Part shown: in pieces, positions 1-64,000 of the stretch | Position numbering within the stretch: position 1 is the first letter of the stretch | Layout: each line of letters opens with the position of its first letter | DNA from: Inquilinus sp. Marseille-Q2685 | GTDB taxonomy: Bacteria; Pseudomonadota; Alphaproteobacteria; DSM-16000; Inquilinaceae | Direction: 5' to 3' | Length of the DNA: 64,000 bases | Assembly: GCF_916619195.1 (NCBI RefSeq) | Contig: NZ_CAKAKL010000002.1 | Location: 62,001-126,000 of the forward strand | Program-made: the position numbers and the translations under genes | The notes under the pieces: model-generated | Databases searched by the model: none | Told to the model about the DNA's origin: nothing | Seen by the model: only the letters and a program-made list of their open reading frames with translations

Positions 1-1260
1 CCTGAGGCGTTTCGAAGCACAATCTATGGAACGAGATTCGTTCCCATGTCCGGTCTGCGTGATCGCTTCCGGAATCTCGTGTCATGGGATGCTCTGAATT
101 CTATCCTCGAGACGCATCTGCTCGAGCCGCCGCGATTCAGACTGGTTAAGGACGGTGTGGTGTCCGATCCCCGGACGACTCCCGACCACCTCCACGAGCG
201 ACGTGGCGAGCGCATGCCGTGGCTCGATCCTGCCGAACTCCAGCGGCAGCTGCGGGAGGGTGCCACCATTGCTGTCAATGGGATGGACGAGATGCATCCC
301 CCGGTCCGCGCTCTGTGCGAGGATCTCACCCGAAACCTGAAATGTCACTTCCAGGCGAACCTCTTCGCGTCATTTGGATCCTCTGCAAGCTTCGGTGCGC
401 ACTGGGACGGACATGACGTCTTCATTGTGCAGGTCGCGGGCCGCAAACACTGGACCCTGTTCGGCCCCAACTCTTCGCACGGCGACCGCTGTCCTGAAGA
501 GGTTGCATGGGATGGCCTCCTTGAGAGCGGCGATGTCCTATACATGCCCCGCGGGACATGGCACGACGTCCGCGCCGTTAACGAGCCCTCGCTTCACCTG
601 ACGATCGGCGGCATTAACAGGACAGGCGCGCACTTCATGGATTGGCTGATCCGGCAAGTCCGCGATGAACCGCTGTTTCGCCAGGATCTGCCACGATTCC
701 AGTCTGTTGAGATGCGGAGGGCGCATGTAGAGGCGCTCGCCAGCACCGTGCTTGCCCGGGTTACCCTTGCTGGTCTCGATCAGTTTCTGCGCGACCAAGT
801 GGCACGGATTCCGCAGCGGACATACCTATCAATGCCAGACCTCGCGCGGACCGATCGAGCCTCTCTGCCAGACAATTCGAAGATCCGATTGAGCGGTCCA
901 GCCCTCCCTGATGTGATCGATGAGCACCCGAACGGTGTGGATGTGCAGCGCGCCGGCGCTCGGCGCAGATACCCATACTGGATGATCCCAGTCCTCAGGC
1001 TCCTGTGGGACGGTAAGGTCCATTCTGTTCGGAATTTGCTGAGCGCTGCCGTCGAAGCTCCATCGCTCGAACTCGCCCGAGAAGGCATTAGGATTCTACT
1101 CGACGATGGTATTGCGCATCTGATCCGATCTGGTACGTCGTTGGAGCCGACAGCGTCGCTAGTCGAGGGCTCCAGTGGAGACGCCAGAGCAAATTCGTTG
1201 AACGTGGAATTGGACGGGGGATGGAACGAACCCGCTGGTGGGGGATTTGGGAGACGGTGA
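1..1260 (+). CDS. JmjC/cupin_4-type oxygenase, 5' end outside window
   Basis: The reading frame is open from base 1. The 15 codons before the first ATG (position 46) read like the usual start of cupin_4 proteins, so the true start probably lies upstream and this entry is partial. Counting from that ATG, the jelly-roll iron site is visible as H119-x-D121 followed by H163 (in PRGTWHDV). This fits Fe(II)/2-oxoglutarate JmjC/RoxA-like hydroxylases, which modify proteins or peptides. The roughly 200 residues after the cupin core are variable and end in a Gly-rich tail. The substrate cannot be told from the sequence. The next feature on this strand is an unrelated IS. Confidence 0.75.
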   Translation, partial: PEAFRSTIYGTRFVPMSGLRDRFRNLVSWDALNSILETHLLEPPRFRLVKDGVVSDPRTTPDHLHERRGERMPWLDPAELQRQLREGATIAVNGMDEMHPPVRALCEDLTRNLKCHFQANLFASFGSSASFGAHWDGHDVFIVQVAGRKHWTLFGPNSSHGDRCPEEVAWDGLLESGDVLYMPRGTWHDVRAVNEPSLHLTIGGINRTGAHFMDWLIRQVRDEPLFRQDLPRFQSVEMRRAHVEALASTVLARVTLAGLDQFLRDQVARIPQRTYLSMPDLARTDRASLPDNSKIRLSGPALPDVIDEHPNGVDVQRAGARRRYPYWMIPVLRLLWDGKVHSVRNLLSAAVEAPSLELAREGIRILLDDGIAHLIRSGTSLEPTASLVEGSSGDARANSLNVELDGGWNEPAGGGFGRR

Positions 1261-1520
1261 AGGCGGAGTCTCTTGCCTGGGACGATGGTGGTTGAGAGCC
1301 GCCCCATCACCAGACAGGAGCCCCCGATGGCCCGAGTTGAAAGGCCCGAGTCCGCTTGGTCGAGCTGGCTTGCTGAGCGCGAGCTGTAGGTCGGCTGGAC
1401 GACTGCGAGGCTTTCTTGGCCGTAGGCTCAGACGGCGATAGCCAGCCTGTAGGGGTATCGGTGGTATCCTGTCCCCGCAACCACCTTTGTTATAACTCGA
1501 TCCACATCGAGGTCTGACAC
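1261..1520. other. Intergenic stretch, possible 20-codon ORF
   Basis: No recognisable gene. A 20-codon ORF at 1327-1389 has a good AGGAG at 1316-1320 with 6-nt spacing. It could be a leader or the start of a lost gene. The stretch runs into the left arm of the terminator described next. Confidence 0.3.
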
Positions 1521-1538
1521 AAAGCCCCGCCCCATAAA

Positions 1539-3053
1539 CAGGCTGTGTGGAAAGCCGGGCCGATTGTTTAGAATGGCCGCCTCGGGAACGGGGCGGCCAT
1601 ATTCATGGGATACATCGTCGGGGAGGATCGGGCGCAGGCGTCGTTTCTGCCGGCTCGGCTGGAGGATTATGTTGCGGCCGATGCGGCGGTTCGGGTGATC
1701 GACGCGTTCGCTGATGGATTGGACCTGTCGGTTCTGGGGTTCGGCCGGTCGGTGCCTGCGGCGACGGGGCGGCCCGGCTACGATCCGCGTGATCTCCTGA
1801 GGCTCTATGTCTGGGGCTATTTCAACGAGGTGCGTTCGTCGCGGCGGCTGGAGCGGGCCTGCTGTCGCGACGTCGAGGCGATGTGGCTGATGCGTCGGCT
1901 TGCACCTGACTTCAAGACGATCGCCGATTTCCGGCGCGACAACGGAGCGGCGATCGTCGGTGCCTGCCGGGCGTTCGTGCTGCTGTGCCGGGACGCGGGG
2001 TTGTTCTCGGCGCGTCTGGTCGCGCTGGACGGCTCGAAGTTCCGTGCGGCGGCCAGTGCGAGAAAGGTCGTCGGCCGCGGGGAGATCGCGAAGGAAGCCG
2101 CCTGTCTCGACGCTCAGATCGCTGTCTATCTCGCTGGACTGGACAAGGCGGATGCAGCCGAGCCCGGCGATGCGCCGGAAGCTGTCGAGACCGCGCTTGC
2201 CGCCCTTCGCACCCGTCGCAGCGAACTGGATCGGCTGGCGGCGAGGCTCGACGACGAAGGTCGCGCGACCCTCGTGGACGGCGAGGAGGACGCCCGCCCG
2301 ATGGGGCTGGGCCATGGTCCCAAGCCGCCGTCCTATAACGTGCAGACCGCCGTCGATACCGACACCGGCCTGATCGTTCATCACGACGTGACTGACGAAC
2401 CGACCGATCGGCGCCAGTTGTACCCGATGGCCAGCGCCACGAAGCAGAACCTCGGCCTCGATGCGATGACAGTGGTGGCCGACAAGGGCTTCGACAACGG
2501 TGAGCATGCCAGCGCCTGCGAGCGGGACGGGATCGTCGCCTGTGTGCCGTCCCAACGGTCGGTCAACAACCAGGGCGACGGCATGCTGTTCGACCGCACC
2601 GCCTTCATCTACAAGCCCGAGACTGACACGCTCGTCTGCCCGGCGGGGCGCACGCTCGTCCGCAAGCAGCTTCACCGCAAGAAGCGCAACGTCACCTATA
2701 TCTCGCCGGACTGTTCCGGCTGTACGCTGAAGGCGCGCTGCACCGCCGCCGAGCGACGCCTGGTCAAGCGCCATCTCGACGACGACGCCCTCAACCGCAT
2801 GGCCGCTCGCGCCACGCCCGAGATGATGCGGGCCCGGCGCTGCGCCGTCGAGCATCCCTTCGGAACCATCAAGAGGATGATGGCCGGCGGGCGGTTCCTC
2901 ACCCGGGGCCTCGACGGAACCCGGACCGAGATGGCCCTATCCGTCCTCGCCTACAACATCCTCCGCGCCATCCACATCGCCAAGCCAGCGGCCCTCTGAA
3001 ACAAAAAGGAGGCCCCGGTGAAACCAGGGCCTCCAACCGTTTCCACACAGCCT
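1539..3053 (+). mobile_element. IS1182-family insertion sequence, apparently intact
   Basis: Perfect 14-bp terminal inverted repeats AGGCTGTGTGGAAA lie at 1540-1553 and, inverted, at 3040-3053. They flank one full transposase ORF. The 8-bp direct repeat CCCATAAA (1531-1538 and 3054-3061) is the target duplication; the exact boundary is uncertain by one base. Intact ends and intact transposase suggest a recent insertion. Confidence 0.88.
1605..2999 (+). CDS. IS1182-family DDE transposase
   Basis: 464 residues, the usual length for the family. The N-terminal part is DUF772-like (dimerisation/DNA-binding). The catalytic region includes ALDGSKFRA and VADKGFDNG blocks with acidic residues. A Cys cluster follows (CPAG...CSGC...C) and then a C-terminal helical block containing VEHPFGTIKR with the conserved Glu, typical of IS4/IS5/IS1182 DDE enzymes. 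It catalyses cut-and-paste transposition of the flanking element. The ATG at 1605 lies 51 bp inside the left repeat and no frame disruption is seen. Confidence 0.93.
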   Translation: MGYIVGEDRAQASFLPARLEDYVAADAAVRVIDAFADGLDLSVLGFGRSVPAATGRPGYDPRDLLRLYVWGYFNEVRSSRRLERACCRDVEAMWLMRRLAPDFKTIADFRRDNGAAIVGACRAFVLLCRDAGLFSARLVALDGSKFRAAASARKVVGRGEIAKEAACLDAQIAVYLAGLDKADAAEPGDAPEAVETALAALRTRRSELDRLAARLDDEGRATLVDGEEDARPMGLGHGPKPPSYNVQTAVDTDTGLIVHHDVTDEPTDRRQLYPMASATKQNLGLDAMTVVADKGFDNGEHASACERDGIVACVPSQRSVNNQGDGMLFDRTAFIYKPETDTLVCPAGRTLVRKQLHRKKRNVTYISPDCSGCTLKARCTAAERRLVKRHLDDDALNRMAARATPEMMRARRCAVEHPFGTIKRMMAGGRFLTRGLDGTRTEMALSVLAYNILRAIHIAKPAAL

Positions 3054-3072
3054 CCCATAAAGGCGGGGCTTT

Positions 3073-3506
3073 CCGCTTTCTGCCGAGCTTTCAGAGGTAA
3101 GGCTAAGCCTGGTCCGAGCGCGGAGGCCAGTACCGGAGTAGCGCACGTCGCACGCCCTACCACACCTTCGCCGCCGGAAGGTCGGGCCAGGTCGGCTGGT
3201 GCCTTCGTGGTTGCCCAACGGTAGTTCCTGCCGCGATGAGAAAGCTTGGGCCGGGGCTCAACGACCGCAAGCAAGTGAGCAAAGCCAATCGTCGCCAGCG
3301 TCAGAAGATTTGCAGCCACTTGAGATCTCTACAGGCGATGCCGAACAGCGGCGTGGTTTCCGCCATGCCGAATGCGAGCGTATGCGATGTGATTGTACTG
3401 TTTGCCGCCGTCGGTGAAGCTCAGAAGGCTGTGGAGGCCATCTCTCCGCTGATCTCCGAGCGAGCTGCAGCGTCGCTCTTTGACGTGAGCGTGCCGGCCG
3501 ATCTTC
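3073..3506. other. Intergenic stretch without a supported gene
   Basis: A 103-codon plus-strand frame (3236-3547) overlaps the 3' end of the MBL gene on the other strand. It has no recognisable domain and no convincing ribosome site, so I do not call it. Nothing else stands out. Confidence 0.4.
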
Positions 3507-4505
3507 TCAGGCACGCAGGCGGAAATACGCCAGCGCCGGCGGGATGAACTCGGGATTCTCCCATGTCGGATACCGCGCGCGGATGAGCGGCCGGAGATCC
3601 CTGTTCTGCTGACCGGTCTGGGCGAGGATGTTGCTGACCGCCTTGAAGTAGCCGAGCACGGCTTCTGGAATCTCCGTGCCGCCGAGGTTGCCGTGTCCGG
3701 GCACGATGAGGCGAGGCTGCAGCCGCAATATGCCGTTCAGGGCAACCTCCCACTTCGCGACGTCGATGTCGTCGGCGCCGATCATGGGCGGAAAGAACGG
3801 CACGATCGGAAACATGCGTTCCTCGAGGAGGTCGCCGGCGAAGAGGATGCGCTCCTGTGGCAAGAACACGATCTGGTCGCCTGGAGAATGCGCGGTCCCC
3901 CATGTCCGCAGCCGGACCTCTCGGCCACCGAGATCGAACGCAGCCTCAGACCCGTCATAGGTTTCGTGCGGCGGCGTCAGTTCTATGCCGTCGAGCAGAT
4001 GCCTGTGCGCGGGTGGAAGGACGCTCGCGCTGAACCCATCGAGCATGCCATTGCCCGAGCGCATGAGGTAGTCGCGCTGAGCCGCGTTGTAGTAGATGTG
4101 GGCATCGTTTCGGAACACCTGAGCGCCGAAGCCATGTTCGGGATGGGCGTGTGTGACGGTGAGAATGATCCGCCGGCCTGGCGCGAGCTCGCGCGTCAGC
4201 CGAAGGACGTTCTCGGCGCTGTCGATGCCCAGACCACAGTCCACGACCAGCGCGGCCTGCGTGCCGACAACGATGCCGATATTGGGCACCAGCGGGATCC
4301 GCTTGTCCGGCAGGATGAAAACTCCCGGCGCCATCTCGGCTGGGAAGCGGGCATCGACGGTCGGCATAGGCCGTGCGGTCAAGAGGGGATCCGCTTTCTG
4401 TTCCTGTGCTGCGGCCTCAATGGGCAGCGCCCCGACCAGTCCGGCCAAGATTGGCAGTTTCAGCAGCTTCCGTCTGTCGGCGCTGGTGATGTCCTCGATT
4501 TCCAT
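3507..4505 (-). CDS. Exported MBL-fold metallo-hydrolase
   Basis: 332 residues. The N-terminus carries a twin-arginine-type signal (ADRRKLLK followed by a hydrophobic run ending IEAAAQE), so a periplasmic location is likely. The zinc-site pattern of the metallo-beta-lactamase fold is present: THAHPEHG, a later His (GTAHSPGD), an Asp (FAGDLLEE) and PGHG. The usual Asp of HxHxDH is Glu here (HAHPEH), which may affect the second metal. The sequence does not look like a true class B beta-lactamase; it resembles SoxH/quinoprotein-relay-type or generic hydrolases. It is last in a minus-strand run with the quinone oxidoreductase and SnoaL genes, 122 nt downstream of the former. Confidence 0.8.
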   Translation of the reverse strand: MEIEDITSADRRKLLKLPILAGLVGALPIEAAAQEQKADPLLTARPMPTVDARFPAEMAPGVFILPDKRIPLVPNIGIVVGTQAALVVDCGLGIDSAENVLRLTRELAPGRRIILTVTHAHPEHGFGAQVFRNDAHIYYNAAQRDYLMRSGNGMLDGFSASVLPPAHRHLLDGIELTPPHETYDGSEAAFDLGGREVRLRTWGTAHSPGDQIVFLPQERILFAGDLLEERMFPIVPFFPPMIGADDIDVAKWEVALNGILRLQPRLIVPGHGNLGGTEIPEAVLGYFKAVSNILAQTGQQNRDLRPLIRARYPTWENPEFIPPALAYFRLRA

Positions 4506-4627
4506 GGGACCTTTCCTCGCGGCTGGCGGTTCAGACGGCAGGCAACGTCACCGAGCCAAGGCTGCTCACAGGCAATATCGCGATTGAGCCGGCAGCCGGC
4601 GCGGGCGCCGGCTGCCTGTCAGGAGCA

Positions 4628-5551
4628 CTATCGGAGAGCGACGATGATCTTGCCGCGGGCGCGACCTGATGCCTGATGCTCAAAGGCTTGGTCGAAGCTG
4701 CGCAGTGTCGTCTTGCGATCGAGCAAGACCTTCATTCCATGCTTGTCCATCGCCTCGGTCACCCGCTGTAGCCGCCCGGCTTCTGAGGAGTGGAAGACGA
4801 ACGAGGCGGTGACATTGTGTGCCTTGGCAAGCGCTTCATCAGGCGGCGCAGAGGTTGCGAGCAGCACGCCGCCAGCGCGTAGCACGCCATAGGATCGCTG
4901 CTGGGTCTCCCCGCCGATCGTGTCGAGCACGACGTCGACGTCCGACACCTGCTGGGCGAAGTCCCTGGAGCGGTAGTCGACGCCCTTCTCGGCACCGAGC
5001 CGACGGACAATATCGAGACCGTCCCCCGATGCAGTGGCGATGACGCGGGCGCCAGCGTTGCGAGCGAACTGGATTGCGAAACTGCCGACACCGCCGGCGC
5101 CGGCGTGGATCAGCACGGTCTGGCCGCGCGTCAAGCTGGCCGTTTCGAACAGGCCCTGCCAAGCCGTCCCGGCCGCTGTCGGAATGCCAGCTGCCTCGTC
5201 GAGCAAGATGGTGGACGGTGGCTTCGCCAGATAGGCCGCAGGCACCACGGCATATTCGCCGAACGCGCCGCCCGCGGTCGGATCGGTGCGCGCGACGATC
5301 TTGTCGCCCGGCCTCCACTCCTCGACCTGTGGGCCGACCTGCTCGATCTCACCGGCGAGATCGGTGCCGAGCGTGTAGGGGAAGACCAGTGGAAAGAATT
5401 GGTGCATGTAGCCCCGCTGCAGCTTCACATCGAGCGGGTTGATGCTGGCGGCCGTGACGCGGACCAAGACCTCGCCGGCGCCGGGTGTTGGCACGGCGAT
5501 GTCTTCCAGCATTGGAACGGCATTGTAGCCGGTGATGCGGGCAGCTTTCAT
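4628..5551 (-). CDS. Zinc-free NADP-dependent quinone/alkenal oxidoreductase (MDR family)
   Basis: 307 residues from the ATG at 5551. A longer frame reaching 5713 would overlap the upstream gene and lacks family similarity. Medium-chain reductase features: N-terminal GroES-like region (MKAARI...PTPGAGEVLVRV...NPLDVKL), a TLGTDLAGEI block, and a Rossmann fold with HAGAGGVGSFAIQFA. The catalytic-zinc Cys/His ligands of alcohol dehydrogenases are absent, which fits quinone oxidoreductase/zeta-crystallin-like enzymes that reduce quinones or enones with NADPH. It starts 8 nt after the SnoaL gene stops, so the two are probably cotranscribed and under the adjacent LysR regulator. Confidence 0.88.
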   Translation of the reverse strand: MKAARITGYNAVPMLEDIAVPTPGAGEVLVRVTAASINPLDVKLQRGYMHQFFPLVFPYTLGTDLAGEIEQVGPQVEEWRPGDKIVARTDPTAGGAFGEYAVVPAAYLAKPPSTILLDEAAGIPTAAGTAWQGLFETASLTRGQTVLIHAGAGGVGSFAIQFARNAGARVIATASGDGLDIVRRLGAEKGVDYRSRDFAQQVSDVDVVLDTIGGETQQRSYGVLRAGGVLLATSAPPDEALAKAHNVTASFVFHSSEAGRLQRVTEAMDKHGMKVLLDRKTTLRSFDQAFEHQASGRARGKIIVALR

Positions 5552-5559
5552 CGGGCGGC

Positions 5560-6015
5560 CTACCGCGCGCCGGCCGGCCACGCGCCGACCTGGAAGAGCC
5601 ACCCGAACCAGTCTTCGAGATGCCAGGTGTGGGTCAGCTTGCCATCGGCGATGTGGTGGAATTCGTGCATCGGCATCTCGAACGGCTTGCCGGTCGGCGC
5701 GATGCCGAACCATTCGCCGGTGTGGGTACCGGAGATGCGGCCGCGCACAGCCGCACGGCCGGGGGCGCCGATGATCTCGAAAAGCGTGATCCTCACGTCC
5801 GGAAAGGCCGCCACGAACTCGCCGATCAGCGGCTTCATTCCATCCCGTCCCGGCTTCTGATGGGGTGCCAGCGGAGTGTCTTGCCAGTCTTCGGTGACGG
5901 CCGTGTCGAGAAGATCGGGATCGGCCTCGTTGAAGGCGCGGTAGAGCGTCTCGACCGCGCGGCGCTCCACTGGCGTCAGGCCGAACACCTTCGGCGGGGT
6001 GGCTGTGTCAATCAT
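5560..6015 (-). CDS. SnoaL-like (NTF2-fold) protein
   Basis: 151 residues spanning a full SnoaL/polyketide-cyclase-like NTF2 fold. It has the typical ALYRAFNEAD helix, a loop near GRDGMKPLI, and the strand pair GTHTGEWFGIAPTGK followed by MPMHEFHHIADGKLTHTWHLED. These proteins bind or isomerise small hydrophobic molecules, and no specific substrate can be assigned. It is the first gene of the minus-strand operon and is divergent from the LysR gene at 6107. Confidence 0.82.
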   Translation of the reverse strand: MIDTATPPKVFGLTPVERRAVETLYRAFNEADPDLLDTAVTEDWQDTPLAPHQKPGRDGMKPLIGEFVAAFPDVRITLFEIIGAPGRAAVRGRISGTHTGEWFGIAPTGKPFEMPMHEFHHIADGKLTHTWHLEDWFGWLFQVGAWPAGAR

Positions 6016-6106
6016 GCGGGCGTCCTATGCGGAAGGCGGATGCCCCAAAACTAGCCAATCGGGCTTACATGCTTGAAATCGATATGCGGTATACGCAACC
6101 ATCCAT
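6016..6106. promoter_or_regulatory. Divergent promoter/operator region of LysR and SnoaL operon
   Basis: A 91-nt gap separates two divergent start codons, the classic layout for a LysR regulator and its target. An imperfect dyad (TTG...ATA-TGCGG-TAT...CAA) lies at about 6074-6098 and is a candidate LysR binding site. Confidence 0.45.
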
Positions 6107-7036
6107 GTGATGGATTTATACGGCATAGATTTGAACCTGCTGGTCGCCTTCGACGCGCTGATGGCGGAGCGTAGTGTGACGCGGGCGGGAATACGGATCG
6201 GCCGCACACAGCCGGCCATGAGCGCCGCGCTGTCGCGCCTGCGCGCGCTGTTGCGTGATGAGCTATTCGTGCGCGGCCCGAACGGCTTGGAGCCGACGCC
6301 AAGGGCTCTCGATCTCGCCGAGCCGCTGGCGCACGCGCTTGCCGAGATTCAGCGCACGCTCGAATTCACCCAGGAGTTCACTCCGGCGACTTCCACGGCG
6401 TCGTTCAAGCTCGGGCTATCCGACCATCCGACATTCGTGCTGCTGCCGCAATTGTTGGTCGCGCTCAGGGGAGAAGCCCCGGGCCTCACGCTGAACATCC
6501 GCAACTTCACCAATCGCGACGACGCCATCGCCATGCTTGACGCGGGCGAAGCCGACATGACCATCGGTGTGCCTTCGAGCCCGGTCGGCCGGATTCTAAC
6601 GCGCCCGCTCTTCGAGGAGCGCTTCGTGAGCATCGTGCGCAAGGATCATCCGGCGGCCGACAGACCGCTGAACATGGAGACGTTCCTCTCCCTGTCGCAT
6701 CTGTTGGTATCCCCCGAGAATGAGAGGTCCGGCGTGGTCGACGCCGCGCTCGCCAAGCAGGGCCTGAAGCGACGGCTGTCTGTGACGCTTCCGTATATGT
6801 ATGCGGCGCCGCTGCTGATCGCGTCGTCCAACATGATCGCCACCTTGATGACAGGGGTGGTGACAGCTTCTGGCCAGGCCGACCGGCTCTGCGTGCTGCA
6901 GCCGCCGCTCGACCTCGATGCGGTCCAGTTCTCGTTATCCTGGCATCGCCGCAATGACGCACATCCGGGGCAGCGATGGTTCCGTGACTGCATTGCCGCG
7001 CTGTTTCCATCCGAGCCGGAGCGCCGTCCCGAGTGA
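6107..7036 (+). CDS. LysR-family transcriptional regulator
   Basis: 309 residues from a GTG at 6107; the ATG at 6110 is equally possible. The N-terminal winged helix-turn-helix (about residues 7-65, LNLLVAFDALMAERSVTRAG...QPAMSAALSRLRALL) is followed by a periplasmic-binding-protein-like effector domain (about 93-300). It resembles the NodD/LinR-like LysR subgroup (DLYGIDLNLL start). It likely controls the divergent SnoaL-oxidoreductase-MBL operon. Confidence 0.92.
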   Translation: MMDLYGIDLNLLVAFDALMAERSVTRAGIRIGRTQPAMSAALSRLRALLRDELFVRGPNGLEPTPRALDLAEPLAHALAEIQRTLEFTQEFTPATSTASFKLGLSDHPTFVLLPQLLVALRGEAPGLTLNIRNFTNRDDAIAMLDAGEADMTIGVPSSPVGRILTRPLFEERFVSIVRKDHPAADRPLNMETFLSLSHLLVSPENERSGVVDAALAKQGLKRRLSVTLPYMYAAPLLIASSNMIATLMTGVVTASGQADRLCVLQPPLDLDAVQFSLSWHRRNDAHPGQRWFRDCIAALFPSEPERRPE

Positions 7037-7514
7037 TCGGACCGGCACTGCTGGGGAAGGGCCTTACGGCAACTGCGTGGCGAGCCTTCTTGAGGCTAGA
7101 TGCCGCCGTCGAGGATCAGCCCGGCGGGCAGTCCGAGGAGTTCCTGGAACCACAGTCCGCGCGGCGAGATCATGCCCGTCGTCTGCTCGAAGTGGACGAC
7201 CGGGACGCTGCCGACGATGCCGGCTGCCGCGAAGGCGCCGACTGCGGCGCCCGCCATGGCGGCGATGCCGGTCGGGTCGCTTTGTGGGATGGATCCGCCC
7301 CGGCCCGACGGGGCGGCGATGCAGGCGAGGATCGCGTCGACATCGCCCGCGGTGATCTCCGCGAGATCGTCGGCAGGCGGATCGGCCAGGGCGCGGCCGG
7401 GCGGATCGCCGACACCAGGGCTTTGCGCCGGGTGGGTTCGCGGTTCGAGACCGTGACACTCCACCACGCCGAACTGCGATCGGTATGCTGGATGACGTGA
7501 AACCCTGGCACGGG

Positions 7515-7549
7515 CCCCCGGGGGCGCGTGGGGGGAACGCCCCCGGGGG
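7515..7549. repeat. 12-bp all-GC inverted repeat hairpin
   Basis: CCCCCGGGGGCG at 7515-7526 is the exact inverse of CGCCCCCGGGGG at 7538-7549, with an 11-nt loop. Each arm also contains a self-complementary CCCCCGGGGG. It lies in the gene-poor stretch after the LysR gene. Confidence 0.8.
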
Positions 7550-7889
7550 AGGCGCCACGTCGGCATGGAGAATTCGACGCAGCGCCTATTCAACGAAGTC
7601 AGAAAGCAGAGCGATGAGCCGCACCGTCATCCGCTGCCCGTCAGCCGGCTGTGGTTCGAGTATGACCACGACGGTCAGCAGCATCCTGCCGAGACTCGAA
7701 GCGGCAGGATACCGGCCGAGATCAGCTTCTCCCGCCAGGGGAGGCCTGCCGGCGCATGGCCAAGTGCCACCCGACCTCGAATCCGGTCGCGACCAGCGCC
7801 AGCGAGACGGAACTTGAATGGGACGAGTGATTGAACCGCGACCATAACCTCTCCGCCAAGCCTCACCATTGTCGTGACCGGATCGGAAA

Positions 7890-7983
7890 CTGATACGGGC
7901 CACACGGCCGGAGTGTTCGTTCGCGCAGCATGGGATCGCGCCGAACACTTTCGCATCGTGGCGCGTATCAGCGCGTGAGGGAT
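7890..7983 (+). repeat. Foldable intergenic element, copy A
   Basis: About 94 nt beginning CTGATACGGGCC and ending near GGCGCGTATCAG-CGCGTGAGGGAT. The ends form an outer stem. Inside, AGTGTTCG and CGAACACT form a second perfect 8-bp stem. Copy B (19353-19445) shares the length, the outer stem, the GGAGTGTTCGT block and the GTGAGGGAT tail. It ends 74 nt before the TTG start of the SH3 protein gene. It could be an RNA element, an operator array or a mobile palindrome. Confidence 0.65.
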
Positions 7984-8057
7984 GTGGCCCGCCATCCGAT
8001 CGGACTTGTGGCGGTCCGGGCTTCCTGCGGGTGTGGTTTCCTAACAAGGAGGTACTG

Positions 8058-8573
8058 TTGCCGAAGAGAATTCTTGCCGCGGTCTCGGGAGCGGTCCTGA
8101 CCGTCCTCGCCGTCGCGACCGCTCATGCCGCCAGTCAGGCTGTCGCCGTCGCCAACGTCAACATGCGAGCCGGGCCGGGAACCGCTTATCCCATGATCAC
8201 CACGGTGCCGGCCGGCGTACCGATGACCACCTACGGATGCCTCTCCGACTATTCCTGGTGCGACGTCTCGTGGGGCGCTAACCGAGGCTGGCTGGCTGCC
8301 GGCTATATTCAGGTCACCTATCAGGGCAGCCCAGTGATCGTCACCCCGGCGGCCGGCCCCCGCATCAGTCTGACGATCGTCAATTTCGACCACGCATACT
8401 GGCAGGCCCACTATGTCGGGCGGCCGTGGTACGGTCGATGGGGCGACTACCACCGCACGACGACGCAGCGGGCAGGCGGCGTCGTATGTGGATCGGAGGC
8501 TTGCCGCTACGGCACGGTCCGACGCGGTCCGCTCGGCACCACCACCCATCATGGCGTGATCGAGCGGGATTGA
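8058..8573 (+). CDS. Secreted bacterial SH3-domain protein
   Basis: 171 residues from a TTG at 8058. This start is preferred because AAGGAGG lies 5 nt upstream (8046-8052) and the product then begins directly with a signal peptide (PKRILAAVSGAVLTVLAV...AHAA). An upstream in-frame GTG at 8031 has no ribosome site. The mature part carries an SH3_4-like repeat (VANVNMRAGPGTAYPMITTVPAG...CLSDYSWCDVSWGANRGWLAAGYI, about residues 35-95), usually a peptidoglycan-binding module. The His/Tyr-rich tail is unassigned. A repeat element in its leader suggests shared regulation with the gene at 19492. Confidence 0.82.
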   Translation: MPKRILAAVSGAVLTVLAVATAHAASQAVAVANVNMRAGPGTAYPMITTVPAGVPMTTYGCLSDYSWCDVSWGANRGWLAAGYIQVTYQGSPVIVTPAAGPRISLTIVNFDHAYWQAHYVGRPWYGRWGDYHRTTTQRAGGVVCGSEACRYGTVRRGPLGTTTHHGVIERD

Positions 8574-8758
8574 GATGTCCGGTGCGTCGCCAAGCGTCCC
8601 GATCCGGCGGTGTGGCTTCCCGGGGCGGTCCTGCGGAAGCGTCATGAGCGGACAGTTCGCAGGCAAGACGCCTTCCACTGAGGCGACTGCACAGCGGGCC
8701 GAGAGTTGTTCGATTCAGGTCGTCGGCTGCCGTCTCTTCCAAACAGAGGCAGATCTGC

Positions 8759-9961
8759 ATGTCAATTCCGCCACGGTTCAGTGGACGCGTGCAAGCATCC
8801 GGGCAGAATGTCCGCAGACATATCGCCACATTACTGCTCGGGACGACGCTGGTTTTGAGCGGCTGCGACGACAAGGGCAACACCTACGCGCCCCCGCCGC
8901 CGCCCGAGGTGAGCGTCGCACATCCTGAGGTTCGGGATGTGACGCGTTACCTGCATCTCACCGGCACGACCGCTGCCGTCGACAGTGTGGCTCTCGTCGC
9001 GCGTGTCCCCGGCTTCCTGACCTCAATCAACTACAGGGACGGGGCCAGGGTTAGGAAGGGCGATCTGCTCTTTGTCATCGAGCCCGATCAGTACAAGGCG
9101 CAACTGGCGCAGGCCGAGGCATCCATCACACAGGCGAAGGCGGCCCTGGCCAACGCGGAAGCGCAGTTCGACCGGCAGGATCGACTCGTCGCGCGTCAGG
9201 CGGCAGCAGTAGCCAATGTCGATACGGCGCGTGCGGACCGTGATACGGCGCGCGCGCAGTTGGAGGCGGCGGAGGCGAACCGGCAGATCGCCGCGATCAA
9301 TCTCGGATACACGCGGATCACGGCGCCGTTCGACGGCGCGGTGACGGATCATCTGGCCGACATTGGAACGCTGGTGGGATCTGGGAGCCCGACCACTCTT
9401 GCAACGATCGTCCAACTCGACCCGATCCATGTCGTCTTCACCGTCAGCGAGATCGACCTGTTGCGGATCCGTCGCCAGCTGCGCGAGCGGCAGGAGAAGC
9501 TCGTCGACCTTGGCCGCATCCCAGTGGAGATCGGTACACAGATCGAAAGCGGGTATCCCCATCGAGGAACGCTCGACTATGTGGCGCCGCTGGTCGACGC
9601 GGCAACTGGCACGCTTGCGGCGCGGGCGATCCTCGACAACAAGGATGCACGACTGTTGCCGGGCCTCTTCGTCCGCATCCGCATTCCCGTCGATGTGATC
9701 AAAGGGGCCCTTCGCGTGCCGGATGCCGCGGTCGGCACGGACCAGCAAGGATCCTACGTGCTCGTCGTCGACAAGGACAACGTGGTCCAGCAGCGTCACA
9801 TCGAGATATCAGGCGGCGAAGATGGCTTTCAAATCGTCACCTCGGGACTGAGCGCCGAGGATCGGATCGTGACCGGCGGCATCCAGCGGGCCGTGCCCGG
9901 CAGCAAGGTCGCGCCGCAGGACGCTCCACCCATTGCGGTCTCGGCGGCCGCCGAGCACTGA
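8759..9961 (+). CDS. RND efflux periplasmic adaptor lipoprotein (AcrA/MexA type)
   Basis: 400 residues. The lipobox LVLSGC (Cys near residue 36) indicates an inner-membrane lipoprotein. Order of parts: barrel-sandwich half (VALVARVPGFL...DGARVRKGDLLFVIEPDQY), an alpha-helical hairpin rich in Ala/Gln, the second lipoyl half (LGYTRITAPFDGAVTDHLADIGTLV), a beta-barrel and a membrane-proximal domain. It bridges the RND pump to an outer-membrane channel. The pump gene follows 16 nt downstream. No TolC-type gene is present nearby, so the channel must come from elsewhere. Confidence 0.94.
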   Translation: MSIPPRFSGRVQASGQNVRRHIATLLLGTTLVLSGCDDKGNTYAPPPPPEVSVAHPEVRDVTRYLHLTGTTAAVDSVALVARVPGFLTSINYRDGARVRKGDLLFVIEPDQYKAQLAQAEASITQAKAALANAEAQFDRQDRLVARQAAAVANVDTARADRDTARAQLEAAEANRQIAAINLGYTRITAPFDGAVTDHLADIGTLVGSGSPTTLATIVQLDPIHVVFTVSEIDLLRIRRQLRERQEKLVDLGRIPVEIGTQIESGYPHRGTLDYVAPLVDAATGTLAARAILDNKDARLLPGLFVRIRIPVDVIKGALRVPDAAVGTDQQGSYVLVVDKDNVVQQRHIEISGGEDGFQIVTSGLSAEDRIVTGGIQRAVPGSKVAPQDAPPIAVSAAAEH

Positions 9962-9977
9962 TGGATCGGACAATCCG

Positions 9978-12900
9978 ATGTTCTCCAGATTCTTCATCGA
10001 GCGGCCGGTCCTGGCGAATGTGATCGCTTTCGTCACGCTCCTGATCGGCGGCGTTGCATTCCTTCAGCTTCCTGTCGCGCAGTACCCCGACATCGTGCCG
10101 CCGACGGTGCAGGTGACGGTCCGCTATCCCGGTGCCAGCGCACGCACCGTCATGGACACGATCGCTTTGCCGATCGAGCAGCAGGTCAACGGCGTGCCCG
10201 GCATGCTCTACATGCAGTCCACCAGCGCGAGCGATGGTGTCTACTCCCTGGTGGTGACGTTCGAGATCGGCACCGATCCCGATCAGGCACAGATCCTGGT
10301 CCAGAACCGGGTCAGCGCGGCGGAGGCGCAGCTTCCTGATGCCGTGCAGTCGCAAGGCATCACGGTCAGAAAGAGATCGACGTCGATTCTCGAATTCGTC
10401 GCTCTCACCTCGTCGAACAATCGCTTCGACAGCCTCTTCCTGGCGAACTACGCCAAGATCAACATGGTGGACCAGCTCGCACGCCTGCCCGGCGTCGGCG
10501 ACGTCAGCATCTTTGGCGCGGGCGACTATGCCATGCGGATCTGGCTCGATCCGGGCCTGCTGCAGGCGCGCGGTCTGACGCCGAGCGACGTCGTGGCGGC
10601 GCTGCGCCAGCAAAGCCGGGATGTCTCGGCCGGCCAGCTCGGCATGCCCCCGATCGGAGCCAGCCAGGGATTCCAATACACGATCGACGTGACCGGACGG
10701 CTCGACCAGGTCGCTCAGTTCGAGAATGTCGTCGTCAAGTCGGAGCCCGACGCGGGCGGCAGGATCACCCGCGTGCGCGACGTCGCGCGGGTGGAGCTCG
10801 GATCCAGATCCTATGGTCAGATCTTCCGGATGAATGGCACGCCGGCAGCCGCGATCGCCATCAGCCAGCTGCCGGACGCAAACGCCCTCGACGTGGCCAA
10901 TGCCGTCGCCGCAAAGATGGCCGAACTCGCCAAGGGCTTTCCCGACGGCATCGCCTACAGCATCCCCTTCGACACGACCGCCTTCGTCAATGCCGCGATC
11001 CACCAGGTCTACAAGACCCTGATCGAGGCGTGCTTCATCGTGCTCGCCGTCATCCTGCTCTTTCTTCAGGACTGGCGGGCGATGCTGGTCCCGGCGACGA
11101 CGGTTCCCGTCACCTTGATCGGAGCATTCGCCGCCATGGCGATGCTCGGCTTCAGCCTGAACATGTCGACGCTGTTCGCGCTTGTGCTGGCGATCGGCAT
11201 CGTCGTCGACGACGCGATCGTCATCGTGGAGGGAACCGCGCGGCACCTTGAACGTGGCCTGTCGGGTCCGGCCGCGGCCGAGAAGGCGATGGGCGAGCTC
11301 TTTGGCCCGATCGTCGGCATCACGCTTGTTCTGGTTGCCGTCTTCCTCCCGGCCGCCTTCCTGCCCGGCTTGACGGGCCGCCTCTATCAGCAGTTCGCGC
11401 TGGTCATCGCGGCGACCGCCGTCATCAGCGCGATCAACGCCGTGACCCTCAAACCCACCCAGGCCGCTCTGTGGATGCGGCCACCAAAGCCCCTGGCCCG
11501 GCGCGGTATCGTCTTTCGAGGGTTCGAGCGGGCATTCGGTGCCCTTGAACGAGGCTACGAGCGCGCGCTCCGCCACGTGCTGCGTATGAAGTTGCTCAGT
11601 GCGGCGACAGGCCTCGTCCTCATCGGTGTCGCTGGATTCGGACTAACGAGGGTGCCGAGTGCATTCCTGCCGCTTGAAGATCAGGGCTATCTGCTCGTCG
11701 CCGTCCAGCTCCCCGGCGGCGCGGCACTGTCCCGAACGGACAAGACGTTGGAGCGCGTGTCGCAGATTGCACGAACGATCCCGGGCGTGGCGGATGTCAT
11801 AACCATCGCCGGCGTGTCGGCGCTGGAGGGCAATGCATCGTTGTCGAGCGCGGGCCTCGCCTATGTGGTGATGAAGCCATGGGATGAGCGCGGCAAGGCG
11901 GAGGGCCTGCTCCAGACCTATCAGGCACTGTCGGGTCAGCTCGCATCGCTCGATGACGGCCTGGCGATCGTCGTGCCGCCGCCGTCGATTCAAGGCATCG
12001 GCAATGTCGGCGGCTTCAACATGCAGGTGGAGCTCCGTGACGGCAGTTTCGATTTCGCCAAGCTCAACGAGCTCGGCAGGACGCTTGCCGCAAACGCGGT
12101 CTCCCAGTCCCGGCTTCAGCAGGTCCAGATGACCTCCGGTTCCCTCGCTCCGCAGCTGGAACTGTCCGTCGACCGCATCAAGGCGGCGACAATGGGCGCA
12201 TCCGTCGATGATGTTTTCAGTGCGCTGTCGGGCTATCTGGGCTCGAGCTACGTCAATCAGTTCACGCGTTTCGGCCATACGTTCCAGATCTATACACAGG
12301 CTGACGACTCCTTCCGGCGGATCGAGCAGGATATCGGTGCGTTGAAGGTGAGGAATGCATCGGGCAATTCGGTGCCCATCGCGACCCTCGTCGAGATCCG
12401 CGCCAAGGCCGGGCCTGCGCTGATCAGCCTCTACAACCTGTATCCATCCGCAACAGTGATCGGACGGCAGCAGGAGGGCCTGAGTTCGGGTGAAGCCATG
12501 GCACTGATGGATCAGGTCGCCGCACGAACGCTGCCGGCCGGAAGCGGCTATGATTGGACCGGCATCTCCTTTCAGGAGAAACTGGCCGGCGGCCAGGTCT
12601 ACATCGCCTTCGGCTTGGCGCTGGTGCTGGTCTATTTCGTGCTCGCGGCGCAGTACGAAAGCTGGCTCGGGCCGATCCCCGTGATCCTGTCGGTGCCGCT
12701 CGCCCTCCTGGGCACAGTCTTCGTACTGCTGGCGCTCGGATTGCCGAACACGCTCTACACCCAGATCGGCCTGATCCTGCTCGTGGCGTTGGCGGCCAAG
12801 AACGGAATCCTGATCGTCGAGTATGCCCGTGATCTCCGCATCAAGGAAGGCAAGCCGCTGGTCGAAGCGGCCGCCGAAGCCGCCAGGCTCCGTTTCCGCC

Positions 12901-13151
12901 CCATCATCATGACTTCGATCGCCTTCATCCTCGGCATGGTTCCACTCGTCTTCGCGACGGGCGCGGGCGCCAACGCCAGCCGATCGATCGGCATCTCGGT
13001 CGTCAGCGGGATGCTGATCTCCACGGTGCTCAGCGTCTTTGTCGTCCCAGCCTTCTTCATCGTGCTGCGGGCGATCGAGGAGTGGTGGTCCCTGCGGCGC
13101 CTTGCGGTCAGATCCGCCTCCACCGCGAGACTCCCGATCGACCACGGGTGA
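9978..13151 (+). CDS. RND multidrug efflux permease (HAE1, AcrB type)
   Basis: 1057 residues from the ATG at 9978, the classic MFSRFFIERPVLANVIA start; the longer frame from 9933 is not supported. It has twelve predicted membrane helices with two large periplasmic loops, normal length for HAE1 pumps. The proton-relay Asp pair in helix 4 is present (AIGIVVDDAIVIVE), as are the GxPxF-like FFIERP amphipathic start and the helix 10-12 region (NGILIVEYARDL). It exports drugs or hydrophobic compounds using the proton gradient, together with the adaptor encoded just upstream. Confidence 0.95.
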   Translation: MFSRFFIERPVLANVIAFVTLLIGGVAFLQLPVAQYPDIVPPTVQVTVRYPGASARTVMDTIALPIEQQVNGVPGMLYMQSTSASDGVYSLVVTFEIGTDPDQAQILVQNRVSAAEAQLPDAVQSQGITVRKRSTSILEFVALTSSNNRFDSLFLANYAKINMVDQLARLPGVGDVSIFGAGDYAMRIWLDPGLLQARGLTPSDVVAALRQQSRDVSAGQLGMPPIGASQGFQYTIDVTGRLDQVAQFENVVVKSEPDAGGRITRVRDVARVELGSRSYGQIFRMNGTPAAAIAISQLPDANALDVANAVAAKMAELAKGFPDGIAYSIPFDTTAFVNAAIHQVYKTLIEACFIVLAVILLFLQDWRAMLVPATTVPVTLIGAFAAMAMLGFSLNMSTLFALVLAIGIVVDDAIVIVEGTARHLERGLSGPAAAEKAMGELFGPIVGITLVLVAVFLPAAFLPGLTGRLYQQFALVIAATAVISAINAVTLKPTQAALWMRPPKPLARRGIVFRGFERAFGALERGYERALRHVLRMKLLSAATGLVLIGVAGFGLTRVPSAFLPLEDQGYLLVAVQLPGGAALSRTDKTLERVSQIARTIPGVADVITIAGVSALEGNASLSSAGLAYVVMKPWDERGKAEGLLQTYQALSGQLASLDDGLAIVVPPPSIQGIGNVGGFNMQVELRDGSFDFAKLNELGRTLAANAVSQSRLQQVQMTSGSLAPQLELSVDRIKAATMGASVDDVFSALSGYLGSSYVNQFTRFGHTFQIYTQADDSFRRIEQDIGALKVRNASGNSVPIATLVEIRAKAGPALISLYNLYPSATVIGRQQEGLSSGEAMALMDQVAARTLPAGSGYDWTGISFQEKLAGGQVYIAFGLALVLVYFVLAAQYESWLGPIPVILSVPLALLGTVFVLLALGLPNTLYTQIGLILLVALAAKNGILIVEYARDLRIKEGKPLVEAAAEAARLRFRPIIMTSIAFILGMVPLVFATGAGANASRSIGISVVSGMLISTVLSVFVVPAFFIVLRAIEEWWSLRRLAVRSASTARLPIDHG

Positions 13152-13175
13152 GGTGTTAATCGGCGCGCGACCTTG

Positions 13176-13390
13176 GAGACCGCTTGGAAGCTTAGCTTTA
13201 TGAGAGACTCGGTGGAGGAGGAGGCAGCCCATGGCGACGTGGATCATGGCCTTGGAGACAGCGACGCGGGCTTCGTGGTCGCGGACCAGCCGTCGCCATC
13301 ATGTCATCCACCCGATGGTCCGCTCGGCGACCCAGCGCCGCGGCCGGATTCTGAAGTCGGGCTCGCGGCTGATGCGACGACGACCTCGAT
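13176..13390 (-). pseudogene. IS5-family transposase 3' remnant
   Basis: Reading the minus strand gives RPRRWVAERTIGWMT-stop-WRRLVRDHEARVAVSKAMIH, the conserved C-terminal block of IS5/IS427-type DDE transposases (R-W-V-x-E-R-T-x-G-W). A TGA at 13299-13301 sits where an Arg codon is expected. The N-terminal two thirds are missing. The remnant abuts the end of the RND pump gene. Confidence 0.82.
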
Positions 13391-13435
13391 CACGAAGTCG
13401 AGGTAGGCGGCCTTATTTCCGGATGGAGCTCGCCT

Positions 13436-14284
13436 TCAGATAGCGGATGCAAGCGCCCAGATCCGTTTTGCCTGAGGGCTGGCTTTCGGGGCGCAGAACA
13501 GCGAGACGTCGTAGCCGAGATCCTCCCGGCAGTCGCACACGACAAGCCGGCCGGAGGCGATATCGGCTTCGACCATAGTTTCCGGCAGCACACCGCGTCC
13601 GTCGCCCGCGAGACAGTGCGCCCGGATGTCGGCCGCCATGCCGTGCTCCACCTCCTTGGTCGCAGGGACGGCGACTCTGCACGCTTGCCAGATCTGGCCG
13701 ATGTAGGTCCGTGAATCCGACACATGAAGCGGCAGTGGTTCGTCTTTGCTCGCACCGGGAGGCGCGACCAGCACGAGACGATCGCGGGCGATATCGACGG
13801 ATCGGAATACGGCGAACTCGTCGGCCTGCGGCACCCGGGGGTGACGCGTGACGAGGGCAAGATCGCACTCCGATCGAGTGAGCATCCTCGCCACCATGTC
13901 GTGATTGGCGATGCGGGGCGCGAAGCTCGCCTTGGGCAGGCGCCGCAGCAATCGCTTCTTGAAAGCCGGAAAGACGCTTACGGTCGCGCTGTGCGGCATT
14001 GCGATGCTCACCGCGCCGTCCTTCACGCTCCAGGGGAGATCAGCGCCGCGGAACCCGTCGAGCTCCGCCAGAATGCCGCGGGCCTTGGGCACGAGGTCCT
14101 CTCCCGCCTGCGTCAGCGCAAGCGGCCTGCCGCGGCGGTCGATCAGGTCGCGGCCGAGCCACATCTCGAGAGCGCGGAGTCGCTTGCTCAGGTTCGATTG
14201 CGTGGTGTTCCGCAGTTCTGCCGCCCGCGTCAGGCTCATGCTCTCGGAGACGCAGAGGAAGTCGCGCAGAAGCTCGATATTCAT
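13436..14284 (-). CDS. LysR-family transcriptional regulator
   Basis: 282 residues from the ATG at 14284 (MNIELLRDFL, the usual LysR start); an upstream in-frame ATG at 14341 would overlap the beta-lactamase gene. The helix-turn-helix is at about residues 17-36 (SLTRAAELRNTTQSNLSKRLRALE). The effector domain follows. It lies 53 nt downstream of the class D beta-lactamase gene on the same strand, so the two may be cotranscribed. Whether it regulates the beta-lactamase is not shown by the sequence. Confidence 0.9.
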   Translation of the reverse strand: MNIELLRDFLCVSESMSLTRAAELRNTTQSNLSKRLRALEMWLGRDLIDRRGRPLALTQAGEDLVPKARGILAELDGFRGADLPWSVKDGAVSIAMPHSATVSVFPAFKKRLLRRLPKASFAPRIANHDMVARMLTRSECDLALVTRHPRVPQADEFAVFRSVDIARDRLVLVAPPGASKDEPLPLHVSDSRTYIGQIWQACRVAVPATKEVEHGMAADIRAHCLAGDGRGVLPETMVEADIASGRLVVCDCREDLGYDVSLFCAPKASPQAKRIWALASAI

Positions 14285-14337
14285 GTCGTGTCGTATCCCG
14301 GCTTTCCCGGCCGGGACATTGGTTGCCCGGCACGGCT

Positions 14338-15144
14338 TCACCGGCTCAGAATGCCGTTCTCCGAGAATAGATCATCAAGCAAAGAATCTCGGGCGCGAAA
14401 GCCCGGGGGCGAGGGCTGGCGCTCGCTGTCCTGGATCAGCCGCGCGAAGACGACCGTGCCCCCGTTGCGCTCCGCCCAACCCACGAACCACCCGAAGGGT
14501 CTGGCCGGCTCGCCATCGGCGCCTCGCGATGCTCCGGCGCCGGTCTTGCCAAAGACATGCCAGCCGCTGGGCCGGACGCCCTGGTCCATGATCGTCGCCG
14601 TGTTCTCGACGGCGGCGTCGCTGACCGGCAGCTCGTGCCGGAGCAGCTTGCGCAGGAACGCCACCTGTTCGGCGGGCGATATCTGCAGGGACGAACTCAG
14701 CCAGGCGTGGGTCAGCCCGTTACGGGCCCCGGGGTCGCCCGCCAGATCGCGGTTGCCGTAGTCGAAGGCGGTGACATAGGCGGAATACCGGTCCGCCCCC
14801 AGCCGCTGCGTGACCTGCTGCGAATACCAGATGACGGAATCCCGCATCCACGTCGCCGGGGTCGTCGGCCGCCGCCATTCGGGCCATGCGTCGATGTAGC
14901 CTTCCTTGAACGGCAGCTCCGGCCGGCTCGGCGAGGTCAGGATGCCGGCATCGAAGGCCATGAGGCTGATCGCGATCTTGAAGGTCGAGGCCGGCGACAT
15001 CCGCCGCCCGCAATCGCCTTGATCGACGACGGCTTCCCCTGTCTCCGCCGTCAGAACGATCGTGCAGATCGTGCGCGTCTCCGCCCAAGACGGGAGGGTG
15101 AGCAGAGAAAGAAATGCGGAGAGAGAAAACAGAACCTGCTTCAT
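14338..15144 (-). CDS. bla: Class D (OXA-type) beta-lactamase
   Basis: 268 residues with a signal peptide (about 1-21, ending SWA). All class D motifs are present at the right spacing: S53-T-F-K56 (acylated serine and carbamylated lysine), S103-V-I, Y129-G-N131 and K200-T-G202. The W-x-W-x-P-like lead and the GWHVFGKTGAG block are also present. It should hydrolyse penicillins in the periplasm; the spectrum cannot be read from the sequence. The next gene downstream is a LysR regulator rather than the divergent AmpR layout. Confidence 0.94.
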   Translation of the reverse strand: MKQVLFSLSAFLSLLTLPSWAETRTICTIVLTAETGEAVVDQGDCGRRMSPASTFKIAISLMAFDAGILTSPSRPELPFKEGYIDAWPEWRRPTTPATWMRDSVIWYSQQVTQRLGADRYSAYVTAFDYGNRDLAGDPGARNGLTHAWLSSSLQISPAEQVAFLRKLLRHELPVSDAAVENTATIMDQGVRPSGWHVFGKTGAGASRGADGEPARPFGWFVGWAERNGGTVVFARLIQDSERQPSPPGFRARDSLLDDLFSENGILSR

Positions 15145-15508
15145 CGGCTTGTCCGGCGTGGTGCGTCTCCTTCCATAGCCGCGGGGTAGACGAGCCGTCC
15201 AAGTCGGGTTGGGAATATCGCGAGCGCAAGCTGGAATAGTGAGGCGCGGCCGCCGGCCCGAAGGGGCATGGCCGTCTTCCCATCAATGCAGCCTGTCGAC
15301 TCTATTGACCGCGCTCCGGCCGGGTGCCGCAGGGCGCCCGGCCGGCTTTCAGAGGGCCAACAGGCTCAGCCCCGTTTGGCAGCTCACGGTCCCGATGATG
15401 CGCGGGCAGGAACAGTTGCCGGTCGGGGTGCGCCGGTGCGCCCTTCTCAATCGGCGATCACAGACGGCTCCTGTCCGTCAATGCGCGTAGCTTGCCGTGC
15501 GGCGGGCG
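15145..15508. other. Intergenic stretch with a GC stem-loop
   Basis: No gene seen. CCGGCCGGG (15316-15324) pairs with CCCGGCCGG (15337-15345) and is followed by CTTTC on the plus strand. It may end transcription of the minus-strand Cys-rich gene to its right, but a proper U-tract is lacking in that direction. Confidence 0.4.
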
Positions 15509-15769
15509 TCACTTCTGCTTGAGGGAGGCCAGCGCCTGTTTGCAGCCGTCGGACACCTTGTCCGCGTGCTGCTGGAGGCAGGCGAGGCCCCGGCCGCCAC
15601 CCGGCTGGACGTCGGAGCACAAGGCTTGATAGTCAGCACGGCAGGCCTGCATCGCCTGCTGGGCCGCAGGGCTCTGCTGAGCCATGGCAGCGCCCGGCGC
15701 CGCGACAGCGCCGATCATGACAACGGTAAGGGCCAGGTAGGCGGCCGCGATATGGCTCCAAGAAGGCAT
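15509..15769 (-). CDS. Small secreted cysteine-rich-repeat protein
   Basis: 86 residues. A signal peptide (about 1-30, ending GAAMAQ) precedes one Cys-rich repeat (C-RADYQALCSDV...LACLQQHADKVSDGC), matching the GLG1/Cys_rich_FGFR-like family found in alphaproteobacterial periplasmic proteins. The four Cys probably form two disulfides. It sits at the end of the ECF sigma/envelope gene run, and its function is unknown. Confidence 0.75.
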   Translation of the reverse strand: MPSWSHIAAAYLALTVVMIGAVAAPGAAMAQQSPAAQQAMQACRADYQALCSDVQPGGGRGLACLQQHADKVSDGCKQALASLKQK

Positions 15770-15896
15770 TGGTTCGATTCCTTGGTGGTCGTTGCGAGGT
15801 GACGCCGATCCTGTCGATCCACTCGGTCACCGATCCTGATACGAGGGGGAGGCGGTCGAGTTTTCGGATGGCGGGGGTATTATCTCGACAGGCGCC

Positions 15897-16697
15897 TCAT
15901 GATCGCGCGGCCGCCCCGGCGGCACAGCTGCCGGCTGGCGTAGCCGCCGGCGGCCATTGCGACCAGCCGACGTCCTGGAAATAGTCCTGGACCTGCTCGG
16001 TGATGGCCGATGCCGCATGCTCGATATCGGCGCTCGATCCTCCCCGCAGGTTGAGAGCGAGTCCGGCGCCCCCGGCGATTGCGGATCTCACGATATTGCC
16101 GGTCGCATATCCGACTCCAGCCGGAAGGAGCAGGCCCGGCTTGTGGCCGCTGTCGGCGCTGGTGTCGAACGCAACCGCCGGCTCGGGAGCCATGAGATCG
16201 GGAAGCACGAGCTTGACTGCAGCCTGGAGCTTGGACTGGCCCATGCCGAAGCCGACGACGATCCGCTGCAGCGTGCTGCCCTGGTCGAGCTGTGTCAGGC
16301 TGATGTCCAGGATGGCCGCGCTGACGGGAGAGGCCCCGTGGCCGATTGGCTCTGCCGGCACTCCCGAATTGCAGAGATCGGAGGCGATCTGTCGGGCGAG
16401 ACTCCTCGCTGCCTCCTCCGCCTCCGCGCTGGCAGCCTCTCCTGGGGTCTCGGCGACGCTCGCCCGGACAAGGACCTGTTCCGGCTGCCGAGCTGGCTGG
16501 ACCGCGCCGTACTGGATATCGGAGACGCGAGCCCCGCCGCACGCCGCGAGAAGCAGGGTGAGAAGGATGATCGGGCTGGGTAGGACGCGGCCCGACGATC
16601 GTCGGATTTTCAGGCCGTGCCCCTCCCTCCGCCAAGAGGGCCGGACGGCATGCAGCCACGCTGCCGCGGGGGCGTGCCCTTCGACTTGCGTTTCCAT
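15897..16697 (-). CDS. DUF4410-type lipoprotein
   Basis: 266 residues, with a lipobox LLLAAC at about residue 53 preceded by a hydrophobic run. The first roughly 35 residues are basic and may not belong to the protein, but no better start codon lies closer to the lipobox. The body shows the DUF4410 pattern (VVGFGMGQSKLQAAVKL) and alternating Ala/Gly-rich segments. It is probably an outer-membrane lipoprotein. It follows the ECF sigma operon by about 134 nt on the same strand. Confidence 0.68.
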   Translation of the reverse strand: METQVEGHAPAAAWLHAVRPSWRREGHGLKIRRSSGRVLPSPIILLTLLLAACGGARVSDIQYGAVQPARQPEQVLVRASVAETPGEAASAEAEEAARSLARQIASDLCNSGVPAEPIGHGASPVSAAILDISLTQLDQGSTLQRIVVGFGMGQSKLQAAVKLVLPDLMAPEPAVAFDTSADSGHKPGLLLPAGVGYATGNIVRSAIAGGAGLALNLRGGSSADIEHAASAITEQVQDYFQDVGWSQWPPAATPAGSCAAGAAARS

Positions 16698-16831
16698 GGT
16701 TTCTTTCCGTGCTGGAGCAAATCTCGCCAGCCATCGGGCGATGGCGCCCCTGATACGGGCCCGTCAGCACGGAGTTTCCGGCCCTGGCGGCTGTTTCTCC
16801 CTTCTTGCGACAGTGCGGCCGGGGAGCGTGT

Positions 16832-17308
16832 TCACTGCTTGGGACGATAGGTGCTCAGACTCTGCCGGCCTTCATCGGACATGTGCAGGATGGCATCGGC
16901 GAGCAGATCACCGACGATCGGTGCGATCTTCTGGCGGGCGACGACCGCCGCGTCGATGCTGGATCGGAGCGCACCCGGGTCGATTGGTGTTCGGGAGACC
17001 TCCTTCCGCGCCGCCTCGGCAGCCTGCAAGTACTGCTCCTGTGCTTCCCGGAGCACCGGAAGCCGGGCCATGAGGGCCTGCCGGAGGGCAGCGCGGTCGT
17101 TCGCCGGCAGGGCGTCGGCTGCTCTTTGCAGAGCCATCTGGGCAATCGCAAGCCCGGGTGTCTGCGCGGAATCGCCGACGAAGGACGGCAGATCCGTTCG
17201 GGAACGCCACAGCTGGGCCCCCACGAACGCCACGAAGAAGACGTTGACGGCGAGGGATGCGGCGAGCGCGATCTTGACGACCCGCCCCTGGGTAAAGAAC
17301 GGCTTCAT
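16832..17308 (-). CDS. Periplasmic metal-resistance/Spy-like protein
   Basis: 158 residues from the ATG at 17308 (MKPFF). This ATG overlaps the upstream stop as ATGA, so translation is probably coupled. One N-terminal membrane anchor (about 12-34) precedes an all-helical Ala/Gln-rich domain resembling the Metal_resist/CnrR-ZraP fold (ALPANDRAALRQALMARLPVLREAQEQY). Such proteins sense metals or chaperone in the periplasm, often beside ECF sigma factors, as here. Confidence 0.7.
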   Translation of the reverse strand: MKPFFTQGRVVKIALAASLAVNVFFVAFVGAQLWRSRTDLPSFVGDSAQTPGLAIAQMALQRAADALPANDRAALRQALMARLPVLREAQEQYLQAAEAARKEVSRTPIDPGALRSSIDAAVVARQKIAPIVGDLLADAILHMSDEGRQSLSTYRPKQ

Positions 17309-17760
17309 TGGATCAACCACGTGATGTCGACGGCGGAAGCGTCGAGCACGGCCACGAGCGGAGAGGTCGTGCCCGGCGGACTCTGCGGCCGAGGTGAGGG
17401 CATCAGGACGTAGCCCGTGAACCAGCCCGCGACCAGCATCCCGGCGAAGGCGGCGCCGATTGGTCGCGACAGCAGCCAGCCCCAGGTCCGGACCGACGGA
17501 GTCTCGTTGCGGATCCGGCGCAGAGCGGCGTCGACGATCGCATTCGCGCGGATCGGGTCCACCGGGTGATCGTGATCGGGCATGAACGGGTAGTCGGCGC
17601 GCATCGCCTGCTCCCAGATCGTCCGCGCCTCGGGGGACTCGTCTCGAAGCCGTAGCGCAGGGCGCCGGTACTTGTCGGGCCAGGTTTCGAGCTCAGGTCC
17701 GTGCTGCCTGATCAGGTGCGTGAAGACATCCAGGTCCATGGCTCGAAGCCCCTCTGTCAC
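17305..17760 (-). CDS. Anti-sigma-like single-pass membrane protein
   Basis: 151 residues from a GTG whose last bases overlap the sigma factor stop (GTGA). An ATG seven codons in (17739) is the alternative start. The N-terminal about 90 residues are soluble, then one membrane helix (about 99-115: IGAAFAGMLVAGWFTGYVLM) and a short tail. It has no clear Pfam anti-sigma motif, but its size, topology and 4-nt overlaps with both neighbours fit a cognate anti-sigma factor. Confidence 0.6.
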   Translation of the reverse strand: MTEGLRAMDLDVFTHLIRQHGPELETWPDKYRRPALRLRDESPEARTIWEQAMRADYPFMPDHDHPVDPIRANAIVDAALRRIRNETPSVRTWGWLLSRPIGAAFAGMLVAGWFTGYVLMPSPRPQSPPGTTSPLVAVLDASAVDITWLIQ

Positions 17761-18338
17761 GGTGCGGATGGTTTCAGGAAGCGTTCGGCGGCCTGCCGGG
17801 CGCGGTGCAGGAGGGACCAGAAGGCGCGCAGCCGGACGTTGAGGATGTCCGCCGCCTCCTGTCCGCTCAGCTCCTCATGGTAGAAGAGGATCAGCGCCGC
17901 ACGCTGGCGCGCCGGCAAAGCGTCGAGCGCCGAGCGCAGTTGGTTCAAATCGGCCTTTCGCGCCAGGATGTCATAGACGCCGGGTGTCGGGTCGGGAATG
18001 TCCATGGCTTCGTCGAGAGTTTCGGTCCGCCGGCCCCTGAGCCGGTCGAGGCAGATCCGATAGGTGATCGTGTAGATCCAGGTCGACAGGCGCGACTTGC
18101 GCGGATCCCAGCGTCGGGCGTTGAGCCAGACCCGCAGCAACACCTCCTGCGCGACCTCGTCCGCGTCGGCCGCCGATCCCAGCATCTTCTGCGCGAGCCT
18201 CAGGATCCGGCCCAACTGCCGCTCGGCCAGGGACCGGAACGCGGCCTCGTCTCCGGCGATCACCCGTGCCATCAGCGCCTCGTCGTCCGGCGCCTCCGGC
18301 TCCGCCGTGGCGAGAAGGGGAGCAGAGTGTGTCGTCAT
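17757..18338 (-). CDS. ECF-family RNA polymerase sigma factor
   Basis: 193 residues with region 2 (DEALMARVIAGDEAAFRSLAERQL...DADEVAQEVLLRVWLNARRW, about 20-85) and region 4 (LDALPARQRAALILFYHEELSGQEAADILNV, about 135-170). Regions 1 and 3 are absent, as in ECF sigma factors. It overlaps the anti-sigma-like gene by 4 nt. It probably directs its own operon and envelope genes nearby. Confidence 0.93.
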   Translation of the reverse strand: MTTHSAPLLATAEPEAPDDEALMARVIAGDEAAFRSLAERQLGRILRLAQKMLGSAADADEVAQEVLLRVWLNARRWDPRKSRLSTWIYTITYRICLDRLRGRRTETLDEAMDIPDPTPGVYDILARKADLNQLRSALDALPARQRAALILFYHEELSGQEAADILNVRLRAFWSLLHRARQAAERFLKPSAP

Positions 18339-18408
18339 CGGCGGGCCGAACCCTGGATGTCGGTTTGATCATGACCCTTTCTCCACGAACCACCTATTCG
18401 GTTGACCG

Positions 18409-19311
18409 TCATAGCGCCGTCATCGGCCGGACTGGTTGCGGGCGGATGTCGGCGCCGTCGGGCGCGGCGGTCACCGGGGTGGCGCCGGGAGGCCCGATCA
18501 CCAGCCGCAGGCGCTGCCGCCATCCGCGCGTCCGGCGCAGATCCCGGGCGATCTCCAGCCACTCCCGAAAGGTGACCTTGACCGGGTTGCTGCTGGCCGG
18601 GACGCCCAACAGGCCGTACGTCACTGGGGTGTCGTCACGCTCGGCCGTGAAGGTGCCGAAGAGGCGATCCCAGATGATGAGCACACCCCCGAAATTGCGG
18701 TCGAGATAGATCTCGTTCTTCCCGTGATGGACGCGGTGGTGCGAGGGCGTGTTCAGGACCCATTCGAGCGGTCCGAGCCGGCCGACCAGGTCGGTGTGAA
18801 TCCAGAACTGATAGAAGAGGTTGAGGGCCATCGTCCCCGCCACCGCCAGCGGATGGAACCCGAGCAGGTAGAGCGGCAGGAAGACAAGCCAGCCGCCCGA
18901 GATCACCTCGGTCGCGCCGAGCCGGAACGCGCTGCCGAGGTGAAGATGTTCGGGCGAATGATGGACCGAGTGGGAGGCCCACAGCCAGCGGACCTCGTGG
19001 CCCAGCCGATGCGCCCAGTAGTAACAGAACTCGACGCCCAAAAAGAGCAGCGCCAGCGCCCACCATGTGTCGACCGGAACCGTCGCCATCCGATGCTGGT
19101 AGACGAAGAAGGCCACCGGCAACACCACGATGGGCAGGAGAAGCCGCCCCGGGATCCGGATCAGCATCACGCCGACGGAAACCAGCAACTCCCGCCACGG
19201 ATAGGCCCTTCGGCGCACGGCCAGATACCAGATCATCTCGATGGCGACCGCCGCGAGAACGAGCCAGTACAGCCTGAACGGAAGCAGTGACTCAACAACA
19301 TGCATGGACAT
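18409..19311 (-). CDS. Sterol desaturase/fatty acid hydroxylase-family membrane protein
   Basis: 300 residues from the ATG at 19311; the frame upstream of it is not protein-like. The integral membrane protein carries the three His clusters of the di-iron hydroxylase superfamily: HRLGH, HSVHH and HHRVHH. The enzyme should hydroxylate or desaturate lipid chains in the inner membrane. It ends 70 nt upstream of the ECF sigma factor start on the same strand and may share its operon. Confidence 0.88.
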   Translation of the reverse strand: MSMHVVESLLPFRLYWLVLAAVAIEMIWYLAVRRRAYPWRELLVSVGVMLIRIPGRLLLPIVVLPVAFFVYQHRMATVPVDTWWALALLFLGVEFCYYWAHRLGHEVRWLWASHSVHHSPEHLHLGSAFRLGATEVISGGWLVFLPLYLLGFHPLAVAGTMALNLFYQFWIHTDLVGRLGPLEWVLNTPSHHRVHHGKNEIYLDRNFGGVLIIWDRLFGTFTAERDDTPVTYGLLGVPASSNPVKVTFREWLEIARDLRRTRGWRQRLRLVIGPPGATPVTAAPDGADIRPQPVRPMTAL

Positions 19312-19352
19312 GAGCCCTGTCTGGTCCCGGGTCCGATGCGGCCCGGTCCCAC

Positions 19353-19445
19353 CTGATACGGACCGCCCGGCGGGAGTGTTCGTCGCGATGATCGGGTCTT
19401 GGGCGGAAACTTCCGGGCCGAGGCCCGTACCAGCGTGTGAGGGAT
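19353..19445 (+). repeat. Foldable intergenic element, copy B
   Basis: 93 nt matching copy A at 7890-7983: CTGATACGG at the left end, GGAGTGTTCGT near the middle-left, and CCGTACCAGCGTGTGAGGGAT at the right end. The outer stem is kept with one substitution. It ends 46 nt before the start of the secreted protein gene at 19492. Confidence 0.65.
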
Positions 19446-19491
19446 CCCGCCGGCCGATCGGCCAGGCGCCTCCACACGAAAGGTTGCTCAG

Positions 19492-20418
19492 ATGAGATTC
19501 GGCATTCTGGTGCCGGGGCTGGTCGGTATCACGCTCCTGACGATGCCGGGCGCCAGCGCCTGGGAGACCCACGGCGCGGTCGGAGCCTGGAGGGGTGGGT
19601 TCACCGGTTCCCGCTCCGGCAGCTGCGCCGCGGGCAGTTGCTCAGGCGTCCGGACCGTCACCGGCCCCGACGGCAGCACCGCGACCGGCACACGCAGCAT
19701 CACGCGGACCGCGCCGGGCCAGATCTCGTCCTCGCGCAGCATCGCGGGTCCGAACGGCAACACCGCCTCGCGCTCGGGCAGCACCAGTTGCTCCGACGGC
19801 AGCTGCACGCGCGACGTCACGGTGACCGGCCCGGATGGCCAAAGCGTCAGCCACTCCGGCACCGTGACACGGACGGCGCCGCGTTGGTTCACCAATTCCG
19901 GGACGTTGACCGGCCCGAACGGTGGCACGGTCTCCACCACCGGGGTCACCGGCTGCGCCGGAGGTGTCTGTCGTCACGCGGGCGTGGTGACCGGCCCGGC
20001 CGACGGCTCCGTCGTCGTCAGGGGCGGTGTCGTGGCACCGCCATTGTATGGCGGACCAGCCGCGGTCGTGGTCACTCCGCCGCCGGCCGTGGTCGTTCCG
20101 CGCCCGCGGCCAGTGGTCGTGGCGCCGGCACCCGCGGCGGCCGTATCGGTGACGGCAACGGTCCCAGCTCCGGCGGCCGTGGTGGCGCCCGCGCCGATGG
20201 TTGTCGCTCCGCCGCCGCTGGTGGTGCCTGCGGCCGTTGTCGCGGCGCCCTCGGTCAGCCTGACCGTGGGAGTTGCCCGTCCGCCGGTCGTGGTCGCGCC
20301 CCTGCCGGTCGTCGTGCCGCGGCCTGCCGTCGTGGTCACCCGGCCGCCGGTCGTCTACCGGCGGCCCGTTGCCGTCCGGCCGGGCGTTGTCGTCCGGGGA
20401 CCGGTCGTCTGGAGATGA
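19492..20418 (+). CDS. Secreted low-complexity repeat protein
   Basis: 308 residues. A signal peptide (about 1-23, ending ASA) is followed by an approximately 160-residue Gly/Ser/Thr-rich part with repeated TGPDG/TGPNG units and paired Cys residues (GSCAAGSCSG, TSCSDGSC, GCAGGVC). The last roughly 130 residues are almost only Val, Pro, Ala and Arg. No enzyme motif is seen. An envelope or cell-surface structural role is plausible. GAAAGG precedes the ATG. Its stop overlaps the next start as ATGA. Confidence 0.75.
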   Translation: MRFGILVPGLVGITLLTMPGASAWETHGAVGAWRGGFTGSRSGSCAAGSCSGVRTVTGPDGSTATGTRSITRTAPGQISSSRSIAGPNGNTASRSGSTSCSDGSCTRDVTVTGPDGQSVSHSGTVTRTAPRWFTNSGTLTGPNGGTVSTTGVTGCAGGVCRHAGVVTGPADGSVVVRGGVVAPPLYGGPAAVVVTPPPAVVVPRPRPVVVAPAPAAAVSVTATVPAPAAVVAPAPMVVAPPPLVVPAAVVAAPSVSLTVGVARPPVVVAPLPVVVPRPAVVVTRPPVVYRRPVAVRPGVVVRGPVVWR

Positions 20419-20981
20419 ATGCCCGCTGGTGCGCCCTGACGGGGGCAATCCTGCTCGGAGGCTGCGCCGTCGCGCCTCCGGCAGGCCCGAAGGTTCTTGC
20501 GCTGCCGTCGCAGGGCAAGAGCTTCGCCCAGTTCCAGAACGACGACACGACGTGCCGTCTGTTCGCCAAGCAGCGGACAACGCCGCAGGACCCGAACCAA
20601 GCCGTCAAGAGCAGCGGCCTGGGCCATGCGGCTGCGGGCGCCGGGATTGGGGCGGCGGCCGGCGCGCTGCGGGGCTCGGCCAGCGGCAACGCCGGAGATG
20701 GTGCAGCCGTCGGCGCCGGCACGGGATTGCTGTTCGGATCGGTCCTCGGAGGGCAGGCGAACCGCGCCTCCGCGGCGGACCTCCAGAACCGGTACGACAT
20801 CGCCTACACCCAATGCATGGTGGCGAAGGGCAATTCGGTCCAAGGCCCGTCTTCCCCGCCGCCAACCCCCGTCTACGCATCCCCGGTCTACGTCGCGCCG
20901 GCCTATCCGTATGCCTACGCCCCGGTCTATGCGCCGGCGCCGACCGTCTCCTTTGGGGCTGTCTATGCAAGGCGATACTGA
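20415..20981 (+). CDS. Glycine-zipper (YMGG-like) lipoprotein
   Basis: 188 residues from the ATG at 20415, overlapping the previous stop by 4 nt. The lipobox ILLGGC (Cys 17) marks an outer-membrane lipoprotein. A Gly-zipper segment (AAGAGIGAAAGALRGSASGNAGDGAAVGAGTG, split over about 73-104) is followed by the conserved RYDIAYTQCMVAKGN block and a Pro/Tyr-rich tail. It is cotranscribed with the secreted repeat protein. Confidence 0.82.
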   Translation: MNARWCALTGAILLGGCAVAPPAGPKVLALPSQGKSFAQFQNDDTTCRLFAKQRTTPQDPNQAVKSSGLGHAAAGAGIGAAAGALRGSASGNAGDGAAVGAGTGLLFGSVLGGQANRASAADLQNRYDIAYTQCMVAKGNSVQGPSSPPPTPVYASPVYVAPAYPYAYAPVYAPAPTVSFGAVYARRY

Positions 20982-20990
20982 CGGGACAGG

Positions 20991-21014
20991 GCAGGGCCGT
21001 ATCCTTGGCCCTGC
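20991..21014 (+). terminator. Stem-loop after the envelope protein pair
   Basis: GCAGGGCC (20991-20998) pairs perfectly with GGCCCTGC (21007-21014) across an 8-nt loop, 10 nt after the lipoprotein stop. There is no U-tract, so termination is only likely, not certain. Confidence 0.5.
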
Positions 21015-21043
21015 ACCGTCCGCCGGGGCCAGCTCGAGGTGCG

Positions 21044-21290
21044 ACGTTGCTAAACTAATGACAAGGCCGTGCTCGCGCATCAACTCCTGGCGCACCATGC
21101 TGGCGTTGCCCCGGTGCTGGCGGAGACGCTCGGTGAGCCAGCCCTCGTCCGGCTCCCTCACCTGCTCCCCCCGATCCACAGTGATCGGGACAGAACCTCA
21201 TCATATCCTCGTCCATCAGAACCTCCTCGCGCTGGAGGAGGGGCCAGATCCTCAAGGCGAGAGGCATCCAGTTTTACGTGTCGCCCGACA
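21044..21290 (-). pseudogene. IS21-like (istA) remnant
   Basis: On the minus strand, GWLTERLRQHRGNASMVRQELMREHGLV resembles the N-terminal region of IS21 IstA transposases (the HRGN-x-x-x-V-x-x-x-L block). The right edge, read inward, starts TGTCGGGCGACACG right after the stop of the neighbouring gene, as IS21 ends do. Everything else of the element is gone. Confidence 0.42.
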
Positions 21291-21291
21291 T

Positions 21292-22149
21292 CTAGAACGC
21301 TAATGGAGGCGGGGATCTCTCATATTCAATCCAAGCTCTCATGATGTCACCGTGTGTAACAGGATGCAGAATCTCCGAATTATGCTCATGCCTCCTGGAG
21401 TCGAAGCGTCTCAAAAGTGTCTGCTCCATGTGGAAAGCTCTCCGCGCACTTGGCCACTCGCATGCCAGAATTGCCTTATACGCTGCCCCACCGAGAGAGG
21501 GCATCGAGGCCCGGTTAAATTGGCGCACGCGGAGCGCCACATCGAAAGCCCAGCCAATTTTAAAAGCCAGGGACCGGTGTGTAGTAACGCTCATAAGATA
21601 GGTAAACGCTCTGGAATTGCGCAGATGCATCACTCCACGCCGCGTTGTCCACGGAGGAGGGGCTCGCTTTCTCGCGACACCCATCGGGTGATCGTCTACG
21701 GCGCCTTCCTGCATGACCTCAATCTCAGTCCGCGGCAAGGCCAGTATGGCAGCAGCCTCAGCCTGTTCGAGCTCGACGATGCCGCTGGCGGCATCCATGT
21801 TGAATCGCCTCGCTGTGATATCCTCCAATTTCCAGCGTGGTTCGTCGAACCTCCATGCCCGATGAATCTTCAGCGCAAATGGCCAGCGGTACCGGTCGCC
21901 GACCAAGTCGATCTGCCGAACGCTGAGACGGTAGGCACTGGACGGGACGGGGATCGTAGATGGCTGCATCAATCCGAGAACCATGCCCCGATCGCGCTCT
22001 GCCGTTGGCTCCCCCTTCGTGCCAACGATCACGACAAGGTCACCCGTCCGGAGGTCCCTTCGAGCCGACTCCCTTCGACCTGAATCGCCGAACTGCAGAG
22101 GACCGCATGGTTCGTCGAATCCCCAGGTTTTGGTCAAGAAGACCTTCAT
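21292..22149 (-). CDS. PUA/EVE-like plus GIY-YIG (T5orf172-like) protein
   Basis: 285 residues from the ATG at 22149 (MKVFLTKTWGF). The N-terminal about 130 residues look like a PUA/EVE-type small barrel (FGDSGRRES...GDLVVIVGTKG...GMVLGLMQPS). The C-terminal about 100 residues fit the T5orf172/MUG113 branch of GIY-YIG nucleases (FTYLMSVTTHRSLAFKIGWA...RVRQFNRASMP...EQTLLRRFDSRR). It lies just downstream of qatD on the same strand (74-nt gap), next to an IS21 scar. A modified-base-sensing nuclease role is inference. Confidence 0.55.
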   Translation of the reverse strand: MKVFLTKTWGFDEPCGPLQFGDSGRRESARRDLRTGDLVVIVGTKGEPTAERDRGMVLGLMQPSTIPVPSSAYRLSVRQIDLVGDRYRWPFALKIHRAWRFDEPRWKLEDITARRFNMDAASGIVELEQAEAAAILALPRTEIEVMQEGAVDDHPMGVARKRAPPPWTTRRGVMHLRNSRAFTYLMSVTTHRSLAFKIGWAFDVALRVRQFNRASMPSLGGAAYKAILACEWPSARRAFHMEQTLLRRFDSRRHEHNSEILHPVTHGDIMRAWIEYERSPPPLAF

Positions 22150-22223
22150 CGCGGGTCTCACCTTGCTCGGTGCCGGGCCACTCCCGGTCACCCTTGGACG
22201 ACTCTGACCTGAATTCCGAAAGA

Positions 22224-22967
22224 TCAGCTCCTGGCGGGGATTTTTTGAATCAGCCGCCGAAAATTGTTGAGTAATTGGCGGCGTACCTCATCGACGGGTT
22301 CAGACCAAATCTGCGCTAGCGCTTCCACTGCTCGATCGGCATCCCACGGCCATGCTGCTCTTCCGTCGACCTGTGCAAAAGGACCGTCCGACTCGGTTAG
22401 AACGCGGTCGCGCGGCATCTTCGCCGCCAGGGCTCGGCCCTTGTCACCAGCCAACATCGCCGGCCCAATGCTGAACCAGCAGCCGAGGTCAATTGCGCGC
22501 GCAAGTTCTTTCTGCGTTCCCGAGAACCAGTGCAGGATGGCAATGCCGGCGGCGGGCCACGCTGTTAGCGCATCAAGAACCGGCGTCGCCGCGCGCCGAC
22601 TGTGGATTGTCATTATTCGCCCGCCCGCCCGCCCGCACAGATCGAGCACCTGGGAGAACACTTGCTCCTGATCTGGCCAATGTCGCCGAAACTCCGGGCC
22701 GCCGTCCAGCCCGACTTCGCCGACGTATCGCACTTGAGGAAGCAGGCGCTCGAACAGTGGCAGCTCACCTTTCCGCTCGTGCGCGATCTGAGGATGGAGC
22801 CCAAGCGCAGTGCGAATCCTAGGGGCGTCCTTTGACAGCGCAGCCGTGCCGGTCCACGCGGACGGTGTCGTCGTAACCGATAGAACATAGAGATTCCGGG
22901 CCACACACTCGCGAGCTGTGGCTTGCGGATCCGGATATAGATCCAGGTGCGCGTGGAAGTCGATCAC
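22224..22967 (-). CDS. qatD: QatD, TatD-family nuclease of the Qat anti-phage system
   Basis: 247 residues from a GTG overlapping the qatC stop (GTGA). TatD metal-site motifs are visible: HAHLD at the N-terminus, EVGLD (about 85), H in MTIHSRR, H in ILHWFSG, and a late SDGPF Asp. TatD proteins are metal-dependent deoxyribonucleases. In QatABCD the four genes together protect against phage. This is the last gene of a four-gene operon whose members overlap by 4 to 20 nt. Confidence 0.9.
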   Translation of the reverse strand: MIDFHAHLDLYPDPQATARECVARNLYVLSVTTTPSAWTGTAALSKDAPRIRTALGLHPQIAHERKGELPLFERLLPQVRYVGEVGLDGGPEFRRHWPDQEQVFSQVLDLCGRAGGRIMTIHSRRAATPVLDALTAWPAAGIAILHWFSGTQKELARAIDLGCWFSIGPAMLAGDKGRALAAKMPRDRVLTESDGPFAQVDGRAAWPWDADRAVEALAQIWSEPVDEVRRQLLNNFRRLIQKIPARS

Positions 22968-24241
22968 TTGACCCCGTAGGTTTGATGAAGCGCGCGAAGC
23001 TCACCGAGCCCGCGCTCAAGCATCCCAAGCAGGGCAGCGCGATCCTGGATGAAGGGCGATGCGAGCGCATGCCCAAGCCAACTATCGATCCCGTCGGCTT
23101 TTACAGCAGCAAGCGCAATCGCCACTGAACGAACGTCGTCGAAGCCGGCGTGCTCCGCATCGTCCTTTCCGATAGGCTTGTACACATAGTCGGTTGCGTC
23201 CGGGACGGTGCCCCATGCGAGGAACGCCGCCCGTCGCACCTGGCAGGGAACACAACGCCCGCATTGGTGATAATTGAACCGCTGAAATCGACCACAACTC
23301 GTCGAGCGAGCCGCCTCTGTGCGAAGCAACGTCTGGTCCGCACACGCCTTGAGCATCTCGCCTTTGGTCTTCGTCGCGTACGGATTGGTGAGCTTCACCC
23401 GTACGCCAGCGGCGTCGAGCACATCCTGCAGGCGGGCGAAGAACTCCGGGTGCGCCGTGCGAGTGCTGAGACTTCCCAGGCGCCCGCCTGTCAACGGCGG
23501 ATTGATGGCGATGAACCCATTCTCGCAGACGAAGAGCGGCACCTCCTGACCATCATGATAGGCCTTGAGAGCGGTGGCGGCGAGCACCCCGAACGTGATG
23601 AAGATTAGCGATCTCGCCCGTTGGGACGTCTCCTGAATGCCCGGCGTGTTCGCGTTATGATTCAATTGTAGGTGTACAAGACCACTGCCGATCTTCGCGG
23701 CGAAGTCCACCTGCTTATCTGCGTCCCCGCGCACCGTCTGGCTGATCGCGAAGGGCTTGCGGCCCTTGGCTGCGAGGTCGATCGCCCCGACGAGACTGTC
23801 GAGCCCTCCGGAAAGGAGAACGACGCAGTCATCTGTGGGTCGGACCGTCTCGCGCGGCGGAGTCGGTAGGAACCCACCTTCGTGAAAGCGCAGAGTCCAG
23901 CGGTCTGTTGTCAGGAAGGCCAGCGCTTCGGCGAGGGCCGCGGCTTGTCCGCTCCAGAACGGAGCGTCCGCAACGGCGATGTCGATCTCGATCTCGCGCG
24001 TCCACCCGTCCGGGCTCTGATCCCGTCGGGCCGCAAAATCGGCGGTGACGACGCTGAGTGCGATGGAAAGGAGATCCCACGCTCGTGGTGCCGGGTTAAG
24101 CCGCCGACGTTGAATCTCCGCCTTCACGGCGTCTCCGGCGCTTCCCTCTCCCTCCCGCCGCGGCTGACCGTAAAGGACGACGCGCAGGACGCCATCGCCG
24201 CTTGGCAGGTCTGCTCCATTCGGGGCGCAAGCCAGTCTCAT
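22964..24241 (-). CDS. qatC: QatC, QueC-like PP-loop protein of the Qat system
   Basis: 425 residues. The PP-loop ATP pyrophosphatase motif SGGLDSLVG is at about residues 143-151. Downstream comes a QueC-like zinc site (SCGRFQRFNYHQCGRCVPCQVRR, Cys-x2-Cys-x2-Cys). Compared with housekeeping QueC (about 230 residues) it has a long N-terminal extension, as described for QatC. QueC makes 7-cyano-7-deazaguanine; the Qat enzyme may modify DNA, nucleotide or protein, which is unsettled. The ATG overlaps the qatB stop (ATGA). Confidence 0.9.
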   Translation of the reverse strand: MRLACAPNGADLPSGDGVLRVVLYGQPRREGEGSAGDAVKAEIQRRRLNPAPRAWDLLSIALSVVTADFAARRDQSPDGWTREIEIDIAVADAPFWSGQAAALAEALAFLTTDRWTLRFHEGGFLPTPPRETVRPTDDCVVLLSGGLDSLVGAIDLAAKGRKPFAISQTVRGDADKQVDFAAKIGSGLVHLQLNHNANTPGIQETSQRARSLIFITFGVLAATALKAYHDGQEVPLFVCENGFIAINPPLTGGRLGSLSTRTAHPEFFARLQDVLDAAGVRVKLTNPYATKTKGEMLKACADQTLLRTEAARSTSCGRFQRFNYHQCGRCVPCQVRRAAFLAWGTVPDATDYVYKPIGKDDAEHAGFDDVRSVAIALAAVKADGIDSWLGHALASPFIQDRAALLGMLERGLGELRALHQTYGVK

Positions 24242-25089
24242 TCCGCGTAGCCCTCGAACACTTCGAACGTCTCCCTCAGGGCGTCTCGGACCACTTGGCT
24301 GATGCGGTCGCTCGTGATGCCGCGCCCGGCATCACGAAGCTTGCGAAATGACGCCGCCACGCTCTGCTTTACATACTCCCGAACTTCCTTGAGCCGCGAG
24401 AGGGCCGTCACAGCGCTGGGCGCCTTCTCGACGATCGTCTTGCCCACGTCGAGTTCGAAGCGTCGGAACACGTCAATCGCCGTAAATCGTTCGATGGCGA
24501 AGGTGCGCTGCTCCGGGTCGAGATTCAGGAGATCCGCATCCGGGAACCGAGTGAGAAGCTCGGACATCGCGTCGCGGATTGCCACTCGCTCCGCTTCGGC
24601 GTCTTGAGTGCCGTCAACGGGCCGGACCGCCTCGACAACGGCGTCCATCACCTCCTGTACGTTACGGCCTCCGAGAAGCGCCGGATCGAGCGGACTGCCC
24701 GGCGCGGCAGGCTGCCCGGATGCAACCCGCGCCAATGCGCCGCCGAGCGCATCAGCTGTTGCGGCGGTGCCGCCGAAACGGCGCGTCGCGGTTGCCGAGC
24801 CGCCGTACCCGGTTCGGATGTAATGGCCGAGGCTGCGCCGCATGTCGCGACCATCGCCCGATCTCGCGAAGTCACCCAGCGCGCGGCGTGCGCCGAGGAA
24901 TCGAGCGGGCGGCGCCAGCGGCGCTGGGGTGCGCGGTGCGACTTTCGGGGCCGCCGGCTCGGTATTGGCGGGCGCGTCGTCGGCACCCAGCTCACCACCA
25001 GGCGACTCTCCCGCTGGCGGGTCCGGCGTCCCTGAGGGCACCATCGGGACGCCGCTGCCCGGTCCTCCGCTAGACTGCGATGTGCCCAC
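24238..25089 (-). CDS. qatB: QatB of the Qat anti-phage system
   Basis: 283 residues from the GTG at 25089, chosen because AGAGGG lies just upstream and it overlaps the end of qatA by 20 nt; an ATG at 25044 is the alternative. The N-terminal about 75 residues are Pro/Gly/Ala-rich and disordered. The rest is helical, containing RSLGHYIRTGYGGSATATRRFGG, a motif characteristic of QatB. Its molecular role is unknown. Its identity rests on position between the KAP ATPase and QueC-like genes plus this motif. Confidence 0.85.
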   Translation of the reverse strand: MGTSQSSGGPGSGVPMVPSGTPDPPAGESPGGELGADDAPANTEPAAPKVAPRTPAPLAPPARFLGARRALGDFARSGDGRDMRRSLGHYIRTGYGGSATATRRFGGTAATADALGGALARVASGQPAAPGSPLDPALLGGRNVQEVMDAVVEAVRPVDGTQDAEAERVAIRDAMSELLTRFPDADLLNLDPEQRTFAIERFTAIDVFRRFELDVGKTIVEKAPSAVTALSRLKEVREYVKQSVAASFRKLRDAGRGITSDRISQVVRDALRETFEVFEGYAE

Positions 25090-26938
25090 TTTCCCTCTGC
25101 CTCTTGATCGCCGTCTTGACAGGCCGTGAAACCTGCTCCCGATCCCATACGTCGAAAACCCCACTCGCCCATGCCTGGTCACCGATTTTCGGGACGATGT
25201 TCGCTTGGATCTGTGCGACCGGGCGCTCGCCGAGGAAGGCGGCGAGCCTTGCACCCTGCGGCGGGTCGGCTTCGGCCACGGCAAGGCAGGCTTCCAGAAT
25301 GGCTGGCACGCCCCACTCCTGCTCCTGCCGGGCGCGGTCCAGCAGTCGGTCCATCATGATGGTGGTTTCGGTCCGCGGCACACGGAGAAGTCGATCCTTC
25401 AAACTCGACGCCATCTCCGGGTGCTGAAGGAGCGCGGTCAGAAGCTCGGCCGCTTCCGAGGAAAGCCGGTCCTCCGGTGTGATTAGCGGCGCGTGCTCAC
25501 GGCTCACATACAGCGCACCGCGCAGATCGGTATCGGCGAGCACCGGTGGCAGCGTCAGCCACTCGGCGAAGAACGGGTCGTCGAACGGCGCTGGAAAGGT
25601 CTGATCCTTGCCGGCGGTCGCCTTCTCCTCCCATTCGGCGAGGAAGATAGGCTTGCCCGTGTCACTGGCACTAACCTGTGCCATGAGCTCGGCGAACGCT
25701 TTGGGGCTTCCGAGCCGCTCGAACAGCAAGAGCTTGGCGAGAACGGCCTCGTCCACCCCGACGCCCTGCGCGTTTGAAATCGCCATGCGAATGGCGAGCG
25801 CGTTCAGGAACCGCTTGATGAGGCGTGGATTTCCGAGGATGCCCGACGCAGTCGTCATGAGGGGTGCGAGGCGGTCCGCCGTGTCGAAGCGGCCGATCAG
25901 TTCGGCCGGCAAGGGCTCGTGCAGCGATTGGACGAATGCGCGATCGACGCGCTTGCCAGCCCAAGTCTGCCGGAGTTGGGCGACGACGCCTTTTCGGATC
26001 TTCTCCTTCACATCCTCATCGAGCCCGCTGTTCTCGACGAACAGCAGCATCATGTACGCACGCACCTCTTGGGTCCCCAGCGGGGGCACCCGGATCGGCA
26101 CTTGGATCAGCTTGTCGAAATAGTTGGTGACAAGGAGATCGTCCGGGACGCCCTCGAAGTGCCGGCGAACGGCGTGTTTGATCATGTCGTTGTCGGCGGC
26201 GATCACGAAGGCGGTGTTCTTCAGGAACAGGAACAGCCGGATCGCCTCAAGCGTCGAGATTGTCGTCTCGGGCAGGCAGCGGTCGAGATCGTCGATCAGC
26301 ACCACGAGAGTGACGCCGAGTTCTTCTAATGTCTCCTCGAAGGTGTCGCGGAGCGCCTGGATCTCCTTCGGTGGCGACGTCCCCTCCTTCGGGTTCAGGA
26401 GTCCGCTCGCGGTTTCGGTAACCTCGCCCGCCTTGCCCGTTGCCTCCTCGATCAGCTTGGCGTCCATGCCGCCCGAAAAGAAGCGATGGCCTAGGCTCCA
26501 CACGTCGCCGATCAGCCCGGTCGGCGGCAGGCCGAGCGACATCGCGACCGTGGATCCAACGACGAGCTTGGCTGCGCGCAGCCAGTTCACGCGCTTCACC
26601 AGCGCCTTGGCCTTGTCGATGGCCGTCTCGCGCGCTGTTGCTTCCTCCTCCAGCTTAGTCGCGATCACGTCCATGAGCGCAGCCCGCGCGTCGTCGTAAC
26701 CCTGGTAGAGCCAGGCGTTGAACTCGACGAACACAAATTCCCGCTCACCTTCTTTGCGTGGCTGAGCAGCCAACGATGCCTGAGTGAGCTTGATCATCGA
26801 AGACTTGCCGATACCCCAGGCACCAGATACGCCGATGGAGATCGGTCGCCCACGCGCCTGGACGATGATCTCCGCCACGGTATCGGCGACCCCGGAGAAG
26901 TTCAGGAAGTCTCGTTCGGTCTCGTTATCGGGCCACAT
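25070..26938 (-). CDS. qatA: QatA, KAP-family P-loop NTPase of the Qat system
   Basis: 622 residues. KAP NTPase features: Walker A GAWGIGKSS (about residues 40-48), two weakly hydrophobic segments inserted after it (near 110-150, VVGSTVAMSLGLPPTGL), and Walker B VVLIDDLDRC (about 216-225). The helical C-terminal part carries the PRLIKRFLNAL sensor. It is first in the qatABCD operon. KAP proteins are membrane-associated ATPases of several defence systems. Confidence 0.92.
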   Translation of the reverse strand: MWPDNETERDFLNFSGVADTVAEIIVQARGRPISIGVSGAWGIGKSSMIKLTQASLAAQPRKEGEREFVFVEFNAWLYQGYDDARAALMDVIATKLEEEATARETAIDKAKALVKRVNWLRAAKLVVGSTVAMSLGLPPTGLIGDVWSLGHRFFSGGMDAKLIEEATGKAGEVTETASGLLNPKEGTSPPKEIQALRDTFEETLEELGVTLVVLIDDLDRCLPETTISTLEAIRLFLFLKNTAFVIAADNDMIKHAVRRHFEGVPDDLLVTNYFDKLIQVPIRVPPLGTQEVRAYMMLLFVENSGLDEDVKEKIRKGVVAQLRQTWAGKRVDRAFVQSLHEPLPAELIGRFDTADRLAPLMTTASGILGNPRLIKRFLNALAIRMAISNAQGVGVDEAVLAKLLLFERLGSPKAFAELMAQVSASDTGKPIFLAEWEEKATAGKDQTFPAPFDDPFFAEWLTLPPVLADTDLRGALYVSREHAPLITPEDRLSSEAAELLTALLQHPEMASSLKDRLLRVPRTETTIMMDRLLDRARQEQEWGVPAILEACLAVAEADPPQGARLAAFLGERPVAQIQANIVPKIGDQAWASGVFDVWDREQVSRPVKTAIKRQRESGHIAV

Positions 26939-27370
26939 CGGCTCGGTCTATTCCTCTCCTGGCGGCGACTCCGGCTACCTCAGCATCGGCGCTCACGTAC
27001 TGAATGGCTTCAGCGGTGCCTTGCGGGAGCGATGTTGCCCTGGGGTGGACAGGCGCCAAGAGGGATGGCGGAAACCGCCAGCGTGATAATCGGCATCAAA
27101 TCCCAATCTGAACAGTTTCATTGCAAATTGCAGGTATTTGAACGCCACTCGACGGGGTTAGTCAATCGGCGAGTGCTCGCCACGCGGGCAACGGGGCCGC
27201 TGCTGACCAGCTGCAGTGGAACTGATCGCCTAACGGCTTCTTGCGTCCGGTTTCGGCGTTCGCTGGGTGGCCGATGGTGTCCGCTTCGGCGCAGGCCAGA
27301 AGGGCTCCTAAGATCAGCAATGGGGACAAAGGCGGCTGGACCCGGCACAAGCCCGCGATAATCTGCGTCT
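26939..27370. other. Divergent intergenic region (qat promoter side)
   Basis: No gene supported. The region separates the minus-strand qat operon from the plus-strand acetyltransferase and must hold the qat promoter. TGCAAATTGCA at 27122-27132 is an 11-bp palindrome in its AT-richest part, a candidate operator. Confidence 0.4.
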
Positions 27371-27898
27371 ATGAACGCTGAGCGCTTCAAAATCCGAACG
27401 GCGATCGAGGAGGACCTGGGCGCAATCGCCAGAGTTTTGGTCGATACGTGGCGAACCACCTTTCGCGGCCGACTGCCGAACGAGTTTCTGGACAGCATGT
27501 CCTATTCGCATCAGGAGGATCGGCACGGGCGAATGATGCGCCGACCCGGTACGTCGTACTTCGTCGCCGTCGTCGAACCGCAACTCGAGGTCGTCGGCTT
27601 TGCGAATGGCGGGCCGAGCCGGCAGAAAGTTCTGCCTCAGGCCGGGGAGCTTTACGCCATCTACATTCGCGACGCCTATCACGGGCGGGGCATCGGCAAG
27701 CGACTGTTTCGAGCGGTGGTCGCCGAACATCGACGACATGAACGGGAGGGCATGTTCGTCTGGGTTCTTGCCGACAATCCCAACCGCGGCTTCTATGAAA
27801 GGCTCGGTGGAAGACAAGCTGCGCAGCGGCCGATCACGCTGGGATCAGCCACGGTCCCTGAGATCGCGTATGCATGGGACGATCTCCGAAGCATGTAA
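27371..27898 (+). CDS. GNAT-family N-acetyltransferase
   Basis: 175 residues forming one GNAT domain. It has an N-terminal RTAIEEDLGAIARV strand-helix, the acetyl-CoA-binding loop RDAYHGRGIGKRLF (Q/R-x-x-G-x-G/A, about 102-115), and a terminal NPNRGFYERLGG block. The acceptor is unknown; small molecules or protein N-termini are usual. It is transcribed away from the qat operon and stands alone. Confidence 0.88.
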   Translation: MNAERFKIRTAIEEDLGAIARVLVDTWRTTFRGRLPNEFLDSMSYSHQEDRHGRMMRRPGTSYFVAVVEPQLEVVGFANGGPSRQKVLPQAGELYAIYIRDAYHGRGIGKRLFRAVVAEHRRHEREGMFVWVLADNPNRGFYERLGGRQAAQRPITLGSATVPEIAYAWDDLRSM

Positions 27899-27931
27899 CC
27901 GGGAGGCGTTCCGGTCCGCTGAGCGTTTCGA

Positions 27932-28615
27932 CTATGCCGGGTCGATGTGGCTGGTTCGGCGGCAAACCAAGGTGGTGTGATCCCACCACGGATTGACGCG
28001 GATGCTGCGGCTTCGCACCTCGAAACCGGTATCCGCCAGCTCGTGCTCCAACTCCGGCAACGGCTTCAAGGTCCGGTATGGCTCACCGTCCTCAATCAGG
28101 CAGTTGGTCTCCGGATCGAAGCGGGCTTGGGCGTCATCGGATTTCGGTTCGCCGCACATGCTGCTGACCACAAACACCCCGTCGATCCGAAGGATGTGGC
28201 GGACCTCGGCCAGGCACAGAGCACGCTCGTCACCGATCAAGCAGTGTAGGCAGCTGCCGTCGAATACGATGTCGAATGCCTCGTCGTCGAAGAACGGCAT
28301 GCTGCAGACGCTACCCTCGTGGAACGAGCCGGCGAGGCCGGCCGCCGCGAACCGCTCCCGGGCCCAGGCCACGGCCGTTCCGGCGATATCGACGCCATGA
28401 ACCTCGTAGCCCCGGCCGGCCATCACGAGGGACGACAGGCCGTTGCCGCAACCCAGCTCGAGCATCCGGCCGGGCGGCGGCGGAAGGATGCCTTGCTGCT
28501 CAAGTCTATCCAGTGTGCCTGTCACCCCGGCCAGCGCGCGCTGGTACTGATGACCGGCCCAGCCTGGCATCCCGATGGCCCGCAGGCGCCGATACCGGGC
28601 CTCGCAATCATACAT
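27932..28615 (-). CDS. SAM-dependent class I methyltransferase
   Basis: 227 residues. Motif I LELGCGNG (about 52-59), the acidic post-I residue in HGVDIAG, and the motif IV region FDIVFDGSCLHCL support a Rossmann-fold methyltransferase of the UbiE/type 11 group. Its substrate is unknown. The start overlaps the end of the upstream GrpB-GNAT gene by 8 nt, so both are likely cotranscribed. Confidence 0.86.
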   Translation of the reverse strand: MYDCEARYRRLRAIGMPGWAGHQYQRALAGVTGTLDRLEQQGILPPPPGRMLELGCGNGLSSLVMAGRGYEVHGVDIAGTAVAWARERFAAAGLAGSFHEGSVCSMPFFDDEAFDIVFDGSCLHCLIGDERALCLAEVRHILRIDGVFVVSSMCGEPKSDDAQARFDPETNCLIEDGEPYRTLKPLPELEHELADTGFEVRSRSIRVNPWWDHTTLVCRRTSHIDPA

Positions 28616-29630
28616 CGGACTGCTCCTGCGACCCTGCCGGCGATCGGACAGGACGGAGCATCAGCAGGCACGGATTGTCGGGTCCCCACAGCATCGGCAG
28701 CTCCTCGATCGGGACGAATCCGACGGCATCGTAGAACCGCCGGGTGGCCTCGTATGCCGGGCCTGGCCTCGCCGGCGAAAGCGTCTTGACCGTCAGGTAC
28801 CGGCATCCCTGGCCCGCCGCGAACCGGTCGGCCGCATCCACCAGCGCCCGGTCGATGCCGCAGCGGTGCCAGTCACGCCGAACGCCCAGGACGTGGATCT
28901 CGGCCGCCGCGGCGGTCAGGACCTGCACGGAGGCGAAGCCGAGCGCCGACCCGTCCGGAGCGATGCAGGCCAGCATCGGCAATGCCGTCGCGGCCGTGAT
29001 ATAGGCTTCCCTTGCTGCCGGGATGCCGAACCATTCCGGAAGGTCCTCAACGATGGCCCGGCAGATCTCGTCGCGTCCGCTGATGACGCTCTCGATCCTT
29101 TCGGCCAACGCCCGGCGCTCGGTCCCGGCGACGAACGGTCCCTTGCTGCCGGTGTAGTAGTCCCAATCGTCGGCGGTCTCGGAGACCAGCTTCCGCTTCA
29201 GCGCGCCGTAGGCCACCGCCGCTTCGGGATGGCAGCGCAAATGGTCCCGGAACAGCAGCCGGCGCAGATGCGTCGCCGTGCTCGGCGCGCACAGATAGAG
29301 GCGCAGCCCGCGCGATCCCCGGCCGGTGGTGAAGGTCCACATCCCGTCGCGATACTTGTCGCCATGATAGATGTAGTCGCCGGTCGCCTGCATCCGCTCG
29401 ATCGCCTCGGGGATCGCTGCAGCGGAGTGCAGCACGATGTCGATGTCGATCTTCGGCTTGGCGCAGAGCCCGGGCACCGCAGTGCTGCCGATGTGATGGA
29501 TCTCGAGGACCAGCCCTTCCAGCAGCTGCTCCAGCCCGGCCCGGATCTCGTCGAACAGCGCCGGCCAGGCCGGATCGTAGTCGACCACCTCGATCGTGCG
29601 ACGTTTCCGAGGATCGAGCCCTTCAGCCAT
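28608..29630 (-). CDS. GrpB (UPF0157)-GNAT fusion protein
   Basis: 340 residues from the ATG at 29630, which has GGAG 7 nt upstream; upstream in-frame codons do not look coding. The N-terminal domain (about 10-175) is GrpB/UPF0157, a nucleotidyltransferase-like fold (VVDYDPAWPALF, HHIGSTAVPGLCAKPKIDIDIVL). The C-terminal domain (about 190-330) is a GNAT acetyltransferase (IHVLGVRRDWHRCGIDRALV...ATRRFYDAVGF). Fusion of these domains suggests joint modification of one small substrate, perhaps resistance-related. This is inference. Confidence 0.82.
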   Translation of the reverse strand: MAEGLDPRKRRTIEVVDYDPAWPALFDEIRAGLEQLLEGLVLEIHHIGSTAVPGLCAKPKIDIDIVLHSAAAIPEAIERMQATGDYIYHGDKYRDGMWTFTTGRGSRGLRLYLCAPSTATHLRRLLFRDHLRCHPEAAVAYGALKRKLVSETADDWDYYTGSKGPFVAGTERRALAERIESVISGRDEICRAIVEDLPEWFGIPAAREAYITAATALPMLACIAPDGSALGFASVQVLTAAAAEIHVLGVRRDWHRCGIDRALVDAADRFAAGQGCRYLTVKTLSPARPGPAYEATRRFYDAVGFVPIEELPMLWGPDNPCLLMLRPVRSPAGSQEQSDV

Positions 29631-30742
29631 GACGAACTCCGCAGCGACATGGGCCATAATTCCAGCCACGGTCGGATGATCCAAGGGGGAGGGAACGCAC
29701 GGTTGGAAGGTCTCTCTACGTCCGCACATTCGATGCTCGGCTCGGCCGAAGATCCACCGTCCGAGCTGCCACAGACCGCGTCGGGTTCCTCGCGAGGCAG
29801 GCAATTTTCTCGTCAGGATCGCCGATCAGGAGCCGGAACTCCGAGTTTCGGAAACGTTTCCGATGCCGTCAAAAGTCGCTGAATTGACCCTATTTCAGAG
29901 CCGGGGAACGGTCACCAGGAAGCAGAAAATCGCGCCCAATTTCCGTGTAGGGAGGTCCCGCGGCGACACAGTTTCCGAACTTCGTATGGCCAATATGCGC
30001 GCTGTGGTGTAGTATGAGGTCGCGCTTGAGAGTATTTCGTCGGGGTGCGGGGCAGTTAATTTTCTGAGGGCAAGATAAAGGTTTGGCACACACTTTCGTC
30101 TATGCCATTGTCTGCACATCGTTTTTCTTGGTGCCAGGTGCCTCGGCCATGGGACATTCCGGCACCATGTGCTCTTCAAGGTCGGCCAACGCCTCAGCCT
30201 CGCATTCATGAAAGTCGGCAGCGCTGATGGTGAGCCAATCCTACTCGAATCAGCTGTCCGGCCGTGACGACGATGAGGCCCAGTCAGATCACCAGCAGCG
30301 ACCGGGGCTGTGTTCCCGGTGTCGACGTCGGCGGCTGACCGTTGATCGGCGTCAGGGTCGAACCGCAGTTTGGCGCCGGCTGCACCGTGACGGACGCGGA
30401 AGCGCTCCGAATAGAGCGTACATAACCGCGGTTCCTTGGCTACATGCAAGTAAGCCTCCATCAGCTCGGGCCCTCGCCGCTGCAGACGCTTGTGTTGATT
30501 GCGCGGACACGCCGGCCCGACGCCGGCTTCGTGGTGGGGCCGCGCGGCGCCGCGCTACCGCGTGTTCGGCGCGTGGATCGCTTCCGGTGGCCGAAGAGAT
30601 CGCCATTCGGATGCTGCACCTTTTCCCCAGGGCAGCTTGAAGCCCGCACCACGGCCGGAAATTGTTGCGAAGCGACTATTGACTAAATCTCTGCGGAATT
30701 GTGAATTGGCAGAAATTTTGACAGATTTATAGGATTAAACGC
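29631..30742. other. 1.1-kb gene-poor region
   Basis: No coding frame here is convincing. A minus frame at 29895-30461 has no recognisable domain. TCGGAAACGTTTCCGA at 29848-29863 is a perfect 16-bp palindrome. The last 100 bases before the SIR2 gene are clearly AT-richer than the surroundings and contain TTGACT and TTGACA boxes, so the SIR2 promoter is probably there. Confidence 0.4.
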
Positions 30743-32488
30743 GTGATTGAGCTCGACCCAATGCATGCCCTGGCGCTCACCGTGCATCACTCCCCGGGTG
30801 TGCAGGCAATGCTCCTGGGAAGTGGTATTTCGAGGCCGGCCGGAATTCCGACAGGCTGGGAAATCACCCTTGATCTCATCCGGCGACTCGCAAGCGTCCA
30901 GGGGGTTGCCGATGAATCGGATTGGGCGTCCTGGTATCGGACCCGATATTCGAAGGAGCCCAGCTACTCAGAAATCCTCGACGCCGTCGCCAGCACGCCG
31001 GCGGAGCGGCGTTCGATCATCCATGGTTATATCGAGGCGCGCGACGGCGAGGACAACCGACAGCCGACAAAAGCGCATAACGCGATCGCCCGGCTTGTCG
31101 CGCTTGGCGCCGTGCGCGTGATCGTCACCACGAATTTCGATCGGCTGCTCGAGAGCGCGCTTCGAGAGGCCGGCGTCGAGCCGACCGTGATCGCATCCGA
31201 TGACGCGCTCGCCGGCGCGACGCCCCTGGTCCATTCGCGCTGCACGGTGATCAAGCTGCACGGCGACTATATGGATGCCCGCATCAAGAACACCGAAGAC
31301 GAGCTCGAGCGCTATTCGCCTACGATGGATGAGCTGCTGGACCGGGTGCTAGATGAATATGGACTCATCATCGCCGGCTGGTCGGGAGATTGGGACGCCG
31401 CTCTGCGGAACGCGGTCCTGCGCTCCGGCAGCCGCCGATATCCGTTCTATTGGGCGGCGCGCGGCAGCCTGTCGGCGAGGGGGCGCGATCTGCTCGTGCA
31501 CCGCGGCGGCCGCGAGATCAGCATCGCGGACGCGGACAGCTTCTTCGCTGAACTCCTCAGCAAAGTCGAAGCGCTCGGCGCGATGGAGCGCGCCCATCCT
31601 GAGTCAATTGCGCTCACGGTCGCCGAAGGGAAGCGGTTCTGCCGGGATGAGCGGTTTGCTCCCGACTGGTCGGATTTGCTAGCGCGGGAAGTCGAGCGAT
31701 TTTCCAGCTATATCGGGGGTGCGGATTATCCGCGAGTGCAGCCGACAAAGCCGCTGGTCAACACACTGGTTAATACAATCATCGCGCGGTCGGAAGCGCT
31801 TCGCCGGCTCGTTCTGGTCGGCGTCAGGTGGGGAAACGAAGAGACGTTTCGGACTACGCTGCGCGCCATTGAAGCGCTGTCATTTCCGAACATGGACAGG
31901 GCGGGCTTCACTTTGCTGGTCTCATTGCGCCAGCTGGCCGCGTCATTGTGCTTCCATTGGGCGGTGTCGGCGGCACTCCTGCGCGAAGATTATGTCCGGG
32001 TGCACAGGATCATGCATCTGATGATCCGTGCCCCAAACCGTGGAAACCTGCCCGCTGTCTCCACACTGGCCCTCGCGGCCCTGGAATCGGTCGATTGGCA
32101 AGTACTGGATGGCCATGAGCGCTATTACGCGCCCCATAGCGTTTATTTCTCGCGGGTGTTCCTAGCTGATGCCCGCGACATCGTCATCGGCAAAGACGAA
32201 GCCGAGCGGGTCTGGGATGATGCGGAGTTCATGATTGCGATGGAGACGGGGGTCGAGCGGCTCCCATTGGTGAAAGAGAAGAGGCTTTGGTTTTGGGTGC
32301 CAGTGGGCCATTTCGTTTGGCGACGTCAGGGTGACCTAATGAAAGATCGCCTCGATCGCGTGCGCACGTTGACGTCCGAGTCACCGGAGCTGCGGGCCGG
32401 TCTGCTGGGTGGATCACCAGAGTCGGCGAAAGAGGTCGCCGACAATGTGTCCGCATTTTACGAAGAGGTGACTCGGGGGCGGCTCTAA
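30743..32488 (+). CDS. SIR2-domain protein, probable NAD-degrading defence effector
   Basis: 581 residues from a GTG with AGGA 8 nt upstream. The N-terminal SIR2_2-like domain (about 15-270) shows the NAD-site motifs G26-S-G-I-S, TTN131-F-D133 and the catalytic-type H173 in KLHGDY. The zinc Cys pairs of deacetylase sirtuins are missing. The C-terminal about 300 residues are helical and unassigned. Standalone SIR2 proteins with large C-terminal sensors are known anti-phage NADases. The next gene starts 2 nt after the stop. Confidence 0.78.
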   Translation: MIELDPMHALALTVHHSPGVQAMLLGSGISRPAGIPTGWEITLDLIRRLASVQGVADESDWASWYRTRYSKEPSYSEILDAVASTPAERRSIIHGYIEARDGEDNRQPTKAHNAIARLVALGAVRVIVTTNFDRLLESALREAGVEPTVIASDDALAGATPLVHSRCTVIKLHGDYMDARIKNTEDELERYSPTMDELLDRVLDEYGLIIAGWSGDWDAALRNAVLRSGSRRYPFYWAARGSLSARGRDLLVHRGGREISIADADSFFAELLSKVEALGAMERAHPESIALTVAEGKRFCRDERFAPDWSDLLAREVERFSSYIGGADYPRVQPTKPLVNTLVNTIIARSEALRRLVLVGVRWGNEETFRTTLRAIEALSFPNMDRAGFTLLVSLRQLAASLCFHWAVSAALLREDYVRVHRIMHLMIRAPNRGNLPAVSTLALAALESVDWQVLDGHERYYAPHSVYFSRVFLADARDIVIGKDEAERVWDDAEFMIAMETGVERLPLVKEKRLWFWVPVGHFVWRRQGDLMKDRLDRVRTLTSESPELRAGLLGGSPESAKEVADNVSAFYEEVTRGRL

Positions 32489-32490
32489 CG

Positions 32491-33009
32491 ATGAGCGACC
32501 GTGACCTGGCAGCATACCTTGCGATCCAGTCGCCCCGCGCGCTGCTATCGCTGCAACTGGCCGCCATAGCCGAGCTCCGGCGCCGCGGGGTCATCCGGAC
32601 GAAGAACGCGGTCGGCGACTACGGCGAGCTGCTGGCAAAGCTGTCCCTCGGCCTTACATTGACGAACAACTCCAACGCCGGCCACGACGCCGAGGGGCCT
32701 GACGGTCACCGGTACCAGGTCAAAGCCCGGCACGTCACCCGTGCCAATCCGTCGCTTCAGCTCGGAAGTTTCAAGAATCTCCCGAACAGGAAGTTCGATA
32801 CTGCCATCGGCGTTCTGTTCAATGAGGACTTCTCGATCTTCCGGGCAGCCCTCATTCCCTATGAGCGGGTCGTCGCCATTTCCACACCTCACGGCGAGGG
32901 GTACTGGCGCTGTTACCTCCGACCTCAGGTCCTCGATCTGCCGGACGTGCGCGACGTGACAAATGAGTTCCGACACGCAGCCGAGCAGGTCGAGGCAGCG
33001 ATGGGCTAA
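32491..33009 (+). CDS. Nuclease-like small protein coupled to SIR2 gene
   Basis: 172 residues, start 2 nt after the SIR2 stop. A restriction-endonuclease-like pattern is visible: E46 in GDYGELLAK, acidic D66/E68/D71, then Q76-V-K78 (HRYQVKAR). Together these look like an E-x(n)-D-x(n)-Q-x-K PD-(D/E)xK variant, as in DUF6998-type proteins. It may be a nuclease or DNA-binding partner of the SIR2 protein, or belong with the R-M genes downstream. No other function is recognised. Confidence 0.55.
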   Translation: MSDRDLAAYLAIQSPRALLSLQLAAIAELRRRGVIRTKNAVGDYGELLAKLSLGLTLTNNSNAGHDAEGPDGHRYQVKARHVTRANPSLQLGSFKNLPNRKFDTAIGVLFNEDFSIFRAALIPYERVVAISTPHGEGYWRCYLRPQVLDLPDVRDVTNEFRHAAEQVEAAMG

Positions 33010-33298
33010 ACCGGACGGGCGTCCCGCTCCGCAGGCCTGCGGATTCCAACATGTTGCGGGTTGCCTTTTGGCCGGGCCCAGATAAGGTGGTGAAAGCGCG
33101 GGCCGTGCTCGCGCCAGTGTGCATGCCGGACCGGAAGAAGCCCCAGGACCATGAAGCGGATATCCGCAATCGTCGATCGTGACGACGCGGCAGTCGAAGG
33201 GCTGACGCGGCACGAAGACACCGCCGCATCATGGGGCACTCGCGCCGATGCGCTTGCGACTGGCCGCGCGCGTCATAGCTCCGCCGGAGGCACCTGGA
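33010..33298 (+). other. Leader region before the methylase gene
   Basis: A 51-codon ORF (33151-33306) runs into the methyltransferase start and could be a small leader or controller, but it has no known motif and a poorly spaced ribosome site. Nothing else seen. Confidence 0.25.
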
Positions 33299-35023
33299 AT
33301 GGCTGAGCCACTCCGTAGCCAGTCTCTGCGTCAGGCGTCCTTTCCGGGCATGTGCCCCGTCGAGGACGCGCTTGAACAGCTCGCGGCGGCCGGCATCGAG
33401 GAGCGCGGCGCCGTCTTTACGCGGCGGGAAGTCGTCGACTTCATTCTCGATCTGGTTGGCTACACGGCAGACCGCAAACTTCATGAACAGCGCCTGCTCG
33501 AGCCATCCTTCGGCCATGGCGACTTCCTTATCGCCGCGATCGAGAGATTAGTCGCTGCGTGGAAGAGCCATGCGCCCGAGGTTTCGGCGCTCACGCTAAC
33601 TTCCTGTATCCACGCTGTCGAGCTGCACCATTCGTCTTTCAATGAGACACGGCAAAGGGTTATCGCCTGTCTGCTCGAGCATGGGATAGCGTTGGCGGAA
33701 GCCCGGGAACTGGCGGCAGCCTGGCTTGCGCGGGGCGACTTCCTGCTCGCGGCCTTTGCCGAAAAATACCATTACGTCGTGGGCAATCCGCCCTATGTCC
33801 GACAGGAGCTGATCCCGGACGCTTTGATCGCCGAATACCGCGCCCGATACAGTACGGTTTTCGACCGCGCCGACATTTACATCCCCTTCATAGAGCGCTC
33901 GCTAACCGCTCTTGAAGAGGGTGGGGCGCTCGGCTTCATCTGCGCCGACCGATGGATGAAGAACCGATATGGCGGGCCGCTGCGACAGATGGTGGCCGAT
34001 CGCTTCCATCTGAAGATCTATGTCGACATGTACGACACGCCCGCTTTCCACTCCGACGTGATCGCGTACCCGGCAATTACCGTCATCACGAGGGAAAAGC
34101 CCGGACGGACCCGTATCGCGCACCGACCGGAGATTGGCAGCGCTACGCTGAAGAGCCTTGCCAGGGACCTGCTCGGCGCAGATATCCCCGATCCGGTGGG
34201 GCCGGTAAAGGAGATGGCCGGCGTTGCCGCCGGCGCGGAGCCCTGGATCCTCGACTCTTCGGACCAGCTCGCGCTTGTCCGTCGCCTGGAGAGGGACTTT
34301 CCCCTCATTGAGGAAGCTGGCTGCAGGGTAGGCATCGGCGTCGCCACGGGAGCGGACAACGCCTTCATCGGGCCGTTCGACGAACTGGACGTGGAGGACG
34401 ACCGCAAGCTGCCCCTCGCCACGACTCGGGATATCCTTACTGGATCGGTGCGGTGGCGCGGCCTCGGAATCGTCAATCCGTTCGCTGATGCTGGAGGCCT
34501 TGTCGATCTTCGAAAGTTTCCTCGCTTGCGTCGCTACCTAGAGGCGCGCAAGGACCAGATCGCGAAACGCCATATCGCGCAGAAGGCCCCCGCCAACTGG
34601 TACAGGACGATCGACCGGATCTATCCCGAGCTCACAAGTCAGCCCAAACTCCTGATCCCGGATATTAAGGGCGAAGCACACATTGTGTACGAGGGCGGAA
34701 AGCTCTACCCGCATCACAATCTGTATTTCATAACCTCCGAGGAGTGGGATCTCCACGCGCTTCAGGCCGTGCTGATGTCCGGAATAGCGCGCCTCTTCGT
34801 TGCGACATACTCGACACGCATGCGCGGCGGATACCTGCGGTTTCAGGCGCAGTATCTCCGGCGGATCCGTCTGCCGCGGTGGAACGATGTGTCCTCGACG
34901 CTCAAGCGCGCTCTCATCTCCGCCGCAAAGAGCGGCGATGTTGCCGCCTGCAATCGGGCAGTATTCGAGCTCTATGGGCTGTCGACGGAAGAGCGGTCGG
35001 CCCTCGGGGGAAATGGCAATTAA
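33299..35023 (+). CDS. Type II N6-adenine DNA methyltransferase (XhoI/PaeR7I-system partner)
   Basis: 574 residues from the ATG at 33299, which has GGAGG 8 nt upstream; the in-frame ATG at 33248 lacks one. Motif I is EPSFGHGDF and motif IV NPPY (in [11 protein letters not shown]), the gamma-class N6-adenine arrangement (Eco57I-like). The C-terminal half is a TaqI-like target-recognition region. It should protect the host site of the nuclease encoded 21 nt downstream. Members of this pair methylate the A of CTCGAG. Confidence 0.88.
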
Positions 35024-35044
35024 TCCACGAAATGTGGGGGAAAA

Positions 35045-35782
35045 GTGTCTTTAGATCTTGTCGATTATGAAAGAAAAGCGCGCGAGGCGGTTCAGGCTTT
35101 CTGGGGAAATAGGGAAAGGGCAAGACAGAAGCAGATCGAGTCCGGCAACGTCGATCAAGGCGAGCGGGCTGGCGTCACCGCCGGCAAGAACATGGATGGC
35201 TTCATCGCCCTTGTAATCGACATCGTCAAAGCCAACGGTCTTGGGCACGCGCAGATTCATCGCGAGCGGGCGGTCGTGACGCTTCCCGGATTCTTTCGTC
35301 CAACGAAGCTTTGGGACCTCCTCGTCATCAACGAGGGCAGGCTGGTGGCCGCCATCGAGCTCAAGAGCCAGGTTGGGCCGTCATTCGGCAACAACTTCAA
35401 CAACCGGACCGAGGAAGCGATCGGTACCGCCCACGATTTTTGGACGGCATACAGGGAAGGTGCGTTCGGCCAACATCCGCGCCCTTTCGTCGGCTGGCTC
35501 ATGATGGTTGAGGACGCCAAGGAGTCCCGCGCCCCGGTGCGGGACCGGTCGCCTCATTTCCGTGTCTTCCCGGAGTTTCAGGGCGCTTCCTACCTCAAGC
35601 GCTACGACATCCTCTGTCAGAGGCTGGTCCAGGAGCAACTCTATACGACCGCGTCGATCATGGCTTCGCCGCGCAGTGCGGCGCAGACCGGCGATTACGC
35701 CGATCTTTCGGAGATGACAGGGCTCAAGACGTTCGTCACTTCGTTCGCGGGGCACGTCGCGGCGGAGGCGGCGCGGTCTTGA
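35045..35782 (+). CDS. XhoI/PaeR7I-family type II restriction endonuclease
   Basis: 245 residues from a GTG with GGGGGA just upstream. The family signature is clear: [37 protein letters not shown], and the PD-(D/E)xK core in [34 protein letters not shown] (E-L-K). XhoI-type enzymes cut C^TCGAG. The methylase lies immediately upstream. Full length for the family, with no defect. Confidence 0.9.
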
Positions 35783-36133
35783 GATCAGCCCGGAGCGGTC
35801 CGGGCAGGGCGGCTCAACCAAATCAGAGGCAAAGCCGATCCTCGGGATATTGGATTAAGGGGTATGTGTGAGAAGTCGAATAATTGAGAGCGTGTCTGAC
35901 AGTGGAGTCATCGGGTGAGCGAGTTCCGCTCGGCAACAGTTTCCGAGACCCTCGATGAGGCGCGCCGTCTCACCGCACAGATCGTACCGGCGGACGGCTC
36001 GAACAACTGCATTGCGTCGGCGAATCTGCCCGTCTGATTTCTCAGGTCTACGACGCGCTTGATCACCTGGGTAAGGCAGCGGAGCCAGCCGATTCGAGGC
36101 CGGAGCCGGCGGTGCGATCGGATTGCTCCAGGT
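35783..36133. other. Convergent intergenic region
   Basis: It lies between the plus-strand restriction gene and the minus-strand GIY-YIG gene. No gene or strong terminator is seen. CCGGAGCGGTCCGGGC just after the stop can form a short stem. Confidence 0.4.
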
Positions 36134-36667
36134 TCACGGTGATCGCCGAACCTGCGTGATTTTTTGAATCAGCGACCGATGTTCCTGCCAGCGGTTCAGG
36201 AGTTCGTTGCCCTGCGCGGCCAAGCGTTCGACCCAGAGCGCTTCTGAGGCAAGCGATTGCTCTTTGGTTTCGCAGACGTCGAGCACTCTGAAGCTGGGTG
36301 TATTCCCTGTGGCGAGCGAGTCCCAAATCCAAGCCCGGATTGGACGGAAGCGGTGATGTGGCCGTTCCATTCGTGGCTTTAGGTGAGCTGCGATTCGCCC
36401 TGCGAAGCTGCCACTCTGGCCGACATAGACGAACCCGCCGGTCCGCGGATCGAGGATCCCGTAGGTCACGTAGAGCCCGGCTGCCAACTCGTCGGCGCGC
36501 CACAGGCTCGCGTTGTCGACGTGATGAAGCCACTCGATCGCGGCTGATTGCGCGGTATGCCTTCGGCGGGCATGGACTTCGTGTCTGATACGCCCTGCGC
36601 GATCAGTACAAGGCCGGTATGCAGCGGCGCCGCAACGCCGGCATGGATGTTCGAGCGGATCGGACAT
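36134..36667 (-). CDS. GIY-YIG nuclease-domain protein with N-terminal zinc motif
   Basis: 177 residues from the ATG at 36667 (GGAG 8 nt upstream). Residues about 6-35 carry a Cys cluster (CRRCGAAAYRPC) followed by a basic stretch, like the small zinc-ribbon of phage and plasmid proteins. Residues about 62-160 form a GIY-YIG domain (GLYVTYG...GFVYVGQSGSFAGRIAAH...ALWVERLAAQGNELLNR). It may be a homing-type or repair nuclease. It lies 37 nt downstream of the unknown gene at 36705. Confidence 0.7.
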   Translation of the reverse strand: MSDPLEHPCRRCGAAAYRPCTDRAGRIRHEVHARRRHTAQSAAIEWLHHVDNASLWRADELAAGLYVTYGILDPRTGGFVYVGQSGSFAGRIAAHLKPRMERPHHRFRPIRAWIWDSLATGNTPSFRVLDVCETKEQSLASEALWVERLAAQGNELLNRWQEHRSLIQKITQVRRSP

Positions 36668-36704
36668 CGGCTTTTCTCCGGTGCGGCGCCGCACTCCACT
36701 GCGG

Positions 36705-37343
36705 TCACGCCGGGTCCAGGCTCACCGGCACGCTTACGAGCCGCTGCAGATCGGCGAGGATTGAGCGCAAGGGTGGCCATGGGAACTCGTCATCATCCGA
36801 GCGCGATTGGCCTATGGAGAGCACCATGGCGAGCTTGGCGACGGCACCGGCCACAGTGCCGGCCGGCCCCTGCCATACCGTCTCCGTCAGAGAATCCCAG
36901 CGGTCCCAGGCTTGATTGACGCGCTCCTCCACCGGACCGAGCTCGATCGCCGCCGCGGCCATTTCCCAGCGGCGCCGGTGCGCCGCGAACTCGCGGTGCA
37001 GCCTTTGCCGAAGCTCCTCCGTTCCCGGGAGGTCTTCGAGCAGTTCGTCGATCTCGGCCGGCTCGCAGGCCGAGACCGGCTCGGCCTCGCCCGGCACCGG
37101 AACCAGCACCCGCGGCATGCCGACGGTGCGGAGCAGAACACCTTCCTTTTTCTGCCAATCGTCCTGCCAAGCATCTAGCTCAGCGTCGAGCGCGCGCCAT
37201 TCACGGAAGAGGTCGAGGACGGGATCGGAGTGAGCGCCGCGGCGCCGGGTATCGGCGGCGCCGATCGGTATGACGGTCGCGCCGCCGAGCAGGTCACGGC
37301 GGCTGAGCGCAGGCAAAGTCGTGGTATCGTCCGAGTCAGCCAT
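36705..37343 (-). CDS. Conserved-looking hypothetical protein
   Basis: 212 residues, not recognised. The N-terminus has SRRDLLGGATVIPIGA, a twin-arginine-like start seen in many small alphaproteobacterial island proteins. The rest is acidic, helical and Trp-rich (LFREWRALDAELDAWQDDWQKKE). It is probably first in an operon with the GIY-YIG gene and is divergent from the XRE regulator at 37507. Confidence 0.55.
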   Translation of the reverse strand: MADSDDTTTLPALSRRDLLGGATVIPIGAADTRRRGAHSDPVLDLFREWRALDAELDAWQDDWQKKEGVLLRTVGMPRVLVPVPGEAEPVSACEPAEIDELLEDLPGTEELRQRLHREFAAHRRRWEMAAAAIELGPVEERVNQAWDRWDSLTETVWQGPAGTVAGAVAKLAMVLSIGQSRSDDDEFPWPPLRSILADLQRLVSVPVSLDPA

Positions 37344-37498
37344 TGTCCGGCTCCCAGAAGCTGGATGGTGGTCAGGCCGGCGAGGTGTTCCCGCACCTCG
37401 TTCGGCCGCCTCTCAAGTCTTGCTGGTCAATCCGCCCGACGAGCACGCGCAAGCTGTTGCTCACACGGCGCTTCTGCCATATGACGGGATTGATACCA

Positions 37499-37533
37499 AC
37501 GGGATCATGCCCGTTGATCCTTTTGGGATCAAG
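37499..37533 (+). promoter_or_regulatory. Two inverted repeats over the XRE gene start
   Basis: CAACGGG-ATCATG-CCCGTTG is a 7-bp dyad with the start codon ATG in its loop. TGATCC-TTTT-GGGATCA follows directly. Both are well placed for autorepression or translational masking. Confidence 0.55.
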
Positions 37534-37782
37534 AGAAAATTGACGACACCTGGTCAGATCCGTGCGGCGCGTGGTTTCCTTGGGCTCTCGCAGGCCGAAT
37601 TGGCCCGTGCTGCTGGCGTGTCCGTTCCCACGATCAAGCGTAGCGAAAGTGACAGTGACCAGGCGCTCAAGGTCAGCGGCGAAATGCGAGCCCGGATCCG
37701 AGCAGCGCTGGAACAAGCTGGTATCGAGTTCACCAATGGCGATGTTCCCGGCGTTCGCCTGAAGAAGCCGAACCAGCCGTAG
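37507..37782 (+). CDS. XRE-family helix-turn-helix regulator
   Basis: 91 residues from the ATG at 37507; longer in-frame starts (37270) run through non-coding-like sequence. The HTH_3 domain spans about residues 18-72 (IRAARGFLGLSQAELARAAGVSVPTIKRSE). It is typical of small phage/plasmid-type repressors. It probably controls itself and the divergent genes at 36134-37343 through the dyads at its start. Confidence 0.85.
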   Translation: MPVDPFGIKRKLTTPGQIRAARGFLGLSQAELARAAGVSVPTIKRSESDSDQALKVSGEMRARIRAALEQAGIEFTNGDVPGVRLKKPNQP

Positions 37783-37959
37783 CGGCGGATCGAGCGACAT
37801 AGTCTTCCGAAGCGCAGGAGGGGCGAAGGGCTCTGCCCCTCGCCCCGCAAGGGGCGGGTCCTCGCCATGCTCGCCGCAAAGCGTGCGGCTGCGCGTGGCT
37901 CTGGTCCCGGCCTGACGGCCGCCCTTGCCCCCACTCCCCGGTCCTCGCCGGACGGGCAG

Positions 37960-37988
37960 GGGTTGATGCAGCGGCATCAACCCGCTGC
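37960..37988 (+). promoter_or_regulatory. Two mutually exclusive hairpins in a leader
   Basis: GGGTTGATGC (37960-37969) pairs with GCATCAACCC (37974-37983). Alternatively GCAGCGG (37968-37974) pairs with CCGCTGC (37982-37988). The arms overlap, so only one can form at a time. The set lies 23 nt before the start of the gene at 38012, a layout expected for an attenuator or translational switch. Confidence 0.55.
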
Positions 37989-38011
37989 CGCGAAGCAAGG
38001 GGAGACTGCCA

Positions 38012-38419
38012 ATGTCCGCCTTTGTCGTCGACCAGGAGCATATCGACGAGCTGGTCTCGGCTGCCATCGACCTGGAGATCCGCGCCCGCCTCGCGACCGA
38101 CCGAAGTTATCGGCAAGTGAGCCACGAGAACGCCACTGATTTCGGCCGGATGCTCTGGGCCGAGAACGTCCGCTCCGTCATCCACCGCTACCGACTGTCC
38201 GGCACCGAGGAGGCAGCGGAGTACAAGGCCGCTATCGAGGCCTACCGCTTCACCTGGCGCGCTGTGCCGCCCGGTCGTGCTGCCAAGCGCTTCGCCTGCT
38301 TCGAGTATCAGGCCTGTGAATGCGATGACTGGAAAGAGAGTCTGGCCTATGACTTCGGCTCCCAGATAGCTCGGGCGCTGATCACGAAGCTGCCGGGCTA
38401 TGCCGAGGCGCCGTGGTGA
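38012..38419 (+). CDS. Hypothetical protein of mobile-element type
   Basis: 135 residues, with GGGGAG 7 nt before the ATG. Acidic, helix-rich, with an aromatic centre (AAIEAYRFTWRAV) and three Cys (C94, C101, C103 region: FACFEYQACECDDW). No domain is recognised. Its place between a XRE regulator and a serine recombinase suggests an accessory gene of the element. Confidence 0.6.
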   Translation: MSAFVVDQEHIDELVSAAIDLEIRARLATDRSYRQVSHENATDFGRMLWAENVRSVIHRYRLSGTEEAAEYKAAIEAYRFTWRAVPPGRAAKRFACFEYQACECDDWKESLAYDFGSQIARALITKLPGYAEAPW

Positions 38420-38468
38420 AGATCGATGCTGCCGCGCCGCGCTCGGCGTGGCCCGGCAGGTAGAAGAG

Positions 38469-38563
38469 CGGATGCATTCACCGATGCATTCTCGGATATA
38501 TTCTGGAAAGTATTCAGCCGATTGCGCGTCGATCTGCGATCTTCTGCTATCATCATGCATGAT
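38469..38563 (+). promoter_or_regulatory. Tandem 12-bp repeats, palindrome and extended -10 before recombinase operon
   Basis: Four head-to-tail 12-mers run from 38469 to 38516: cggATGCATTCa, ccgATGCATTCt, cggATATATTCt, ggaAAGTATTCa. They are followed by an extended -10 (TGCTATCAT, 38545-38553) overlapping a perfect 12-bp palindrome ATCATGCATGAT (38552-38563), 17 nt before the ATG at 38581. This looks like a cooperative operator or iteron-like site. Confidence 0.6.
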
Positions 38564-38580
38564 CGCGGAGTTGAGTATCC

Positions 38581-38856
38581 ATGAAGGCCGGCAGCCGTAT
38601 TGACCGGCTGTTCTCCCGGTTCGATGTTCGCCTGATGCCGAGCTGCGGCAGGAGATCGGCGATGGAATCGGACTGGGAACGGGCCGGCCACGCACCGCCC
38701 GCCAACGACAATGCCGGCCGAGCCGGCAGGATTGATCCACGCCTGCTTGTGATCGCCAGGGCCATCGGCCGGCAGATCGCGCGGGAACTGCTCCGGCCCC
38801 AAGCCGTCAATGACAACCGGCCGGACGCATCAGACCAGGGGAGAGAGGAGATATGA
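38581..38856 (+). CDS. Small accessory protein upstream of the serine recombinase
   Basis: 91 residues, Arg-rich, with two PANDN/VNDNR motifs flanking a helix (IDPRLLVIARAIGRQIARELL). The last bases overlap the recombinase start (ATGA), so the two are translationally coupled. No known domain; a recombination directionality or accessory role is inference. Confidence 0.6.
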   Translation: MKAGSRIDRLFSRFDVRLMPSCGRRSAMESDWERAGHAPPANDNAGRAGRIDPRLLVIARAIGRQIARELLRPQAVNDNRPDASDQGREEI

Positions 38857-40490
38857 CCCAGGTTGCCCTTTACGCCCGCTATTCCGACGACAGCCAGAAC
38901 GCCGCCTCGATCGAGGACCAGTTTCGCATCTGCCGGGAGCAGGCCGAGCGTGAGGGCATGGTCGTCGCCTGCACCTACCAGGACCCTGCCATCTCCGGCG
39001 CCAGCATCATCCAGCGGCCCGCCATCCAGGCCTTGCTCCAGGCGGCGCAGCGTCGCCGCTTCGAGGTCGTCATGGCCGAGGCTCTCGACCGGATCAGCCG
39101 GGATCAGGCGGATGTGGCGATCCTCTTCAAGCACCTGCGCTTCGCTGGCGTGCGCATCGTCACCCTGGCCGAAGGCGAGATCACGGAGCTGCATGTCGGG
39201 CTCAAGGGCACGATGAACGCCCTGTTCCTGAAGGACCTCGCAGCGAAGACCCACCGCGGCATCCGCGGCCGGGTGGAGAAGGGCCGGTCCGGCGGCGGTC
39301 TCTGCTATGGCTATGACGTGGTCAAGCGCACCGATGCCGAGGGCGACCCGCTCCGTGGCGAGCGACGGATCAACGAGGCCGAGGCCGCTGTGGTCTTGCG
39401 GATCTTCCGGGAGTTCGCCGCCGGCCGCTCGCCGCATGCGATTGCGACCGGGCTGAACGCCGACGGCATTCCCGGGCCGCTCGGCCGGGAGTGGGCCGAC
39501 ACCACCATCCGGGGCCATGTCTCCCGCGGAACCGGCATCCTCAACAACGAGCTCTATGCGGGGGTGCTGGTCTGGAATCGGCTTCACTTCGTCAAGGACC
39601 CGACCACCGGCCGGCGGGTGTCGCGGCCGAACCCGGAGGCGAAGTGGATCCGCACCGAAGTGCCGGCCCTGCGTATCGTCGATGATGAGCTCTGGCAGGC
39701 GGTGAAGGCGCGGCAGGCAGTCCTGGCGAAGCAGTTCGAGGCGACCACGATCGCGGTGCGCAAGGCGCGGGCGAAGACGATGCACAGCCTGCGCCGTCCG
39801 GCCTTCCTGCTGTCGGGCCTGCTCATCTGCGGTTGCTGCGGCGGCAAGTACGGCATCATGGCCGCGGGCCGCTATGGTTGCCTCGCGCACTTCCGGCGTG
39901 GGCGCTGCGACAACTCCCGGACGATCACACGAGAGAAGATTGAGCAGCGCGTGCTGGCCGGGCTCACCGAGACGCTGGTCTCGCCCGAAGCGGTGGCGGA
40001 GGCGGTGCGGTCCTGCGTCGAGCGGTTCAACCACCAGAACCATGAGCGGAGGGCGCGGGAGGAGGCCGACCGCGCTGCACTGGTCCGGATCGAGCGCGGC
40101 ATCCGCGGCATCATGCAGGCGATCGAGGACGGCATGTACCAGACGTCGATGAAGGCACGGATGGACGAGCTGGAGCGGCAGAAGGCCGAGATCGAGGCCC
40201 GGCTCAACGAGGCGCCGGCCGACATCCCGGACGTGCATCCGAATGTGGCCGAGATCTACCGGCGGAAGGTGCGGGAACTCACCGAGACGCTGGCGCATCC
40301 GGAGACCCGGGACGAGGCGGCGGAGGCGATCCGGTCGCTGGTGGGGCAGGTGGTCCTGACGCCGGGAGAGGGCAGGGGAGCGGTCAAGGCCCGCCTAAGC
40401 GGCGAGTTGATGGCCATCCTCGACTTCGCGGCAGGTCGTCGGCCGGCGCCCCGACCTGAAGTAATAACAACCGCGGTTGCGGGTCCCTGA
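38853..40490 (+). CDS. Large serine recombinase
   Basis: 545 residues. The N-terminal resolvase catalytic domain (1-145) has the active-site ARYS motif with catalytic Ser near residue 11 (YARYSDDSQNAASIEDQ), and Arg residues in the LDRISRDQ block. The recombinase domain (about 160-270) includes GGLCYGYDVV. A zinc ribbon with CGCCGGKYG...CDN lies at about 325-350 and a coiled coil at 395-450. It integrates or excises mobile DNA at att sites without high-energy cofactors. A separate tyrosine integrase nearby suggests two stacked elements. Confidence 0.93.
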   Translation: MTQVALYARYSDDSQNAASIEDQFRICREQAEREGMVVACTYQDPAISGASIIQRPAIQALLQAAQRRRFEVVMAEALDRISRDQADVAILFKHLRFAGVRIVTLAEGEITELHVGLKGTMNALFLKDLAAKTHRGIRGRVEKGRSGGGLCYGYDVVKRTDAEGDPLRGERRINEAEAAVVLRIFREFAAGRSPHAIATGLNADGIPGPLGREWADTTIRGHVSRGTGILNNELYAGVLVWNRLHFVKDPTTGRRVSRPNPEAKWIRTEVPALRIVDDELWQAVKARQAVLAKQFEATTIAVRKARAKTMHSLRRPAFLLSGLLICGCCGGKYGIMAAGRYGCLAHFRRGRCDNSRTITREKIEQRVLAGLTETLVSPEAVAEAVRSCVERFNHQNHERRAREEADRAALVRIERGIRGIMQAIEDGMYQTSMKARMDELERQKAEIEARLNEAPADIPDVHPNVAEIYRRKVRELTETLAHPETRDEAAEAIRSLVGQVVLTPGEGRGAVKARLSGELMAILDFAAGRRPAPRPEVITTAVAGP

Positions 40491-40555
40491 TTTGAACCTG
40501 CGAAGACAATGGGTTGGGCCTGCCGCCAGTCCGATCGCCATCCATGCTGCCCTCT

Positions 40556-41746
40556 TCAGCCGCGGCTGTCCAAATCCGTTCCGGTCCGCAGACGCTCCAT
40601 ATAGGCCCGGTAGGCAAAGCTGCGGTCGCGCTTCTTTCCCGTGGTCTCCACAAGCATTCCCACCTCGGCCAGCGCTTCGATCGCGCGGGTCGCGGTCGGT
40701 TTGCTCGCCTCGATCAGTTTCATGGCGGAGGCGACCGTCACGATCGGATGACGGGGAAGCTGTTCGAACAGCCGTAGGGCCGAGACGGAAGCGGACTCGG
40801 CGCCGAGCAGCCGCGCCCGGTCCGCGCTGACGAGGTTGAACAACTCGCGCGCCGAGGCGACAGCCTCGTCGGCGATCGTGGCAACCCCGTCGAGGAAGAA
40901 GTCGGTCCAGCCCTCCCAATCCCCCTCCAACCGGACGAGATTGAGCCGCCGGTAGTATTCCTCACGGTGACGCTTGAAGAACAGGCTGAGATAGAGCAGG
41001 GGAGCCTTCAGGAGCTCCCACTGCTCCAGCAGCAGCGCGATCAGGAGCCGTCCGATCCGCCCGTTGCCGTCGAGATAGGGGTGAATGGTTTCGAACTGCA
41101 CATGCAGGAGGCCCGCCTGCACCAGCTTCGGCAACGGATCATCCGCGTGGATGTATTTCTCGAGTTGGCTGAGGAGCCCAGGGAGCTTGTCCGGTGGCGG
41201 CGGAACATAGATCGCATTCCCCGGTCGGCTGCCGCCGATCCAGTTCTGGCTGCGGCGCACCTCTCCGGGTTGCTTGTTGGAGCCGCGGACGCCGCGCATC
41301 AGCCGCTTGTGCGCTTCGTTCAAGAGCCGCATGGACAATGGCAGGCCGCGCTCGGACGCGAGCTGGCCGCGCGCGTAGGCGAGCGCGTCGAGATAGTTCG
41401 TGACCTCCTCGATATCGGCATTGGGGGCGGGCTGCTCTTCGGCCTCGAAGGCGAGGAGGTCGACCAGCGAAGCCTGTGTGCCCTCGATCTGCGACGAGAT
41501 CACCGCCTCCTTGCGCACGAAGGCGTAGATGAACCAGTCGAGCGAAGGCACCATCTCGCCGGCCAGGTCGAGCCGAAGCAGCGCCTGCTCGGCTTCTCGG
41601 AGGCGACGCTCCAGCGTACCGTTGATGGCAAGCGCCGGCCGGGTGGGCGGCAGGTCGAAGGGAATAAAGGCGTCGACCGCCTCCCCGCCGGCGGCAACGC
41701 TTTCGTATCGGCCCGTGGCGCGTTTCGGCATCTCTCGGCGGCTCAA
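40556..41746 (-). CDS. Fic-family protein (AMP transferase type)
   Basis: 396 residues. The Fic active site HPYLDGNGRIGR (about 217-228; HPFx[D/E]GNGRxxR) is intact. An N-terminal Fic_N domain contains SSQIEGT, the inhibitory (S/T)xxxE(G/N) helix, so the protein is self-inhibited (class II). A C-terminal winged helix follows (SALRLFEQLPRHPIVTVASAMKLI). Fic enzymes transfer AMP to Tyr/Thr/Ser of target proteins; targets are unknown. It stands alone between the recombinase and the integrase. Confidence 0.92.
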   Translation of the reverse strand: MSRREMPKRATGRYESVAAGGEAVDAFIPFDLPPTRPALAINGTLERRLREAEQALLRLDLAGEMVPSLDWFIYAFVRKEAVISSQIEGTQASLVDLLAFEAEEQPAPNADIEEVTNYLDALAYARGQLASERGLPLSMRLLNEAHKRLMRGVRGSNKQPGEVRRSQNWIGGSRPGNAIYVPPPPDKLPGLLSQLEKYIHADDPLPKLVQAGLLHVQFETIHPYLDGNGRIGRLLIALLLEQWELLKAPLLYLSLFFKRHREEYYRRLNLVRLEGDWEGWTDFFLDGVATIADEAVASARELFNLVSADRARLLGAESASVSALRLFEQLPRHPIVTVASAMKLIEASKPTATRAIEALAEVGMLVETTGKKRDRSFAYRAYMERLRTGTDLDSRG

Positions 41747-42163
41747 CTCAGGAACGACATCGTTCCGACGGCTATGGGCAAGGCACGATGACGTTCCCTG
41801 TCGGTCCGAGTAGTAACGAAGTCTTTACTAGCTGTGGCTGTTAGTCAAGGAGTCGTTCCTAGCAGGCTTGGCTAGGCACGTTCCCGCTCCTGGGCGAGAG
41901 GGCTTGGCGATAAGGCGACAACCCTCCCGCGGAGTAGATGTCCGCCCAGAGCTTGCGCAACGCGTGCGCACGGCAGCAGGAGGACTGTGGGGGAGCAACC
42001 ATTGTCATCTTCGCACTGCCGATTGGCTGAATATGTCGCACAAAGCTTACAATTTCCCTGGCACAGCGTCGGATGCCGTTAGAGATGTTCCGCTTGAATG
42101 GGCAGACGAGAGCGCAACAAGGAGGGCACGACGGCAGTCGCAACCCTCCTCGCCTCGCACCTT
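41747..42163. other. Intergenic region upstream of Fic gene
   Basis: No gene supported. The first 100 bases before the Fic start are AT-richer (TAGTAACGAAGTCTTTACTA) and probably hold its promoter. The rest shows no clear feature. Confidence 0.4.
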
Positions 42164-43456
42164 CTACAAAGGAACCGAAAGCAGCGTCTTCGCGCGAAGG
42201 ATCTTGGCTTCCTGCACCGACAGAACCTGTCCACCGCCGAGGAGCCGCGCGATCTCCGCGGAAACCTGATCGGCCGCGATCACGAGCGCCGTGTCGAGAT
42301 GCACATACCGTTGGGTGACGCCGCGCGGCGCATGCCCCAGAAGCCCCGAGATCGTCAGCTCGCTGAAGCCCAGGGAGGCCGCGATGCTCGCAAAGGTGTG
42401 CCGCAGGGTATGGGGCGTGACGTCGGTCAGCCCAGCCCTCCCGCAGACCCGATCGAGCACCCGGACGAGGCCGACAAAGTGGCCGTCGCCCCAGTCGGCC
42501 GGAAACACAAACTCCGAGTTGCTACGGCCGGCCTGTTCGATGAGGCAGGCCATTGCGGCGTCTCCGGCGGCCCGCAGTTGCGGCCCCGACTTCGTGTCGG
42601 GGAAGGCGACGCAGTTGCCCTCCTGCTCGATCCACGCCTTGCGCATGCCGAGCACCTCCATCCGCCGGAAGCCGGTCAGCAACAGGGCTCGAATCGCAGC
42701 CAGGCCCGTCGGGTGCTCGCCCTCGCGCTCCATCTGCAGCATCACCTTTCCGAGGTGCCGGACCTCTCCGGCGCTGAGGCGCCGTTTGAGCTTCGTGGAG
42801 GCGATCACCCGCACGCCATTGGCCGGGCTCTGTTCGATCAGCCCGAGTCGGCGCGCGTGATTGAGCAGGCTTCTGAGCGTGCTGATCGCGCGTGCCGCGG
42901 CGCCGGCGCCGCCTGCCGTCTGGCCTCCGCGTCCCGGCCGTCGTGAGCGAGCGGTCTTGCCGGCCGCAATCTCTGCCTGCAGCCGTTCGATGTCGGCGAG
43001 TCGGAGATGGCTGACGACCCGCGTCCCGATCAGCGGCTTGATGTGCTGTTCGATGCGACTCCGATCCCCAGAGACCGAGGAGGCTTTGATCGGCCGTCTG
43101 TTCCGGCCGAGGAGCCGGCCCGATTCGGCCTCTACGAGGTACCAGTCGCAGATCTCTGCCACCGTCATCCCTTCGCGGGCGGCACGCCGCTCGGCGGATG
43201 GATCGCCGCCGTCGATCACGGTGGCGAGTTTCTTCTTCGCCAGGTCACGGGCGAGTTCGACGGTGAGCACACCGTACTGGCCGATGACGAATCGGCGCGT
43301 GCGGCGCTCCGCGTTGCGGTACTGGATCAGAAACGTCTTGGTGCCGGACGGCTTCGCCCGGACACCGAAGCCTCTCAGTTCGGTGTCCCAGAGGAACACG
43401 TCGCGCCGAGGGTCATGTTGCAGTGCATCGACGATTCGCTTGGTCAATTTCGGCAT
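42164..43456 (-). CDS. int: Phage-type tyrosine integrase (DUF4102 arm domain)
   Basis: 430 residues. The N-terminal DUF4102 arm-binding domain (LTKRIVDALQ...LWDTELRGFGVRAKPSGTKTFLIQYR) is followed by a SAM-like core-binding domain and the catalytic domain. The catalytic set is present: Arg in LLLTGFRRMEVLGM, HTLRHTF, GLLGHA and Tyr in TQRYVHLD. It integrates a genomic island at a tRNA 3' end. A tRNA-Gly 3' fragment lies 260 nt upstream of its start, matching the expected att site. Confidence 0.93.
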   Translation of the reverse strand: MPKLTKRIVDALQHDPRRDVFLWDTELRGFGVRAKPSGTKTFLIQYRNAERRTRRFVIGQYGVLTVELARDLAKKKLATVIDGGDPSAERRAAREGMTVAEICDWYLVEAESGRLLGRNRRPIKASSVSGDRSRIEQHIKPLIGTRVVSHLRLADIERLQAEIAAGKTARSRRPGRGGQTAGGAGAAARAISTLRSLLNHARRLGLIEQSPANGVRVIASTKLKRRLSAGEVRHLGKVMLQMEREGEHPTGLAAIRALLLTGFRRMEVLGMRKAWIEQEGNCVAFPDTKSGPQLRAAGDAAMACLIEQAGRSNSEFVFPADWGDGHFVGLVRVLDRVCGRAGLTDVTPHTLRHTFASIAASLGFSELTISGLLGHAPRGVTQRYVHLDTALVIAADQVSAEIARLLGGGQVLSVQEAKILRAKTLLSVPL

Positions 43457-43714
43457 CTCAGCTCGCCCTTCATCCGGATTTCGCGTTTGAAATCAGTCCG
43501 ATGGGTGAGGGGAGGAGGCTGCGCGAAGCCTGATTTGCTTCCCCACGCAGGTGCAGCATGGGCGGGGAAGCAGGGGGGAAGCAGTTGAACGGAAATCAGC
43601 GGTTTTTCTAGCGTACCGCCGGCGGCCCGCCTGTCAATGTAACCGACTGATTCGTAGTGGTTTTTCGCGCTCTGGCGTATAAAGACAGGGAGCGGCGAAA
43701 ACGGCCTGGACCCG

Positions 43715-43759
43715 TTGCCAAGGTTGGGGTCGAGGGTTCGAATCCCTTCGCCCGCTCCA
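43715..43759 (+). other. Attachment site: 3' half of tRNA-Gly(GCC)
   Basis: 45 nt starting at the anticodon loop (TTGCCAA, anticodon GCC) and including the T arm (GAGGGTTCGAATCCCTT), the acceptor strand CGCCCGC and an encoded CCA. The matching 5' half is absent: the upstream bases do not form D arm or acceptor pairs. This is the displaced 3' end left at one junction when an element integrates into a tRNA gene. The element therefore lies to the left. No intact copy was found in the window. Confidence 0.82.
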
Positions 43760-43790
43760 TTTTCTTCCAGGACGATCAGAGACTTGGCAG

Positions 43791-43809
43791 GCGCCCGTAA
43801 GGGCGTTTT
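43791..43809 (+). terminator. Intrinsic terminator of the former tRNA-Gly locus
   Basis: CGCCC-GTAA-GGGCG-TTTT, 32 nt after the tRNA CCA end. A short stem with tetraloop and T-tract fits the native terminator of the tRNA gene, marking sequence to the right as old chromosome. Confidence 0.7.
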
Positions 43810-44036
43810 CTGCTTCCCCGGCCTCGCTTCACGAAGCGGGGAAGCAGCTGGATGCAAGCTGCGCGCGCCTTGATGCCGACGTCGTCCCACGGCGGCCGGC
43901 GGTCCATCGCCCTCGGGGCCTGGTCGACCTATGCCGCGGTATCGGCCGACCTCCCTCTCGGGCGGATCGCCCCGGGCGGCGGCCGCGCGATAGGCTTTCC
44001 CGAGGCTCGCGGGCGACGCGGGCGTCGGAACAGGGC

Positions 44037-45548
44037 ATGCGGCAGATGGATCTGATGTCCGCCTCGGCGCTTTGGGCGTCCCCGCTCGCGCATCTCGATC
44101 TGGTCGGGCTCGCCGGGATCCTGGTGTGGCATCTGATCCCGCGGCGGCGATCGAACACCCGGCTGGTGGTGCAGATCGGCTTCTTCGCGGCGATGACCGC
44201 GATCCTCCTGCGCAGCGGCGCCTCCCCCTTCATCGTCGAAGGGCACCGGACGGCGGAGGACGGCACCCTGCTCGTCGTCTCCGCCCGGCTCCTGTGGTGG
44301 GTGCACCTGGCCTGGGCGGTCATCGGCTTCGTGCGGATCACTCTCGTCCTCGACCGGCATCCGCGCGAGGCGCGGCTGCTGCAGGACCTCGTCGTCGGCA
44401 CCGTCTATCTCGGCGTGGGCCTGTCGATCCTGGCCTTCGTCTTCGGCATTCCGGTCGGCACGCTGGTCGCCACCTCGGGCGTCATCGCCATCATCCTGGG
44501 CCTCGCCCTGCAGAACACGCTGGGCGACGTCTTCTCGGGCATCGCCATGACGCTGGGCCGGCCCTTCGCGATCGGCGACTGGATCGTGCTCAGCGACGGC
44601 ACCGAAGGGCGGGTGGTCGAGAGCACCTGGCGTTCGACCCATCTGCTGACCGGCTCGAACAACGTCGTCGTGCTGCCGAACAGCGTCCTGGCCGGGCTCG
44701 GCCTGACCAATGTCAGCCGCCCCGACGAATCGCATTCGGTCTCGCTCGTCATGCGCCTCGCCCCGACGCGGATGCCGGCGGTCATCGCCGACGTCATGCA
44801 ATCGGCGCTCCTCAGCTCGGAGACCGTGATGAAGGAGCCGCCGCCGGTGGTCGCGCTGAAGGGGCTGGACGCGGCGGCGCTGGAGATCGAGCTGAGCTTC
44901 CGGGTCGCCAGTCCGGCGCAGCGGACGCAGGCCCGGAACGAGGTCCTCGACCTCGTCTACCGCCATTGCAAGGCGGCCGGGCTGCTGCTGGCGCTGCCGC
45001 CGGGCGTCGGGATCGCCCCCCGGGACCTGCCGGCGGAGGAGACGGCGCGCCCGCCGCAGGTCTCGCCGGCGGAGCTGGTGGAGGCGATGCCGATCTTCGC
45101 CGCGCTGACGCGCGAGGAGAGGCGGGCGCTCGCCGGCACGGCCGTCCCGCGGGACTATCGCAAGGGCGACGTGATCGTCCGCGAGGGAGACTCGCTGTCC
45201 TCGCTGATGATCATCCGCGCCGGCGTCGTGGTCATGCGCCGCGACGGCAGGGAGGCCGGCCGGCTCGCGCCCGGCGACTTCTTCGGCGAGACCGGGCTCT
45301 TGGCCGGCATGGGCGAGGCCTGCACGCTGGAGGCCTTCACCCGCGTGACCGTCTACGAGATCGACCAGGCCGCCTTCGGGCCGCTGATCGAGAACCGTCC
45401 GGCCCTGGCGGAGGATCTCGCCCTCAGCCTGTCCGCGCGGGCCGGGAAGGCCCAGGCGCATGCCGGCGAGGGGCCGGCGCATGGCCGCAGCCCGCACTTC
45501 TTCCTGGGGGCCATCCACACCGTCTTCCGCAAGCGACCGGCCGGCTGA
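44037..45548 (+). CDS. MscS-type channel with C-terminal cyclic-nucleotide-binding-like domain
   Basis: 503 residues. Four membrane helices lie within about 10-140. The pore-lining helix and MscS beta domain follow (ATSGVIAIILGLALQNTLGDVFSGIAM, GRPFAIGDWIVL...NNVVVLPNSV, about 150-230). A CAP_ED fold spans about 350-475 (YRKGDVIVREGDSLSSLMIIRAG, APGDFFGETGLLAGMGEACTLEAF). The Arg that grips the cyclic phosphate in true cAMP sites (PR-S/T-A) appears as Glu here, so ligand binding is uncertain. Bacterial cyclic-nucleotide-gated MscS-like channels are known. A nucleotide cyclase gene lies at 58082. Confidence 0.88.
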   Translation: MRQMDLMSASALWASPLAHLDLVGLAGILVWHLIPRRRSNTRLVVQIGFFAAMTAILLRSGASPFIVEGHRTAEDGTLLVVSARLLWWVHLAWAVIGFVRITLVLDRHPREARLLQDLVVGTVYLGVGLSILAFVFGIPVGTLVATSGVIAIILGLALQNTLGDVFSGIAMTLGRPFAIGDWIVLSDGTEGRVVESTWRSTHLLTGSNNVVVLPNSVLAGLGLTNVSRPDESHSVSLVMRLAPTRMPAVIADVMQSALLSSETVMKEPPPVVALKGLDAAALEIELSFRVASPAQRTQARNEVLDLVYRHCKAAGLLLALPPGVGIAPRDLPAEETARPPQVSPAELVEAMPIFAALTREERRALAGTAVPRDYRKGDVIVREGDSLSSLMIIRAGVVVMRRDGREAGRLAPGDFFGETGLLAGMGEACTLEAFTRVTVYEIDQAAFGPLIENRPALAEDLALSLSARAGKAQAHAGEGPAHGRSPHFFLGAIHTVFRKRPAG

Positions 45549-45609
45549 AGCGACCTATGTCGAATTGAACTAAGACAGGATCTGTCCGTGTTTGCCGTTG
45601 CGGCTCGCT

Positions 45610-45632
45610 ACTCGGACGGTTAGAGTCCGAGT
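45610..45632 (+). promoter_or_regulatory. Palindromic operator before the Rrf2 gene
   Basis: ACTCGGA (45610-45616) and TCCGAGT (45626-45632) form a perfect 7-bp dyad ending 1 nt before the ATG. A second dyad, GACAG-GAT-CTGTC, lies at 45574-45586. Rrf2 proteins commonly repress themselves from such sites. Confidence 0.6.
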
Positions 45633-45633
45633 T

Positions 45634-46170
45634 ATGGCTCACGTGACGGCCGGCGTCGAATACGCCTTGCACTGCCTGCTCTGGCTGATCGACAAGGCGG
45701 ACACCCCGCTGAGCAGCCGGGACCTCGCCGACCTCCAGGGCCTGTCGCCGACCTTCCTCGCCAAGATCTTCGCCAAGCTGGAGAAGGCGGGGATCGTCCG
45801 GGCCACGGAGGGCGTGCGCGGCGGCTACGCGCTCGCGAAGGCGCCGGGGGACATCAGCGTCCTCGCGGTGGTGGATGCGGTCGAGGGGCGCAAGCCGCTG
45901 TTCGACTGCCAGGAGATCCGCGGCCGCTGCGCCGTGTTCGGGGCCAGCCCGCCCGGCTGGGCATTGGCCGGCACCTGCTCGATCCACGCCGTGATGCTGC
46001 GGGCGGAGAAGGCGATGCGGGATTCTCTGGCCGCACAGTCCCTGGCCGATATCGCGACGGCCGTCTACCGCAAGGCGCCGTCGGAATTCGCCGGCGAGCT
46101 GCAGGAATGGATCGACCGTCGGGTCGGCGGCCGCGGCCGCAGATCCGGCGCTGCCTCAACCGCCTCATAG
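45634..46170 (+). CDS. Rrf2-family transcriptional regulator with Fe-S-type cysteines
   Basis: 178 residues from the ATG at 45634. Winged helix at about 10-70 (LADLQGLSPTFLAKIFAKLEKAGIVRATEGVRGGYALAK). Three Cys (C92, C99, C115) lie in the region that binds [2Fe-2S] or senses NO/iron in NsrR, IscR and RirA, so a redox or NO sensor is likely. The FixJ-type regulator follows 14 nt downstream and is probably cotranscribed. Confidence 0.88.
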   Translation: MAHVTAGVEYALHCLLWLIDKADTPLSSRDLADLQGLSPTFLAKIFAKLEKAGIVRATEGVRGGYALAKAPGDISVLAVVDAVEGRKPLFDCQEIRGRCAVFGASPPGWALAGTCSIHAVMLRAEKAMRDSLAAQSLADIATAVYRKAPSEFAGELQEWIDRRVGGRGRRSGAASTAS

Positions 46171-46184
46171 AACCGGATTCGCCC

Positions 46185-46832
46185 ATGAAAACGGTTGCCG
46201 CAACGGAGCGCCCCCTGGTGCTGATCGTCGATGACGACGAGGCCGTCCGGTCCGCGCTCCAGGAACTGATGCTGTCGGTGGGCCTCGATGCCGCCGGCTT
46301 CGCCTCGGCGCGCGAGCTGCTGGAGGCGGCGCTGCCGGACCGCTCGGGATGCATGGTCCTCGACGTGCGCCTGCCCGGGACCAGCGGCCTCGACCTGCAG
46401 CAGCAGCTCGCCTCCACCGGCAGGAACAAGCCGATCGTGTTCCTGACCGGTCATGGCGACATTCCGATGACGGTCCAGGCCATGAAGGCCGGCGCCATCG
46501 ATTTCCTGACCAAGCCGGTCCGCGACCAGACCTTGCTGGACGCCGTCTCGGCCGGCATCGAGCGTGACGTCGCCCAGCGGGCCCAGGCCCGGATCGCCCG
46601 GCTGCATGTCGACCATTACAGGAGCCTGACCCGCCGCGAGCGCCAGGTGCTGCGCGCCGTGGCGCTGGGGCGCTTCAACAAGCAGATCGCCTACGACCTC
46701 GGCATCAGCGAGGTGACGGTCAAGCTGCATCGCAGCAATGTGATGAAGAAGATGCACGCGACCTCGGTCGGCGAGCTGATCCGGGCGTGGGAGGCCCTTC
46801 CCGCCGACCTGCGCGACGGCGAGCCGGCCTAG
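46185..46832 (+). CDS. FixJ/NarL-type response regulator
   Basis: 215 residues from the ATG at 46185. The receiver domain (1-125) has acidic DDD, phospho-acceptor Asp in MVLDVRLPG and Lys in FLTKPV. The LuxR-type helix-turn-helix (about 145-205) contains LTRRERQVLRAVALGRFNKQIAYDLGISEVTVKLHRSNVM. It closely resembles the regulator at 46892-47605, which lies tail to tail with it. No kinase is adjacent on this strand. Confidence 0.92.
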   Translation: MKTVAATERPLVLIVDDDEAVRSALQELMLSVGLDAAGFASARELLEAALPDRSGCMVLDVRLPGTSGLDLQQQLASTGRNKPIVFLTGHGDIPMTVQAMKAGAIDFLTKPVRDQTLLDAVSAGIERDVAQRAQARIARLHVDHYRSLTRRERQVLRAVALGRFNKQIAYDLGISEVTVKLHRSNVMKKMHATSVGELIRAWEALPADLRDGEPA

Positions 46833-46891
46833 GCACGAAACGCCGGGTCCGTCGGCGACGCGCCATCACCGTCTCCGTCGACGGGCTTGAT

Positions 46892-47605
46892 TCAGGTCGG
46901 GCGGGCCCCGGTCCGGGCTTCGCCGGTCTCGCGCATCGGCGCGGGCAGCGTTTCCCATGCCCGGATCAGCTCGCCGAGCGACGCGGCGCCCATCTTGCGC
47001 ATGACGTTGCTGCGATGCAGCTTGACCGTCACCTCGCTGATGCCGAGATCGAAGGCGATCTGCTTGTTGAAGCGTCCGCGGGCCACGCCCTGCAGGACCT
47101 CGCGTTCGCGCGATGTCAGCGTCTCGAGGCGTCCGACATTGCGCGTGACGACCGCGGCTTTCGCCCGCCGCTCGGCATCCATCGCCACGGCCGCGTTCAC
47201 GGCGTCCAGCAGCGTCTGGTCCCGCACGGGCTTGGTGAGGAAGTCCACGGCGCCCGCCTTCATCGCCTGGACGGTCATGGGGATGTCGCCATGCCCGGTC
47301 AGGAAGATGATCGGCTTCGGGTTGCCGCTCTGGGCCAGATGATGCTGCAGGGCGAGGCCGCTCGTTCCCGGCAGGCGCACGTCGAGGATCAGGCAGCCGG
47401 GGCCCGCCAGGACGTCGGCGTCGAGCAAGTCCTGGGTCGAGGCGAAGCAGGCCGGCCGGAGACCCGCCGACAGGATCAGCTCGGACAGCGCCTCCCGGAC
47501 GCGGGCATCGTCGTCGACGATGATGACGAGCGGCTGCTCCGCCTCGCTCCCGCGCTGCGATGACGACGGCACCGAACCTCGTGGAAGCGGCTGGTCAACT
47601 CTCAT
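46892..47605 (-). CDS. FixJ/NarL-type response regulator, third of kinase operon
   Basis: 237 residues from the ATG at 47605, 2 nt after the receiver-only gene. Receiver (about 25-145, LILDVRLPGTSGL, FLTKPVRDQTLLDAV) and LuxR helix-turn-helix (LTSREREVLQGVARGRFNKQIAFDLGISEVTVKLHRSNVM). It has an extra N-terminal Ser/Pro-rich stretch of about 22 residues. Paralogue of the convergent gene at 46185. Confidence 0.92.
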   Translation of the reverse strand: MRVDQPLPRGSVPSSSQRGSEAEQPLVIIVDDDARVREALSELILSAGLRPACFASTQDLLDADVLAGPGCLILDVRLPGTSGLALQHHLAQSGNPKPIIFLTGHGDIPMTVQAMKAGAVDFLTKPVRDQTLLDAVNAAVAMDAERRAKAAVVTRNVGRLETLTSREREVLQGVARGRFNKQIAFDLGISEVTVKLHRSNVMRKMGAASLGELIRAWETLPAPMRETGEARTGARPT

Positions 47606-47607
47606 GT

Positions 47608-47988
47608 TCACCCTCCATGTTCTCGATCGTTCAAGGCGTCTCCGATGGCCGTGAGCAGGACATCCGCATCGAAGGGCTTGCGGAAGAACCCGCTGATGCT
47701 CTGGGCCCGGTCCTGGTCCGCGATCTCGTGGCGGCCGGTGACCAGGAACACCGGCAGCTCCGGGCGCACCCTCCTCACCAGGTCGCGAAGCTCGAAGCCG
47801 TCCAGGCCCGGCATCCCGATGTCGGTGATGAGCAGGTCCAGCTCGGCCAATCCGCCGATGAGCAGCGATTCCGCCGACGGGAATCCGCGGGCCGCATAGC
47901 CCGCGGATTCCAGCAGCTCCTCCACCGATTCGAGCAGCCTCGGATCGTCGTCGACGATCGCCACGACGGGTCTTCTTCGCTTGCTCAC
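47608..47988 (-). CDS. Single-domain response regulator (receiver only)
   Basis: 126 residues, a stand-alone CheY-like receiver: acidic DDD, phospho-Asp in LLITDIGMPG, Thr in FLVTG, Lys in FFRKPF. It has no output domain. It overlaps the upstream FixJ-like gene by 4 nt. In such operons the receiver-only protein often works as a phosphate sink or shuttle between the kinase and the two DNA-binding regulators. Confidence 0.9.
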   Translation of the reverse strand: MSKRRRPVVAIVDDDPRLLESVEELLESAGYAARGFPSAESLLIGGLAELDLLITDIGMPGLDGFELRDLVRRVRPELPVFLVTGRHEIADQDRAQSISGFFRKPFDADVLLTAIGDALNDREHGG

Positions 47989-48629
47989 TCGATCCCTCCC
48001 GGTCGCCGCGAATGGGTGATCGGAATTTCCAGTCGTTCCGCGATGCGCACGAGATCGGCAAGCGATGCCGCGGCCATTTTCTGCATGACGTTCCTTCTGT
48101 GGATCTGCAGCGTGACCTCGCTGATCCCGAGCTCGGCGGCGGCCTGCTTGTTGAGGAGGCCGCTCACGACCAGCGGCAGCACCTCGCGCTCGCGCGGCGT
48201 CAGGTCGAGATAGCGCTGTCTCAGCGCGCGCAGCTCGGCGCGCTCCGATCGGTTGGTCCGGTCCTGGGCGATCGCCGCGTGGATGGCGGCCATCAGGTCC
48301 GCATCGCTGAAGGGCTTGGTCAGGAAGTCCACGGCACCGTGCTTGATCGCGCGCACCGAGGACGGGATGTCGCCATGGCCGGTGATGAAGACGATCGGCG
48401 GATGATCGCCCTCCGCGATCTGCCCCTGCAGATCGAGGCCGTTGATGTCCGGCAGCTCGACATCGAGGATCAGGCAGGCAGGGGCGTCCGGCTTGGGCGC
48501 GCCGACATAGTCGCCGGCCGATCCGAACGCGATCGCGCGCATGCCGTGCGACTCCAGCAGCTCGCCGAGCGCTTCCCGGATGCGCGCGTCGTCATCCACG
48601 ATGAAGACGATATGGTCGTCCGTCGTCAT
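47985..48629 (-). CDS. FixJ/NarL-type response regulator, first after the kinase
   Basis: 214 residues. Receiver (1-125, LILDVELPDINGLDL, FLTKPFSD) and LuxR-type helix-turn-helix (LTPREREVLPLVVSGLLNKQAAAELGISEVTLQIHRRNVM). The start overlaps the kinase stop (ATGA). It is probably the direct partner of the MASE1/PAS kinase. Confidence 0.92.
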   Translation of the reverse strand: MTTDDHIVFIVDDDARIREALGELLESHGMRAIAFGSAGDYVGAPKPDAPACLILDVELPDINGLDLQGQIAEGDHPPIVFITGHGDIPSSVRAIKHGAVDFLTKPFSDADLMAAIHAAIAQDRTNRSERAELRALRQRYLDLTPREREVLPLVVSGLLNKQAAAELGISEVTLQIHRRNVMQKMAAASLADLVRIAERLEIPITHSRRPGGIE

Positions 48630-51600
48630 GACATCGCTTTCGCTTCGACAGGCAATGTGAAGATGAAGGTCGATCCATGCGGCTCGTTCTTCTCCGCCCA
48701 GAGCCGCCCGCCATGCGACTCCACGATCGAGCGGCAGATCGCGAGCCCCATGCCCATCCCGTGTTCCTTGGTCGTGAAGAACGGCTCGAATATCCTCTCT
48801 GGAAACTCGACGCCCCGGCCGCGGTCGCTGATCTCGATCTGAACCGCGGTCCCGGTCCGGTGCGCATGCAGCCGCAGAACCCCGCCATCGGCAACGGCGT
48901 CCATCGCCTCCAGGCCGTTGCGGATCAGGTTGATCAGGACCTGCTGGATCTGGACGCGGTCGAGCGCCACGGGGGGCAGTTCCCCGTCGACCTCGACATC
49001 CAGGCGGATGTGGCGCCGCGCCGCCTCCCCGGCCATCAGGTCGCGCGCCTCCGCGACGACGCTGCCCAGCGCCGTGGCATGCCTCGTCTCGACCGTTTGC
49101 TTGAACAGGGCGCGGATGCGGCTCACGACGTCGGCGGCGCCGTTGGCGTCGCGGATGATGCGCTCCACCGTCCTTTGCGCGCGCTCGAGATTCGGCGGAT
49201 CCGCCGTGAGCCAGCGCTGGCAGGCATGCGAGTTCGCCACGACGGCCGCCAGCGGCTGGTTGACCTCATGCGCGATGGAGGCGGAGAGCTCGGCGAGGCT
49301 GGCCGCCTGGCTGGCGCGCGCGAGGGTCTCCCGGGCGAGGCGCAGCTCCTCCTGCGCGCGCAGCTCGTCGTCGATCTCGATGGACGCGATATACCATTGC
49401 ACGATCGTGCCGTCCGCATCGCGCAGCGGCTGCGCGCGCGCCTCGATCCAGGGATAGAGGCCGCGCTTGTCGAGGCGGCGGAACCGGTTCACGAAAGGCC
49501 GTCCGGTCGCAAAGCCGTCCAAGGCCCTCTCGAGCATTCTCGGAAGGTCGTCGGGGTGGGCCAGGTGCCGGGCCAGCGCCTCGAAGTCCTCGATGTGCTC
49601 CGGCGGCGCGCCGACCTGCTCGAGATAGCGTCTGCTGGCGGAGGTGATCTTGCCCGTGGGGCCGAAGCTCAGGATGTTGACGGGCACGGCGTCGATCATC
49701 TGCTGCAGCTGCTGCGTGCTGGTCCGCAGCGCCTCCTCGACGCGCAGCTGGTCGTCGATGTCGTGCGACAGGCCGTACCACTGGAGGATGCGTCCGCTCT
49801 CGTCCCGCAGCGGCTCGGCGCGGCCCGACATCCAGCGATAGACCCCGTCCGCGCGGCGCAGGCGATAGGTCAGGGAGAAGGTCTCGCCGGTGGCGATGGA
49901 GCGGTCGAGCGCCTCCCTCAGCCGGGCGGCATCATCGGGATGGACGAACGCCGCGATGGCGGCCGCCAGCCCGCTCATCCCGGGCCTGTCGTAATCCCCG
50001 ACGTCCAGGCCCAGGAACTCGACCATGCGTTTGCTGAAGAAGACCGGCTCTCCCTCCGGGTTCAGCCGCCAGAGCAGGCTCGGAACCATGTGGACGAGCT
50101 GCGAGAACTCCCGCTCCCGGGTGCGCAACGCCTCCTGCGCATGCACCTCGTCGTCGATGTCGAGGGAGATCACGTACCATTGCGCGATCGCTCCTCCCTG
50201 GTCCCGCAGCGGTTCCGCACGGCTGTCGACCCAGCGGTACACGCCGTCCCAGCGGCGCATGCGATACTTCATGGAGAAGGGATCGCCGGTGACGAGGGCG
50301 CGGCGGACCGTGTCCAGCAGGCGGGTCGCATCCTCGGGATGGACGAGACCCCGTATCGCTGCTGCCAGCCGGCTCATCTCCGGCTTGTCCAGCTGCGCCA
50401 GGTCGCTCAGGCCGAAGAAATCCAGCAGGCGCTTGTTGAAGAAGATCGGCTCGCCTTCCGGCGTCAGGCGCCTGATCTGGACGGGGACCATGTCCACGAG
50501 CTGGGAGAGCTCGCGCTCCCGGTCGCGCAGCGCCTCCTGCGCGCGCACCTCGTCGTCGATGTCCAGGGAAACGCCGTACCATTGCGCGACGTTTCCGGTT
50601 TCATCGCGCCGCGGCTCCACCCGGCACTCCGCCCAGCGATAGGCGCCGTCCTTCTCGCGCCAGCGGAACCGCATCGCGGTGCCGCTGCCGGTTTCGAAGC
50701 AGCCCCACAACGTGCGCTGCACCGCGGGGGCGTCTTCGGGATGGATCAGCTCCTGCAGCATCGTCTCGATGCGCGGCTCCTCGAGGGCTTCGGGGTCCGC
50801 GATGACGGAGCGGAGATGGTCCTGGTACCGCTTGTTGAAGTAGAGCGGTCCGCCCGTCGGCGCCACGCTCCAGATGCGGACCGGCACCGCGTCGATCATC
50901 TCCTGCAGCTGCCGCTCGCTGCGCCGCACCGCCTCCTCGGCCTTCACCTGGTCGTCGATGTCGTGGCACAGGCCGTACCATTGGACGATGCGCCCGTCCT
51001 GGTCCCGCAGCGGCTCGGCGCGGCTCGACATCCAGCGGTGGACGCCGTCGTGGCGGCGCAGGCGGTATCGCATGGCGAAGACCTCGCCGGTGGCGAGGCA
51101 GCGGCGGAGCGCATCCCCGAACGCCGCCGCGTCGTCCGGATGGACGGAGGCCTCGATCATCGCGGCCAGCCGGGTCATTCCCGGCCGGTCCGTGTCCGGC
51201 ACGTCCAGGCCGAGGAAATCGACCATGCGCTTGTTGAAGAAGGTCGGCTCGCCGTCGGGCGTCAGCCGCCAGGCATGGCTCGGCACCATGTCCACGAGCT
51301 GCGACAGCTCCCGCTCCCGGTCGCGCAGGGCGTCCACGCTCCGGCGCAGCCCGAGCACCGCCAGCTGGTGCTGCCGGGATATCGCGGCCACGATGAGGGC
51401 CGACAATGCCGAGATCGCCAGGAACAGCTGCAGCATGACCTGCTTGTGCCTCTGGGACTCGGGATCGCCGGCGAACTGGCTGGCGCCGGATATCGTGAAG
51501 CCCGCCGTGATCAGGGCCAGGAGCATCAGGGTGACGACGGCGCCTTTGAACTCGAAGCGCACGGCGGCCCAGAGCAGGGGCGGCATGATGATGTAGGCGA

Positions 51601-52249
51601 AGGCCAGATAGCCGCTCAGGGACAGCACGGCGACACCCAGGAAGATCAGCCCCAGGACGCAGGCTTCCGCCCACTGCGCGGCCGAGATCCGGGCCTTGCT
51701 GCGCCAGCTCTCGAACACGACCAGCGCCAGCGGCGCCACGATCAGGATCCCGGTGGCGTCCCCGATCCACCAGAGCGGCCAGGCCGCCGCGAAGGATTGC
51801 GACTGGATGCCGAACCACGCCAGTGTCGCGCTCCCCACTGTCGCGCTGATGACCGGCGCCAGCCCGGCGCCCAGCACGATCAGCGCGAGGACCTCGCGCA
51901 GGGTTTCCAGCCGGACCGGCCGCCCGCAGGCCCGGTTCACCATCCATGCGCCGGCCGCCGCTTCGAGGGCGTTGCCGGCATAGATCAGCAGGGCCGCCGG
52001 CAGCGGGCTGTGGAACCACACGATATTGGCGAACAGCTCGGCCAGGCAGCCCGCCAGCACCCACCACGGCCAGCTGTGGCCGGAGGAGAGCATGAGCGTG
52101 GCGATGAACAGCCCGCCCGGCGGCCAGATGGAGATGCCCGTCCCGGGGACGATGGCCAGCGACTGGGCGAATCCGGCGGCCAGTATATAGGCCGCAACAA
52201 ACAGTCCCAGGTGCAGGAATTGGGGACGGTGCGACCAGACACGCATCAT
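48626..52249 (-). CDS. MASE1/multi-PAS sensor histidine kinase
   Basis: 1207 residues from the ATG at 52249 (GGAG 7 nt upstream). The N-terminal MASE1 membrane sensor (about 1-290, eight or more helices) carries ISIWPPGG and WWIGDATGILIVAPL blocks. Five successive PAS/PAC units follow, each ending in a W-Y-G/V-x-S/C-x-D-I-D-D motif (about 310-960). Then come HisKA with phospho-His in SIAHEVNQPLAAV and HATPase (LINLIRNGLEAM, DRGRGVEFPERIFEPFFTTKEHGMGMGLAICRSI). It heads the operon with three response regulators. Confidence 0.94.
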   Translation of the reverse strand: MMRVWSHRPQFLHLGLFVAAYILAAGFAQSLAIVPGTGISIWPPGGLFIATLMLSSGHSWPWWVLAGCLAELFANIVWFHSPLPAALLIYAGNALEAAAGAWMVNRACGRPVRLETLREVLALIVLGAGLAPVISATVGSATLAWFGIQSQSFAAAWPLWWIGDATGILIVAPLALVVFESWRSKARISAAQWAEACVLGLIFLGVAVLSLSGYLAFAYIIMPPLLWAAVRFEFKGAVVTLMLLALITAGFTISGASQFAGDPESQRHKQVMLQLFLAISALSALIVAAISRQHQLAVLGLRRSVDALRDRERELSQLVDMVPSHAWRLTPDGEPTFFNKRMVDFLGLDVPDTDRPGMTRLAAMIEASVHPDDAAAFGDALRRCLATGEVFAMRYRLRRHDGVHRWMSSRAEPLRDQDGRIVQWYGLCHDIDDQVKAEEAVRRSERQLQEMIDAVPVRIWSVAPTGGPLYFNKRYQDHLRSVIADPEALEEPRIETMLQELIHPEDAPAVQRTLWGCFETGSGTAMRFRWREKDGAYRWAECRVEPRRDETGNVAQWYGVSLDIDDEVRAQEALRDRERELSQLVDMVPVQIRRLTPEGEPIFFNKRLLDFFGLSDLAQLDKPEMSRLAAAIRGLVHPEDATRLLDTVRRALVTGDPFSMKYRMRRWDGVYRWVDSRAEPLRDQGGAIAQWYVISLDIDDEVHAQEALRTREREFSQLVHMVPSLLWRLNPEGEPVFFSKRMVEFLGLDVGDYDRPGMSGLAAAIAAFVHPDDAARLREALDRSIATGETFSLTYRLRRADGVYRWMSGRAEPLRDESGRILQWYGLSHDIDDQLRVEEALRTSTQQLQQMIDAVPVNILSFGPTGKITSASRRYLEQVGAPPEHIEDFEALARHLAHPDDLPRMLERALDGFATGRPFVNRFRRLDKRGLYPWIEARAQPLRDADGTIVQWYIASIEIDDELRAQEELRLARETLARASQAASLAELSASIAHEVNQPLAAVVANSHACQRWLTADPPNLERAQRTVERIIRDANGAADVVSRIRALFKQTVETRHATALGSVVAEARDLMAGEAARRHIRLDVEVDGELPPVALDRVQIQQVLINLIRNGLEAMDAVADGGVLRLHAHRTGTAVQIEISDRGRGVEFPERIFEPFFTTKEHGMGMGLAICRSIVESHGGRLWAEKNEPHGSTFIFTLPVEAKAMS

Positions 52250-52415
52250 CGGCTGCTCCTGCAACAAGGAAGCCTGGGATCAGCGCGTCCTATAGCACCT
52301 GCCCTCGATATCGGGGTTGGCGGAAATCTCACCACACCCTACTCCCGCCGGGATCCGGCCGCACATCATGGAAATCCATGTATTGCAATGAGGGCGGTCC
52401 CCCAAAGTAACGGCG

Positions 52416-54359
52416 GTGACAATCCGCGTCGTGAGGAAGAACCCACCTAAACCACGGGATAGTTACGCAGAGATTGCGGATGGCGCGACATGGTGGTCCA
52501 GCCGCCTCAACGAGGGCCGCTTGTCCAAGGTGCCCGTGATCGCAATCGTCGATGATGACGGCGTGCTTCTCGATCACCTCAGGGCGGTGGCCTTGGGCCA
52601 GGGCGGCGGGCCCGGTGATCAGGGCGCGGGAGACAAGCCCCCGGTGGTTCACATGGACGAGACGCTCCCTTTCGACGATGACCCTGACGCGGAGGCCTTC
52701 GCGGATGCCCCGCGCCTGGCGGCGGCGCTCTGGACGCTCGACACGGCAGGCGTCCGTCGGTTCATGACGTCCCGGATGGCCGGTGGCGAGCTGTGCCGGG
52801 CGGATTGGGTCGGGGGCGTGCTGGGGCGCGCCCTCGTCGTGGATCTCGATGAGCGGGGCGTGCACCTGCTGGGCGGCTTCGGCGGCCGCGACGAGATGAT
52901 CGGGCGGCCCATCGCCGATTTCTGGCCGCCCGAGAGCAGGGCCGACTTGGCCGAGATGATCGCCGAGGTCGCGACCGACCGGTCTCCCGGCGCGAAGCGG
53001 ACGCGCGGGATCGGCTCCCTGCTGCTGCGCGATCCGGTGGTCACGGTCTCGCGCCTGCATGAGGACGGCGCCGGCATCGTGCGGGTGACGGTGACGGGCC
53101 CGGTGCGCGACCCTCGATCCTACTGGGCGGTGCGGGCCAGCGAGGAGCGGTACCGCAACCTCATCCGCCACATGCCCAACCCGCTGCTGCGGATCGACGC
53201 GACGGCGATGGTGCCGGTCTTCGCGCGGCTGAAGGCCGAGGGCGTCTACGACCTCGACTCGTACCTGGATAGCCATCCGGAGCTGCTGGATCTGGCGAAG
53301 CGAAGCGTGCGCGTCACCGAGATCAATCCCAGCGCGGCCGCGCTGTTCGGGGCGGCCAGGGCAGCGGATCTCCTCGGACCGGTGGACTACCTGTTCGAAG
53401 CGTCCCCGGACACGCCCCGGCGGATCATGGTCGCGCATTTCGAAGGCCGCCGCAGCCATGCCGAGCTGATCAAGCTCCGCAGGCTCGACGGCCGGCTGCG
53501 CGACGTGCAGTTCGCGGTGACCTATCCCGCGCCGCCGGAGCTGCGGGACGTCACGGTCGTCAGCCTCGACGACGTCACCGACCGGCTCCGCACCGAGGCG
53601 CAGCTGCGCCAGCTCCAGGCCGACTTCGCACGCGCCGCCCGGATCTCGACCCTGGGCGAGCTCGCCACCTCGATCGCGCATGAGGTGAACCAGCCGCTCG
53701 CCGCCATCTTCACCAACGCGGAGACCAGCCTGCGCTGGCTTTCGCGCGACGAGCCGAACCTGGCGAAGGTGGCCCAGCTGACGACCCGCATCGTCGCCAG
53801 CGCCCGCCATGCCAATGAGATCGTCCAGCGGATCCGGGCCATGACGGCCAGGCACGCGCCGGAATGGCGCCCCCTGGACCTGAACGAGGTGGTCGAAGAG
53901 GCGCTGCCGTTCCTTCGCCACGACATAGAAAGCCGCGCGATCCGGCTGTCGACGAAGCTCGGCCTCGGCCTGCCCCGCGTGATCGGCGACCGGGTCCAAC
54001 TGCAGCAGGCGATCGTCAACCTGCTGGTCAACGGCGTCCAGGCCATCGGCCAGGCCGGCGCCCAGGACGGCCATATTGAGCTGGGCACCGGTCTCGGCCC
54101 CGCGGGCGAGGTCGTCTGCACGGTCCGGGACGACGGGCCCGGCATCCCGGAGGAAGATCTCGACCGCATCTTCGAAGGCTTCTTCACCACCAGGGATGAA
54201 GGCATGGGCCTCGGCCTCGCCATCTGCCGGTCGATCATGACGGCGCATGGCGGCGGCATCGCCGCCTCGAACCGCCCCGAGGGCGGCGCATGCTTCCGGC
54301 TCTGGCTTCCCGCCGAGCCCGCGAGGGGGCAGGGCCAGCAGGGGACGGCCGGGGCCTGA
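52416..54359 (+). CDS. PAS-domain sensor histidine kinase, uncertain start
   Basis: 647 residues from a GTG at 52416 without a clear ribosome site; an ATG at 52653 may be the real start. The first about 75 residues contain VPVIAIVDDDGVLLDHL, like the opening of a receiver domain, and may be leftover from a neighbouring regulator gene. PAS-like regions at about 130-230 and 245-385 precede HisKA (SIAHEVNQPLAAIF) and HATPase (VNLLVNGVQAI, DDGPGIPEEDL, GMGLGLAICRS). It is divergent from the large kinase. No regulator gene is paired with it. Confidence 0.85.
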   Translation: MTIRVVRKNPPKPRDSYAEIADGATWWSSRLNEGRLSKVPVIAIVDDDGVLLDHLRAVALGQGGGPGDQGAGDKPPVVHMDETLPFDDDPDAEAFADAPRLAAALWTLDTAGVRRFMTSRMAGGELCRADWVGGVLGRALVVDLDERGVHLLGGFGGRDEMIGRPIADFWPPESRADLAEMIAEVATDRSPGAKRTRGIGSLLLRDPVVTVSRLHEDGAGIVRVTVTGPVRDPRSYWAVRASEERYRNLIRHMPNPLLRIDATAMVPVFARLKAEGVYDLDSYLDSHPELLDLAKRSVRVTEINPSAAALFGAARAADLLGPVDYLFEASPDTPRRIMVAHFEGRRSHAELIKLRRLDGRLRDVQFAVTYPAPPELRDVTVVSLDDVTDRLRTEAQLRQLQADFARAARISTLGELATSIAHEVNQPLAAIFTNAETSLRWLSRDEPNLAKVAQLTTRIVASARHANEIVQRIRAMTARHAPEWRPLDLNEVVEEALPFLRHDIESRAIRLSTKLGLGLPRVIGDRVQLQQAIVNLLVNGVQAIGQAGAQDGHIELGTGLGPAGEVVCTVRDDGPGIPEEDLDRIFEGFFTTRDEGMGLGLAICRSIMTAHGGGIAASNRPEGGACFRLWLPAEPARGQGQQGTAGA

Positions 54360-54494
54360 CCTGTGCCAAGGGACAGGATGACCCATCCTTCGGCGTGCCG
54401 GATGACCGGTCGGCACAATGGTGGAGGGGGCCCGGAATCCACGATCCTCCTCTCGTTTCCTGGTGCCGAGCCCGGCCCGTTCGAGAGGTGAACC

Positions 54495-55256
54495 ATGAAG
54501 ATCGTCGTCATAGGCGGGACCGGCCTGATCGGTTCGAAGGTCGTCGCCATGCTGAGCCGGAAGGGCCACCAGGCCCTCGCCGCCGCGCCGGCCACGGGCG
54601 TCGACACCGTCACCGGCCGGGGGCTGGACGAGGCGCTGACGGGCGCCGACGTCGTCGTCGACGTCGCCAACTCGCCGTCCTTCGAGGACGGGCCGGCCAT
54701 GGAGTTCTTCCGGACCGCCGGCCGGACCATCGTCACGGCGGAGGTGAAGGCCGGCGTCCGGCATCACGTCGCGCTCTCGGTGGTCGGGACCGAGCGGCTG
54801 CAGGACAACGGCTATTTCCGCGCCAAGCTGGCGCAGGAGAGCCTGATCAAGGCATCGCCGATCCCCTACACCCTGCTTCGCGCCACCCAGTTCTTCGAGT
54901 TCATCCGCGGCATCGCGGACCTCTCCACGACGGATGGCGCCGTGCGCTTGCCGCACACGCTGTTCCAGCCGATGGCGGCGCAGGACGTCGCGGCCGCGGT
55001 CGCCGAGGCGGCGCTGGCCGCGCCGGTGAACGGGATGCGGGAGGTGGCCGGGCCCGCCCCGTTCCATCTTGACGAGCTGGTCGCCAGGGTCCTCGAATTC
55101 GACAAGGATCCGCGCCGGGTGATCACCGATCCGGCGGCGACCTATTCCGGCGTCCAGGTGGACGACAGGTCGCTGATGCCCGGCCCGGACGCTCGCCTCG
55201 GCACCACCAGCTTCGACTGGTGGCTCGCCAACGTTCCCCCGCCGCCGAAGAAGTAG
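54495..55256 (+). CDS. NmrA/atypical-SDR NAD(P)-binding protein
   Basis: 253 residues. Nucleotide-binding GGTGLIG at about residues 8-14, and a YFRAKLAQE segment with the SDR-type Tyr-x3-Lys geometry. The VANSPSFEDG and LRATQFFEF blocks are typical of NmrA-like SDRs. The substrate is unknown. GAGAGG lies just before the ATG. Probably cotranscribed with the membrane protein 33 nt downstream. Confidence 0.88.
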   Translation: MKIVVIGGTGLIGSKVVAMLSRKGHQALAAAPATGVDTVTGRGLDEALTGADVVVDVANSPSFEDGPAMEFFRTAGRTIVTAEVKAGVRHHVALSVVGTERLQDNGYFRAKLAQESLIKASPIPYTLLRATQFFEFIRGIADLSTTDGAVRLPHTLFQPMAAQDVAAAVAEAALAAPVNGMREVAGPAPFHLDELVARVLEFDKDPRRVITDPAATYSGVQVDDRSLMPGPDARLGTTSFDWWLANVPPPPKK

Positions 55257-55289
55257 CCGGCGGCACCATCAGCAGGAAAGGACCCAGCG

Positions 55290-55718
55290 ATGCTGAAGCC
55301 TCTCTGCATCGGCGCGGCCGTGCTCATGGGGATCTTGGCCCTGGCGAACGGCGTCTTCATGCTCGTCTCGCCCGAGGCCTGGTACGTCGCGGTGCCCGGC
55401 GTGACCACGACCGGCCCGTTCAACCAGCACTTCATCCGCGACATCGGCCTGATCTTCCTGTTCGTCGGCGCCGCCTACCTGTTCGGCGTCGTGGAGCCGC
55501 GATACCGCGTGATCTCCTGGGCGGCCCCCACCCTGTGGCTCGGCGGCCATGCCCTGTTCCACTACTGGGAGGTCGCCGTCGGCATCTGCGGGCCGTCGGT
55601 GCTGATCCGCGACTTCCCGGCCGTCACGCTCCCGGCCGCCCTCGGGGCGCTGCTGACCCTCTGGGCGATCGCGGACGACCGCTCCACCAGCCCTTTCCTG
55701 AGGGAGACCTACCGATGA
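55290..55718 (+). CDS. Four-helix membrane protein
   Basis: 142 residues with four predicted membrane helices (about 5-27, 50-68, 77-95, 108-125) and a conserved-looking FNQHFIRDIGLIFLFVGAAY segment, as in small DUF4267-like membrane proteins. Function is unknown. AGGAAAGG precedes the ATG. Its stop overlaps a following ATG that opens a remnant gene. Confidence 0.75.
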   Translation: MLKPLCIGAAVLMGILALANGVFMLVSPEAWYVAVPGVTTTGPFNQHFIRDIGLIFLFVGAAYLFGVVEPRYRVISWAAPTLWLGGHALFHYWEVAVGICGPSVLIRDFPAVTLPAALGALLTLWAIADDRSTSPFLRETYR

Positions 55719-55747
55719 CCCCGCGCCTGAGCATGCTCCAGGCCTAA
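55715..55747 (+). pseudogene. Truncated 10-codon ORF resembling the start of a carboxymuconolactone-decarboxylase-family gene
   Basis: The ORF MTPRLSMLQA-stop begins with an ATGA overlap of the preceding gene. Its first residues resemble AhpD/CMD-family starts, which often follow NmrA and small membrane genes. Its stop overlaps the stop of the convergent kinase gene by 4 nt. A deletion that removed the rest of the gene is the likely cause. Confidence 0.42.
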
Positions 55748-57183
55748 TCCACGCGCGGCAGGCTGATGGTGGCGCGCAGCCCCTTCGCCTGGTTGGCCAG
55801 GACGATGTCGCCGCCATGGTGGCGCACGATGGTGCGGGCGATCGACAGGCCGAGGCCGACGCCGCCGGTCTCCGGGTTGCGGGAGTTCTCGATCCGGAAG
55901 AACGGGGCGAACACCTGCTCGCCGACGCCGTCCGGGATCCCCGGCCCGTCATCCTCGATCACGATCTCGACGGCGTCGTCGGTGCGCGCCAAGTGGACCC
56001 GGGCCCGCTCGCCGTAGCGGACCGCGTTCTCCACCAGGTTGCGGATGGCGCGGCGCAGCGCATCGGGCCGGCAGCGGTAGCTGATCTTCGGCCCCTCCCG
56101 GAAGGTGACGTCCTGGCCCAGCTCGGCCAGGTCGTCGCACAGGCTCTCGACCAGCGCCGGCAGGTCGACCGTCCGGGTGCCCTCGGCCGTCGCCTCCTCG
56201 CGGGCGAAGGCCAGCGTCGCCTCGGTCATCTTCTGGACCTCGGCGATCGTCGCCAGCATCTTCTCCCGCTCCTCCGCATCGGCGACGAACTCGGCGCGCA
56301 GGCGCAGCGAGGTCAGCGGCGTGCGCAGGTCGTGGCCGATCGCCGCCAGCATCCGGGTGCGGTCCTCGACGAAGCGCTGCAGCCGCTCCTGCATCCGGTT
56401 GAAGGCCTCGGCGGTGTTGCGGATGTCGTCGGGGCCGGCCTCAGGCAGCGGCGCCACGGATTCGCCGCGGCCCAGCGCCTCGGCGGCGACGGCCAGGCGC
56501 CGCATCGGCCGGGCGATGCCGCGGGCGACGACGATGCCGAACACCGACAGCACGATCGCCGTGACCGCGACCGACACCACAGACTGGTTGGTCCAGAACG
56601 AATTGCCGTTCGGCTTGGCGTAGGCGCTGTTCAGCCACGCGCCGTTGCCCAGCTCCACCGACAGGCCCATGCCATAGGCCGCGTCGAGATACAGGAACTT
56701 CGCCGGGCCCGACAGTGGCCAGGCATGGGCCGGCACGTCCGCCCAGGGCGTGGTGACGGCCGCCGTGGCCGTGCCGATCCCGAGGATCTGCGCCGTCTCC
56801 TGCCGATCCTGGGGCTTGTCCTTGTCGTGTTTCGGGGCTTTCGGCCCCCAGGGCGTGAGGTTCGGCAGCGGCTTGGCCAGCTGGGTCCAGGCCTCGCGCC
56901 GCCAGGCCATGGCGTCGCCCGGGCCGTCGGCCGACACCCAGAAGCGGCTGTAGGTGGTGCCGCTGGCGCTCAGGATGTCGTCCTGCAGCGCCGGCGGCGT
57001 CGCCTCCAAGAGACGGGCCAGCGACGCGGTGCGGCTGAAGAACTCGCTCTTGGCCGCGGCCTTCAGCGCCTGGCCGCGCTCGTCCCAGGAGATCAGGAAG
57101 CCGATGCCCTGCGACAAGGCAAGGGCCAGCAGCATCAGCCCGATGAACTGGGCCGCCAGGCTGTGCGTCCACCACCGCCTCAT
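55744..57183 (-). CDS. Membrane sensor histidine kinase (EnvZ/OmpB class)
   Basis: 479 residues. Helix 1 at about 10-30, a periplasmic sensor of about 170 residues, helix 2 at about 205-225, HAMP (RPMRRLAVAAEALGRGE), HisKA with AAIGHDLRTPLTSLRLR, and HATPase (NLVENAVRYG, DDGPGIP, GVGLGLSIART). The start overlaps the regulator stop (ATGA), so this is a classical regulator-kinase pair. The signal is unknown. Confidence 0.94.
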   Translation of the reverse strand: MRRWWTHSLAAQFIGLMLLALALSQGIGFLISWDERGQALKAAAKSEFFSRTASLARLLEATPPALQDDILSASGTTYSRFWVSADGPGDAMAWRREAWTQLAKPLPNLTPWGPKAPKHDKDKPQDRQETAQILGIGTATAAVTTPWADVPAHAWPLSGPAKFLYLDAAYGMGLSVELGNGAWLNSAYAKPNGNSFWTNQSVVSVAVTAIVLSVFGIVVARGIARPMRRLAVAAEALGRGESVAPLPEAGPDDIRNTAEAFNRMQERLQRFVEDRTRMLAAIGHDLRTPLTSLRLRAEFVADAEEREKMLATIAEVQKMTEATLAFAREEATAEGTRTVDLPALVESLCDDLAELGQDVTFREGPKISYRCRPDALRRAIRNLVENAVRYGERARVHLARTDDAVEIVIEDDGPGIPDGVGEQVFAPFFRIENSRNPETGGVGLGLSIARTIVRHHGGDIVLANQAKGLRATISLPRVD

Positions 57184-57899
57184 GCCGGCTCGACCTCCGC
57201 CACGAAGCTGTAGCCGCCGCCCCAATGGGTCTTGATCAGGGCCGGCGTCTTGGGGTCGGCCTCGATCTTCTTGCGCAGGCGGCTGACCTGGTTGTCGATG
57301 CTGCGGTCGAAGCTGTCGGCGGCGCGGCCGACGGTCAGGTCCAGGAGCTGGTCGCGGCTGAGCACCAGGCCGGCATGGTCCAGGAAGGCGTTCAGCAGCC
57401 GGAACTCCGCGGTGCTCAGCGGCACCGCGACCCCGTCGTTGCCGACCAGCTCGCGCCGGCCGACATCCAGCAGCCAGCGGTCGAAGCGCAGCGCCTTGGC
57501 CTTCAGCCGGCCGCGCTGCGGCGGCAGGCTGTTCACCCGGCGCAGCACGGCCTTGATGCGGGCCAAGAGCTCGCGCGGGTTGAACGGCTTGGTGACGTAG
57601 TCGTCGGCGCCGATCTCGAGGCCGATGATGCGGTCGGTGTCCTCCGCCATCGCGGTCAGAAGGATCACCGGCACGTCGCCGGTGCCGCGCAGGTAGCGGC
57701 ACAGCGACAGCCCGTCCTCGCCCGGCATCATGACATCGAGCACGATCAGGTCGGGCGCGCTGCGCTCCAGCAGGCGGCGCAGCGCCGCCGCGCTTTCGGC
57801 GACGCTGACCCTGTAGCCGTGCTGGGACAGGTATTTGCCGACGAGGTCGCGGATGTCCCGGTGGTCGTCGACGACGGCGATGTGCGGTACGGATTCCAT
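57180..57899 (-). CDS. OmpR-family response regulator
   Basis: 239 residues from the ATG at 57899; longer frames lack support. Receiver (1-120: VVDDHRDIRDL, phospho-Asp in LIVLDVMMPGEDG, YVTKPF) and winged-helix output domain (about 140-235: LSTAEFRLLNAFLDHAGLVLSRDQLLD...DNQVSRLRKKIE). It pairs with the kinase overlapping it. The intergenic region upstream carries repeated GCGACA motifs, probably its own binding sites. Confidence 0.94.
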   Translation of the reverse strand: MESVPHIAVVDDHRDIRDLVGKYLSQHGYRVSVAESAAALRRLLERSAPDLIVLDVMMPGEDGLSLCRYLRGTGDVPVILLTAMAEDTDRIIGLEIGADDYVTKPFNPRELLARIKAVLRRVNSLPPQRGRLKAKALRFDRWLLDVGRRELVGNDGVAVPLSTAEFRLLNAFLDHAGLVLSRDQLLDLTVGRAADSFDRSIDNQVSRLRKKIEADPKTPALIKTHWGGGYSFVAEVEPA

Positions 57900-57954
57900 G
57901 CTGCGCTCCACGGCCGAACATACCGAAAACGGCGCCAGACCCCGCGCAGGAAAT

Positions 57955-58032
57955 TGTATCAGATTGTCTCGGATCCTGGGTTTGCGACAGTCGGTGACCG
58001 AAAACCCGGTCCGGCGACAGATCCCTGCGACA
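57955..58032. promoter_or_regulatory. GTATCA/GCGACA motif set 1 (divergent regulator/cyclase promoter)
   Basis: GTATCAGATTGTC at about 57956-57968, then GCGACA at 57984-57989, 58014-58019 and 58027-58032. The region lies between the divergent OmpR regulator and cyclase genes. The same words recur in two more intergenic regions to the right. Confidence 0.6.
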
Positions 58033-58081
58033 CTTGCCGGCCATAGTGCCCCGGTCAGCGCAACAGCGATGGTCGAGGGCA

Positions 58082-58741
58082 ATGCTGGGATTCGGATGGG
58101 ACGGCCTCGGCGCGCGGATGCCGGTGCTCCGCGCGGCCGGCCTCGGGCCCGACCGGGCCGCGGCACCGCGCTCCGCCTTCGCGGCGGTGCTGTTCGCCGA
58201 CATTGTCGGCTTCACCCGGCTGTGCGAGACGCTGGAGCCGGCGGGCACCTTCGCCCTCCTGTCCGGCTTCCACCAACGCATGGCGCAGGCGGTGGCGGAT
58301 CACGGCGCCGCCATCGGCGACCCGATCGGCGACGGGATCATGGCGGTGTGGTGCAGCCCGGCGCCGGTCGCCGCCTGTTCCGCCCTGCGCTGCGGCTTCG
58401 CCATGCTGGAGGAGATCGAGGCATGGAACCTGGCGCGGCGCGACGGCCTGCCGCTGCGCATTGGCGTCGGCCTGCATGCCGGCCCGGTGATGATCGGCCG
58501 GGTCGGCGCCGCCGGGCACGACAAGCTCGGCGCCTTCGGCGACACGGTGAATGTCGCCCACCGGCTGGAGCGGATGACCCGGACCCACCGCAGCGACATC
58601 ATCGTCTCGGAGGAGCTGTTCCGGGCCGTGGCCGTGCACGACCCGGCGGAGGGCCGGCTGGCCTGGTTCCCCGCCGCCGGCCGCGCCGACATCCCCGGCC
58701 GGGCGGAAGGCGTCGCGATCCGGGCCGCGAGTCTCGCCTGA
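58082..58741 (+). CDS. Class III adenylate/guanylate cyclase
   Basis: 219 residues from the ATG at 58082; a TTG at 58034 is less likely. One cyclase domain: metal-binding Asp in FADIVGFTRL, the second acidic block GDPIGDGIMAVW, and GAFGDTVNVAHRLE, which positions substrate and dimer contacts. There is no membrane or sensor domain, so it is probably a soluble cytoplasmic homodimer making cAMP (or cGMP). It is divergent from the two-component pair and shares its promoter region. Confidence 0.9.
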   Translation: MLGFGWDGLGARMPVLRAAGLGPDRAAAPRSAFAAVLFADIVGFTRLCETLEPAGTFALLSGFHQRMAQAVADHGAAIGDPIGDGIMAVWCSPAPVAACSALRCGFAMLEEIEAWNLARRDGLPLRIGVGLHAGPVMIGRVGAAGHDKLGAFGDTVNVAHRLERMTRTHRSDIIVSEELFRAVAVHDPAEGRLAWFPAAGRADIPGRAEGVAIRAASLA

Positions 58742-58748
58742 GCCGATC

Positions 58749-58826
58749 GTATCAAACTGTCCGGCCCGGTCCGGGCCGCGACATTCCGCGACAAACCCGC
58801 CGGCCCCCGGGCAAAGTTCTGCGACA
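58749..58826 (+). promoter_or_regulatory. GTATCA/GCGACA motif set 2
   Basis: GTATCAAACTGTC at 58749-58761, then GCGACA at 58778-58783, 58788-58793 and 58821-58826, the last within GTTCTGCGACA, which is also found in set 3. It lies downstream of the cyclase and upstream of the palindromic repeat and the gene at 59017. Confidence 0.6.
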
Positions 58827-58852
58827 AGCGGCCGGCATGGTGCGTGAGCATT

Positions 58853-58996
58853 AGAGCGTGGCCTGGAATTCGTTCCGGTGAGGCGGCTGGCGTGGCTTTC
58901 GAGAACCGGAGCGCAGCGGACATGAAGGTCCGTGAACACCGGAAGCGCAGAAAGCCGCGTCAGACGGCCGCCGGGGCGAATTCCGGGTCACGCTCT
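58853..58996. repeat. Long imperfect palindrome (144 nt)
   Basis: AGAGCGTGGCCTGGAATTCG at the left end matches the inverse of CGAATTCCGGGTCACGCTCT at the right end in 18 of 20 positions. The complementarity continues inward (GGCGTGGCTTTC against GAAAGCCGCGTC). It resembles the interspersed palindromes beginning AGAGCGTG that are common in alphaproteobacterial intergenic DNA. Confidence 0.75.
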
Positions 58997-59016
58997 CAGC
59001 GAAAGGGATGACCCCC

Positions 59017-59358
59017 ATGCATGACGCGACACAGATCCGGCCTGCCGGGCCCGGCGCCGCTCTCGCGGCCGGCCCGGCGATCGATCCCGAGCGCATCGAG
59101 CCCGGCTGGAGCCCGCCGGTCGACCGGCTGGCCCTGAGCTGGGACGAGGTGGCGGCCAGCTGGCTGGCGGCCTGCGGGCTGCTGGCGATCCTGGGCGTCG
59201 CCGCGATCATCGGCCGCGAGCCGGTGGGCGAGCCGGTCTATCTCTCGGCCGGCCTGCCCGGCATCGGCCTGACCGCCGGCGCGCAGGACTGCCGGGCGTC
59301 CACCGTCCAGGGCACCGCGCCCTTCATCCTGGCCCCGCGGCCGCGGGGCCATGCCTGA
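59017..59358 (+). CDS. Hypothetical single-pass membrane protein
   Basis: 113 residues from the ATG at 59017, which has AAAGGG 9 nt upstream; an ATG at 59008 is the alternative. About 45 Pro/Gly-rich residues, one membrane helix (about 47-66: AASWLAACGLLAILGVAAIIG), then a short outer tail with one Cys. Not recognised. It is first in a run of redox genes and lies 39 nt before the cytochrome. Confidence 0.65.
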   Translation: MHDATQIRPAGPGAALAAGPAIDPERIEPGWSPPVDRLALSWDEVAASWLAACGLLAILGVAAIIGREPVGEPVYLSAGLPGIGLTAGAQDCRASTVQGTAPFILAPRPRGHA

Positions 59359-59397
59359 CCGCCGACCGATCCCCGACCGATGGAGACTTGTTTCGTG

Positions 59398-59769
59398 ATG
59401 ACTTCGGCCCGTCCGGCCATGCTGCTGGCCTTCGCGGCGCTGCTCGGCGCCCCCTTGCCCGCCGTCGCGCAGGATGCCGCGACGGGCGAGCGCGCCTTCC
59501 GCCAGCGCTGCGCCTCCTGCCACAGCCTCGACCCCGGGCAGAACCGGGCCGGCCCCAGCCTGGCCGGCGTGATCGGCCGCAAGGCCGGCAGCGTCGAGGG
59601 CGCCCGCTATTCCAAGGCCCTGCAGGACTCCGGCATCACCTGGGACGCCCGGTCGCTCGACGGATTCCTGGCCGATCCGCGCAAGGCGGTGCCCGGCACC
59701 AGCATGACGGTCCGCCTCGCCGACGCCGCGCAGCGCGAAGCCGTCATCGCCTACCTGTCCGGCCGCTGA
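59398..59769 (+). CDS. Periplasmic class I cytochrome c
   Basis: 123 residues from the ATG at 59398; GTG 59395 or ATG 59380 are possible. A signal peptide (about 1-24, ending AVAQ) precedes a monohaem cytochrome: C38-A-S-C41-H42 haem site and distal M103 in PGTSM. It resembles small c550-type electron carriers (GPSLAGVIGRKAG, YSKALQDSGITWD). It likely carries electrons for the molybdoenzyme-like subunits and FccB encoded downstream. Confidence 0.92.
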   Translation: MTSARPAMLLAFAALLGAPLPAVAQDAATGERAFRQRCASCHSLDPGQNRAGPSLAGVIGRKAGSVEGARYSKALQDSGITWDARSLDGFLADPRKAVPGTSMTVRLADAAQREAVIAYLSGR

Positions 59770-59780
59770 GCCGGGAATTT

Positions 59781-59857
59781 GTATCAAACCGTGTCAGCGG
59801 GCCGTTTCGAGACGGCTCGCGACAAAGGCCGGGGCCGCCGGACAAGGTTCTGCGACA
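59781..59857 (+). promoter_or_regulatory. GTATCA/GCGACA motif set 3
   Basis: GTATCAAACCGTGTC at 59781-59795, then GCGACA at 59819-59824 and 59852-59857, the second within GTTCTGCGACA. It precedes the small secreted protein and the iorAB-like genes. Confidence 0.6.
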
Positions 59858-59903
59858 GCCGGCGCCCAGGCTTCCCCCGTGCAACCACCACAGGAGACGT
59901 GTC

Positions 59904-60080
59904 GTGCTCACCAGAATCCCTGTTCCGGTCCTGGCCGGCCTCGCCCTGCTGGCCACCATCGGCACCGCCCTGGCCCAGGGCGACGGCTGCATCAAGCGCA
60001 ACACCACCGCCGGGGCGCAGAGCACCCCGGCCACCACGACGACGGCGCCGGCCCCGGCGTCCGACGCGCGCCAGAGCTGA
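59904..60080 (+). CDS. Small secreted protein (58 residues)
   Basis: GTG start with AGGAG 7 nt upstream. A clear signal peptide (about 1-24, LAGLALLATIGTALAQ) leaves a mature peptide of about 34 residues with one Cys and a Thr/Ala/Pro-rich tail. Not recognised. It lies between motif set 3 and the iorA-like gene and could be the first gene of that transcript. Confidence 0.7.
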   Translation: MLTRIPVPVLAGLALLATIGTALAQGDGCIKRNTTAGAQSTPATTTTAPAPASDARQS

Positions 60081-60165
60081 GGCGCAGCGGGCATCGGCGT
60101 CCGGCCGGTGCCCGCCAGCCGCGTGACGGCGTTCCGGCCCCACCCAGCTCAACCGCGAGGCAGCC

Positions 60166-60639
60166 ATGGCCTTCACTCTCAGGATCAACGGAACCGAGCG
60201 CAGCGTCGATGTCGAGCCCGATACGCCCCTCCTGTGGGTGCTGCGGGAGCAGATCGGCCTGACCGGCACCAAATACGGCTGCGGCATCGCGCAATGCGGC
60301 GCCTGCACCGTGCATATCGACGGCGTCGCCACCCGCTCCTGCTCGATGCCGGTCAGCGCGATCGCGCCGGAGCAGCAGATCACCACCATCGAGGGGCTGT
60401 CGCCCGACGGGTCGCACCCGGTGCAGAAGGCCTGGCTCGCCCTCGACGTGCCGCAATGCGGCTACTGCCAGGCCGGCATGATCATGGCCGCGGCCGCCCT
60501 GCTGCAGCAGAACAAGAGCCCGACCGACGACGACATCTCGGCGGAGATCACCAACATCTGCCGCTGCGGCACCTATAACCGGGTGCGTGCGGCGATCAAG
60601 CAGGCCGCCGCCGACGGCGGCACGGTCCAGAGCGGTTGA
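60166..60639 (+). CDS. iorA: 2Fe-2S subunit of an IorA-type molybdenum oxidoreductase
   Basis: 157 residues. N-terminal ferredoxin-type cluster ([11 protein letters not shown]...C, about 40-62) and C-terminal helical cluster domain (CGYCQAGM...CRCGTYNR, about 103-143), the two-cluster layout of xanthine-oxidase-family small subunits. It passes electrons from the molybdenum site to an acceptor, here probably a cytochrome c. The large subunit follows 11 nt downstream. Confidence 0.92.
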
Positions 60640-60650
60640 GGGAGGCGACG

Positions 60651-62825
60651 ATGACGATCGTGCAGAGCATTTCGCGCCGCGGCTTCATCGTCAGCGGCGC
60701 CGCCGCGATCGGCGGGCTGTCGCTGGGCTTCCGCGTGCCCTTCGCCGGCGAGGCCCTGGCGGCCGAGGCGGTGCCCGAGGTCAACGCCTGGGTGGTGATC
60801 CGGCCGGACGAGACCGTGGTGATCCGCATCGCCCGCTCCGAGATGGGCCAGGGCACGCTGACCGGCCTGGCCCAGCTGGTGGCCGAGGAGCTGGGCTGCG
60901 ACTGGTCCCGCGTCACCACCGAATACCCGACCCCGGGCGAGAACGTCGCCCGCGACCGGATCTGGGGCAACTTCTCCACCGGCGGCAGCCGCGGCATCCG
61001 CGAATCCCAGGACTATGTCCGCAAGGGCGGGGCGGCGGCGCGCGAGATGCTGGTCGCGGCCGCGGCGGCGGAATGGCAGGTGCCGCCGGCGGAGTGCACC
61101 GTCGACAAGGGCGTGATCACCCATGCCGGCAGCGGCCGCAGCACCACCTTCGGCAAGGTGGCGGCCGCCGCCGCGCAGTTGACGCCGCCGGCCGAGGTCC
61201 GGCTGAAGGACCCGAAGGACTGGACCATCGCCGGCAAGCCGCTGCCGCGGCTGGATACGGCGGACAAGCTGACCGGCAAGCAGGTCTACGGCGCCGACAT
61301 CGTGCGGCCCGGCATGCTGAACGCCGCGATCAAGGCCTGCCCGGTGTTCGGCGGCAAGCTGAAGAGCTTCGACGCCGCCGCCGTCGCCGGCATGCCCGGC
61401 GTGCGCAAGGTGGTGCAGGTCGACGACACGGCGGTCGCCGTGGTGGCCGACACCTGGTGGCGGGCCAAGACCGCGCTGGACGCCCTGCCGGTGGTCTGGG
61501 ACGAGGGGCCGAACACCGGCGTCTCCAGCGCCTCGATCGCCGAGATGCTGGCCGCCGGGCTCGATGCGGACGATGCCTTCATCGGCAACCAGGCGGGCGA
61601 CGCGCGCCAGGCGATCGCCGGCGCGGCGAAGACGGTGACGGCGGTCTATGCCTTCCCGTTCCAGAACCACGCCACCATGGAGCCGATGAACGCGACGGCG
61701 GTGTGGACGCCGGAGCGCTGCGAGGTCTGGACGCCGACCCAGAACGGCGAGGCCAGCCTGGCGGCGGCGGCCGAGGCGGCGGAGCTGCCGGTGCGGCAGT
61801 GCGAGGTGTACAAGATGCATCTCGGCGGCGGCTTCGGCCGGCGCGGCAACTTCCAGGACTATGTGCGGCAGGTGGTGCGCATCGCCAGGCAGATTCCCGG
61901 CACGCCGGTGAAGCTGCTGTGGTCGCGCGAGGAAGACATGCTGCACGGCGCCTATCACCCGACCACCCAGTGCAAGCTGACCGGGGCGCTCGATGCGGAC
62001 GGCAACCTGGTGGGGCTGCACATGCGGATCTCCGGCCAGTCGATCCTGGCGGCGGTGCGGCCGGAGGGCATGCAGAACGGCATGGACCCGGTGGTGTTCC
62101 AGGGCCTGGTCGGCAGCGGGGCGGAAGGGGTGATCGGCTACACCGTCCCCAACCTGCTGGTCGACCACGCCATGCGCAACCCGCCGGTGCCGCCGGGCTT
62201 CTGGCGCGGCGTCAACCTGAACCAGAACGCCGTCTACCTGGAGTGCTTCATCGACGAGCTGGCCCATGCCGCAGGGCAGGACCCGCTCGCCTTCCGCCGC
62301 AAGCTGATGGCGAACCATCCGAAGCATCTCGCGGTGCTGGAGGCGGTGGCGCAGGGGATCGGCTGGGACAGCCCGCCGCCGGAGGGCCGGCATCGCGGCC
62401 TGGCCCAGATCATGGGCTTCGGCAGCTATGTCGCCGCCGCGGCGGAGGTCTCGGTCACCGACGGGCGCCTCCGCATCCACCGCATCGTCGCCGCGACCGA
62501 TCCCGGCCATGCCGTCAACCCGGCGCAGATCGAGCGGCAGGTCGAAGGTTCCTTCGTCTACGGGCTGTCGGCCTGCCTCTACGGCGAATGCACCGTGAAC
62601 GGCGGCCGCATGGAGCAGGAGAACTTCGACACCTACACCGTGCTGCGCATGGACGAGATGCCGGCGGTGGAGACGATCATCATGCCGTCCGGCGGCTTCT
62701 GGGGCGGGGTCGGGGAACCGACCATCGCGGTCGCGGCCCCGGCGGTGCTGAACGCGGTCTTCGCCGCCACCGGCAAGCGCATCCGCACCCTGCCGCTGGT
62801 GAACCACGACCTGAAGAGCGCATGA
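60651..62825 (+). CDS. iorB: IorB-type molybdopterin-binding large subunit
   Basis: 724 residues from the ATG at 60651 (GGGAGG upstream). A twin-arginine signal (SRRGFIVSGAAAIGG) sends it to the periplasm with the 2Fe-2S partner. Family blocks: GGGFGRRGNFQDYV (cofactor), NPPVPPGFWRGV, and the terminal GGFWGGVGEP with the catalytic Glu. Isoquinoline 1-oxidoreductase-like enzymes oxidise N-heterocycles or aldehydes; the substrate is not fixed by the sequence. Its stop overlaps the next start (ATGA). Confidence 0.92.
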   Translation: MTIVQSISRRGFIVSGAAAIGGLSLGFRVPFAGEALAAEAVPEVNAWVVIRPDETVVIRIARSEMGQGTLTGLAQLVAEELGCDWSRVTTEYPTPGENVARDRIWGNFSTGGSRGIRESQDYVRKGGAAAREMLVAAAAAEWQVPPAECTVDKGVITHAGSGRSTTFGKVAAAAAQLTPPAEVRLKDPKDWTIAGKPLPRLDTADKLTGKQVYGADIVRPGMLNAAIKACPVFGGKLKSFDAAAVAGMPGVRKVVQVDDTAVAVVADTWWRAKTALDALPVVWDEGPNTGVSSASIAEMLAAGLDADDAFIGNQAGDARQAIAGAAKTVTAVYAFPFQNHATMEPMNATAVWTPERCEVWTPTQNGEASLAAAAEAAELPVRQCEVYKMHLGGGFGRRGNFQDYVRQVVRIARQIPGTPVKLLWSREEDMLHGAYHPTTQCKLTGALDADGNLVGLHMRISGQSILAAVRPEGMQNGMDPVVFQGLVGSGAEGVIGYTVPNLLVDHAMRNPPVPPGFWRGVNLNQNAVYLECFIDELAHAAGQDPLAFRRKLMANHPKHLAVLEAVAQGIGWDSPPPEGRHRGLAQIMGFGSYVAAAAEVSVTDGRLRIHRIVAATDPGHAVNPAQIERQVEGSFVYGLSACLYGECTVNGGRMEQENFDTYTVLRMDEMPAVETIIMPSGGFWGGVGEPTIAVAAPAVLNAVFAATGKRIRTLPLVNHDLKSA

Positions 62826-63121
62826 CGACGCGCCTGATCCTGGCCGCACTGTGGGTGCTGGCCGCGGCTCCGGCCGCGGCGCAGCCCTCCGGCGCGGCCT
62901 CCTGCGCCGGCTGCCACGCGCCGGGCGGGTCGGGGCCGGTGCCCAGCCTTGAGGGCCGCCCGGCCGCGGAGATCGCCGCGGCCATGGCGGCGTTCCGCAG
63001 CGGCGAGCGGCCGGCGACGGTGATGGATCGGATCGCCAGGGGCTTCACGGATGACGAAACGCGTGCGATCGCGGAATGGCTCGCCGCCGGGACTCACCGG
63101 GACCATGCGGCCCGGCCGTAG
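62822..63121 (+). CDS. Monohaem cytochrome c subunit (FccA-like)
   Basis: 99 residues, start overlapping the iorB stop (ATGA) and stop 17 nt inside the FccB gene. Signal peptide (about 1-21), haem site C28-A-G-C31-H32, probable distal Met 68. Length and position before FccB fit the small cytochrome subunit of flavocytochrome c. It could equally serve as electron acceptor for the molybdoenzyme. Confidence 0.88.
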   Translation: MTTRLILAALWVLAAAPAAAQPSGAASCAGCHAPGGSGPVPSLEGRPAAEIAAAMAAFRSGERPATVMDRIARGFTDDETRAIAEWLAAGTHRDHAARP

Positions 63122-64000
63122 GGCCATCCTCCGGGGCATGGCCGCCGGCGGGGCGGTGCTCTGGGCGCCGTCCGTGCTGGGGCAGGGCACGGCGCGGGTG
63201 GTCGTGGTCGGCGGCGGCTTCGGCGGCGCCGGCTGCGCCCGCGCCCTGCGCCGCCATGACGTGGCGGTGACGCTGGTCGAGCCGGAAGAGCGCTTCACTG
63301 CCTGCCCCTTCAGCAACGAGGTGATCGCGGGACTGCGCGACCTCGACGCCCAGCGCTTCGGCTATGACGGGCTGCGGCGCGACGGCGTCGAGGTCGTGCA
63401 CCGCAGCGCGACCGCGATCGATGCCCGGTACCGGCGGGTGCGGCTCGACGACGGGTCGGAGCTCGCCTATGACCGGCTGGTCCTGGCGCCCGGCATCGAG
63501 CTGCGCTTCGACGCCTTGCCCGGCTACGACCGGGCCGCCGCCGAGGCGATGCCGCATGCCTGGAAGGCGGGCGGCCAGACGCTGCTGCTGCGCCGGCAGC
63601 TGGAGGCGATGCCGGATGGCGGCGTGGTCGCCATCGCCGCCCCGGCCAACCCGTTCCGCTGCCCGCCCGGGCCCTATGAGCGGGCCAGCCTGATCGCGCA
63701 TTACCTCAAGACCCGCAAGCCGCGCTCGAAGCTGATCGTGCTCGACGCCAAGGACGCCTTCTCCAAGCAGCGGCTGTTCCAGGTCGCCTGGGACGCCCTG
63801 TATCCGGGCCTCCTGGAATGGGTGCCGCTGTCCTCCGGCGGAAAGGTGACCGAGGTCGACGTCGCGGCGAAGACGCTGGTCACCGAATTCGGCAGCCACC
63901 GCGCCGACGTCGCCAACGTCATCCCGCCGCAGCGGGCCGGCGCCATCGCCCGGGCCGCCGGCGTCGCCGACCAGACCGGTTGGTGCCCGATCGATCCGGT
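63105..64000 (+). CDS. fccB: Flavocytochrome c sulfide dehydrogenase flavoprotein (FccB/SoxF), 3' end cut
   Basis: 298 residues visible; the full family is about 400-430. A twin-arginine signal (RRAILRGMAAGGAV) is followed by the FAD Rossmann motif VVVVGGGFGGAGCARAL. The two redox Cys that form the active-site disulfide lie in TACPFSNEVIAG and FRCPPGPYERASLIA. It oxidises sulfide to sulfur/polysulfide and gives electrons to the cytochrome c subunit. It overlaps the cytochrome gene by 17 nt. The reading frame runs off the window end. Confidence 0.92.
   Translation, partial: MRPGRRAILRGMAAGGAVLWAPSVLGQGTARVVVVGGGFGGAGCARALRRHDVAVTLVEPEERFTACPFSNEVIAGLRDLDAQRFGYDGLRRDGVEVVHRSATAIDARYRRVRLDDGSELAYDRLVLAPGIELRFDALPGYDRAAAEAMPHAWKAGGQTLLLRRQLEAMPDGGVVAIAAPANPFRCPPGPYERASLIAHYLKTRKPRSKLIVLDAKDAFSKQRLFQVAWDALYPGLLEWVPLSSGGKVTEVDVAAKTLVTEFGSHRADVANVIPPQRAGAIARAAGVADQTGWCPIDP

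Follow-up and report, generated by a model that had tools for sequence, protein, structure and literature searches.

In the 64,000 nucleotides of the Inquilinus sp. Marseille-Q2685 genome analysed here (the window), two similar elements, copy A (7890-7983) and copy B (19353-19445), stand before genes for exported proteins, and each has arms that appear to pair. What are these elements, and what might they control? The original prediction held them to be either a structured RNA with conserved pairing or a protein-binding dyad linked to envelope genes. We propose, with a probability of about 0.9, that A and B are divergent, back-to-back promoter pairs, most likely served by the ECF sigma factor encoded at 17757-18338.

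That two copies exist at these positions is borne out. They have CTGATACGG, GGAGTGTTCGT and CGTAYCAGCGYGTGAGGGAT in common, and a blastn search of the whole genome (7,291,583 bases, 18 contigs) with A as query returned only A itself and B at E <= 0.001, the latter at 74% identity with an E value of 8.9e-10, so that their likeness reflects homology and not chance. With up to three mismatches, the left block is found at two places in the window, A and B, and in 0 of 100 shuffles; the right block likewise occurs at two places (shuffle mean 0.02). GGAGTGTTCGT alone, with one mismatch allowed, is not significant (two or more occurrences in 20 of 100 shuffles). The distances to the downstream genes, 74 nt from A and 46 nt from B, had been given correctly, the starts being TTG 8058 and ATG 19492. 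At A, the inverted repeat has 30-nt arms that are 77% complementary; the claim that the outer arms pair in both copies holds only in part, as pairing in B is incomplete, with an A-C at the fourth pair. A search for further copies gave a mixed answer: the genome contains no other close copy of the whole element, and copies of a single arm do precede genes. Among plasmid records, all 15 matches fell inside the SH3 gene.

Read outward, each 30-nt arm has the form expected of an ECF sigma promoter, CGAACACT-N14-CGTATCAG or a close variant: a predicted -35 element (CGAACACT or CGGAAACT) and, 14 nt further on, a predicted -10 element (CGTATCAG). Three of the four arms, the two of A and the left one of B, read CGAACACT-N14-CGTATCAG; the fourth, on the right of B, reads CGGAAACT-N14-CGTACCAG, so that motif and spacing recur in all four. 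Since the two promoters of a pair would point outward from a common centre, the apparent hairpin amounts to one DNA motif written twice in opposite directions. Two single sites with N15 spacing, which we first saw when reading the minus strand from 15100 to 19500, complete the set:

7890..7919, minus strand: left arm of A, predicted ECF-type promoter CGAACACT-N14-CGTATCAG, 0 mismatches, toward a decayed desaturase start
7942..7971, plus strand: right arm of A, predicted promoter CGAACACT-N14-CGTATCAG, 0 mismatches, toward the SH3 gene
15836..15866, minus strand: single predicted ECF-type promoter CGAAAACT-N15-CGTATCAG, upstream of the cysteine-rich repeat gene, 25.4 bits held-out
16750..16780, minus strand: single predicted ECF-type promoter CGGAAACT-N15-CGTATCAG, upstream of the DUF4410 gene, 23.4 bits held-out
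19353..19382, minus strand: left arm of B, predicted promoter CGAACACT-N14-CGTATCAG, toward the desaturase-sigma-antisigma-Metal_resist operon
19404..19433, plus strand: right arm of B, predicted promoter CGGAAACT-N14-CGTACCAG, 1 mismatch, toward the TGPDG gene

ECF promoters are described as often carrying GAA at -35 and GT at -10 (PMC3511301). The window sites show the ECF layout of GAA(C) at -35 and CGT at -10, about 16-17 nt apart, with GAAC-N17-CGTATC in three arms and close variants at the other three sites. They also sit a short distance upstream of genes: CGTATC starts 94 nt upstream of TTG 8058 in the right arm of A and 49 nt upstream of ATG 19311 in the left arm of B, CGTACC starts 66 nt upstream of ATG 19492 in the right arm of B, and overall CGTA lies 49-94 nt upstream of an intact gene at five of the six sites, the sixth, the left arm of A, facing the decayed remnant.

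How far does this exceed chance? A weight matrix built from the four A and B arms only gave the held-out single sites 23.4 and 25.4 bits, whereas no score above 17.5 arose in 20 first-order simulated sequences of 64 kb. These simulated sequences are the fair background; high scores among 107 'unrelated' loci are an unfair one, because those loci include some selected by the motif pattern as well as the ECF locus of an alphaproteobacterial MAG discussed below (G050), and the 2000 random pieces used in the scan upstream of ECF genes also contain true sites (14 at 17.5 or above). Searched across the whole genome at fixed spacing with up to three mismatches, the pattern matched 68 times with N14 and 69 times with N15. 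The five matches without mismatch and the one with a single mismatch are the six window sites; elsewhere there were three matches with two mismatches, the remainder having three, and no N14 or N15 site with fewer than two mismatches occurs in the genome outside the six. Reversed-pattern controls yielded 165 (N14) and 133 (N15) matches, so the three-mismatch class carries no signal. All six sites are confined to 11.5 kb, from 7890 to 19433.

Which genes do these sites face? Between B and the DUF4410 gene, the minus strand carries, in this order, the desaturase, ECF, anti-sigma-like and Metal_resist genes, the last three with overlapping ends. The left arm of B faces this operon and its right arm the TGPDG gene. 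The genes faced by the arms code for proteins that are exported or modify lipids:

8058..8573, plus strand: SH3-domain (PF08239) exported protein gene, start TTG 8058, proposed target
15509..15769, minus strand: cysteine-rich repeat (PF00839) exported protein gene, proposed target, with a homologue in Falsiroseomonas selenitidurans
15897..16697, minus strand: DUF4410 protein gene, proposed target, with a homologue in Neoroseomonas lacus
16832..17308, minus strand: Metal_resist (PF13801) gene by domain match, proposed periplasmic sensor
17305..17760, minus strand: anti-sigma-like gene, one hydrophobic stretch, beside the ECF gene in four other loci
17757..18338, minus strand: ECF sigma factor gene (Sigma70_r2 and r4_2), proposed regulator
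18409..19311, minus strand: fatty acid hydroxylase / desaturase family gene (PF04116), the first behind the left arm of B
19492..20418, plus strand: TGPDG-repeat exported protein gene, proposed target, with a homologue in F. selenitidurans

The best NCBIfam match of the ECF protein, NF004113, scores 194.8, under the cut-off of 208; the desaturase falls far under the cut-off of NCBIfam OlsE, and the TGPDG-repeat protein has no Pfam family. The product of 17305-17760 matches no Pfam or NCBIfam family either, and its position and single hydrophobic stretch suggest an anti-sigma factor. Because the ECF gene stands behind the desaturase, the 300 bases before it score only 5.7, and with no site of its own in front it would depend on read-through from the desaturase. 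Several neighbours lie close to these genes. A HlyD-type adaptor and a transporter, presumably RND-type by its sequence, are encoded on the same strand behind the SH3 gene (8759-13151, plus strand); they could be read from the right arm of A, although co-transcription is a guess. A glycine-zipper lipoprotein-like gene (20430-20978, plus strand) follows the TGPDG gene in the same orientation and possibly shares its transcript. The cluster also includes a PF00905 transpeptidase-family gene (14338-15144, minus strand), which resembles a class D beta-lactamase gene in size and look and has no site of the ECF-type motif.

Is the motif kept together with the ECF gene elsewhere? A search of genome contigs with an alignment of two ECF proteins gave 18 loci. 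The nearest relatives, 56-59% identical over the matched stretch, belong to four distinct alphaproteobacterial loci: an alphaproteobacterial MAG (contig G050:C58, judged by length and content to be one locus fetched twice, as L117 and L125), F. selenitidurans (L126), N. lacus (L127) and an Acetobacteraceae MAG (L128). We scanned the 300 bases before the ECF gene in 62 loci, of which two (L141, L142) were dropped as having no ECF match. Among the remaining 60 rows, six rows, representing these four loci, carry the motif at 17.6-23.4 bits; besides the window's own, the other 53 (duplicates included) reach at most 14.2 bits. The motif is therefore kept before the ECF operon at 56-59% ECF identity and missing in the more distant homologues examined: before ECF genes at 29-53% identity it was not found (best 14.2 bits), nor before a second Falsiroseomonas ECF gene at 52.9% (9.0 bits). 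In 385 genomes searched at class level with the ECF alignment at E <= 1e-55, four had matches, our own, G050, G129 and G395, the last two without the motif. Looser exact motif patterns in relatives gave scattered matches at chance level, and a motif scan of the loci of SH3 homologues from the same genus (33-38% identity) revealed no site.

The divergent arrangement itself recurs. F. selenitidurans, N. lacus and L117 each have a further site of the form CGAGGATT-N14-CGTA(G/C)CA, which faces the ECF gene and stands back to back with the one already described; these second sites were recognised post hoc by their mutual likeness, and with the window's matrix they score 13.5 bits in F. selenitidurans and 12.0 in L117, that of N. 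lacus lying under the 12-bit listing. In the Acetobacteraceae MAG, the only site of at least 12 bits near the operon faces the ECF gene (5849-5878, plus strand), and the gene on its other side resembles threonine synthase by its sequence. Across the divergent promoters lie a Cys-rich and then a TGP-repeat gene in F. selenitidurans, a DUF4410 and then a Cys-rich gene in N. lacus, and a Cys-rich gene in L117. Three of their products match the window's proteins: the F. selenitidurans TGP-repeat (E 3e-20) and Cys-rich (E 2e-17) proteins and the N. lacus DUF4410 protein (E 1e-26). Both the anti-sigma-like and the Metal_resist protein have counterparts in all four loci, 32-37% and 31-40% identical to the window's, respectively.

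Could the 94-nt element instead be transcribed and fold into a structured RNA leader that controls the exported-protein genes? Both copies lie close upstream of genes, and the fold of A is indeed equalled by just 1 of 200 shuffles (z -3.48). B, however, does not share this fold (z -0.56, 58 of 200 shuffles as good), and on the minus strand the z values are -3.21 for A and -1.54 for B. B breaks 7 of the 29 pairs in the fold of A and keeps one through a double change, and 241 of 500 shuffles do as well, a comparison of two sequences with little power; the consensus fold of A and B is weak and unlike that of A. Single arms without a partner precede two other genes, and if the right arms of A and B are promoters, the hairpin would lie upstream of the transcript. 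Functional pairing should raise the likeness of spacers within a locus, so it argues against pairing that in the five divergent pairs (A, B, L126, L127 and L117) the spacers agree at 35 of 70 positions within a pair and at 279 of 560 between different loci; the promoter-element positions agree between paired arms at 66 of 80. Searched against Rfam, the window had nothing above the gathering scores, and the surroundings of A and B had nothing at E <= 1. With pairs lost, arms standing singly and spacers no more alike within than between loci, the claim of a structured RNA with conserved pairing fails, and we hold a leader of this kind to be very unlikely indeed. The proposed dyad linked to envelope genes came near the truth as we read it: the genes are exported or lipid-modifying, and the arms are promoter-like.

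The arms could also be operators for a conventional dimeric transcription factor, each made up of one or two half-sites, rather than sigma promoters. An inverted arrangement is typical of the operators of such factors and fits A and B, and two LysR-type genes, recognised from their translated sequence, lie nearby (6107-7036, plus strand; 13436-14341, minus strand). Yet a single arm is not palindromic and in two cases stands alone, oriented to a gene start, and the tightly spaced ECF -35/-10 layout and the company that the motif keeps with the ECF operon across families speak against a dimeric-factor operator, which we therefore consider very improbable. Between the first LysR-type gene and A, the stretch 7036-7660 shows no clear gene and four reading frames with no Pfam family; it may be further decayed DNA. 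A small mobile element or repeat could also be suspected, given two similar copies with inverted ends. This we regard as extremely improbable: only two close copies exist in 7.29 Mb, blastn of A against 60 relatives found no dispersed copies (best match outside its own genome E 0.024), and the homology extends to the left into a desaturase remnant, as in a segmental duplication:

7661..7845, minus strand: decayed remnant of a desaturase gene start, in several frames, left of A

The remnant consists of pieces resembling the desaturase start, in order and in three frames (E 3e-4, 0.002 and, for the weak third piece, 1.0). For 7600-7890, the best tblastn score is 27.3 bits, compared with at most 24.6 in 500 shuffles of two-base blocks, and blastn aligns 7665-7762 with the desaturase gene (69%, E 1.5e-4). 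A thus probably arose long ago by partial duplication of the B region, which brought the promoter pair to a new neighbour, the SH3 gene; the left arm of A, facing a decayed gene, may drive nothing.

How might the promoter pairs and the ECF factor work together? On the motif, its spacing and position before genes, its confinement to the cluster and its conservation with the ECF clade, all read from the sequence, we build a circuit in which promoter activity, the cognate sigma factor, the anti-sigma and sensor roles and the signal are inferred. We envision that at rest the adjoining membrane protein (17305-17760) probably holds the ECF sigma factor, and that the factor is released once the periplasmic Metal_resist protein senses a signal, conceivably a metal as the domain of that protein alone would suggest. 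Freed, it would activate its own operon via the left arm of B, and the TGPDG, DUF4410, cysteine-rich and SH3 genes via the other sites. We thus favour a self-activating ECF circuit that also comprises an anti-sigma factor in the membrane and a sensor in the periplasm, resembling CnrYXH and the rpoE8 operon. In Cupriavidus metallidurans, CnrYXH comprises the ECF sigma CnrH, the membrane anti-sigma CnrY and the periplasmic sensor CnrX, and CnrH, released on a metal signal, activates the operon that encodes it as well as one for efflux (PMC4803752). The window likewise encodes a sigma factor, a putative membrane anti-sigma and a Metal_resist sensor together, whereas gene order and targets differ. 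CnrX presumably belongs to the same Metal_resist family, PF13801. Against the PDB, CnrH is not among the nine matches of the window's ECF protein at E <= 1e-8, and the Metal_resist protein matches no chain at E <= 1.

The rpoE8 operon of Azospirillum brasilense is tricistronic, with genes for a sigma factor, a hypothetical protein and a periplasmic heavy metal sensor. It shares this three-gene layout with the window, and its promoter is reported to be activated in E. coli by RpoE8 itself and by RpoE6 (PMC12826043). A. ramasamyi and A. lipoferum have annotated operons built in this way, whose ECF proteins are 47% identical to the window's; the window motif, however, is missing before these ECF genes (4.9 and 4.8 bits, respectively), and the A. 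brasilense fliC2 promoter, CGCCAG-16-CGTGAG, is unlike it (PMC12826043). RND genes also lie upstream of the A. ramasamyi and A. lipoferum ECF operons. The ECF26 factors RpoE1 and RpoE4 of Sinorhizobium meliloti, likewise an alphaproteobacterium, pair with membrane anti-sigma proteins, control small regulons and regulate themselves (PMC3511301, PMC6180224). The proposed system shares these traits, its anti-sigma being putative, whereas the promoters given for RpoE1 and RpoE4 contain GGAA and CGTC or CGTT in place of the window's CGTATCAG (PMC3511301, PMC6180224). Among the literature matches listed, titles and abstract openings mention neither this ECF clade nor its motif, the nearest being the Azospirillum rpoE8 operon, and those on divergent or bidirectional ECF promoters describe no such promoter pair.

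The system would be of an ordinary kind, and the regulon new. In place of the proposed RNA element stands a putative small regulon, concrete enough for its promoters, regulator and targets to be named. It also offers a candidate for the promoter motif of an ECF clade that has a Metal_resist partner, and illustrates how a divergent promoter pair can be mistaken for a conserved hairpin. We would give about even odds to a wider scenario, whereby an ECF clade of Acetobacteraceae-like and other alphaproteobacteria, as yet undescribed, fires its regulator and envelope-effector operons together from one conserved promoter-pair cassette, which here was duplicated together with a desaturase start and captured the SH3 gene, and perhaps the RND pump genes, while other effectors came to stand apart with single promoters. 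The locus would then hint at how a regulon may grow through duplication of its promoter pair.
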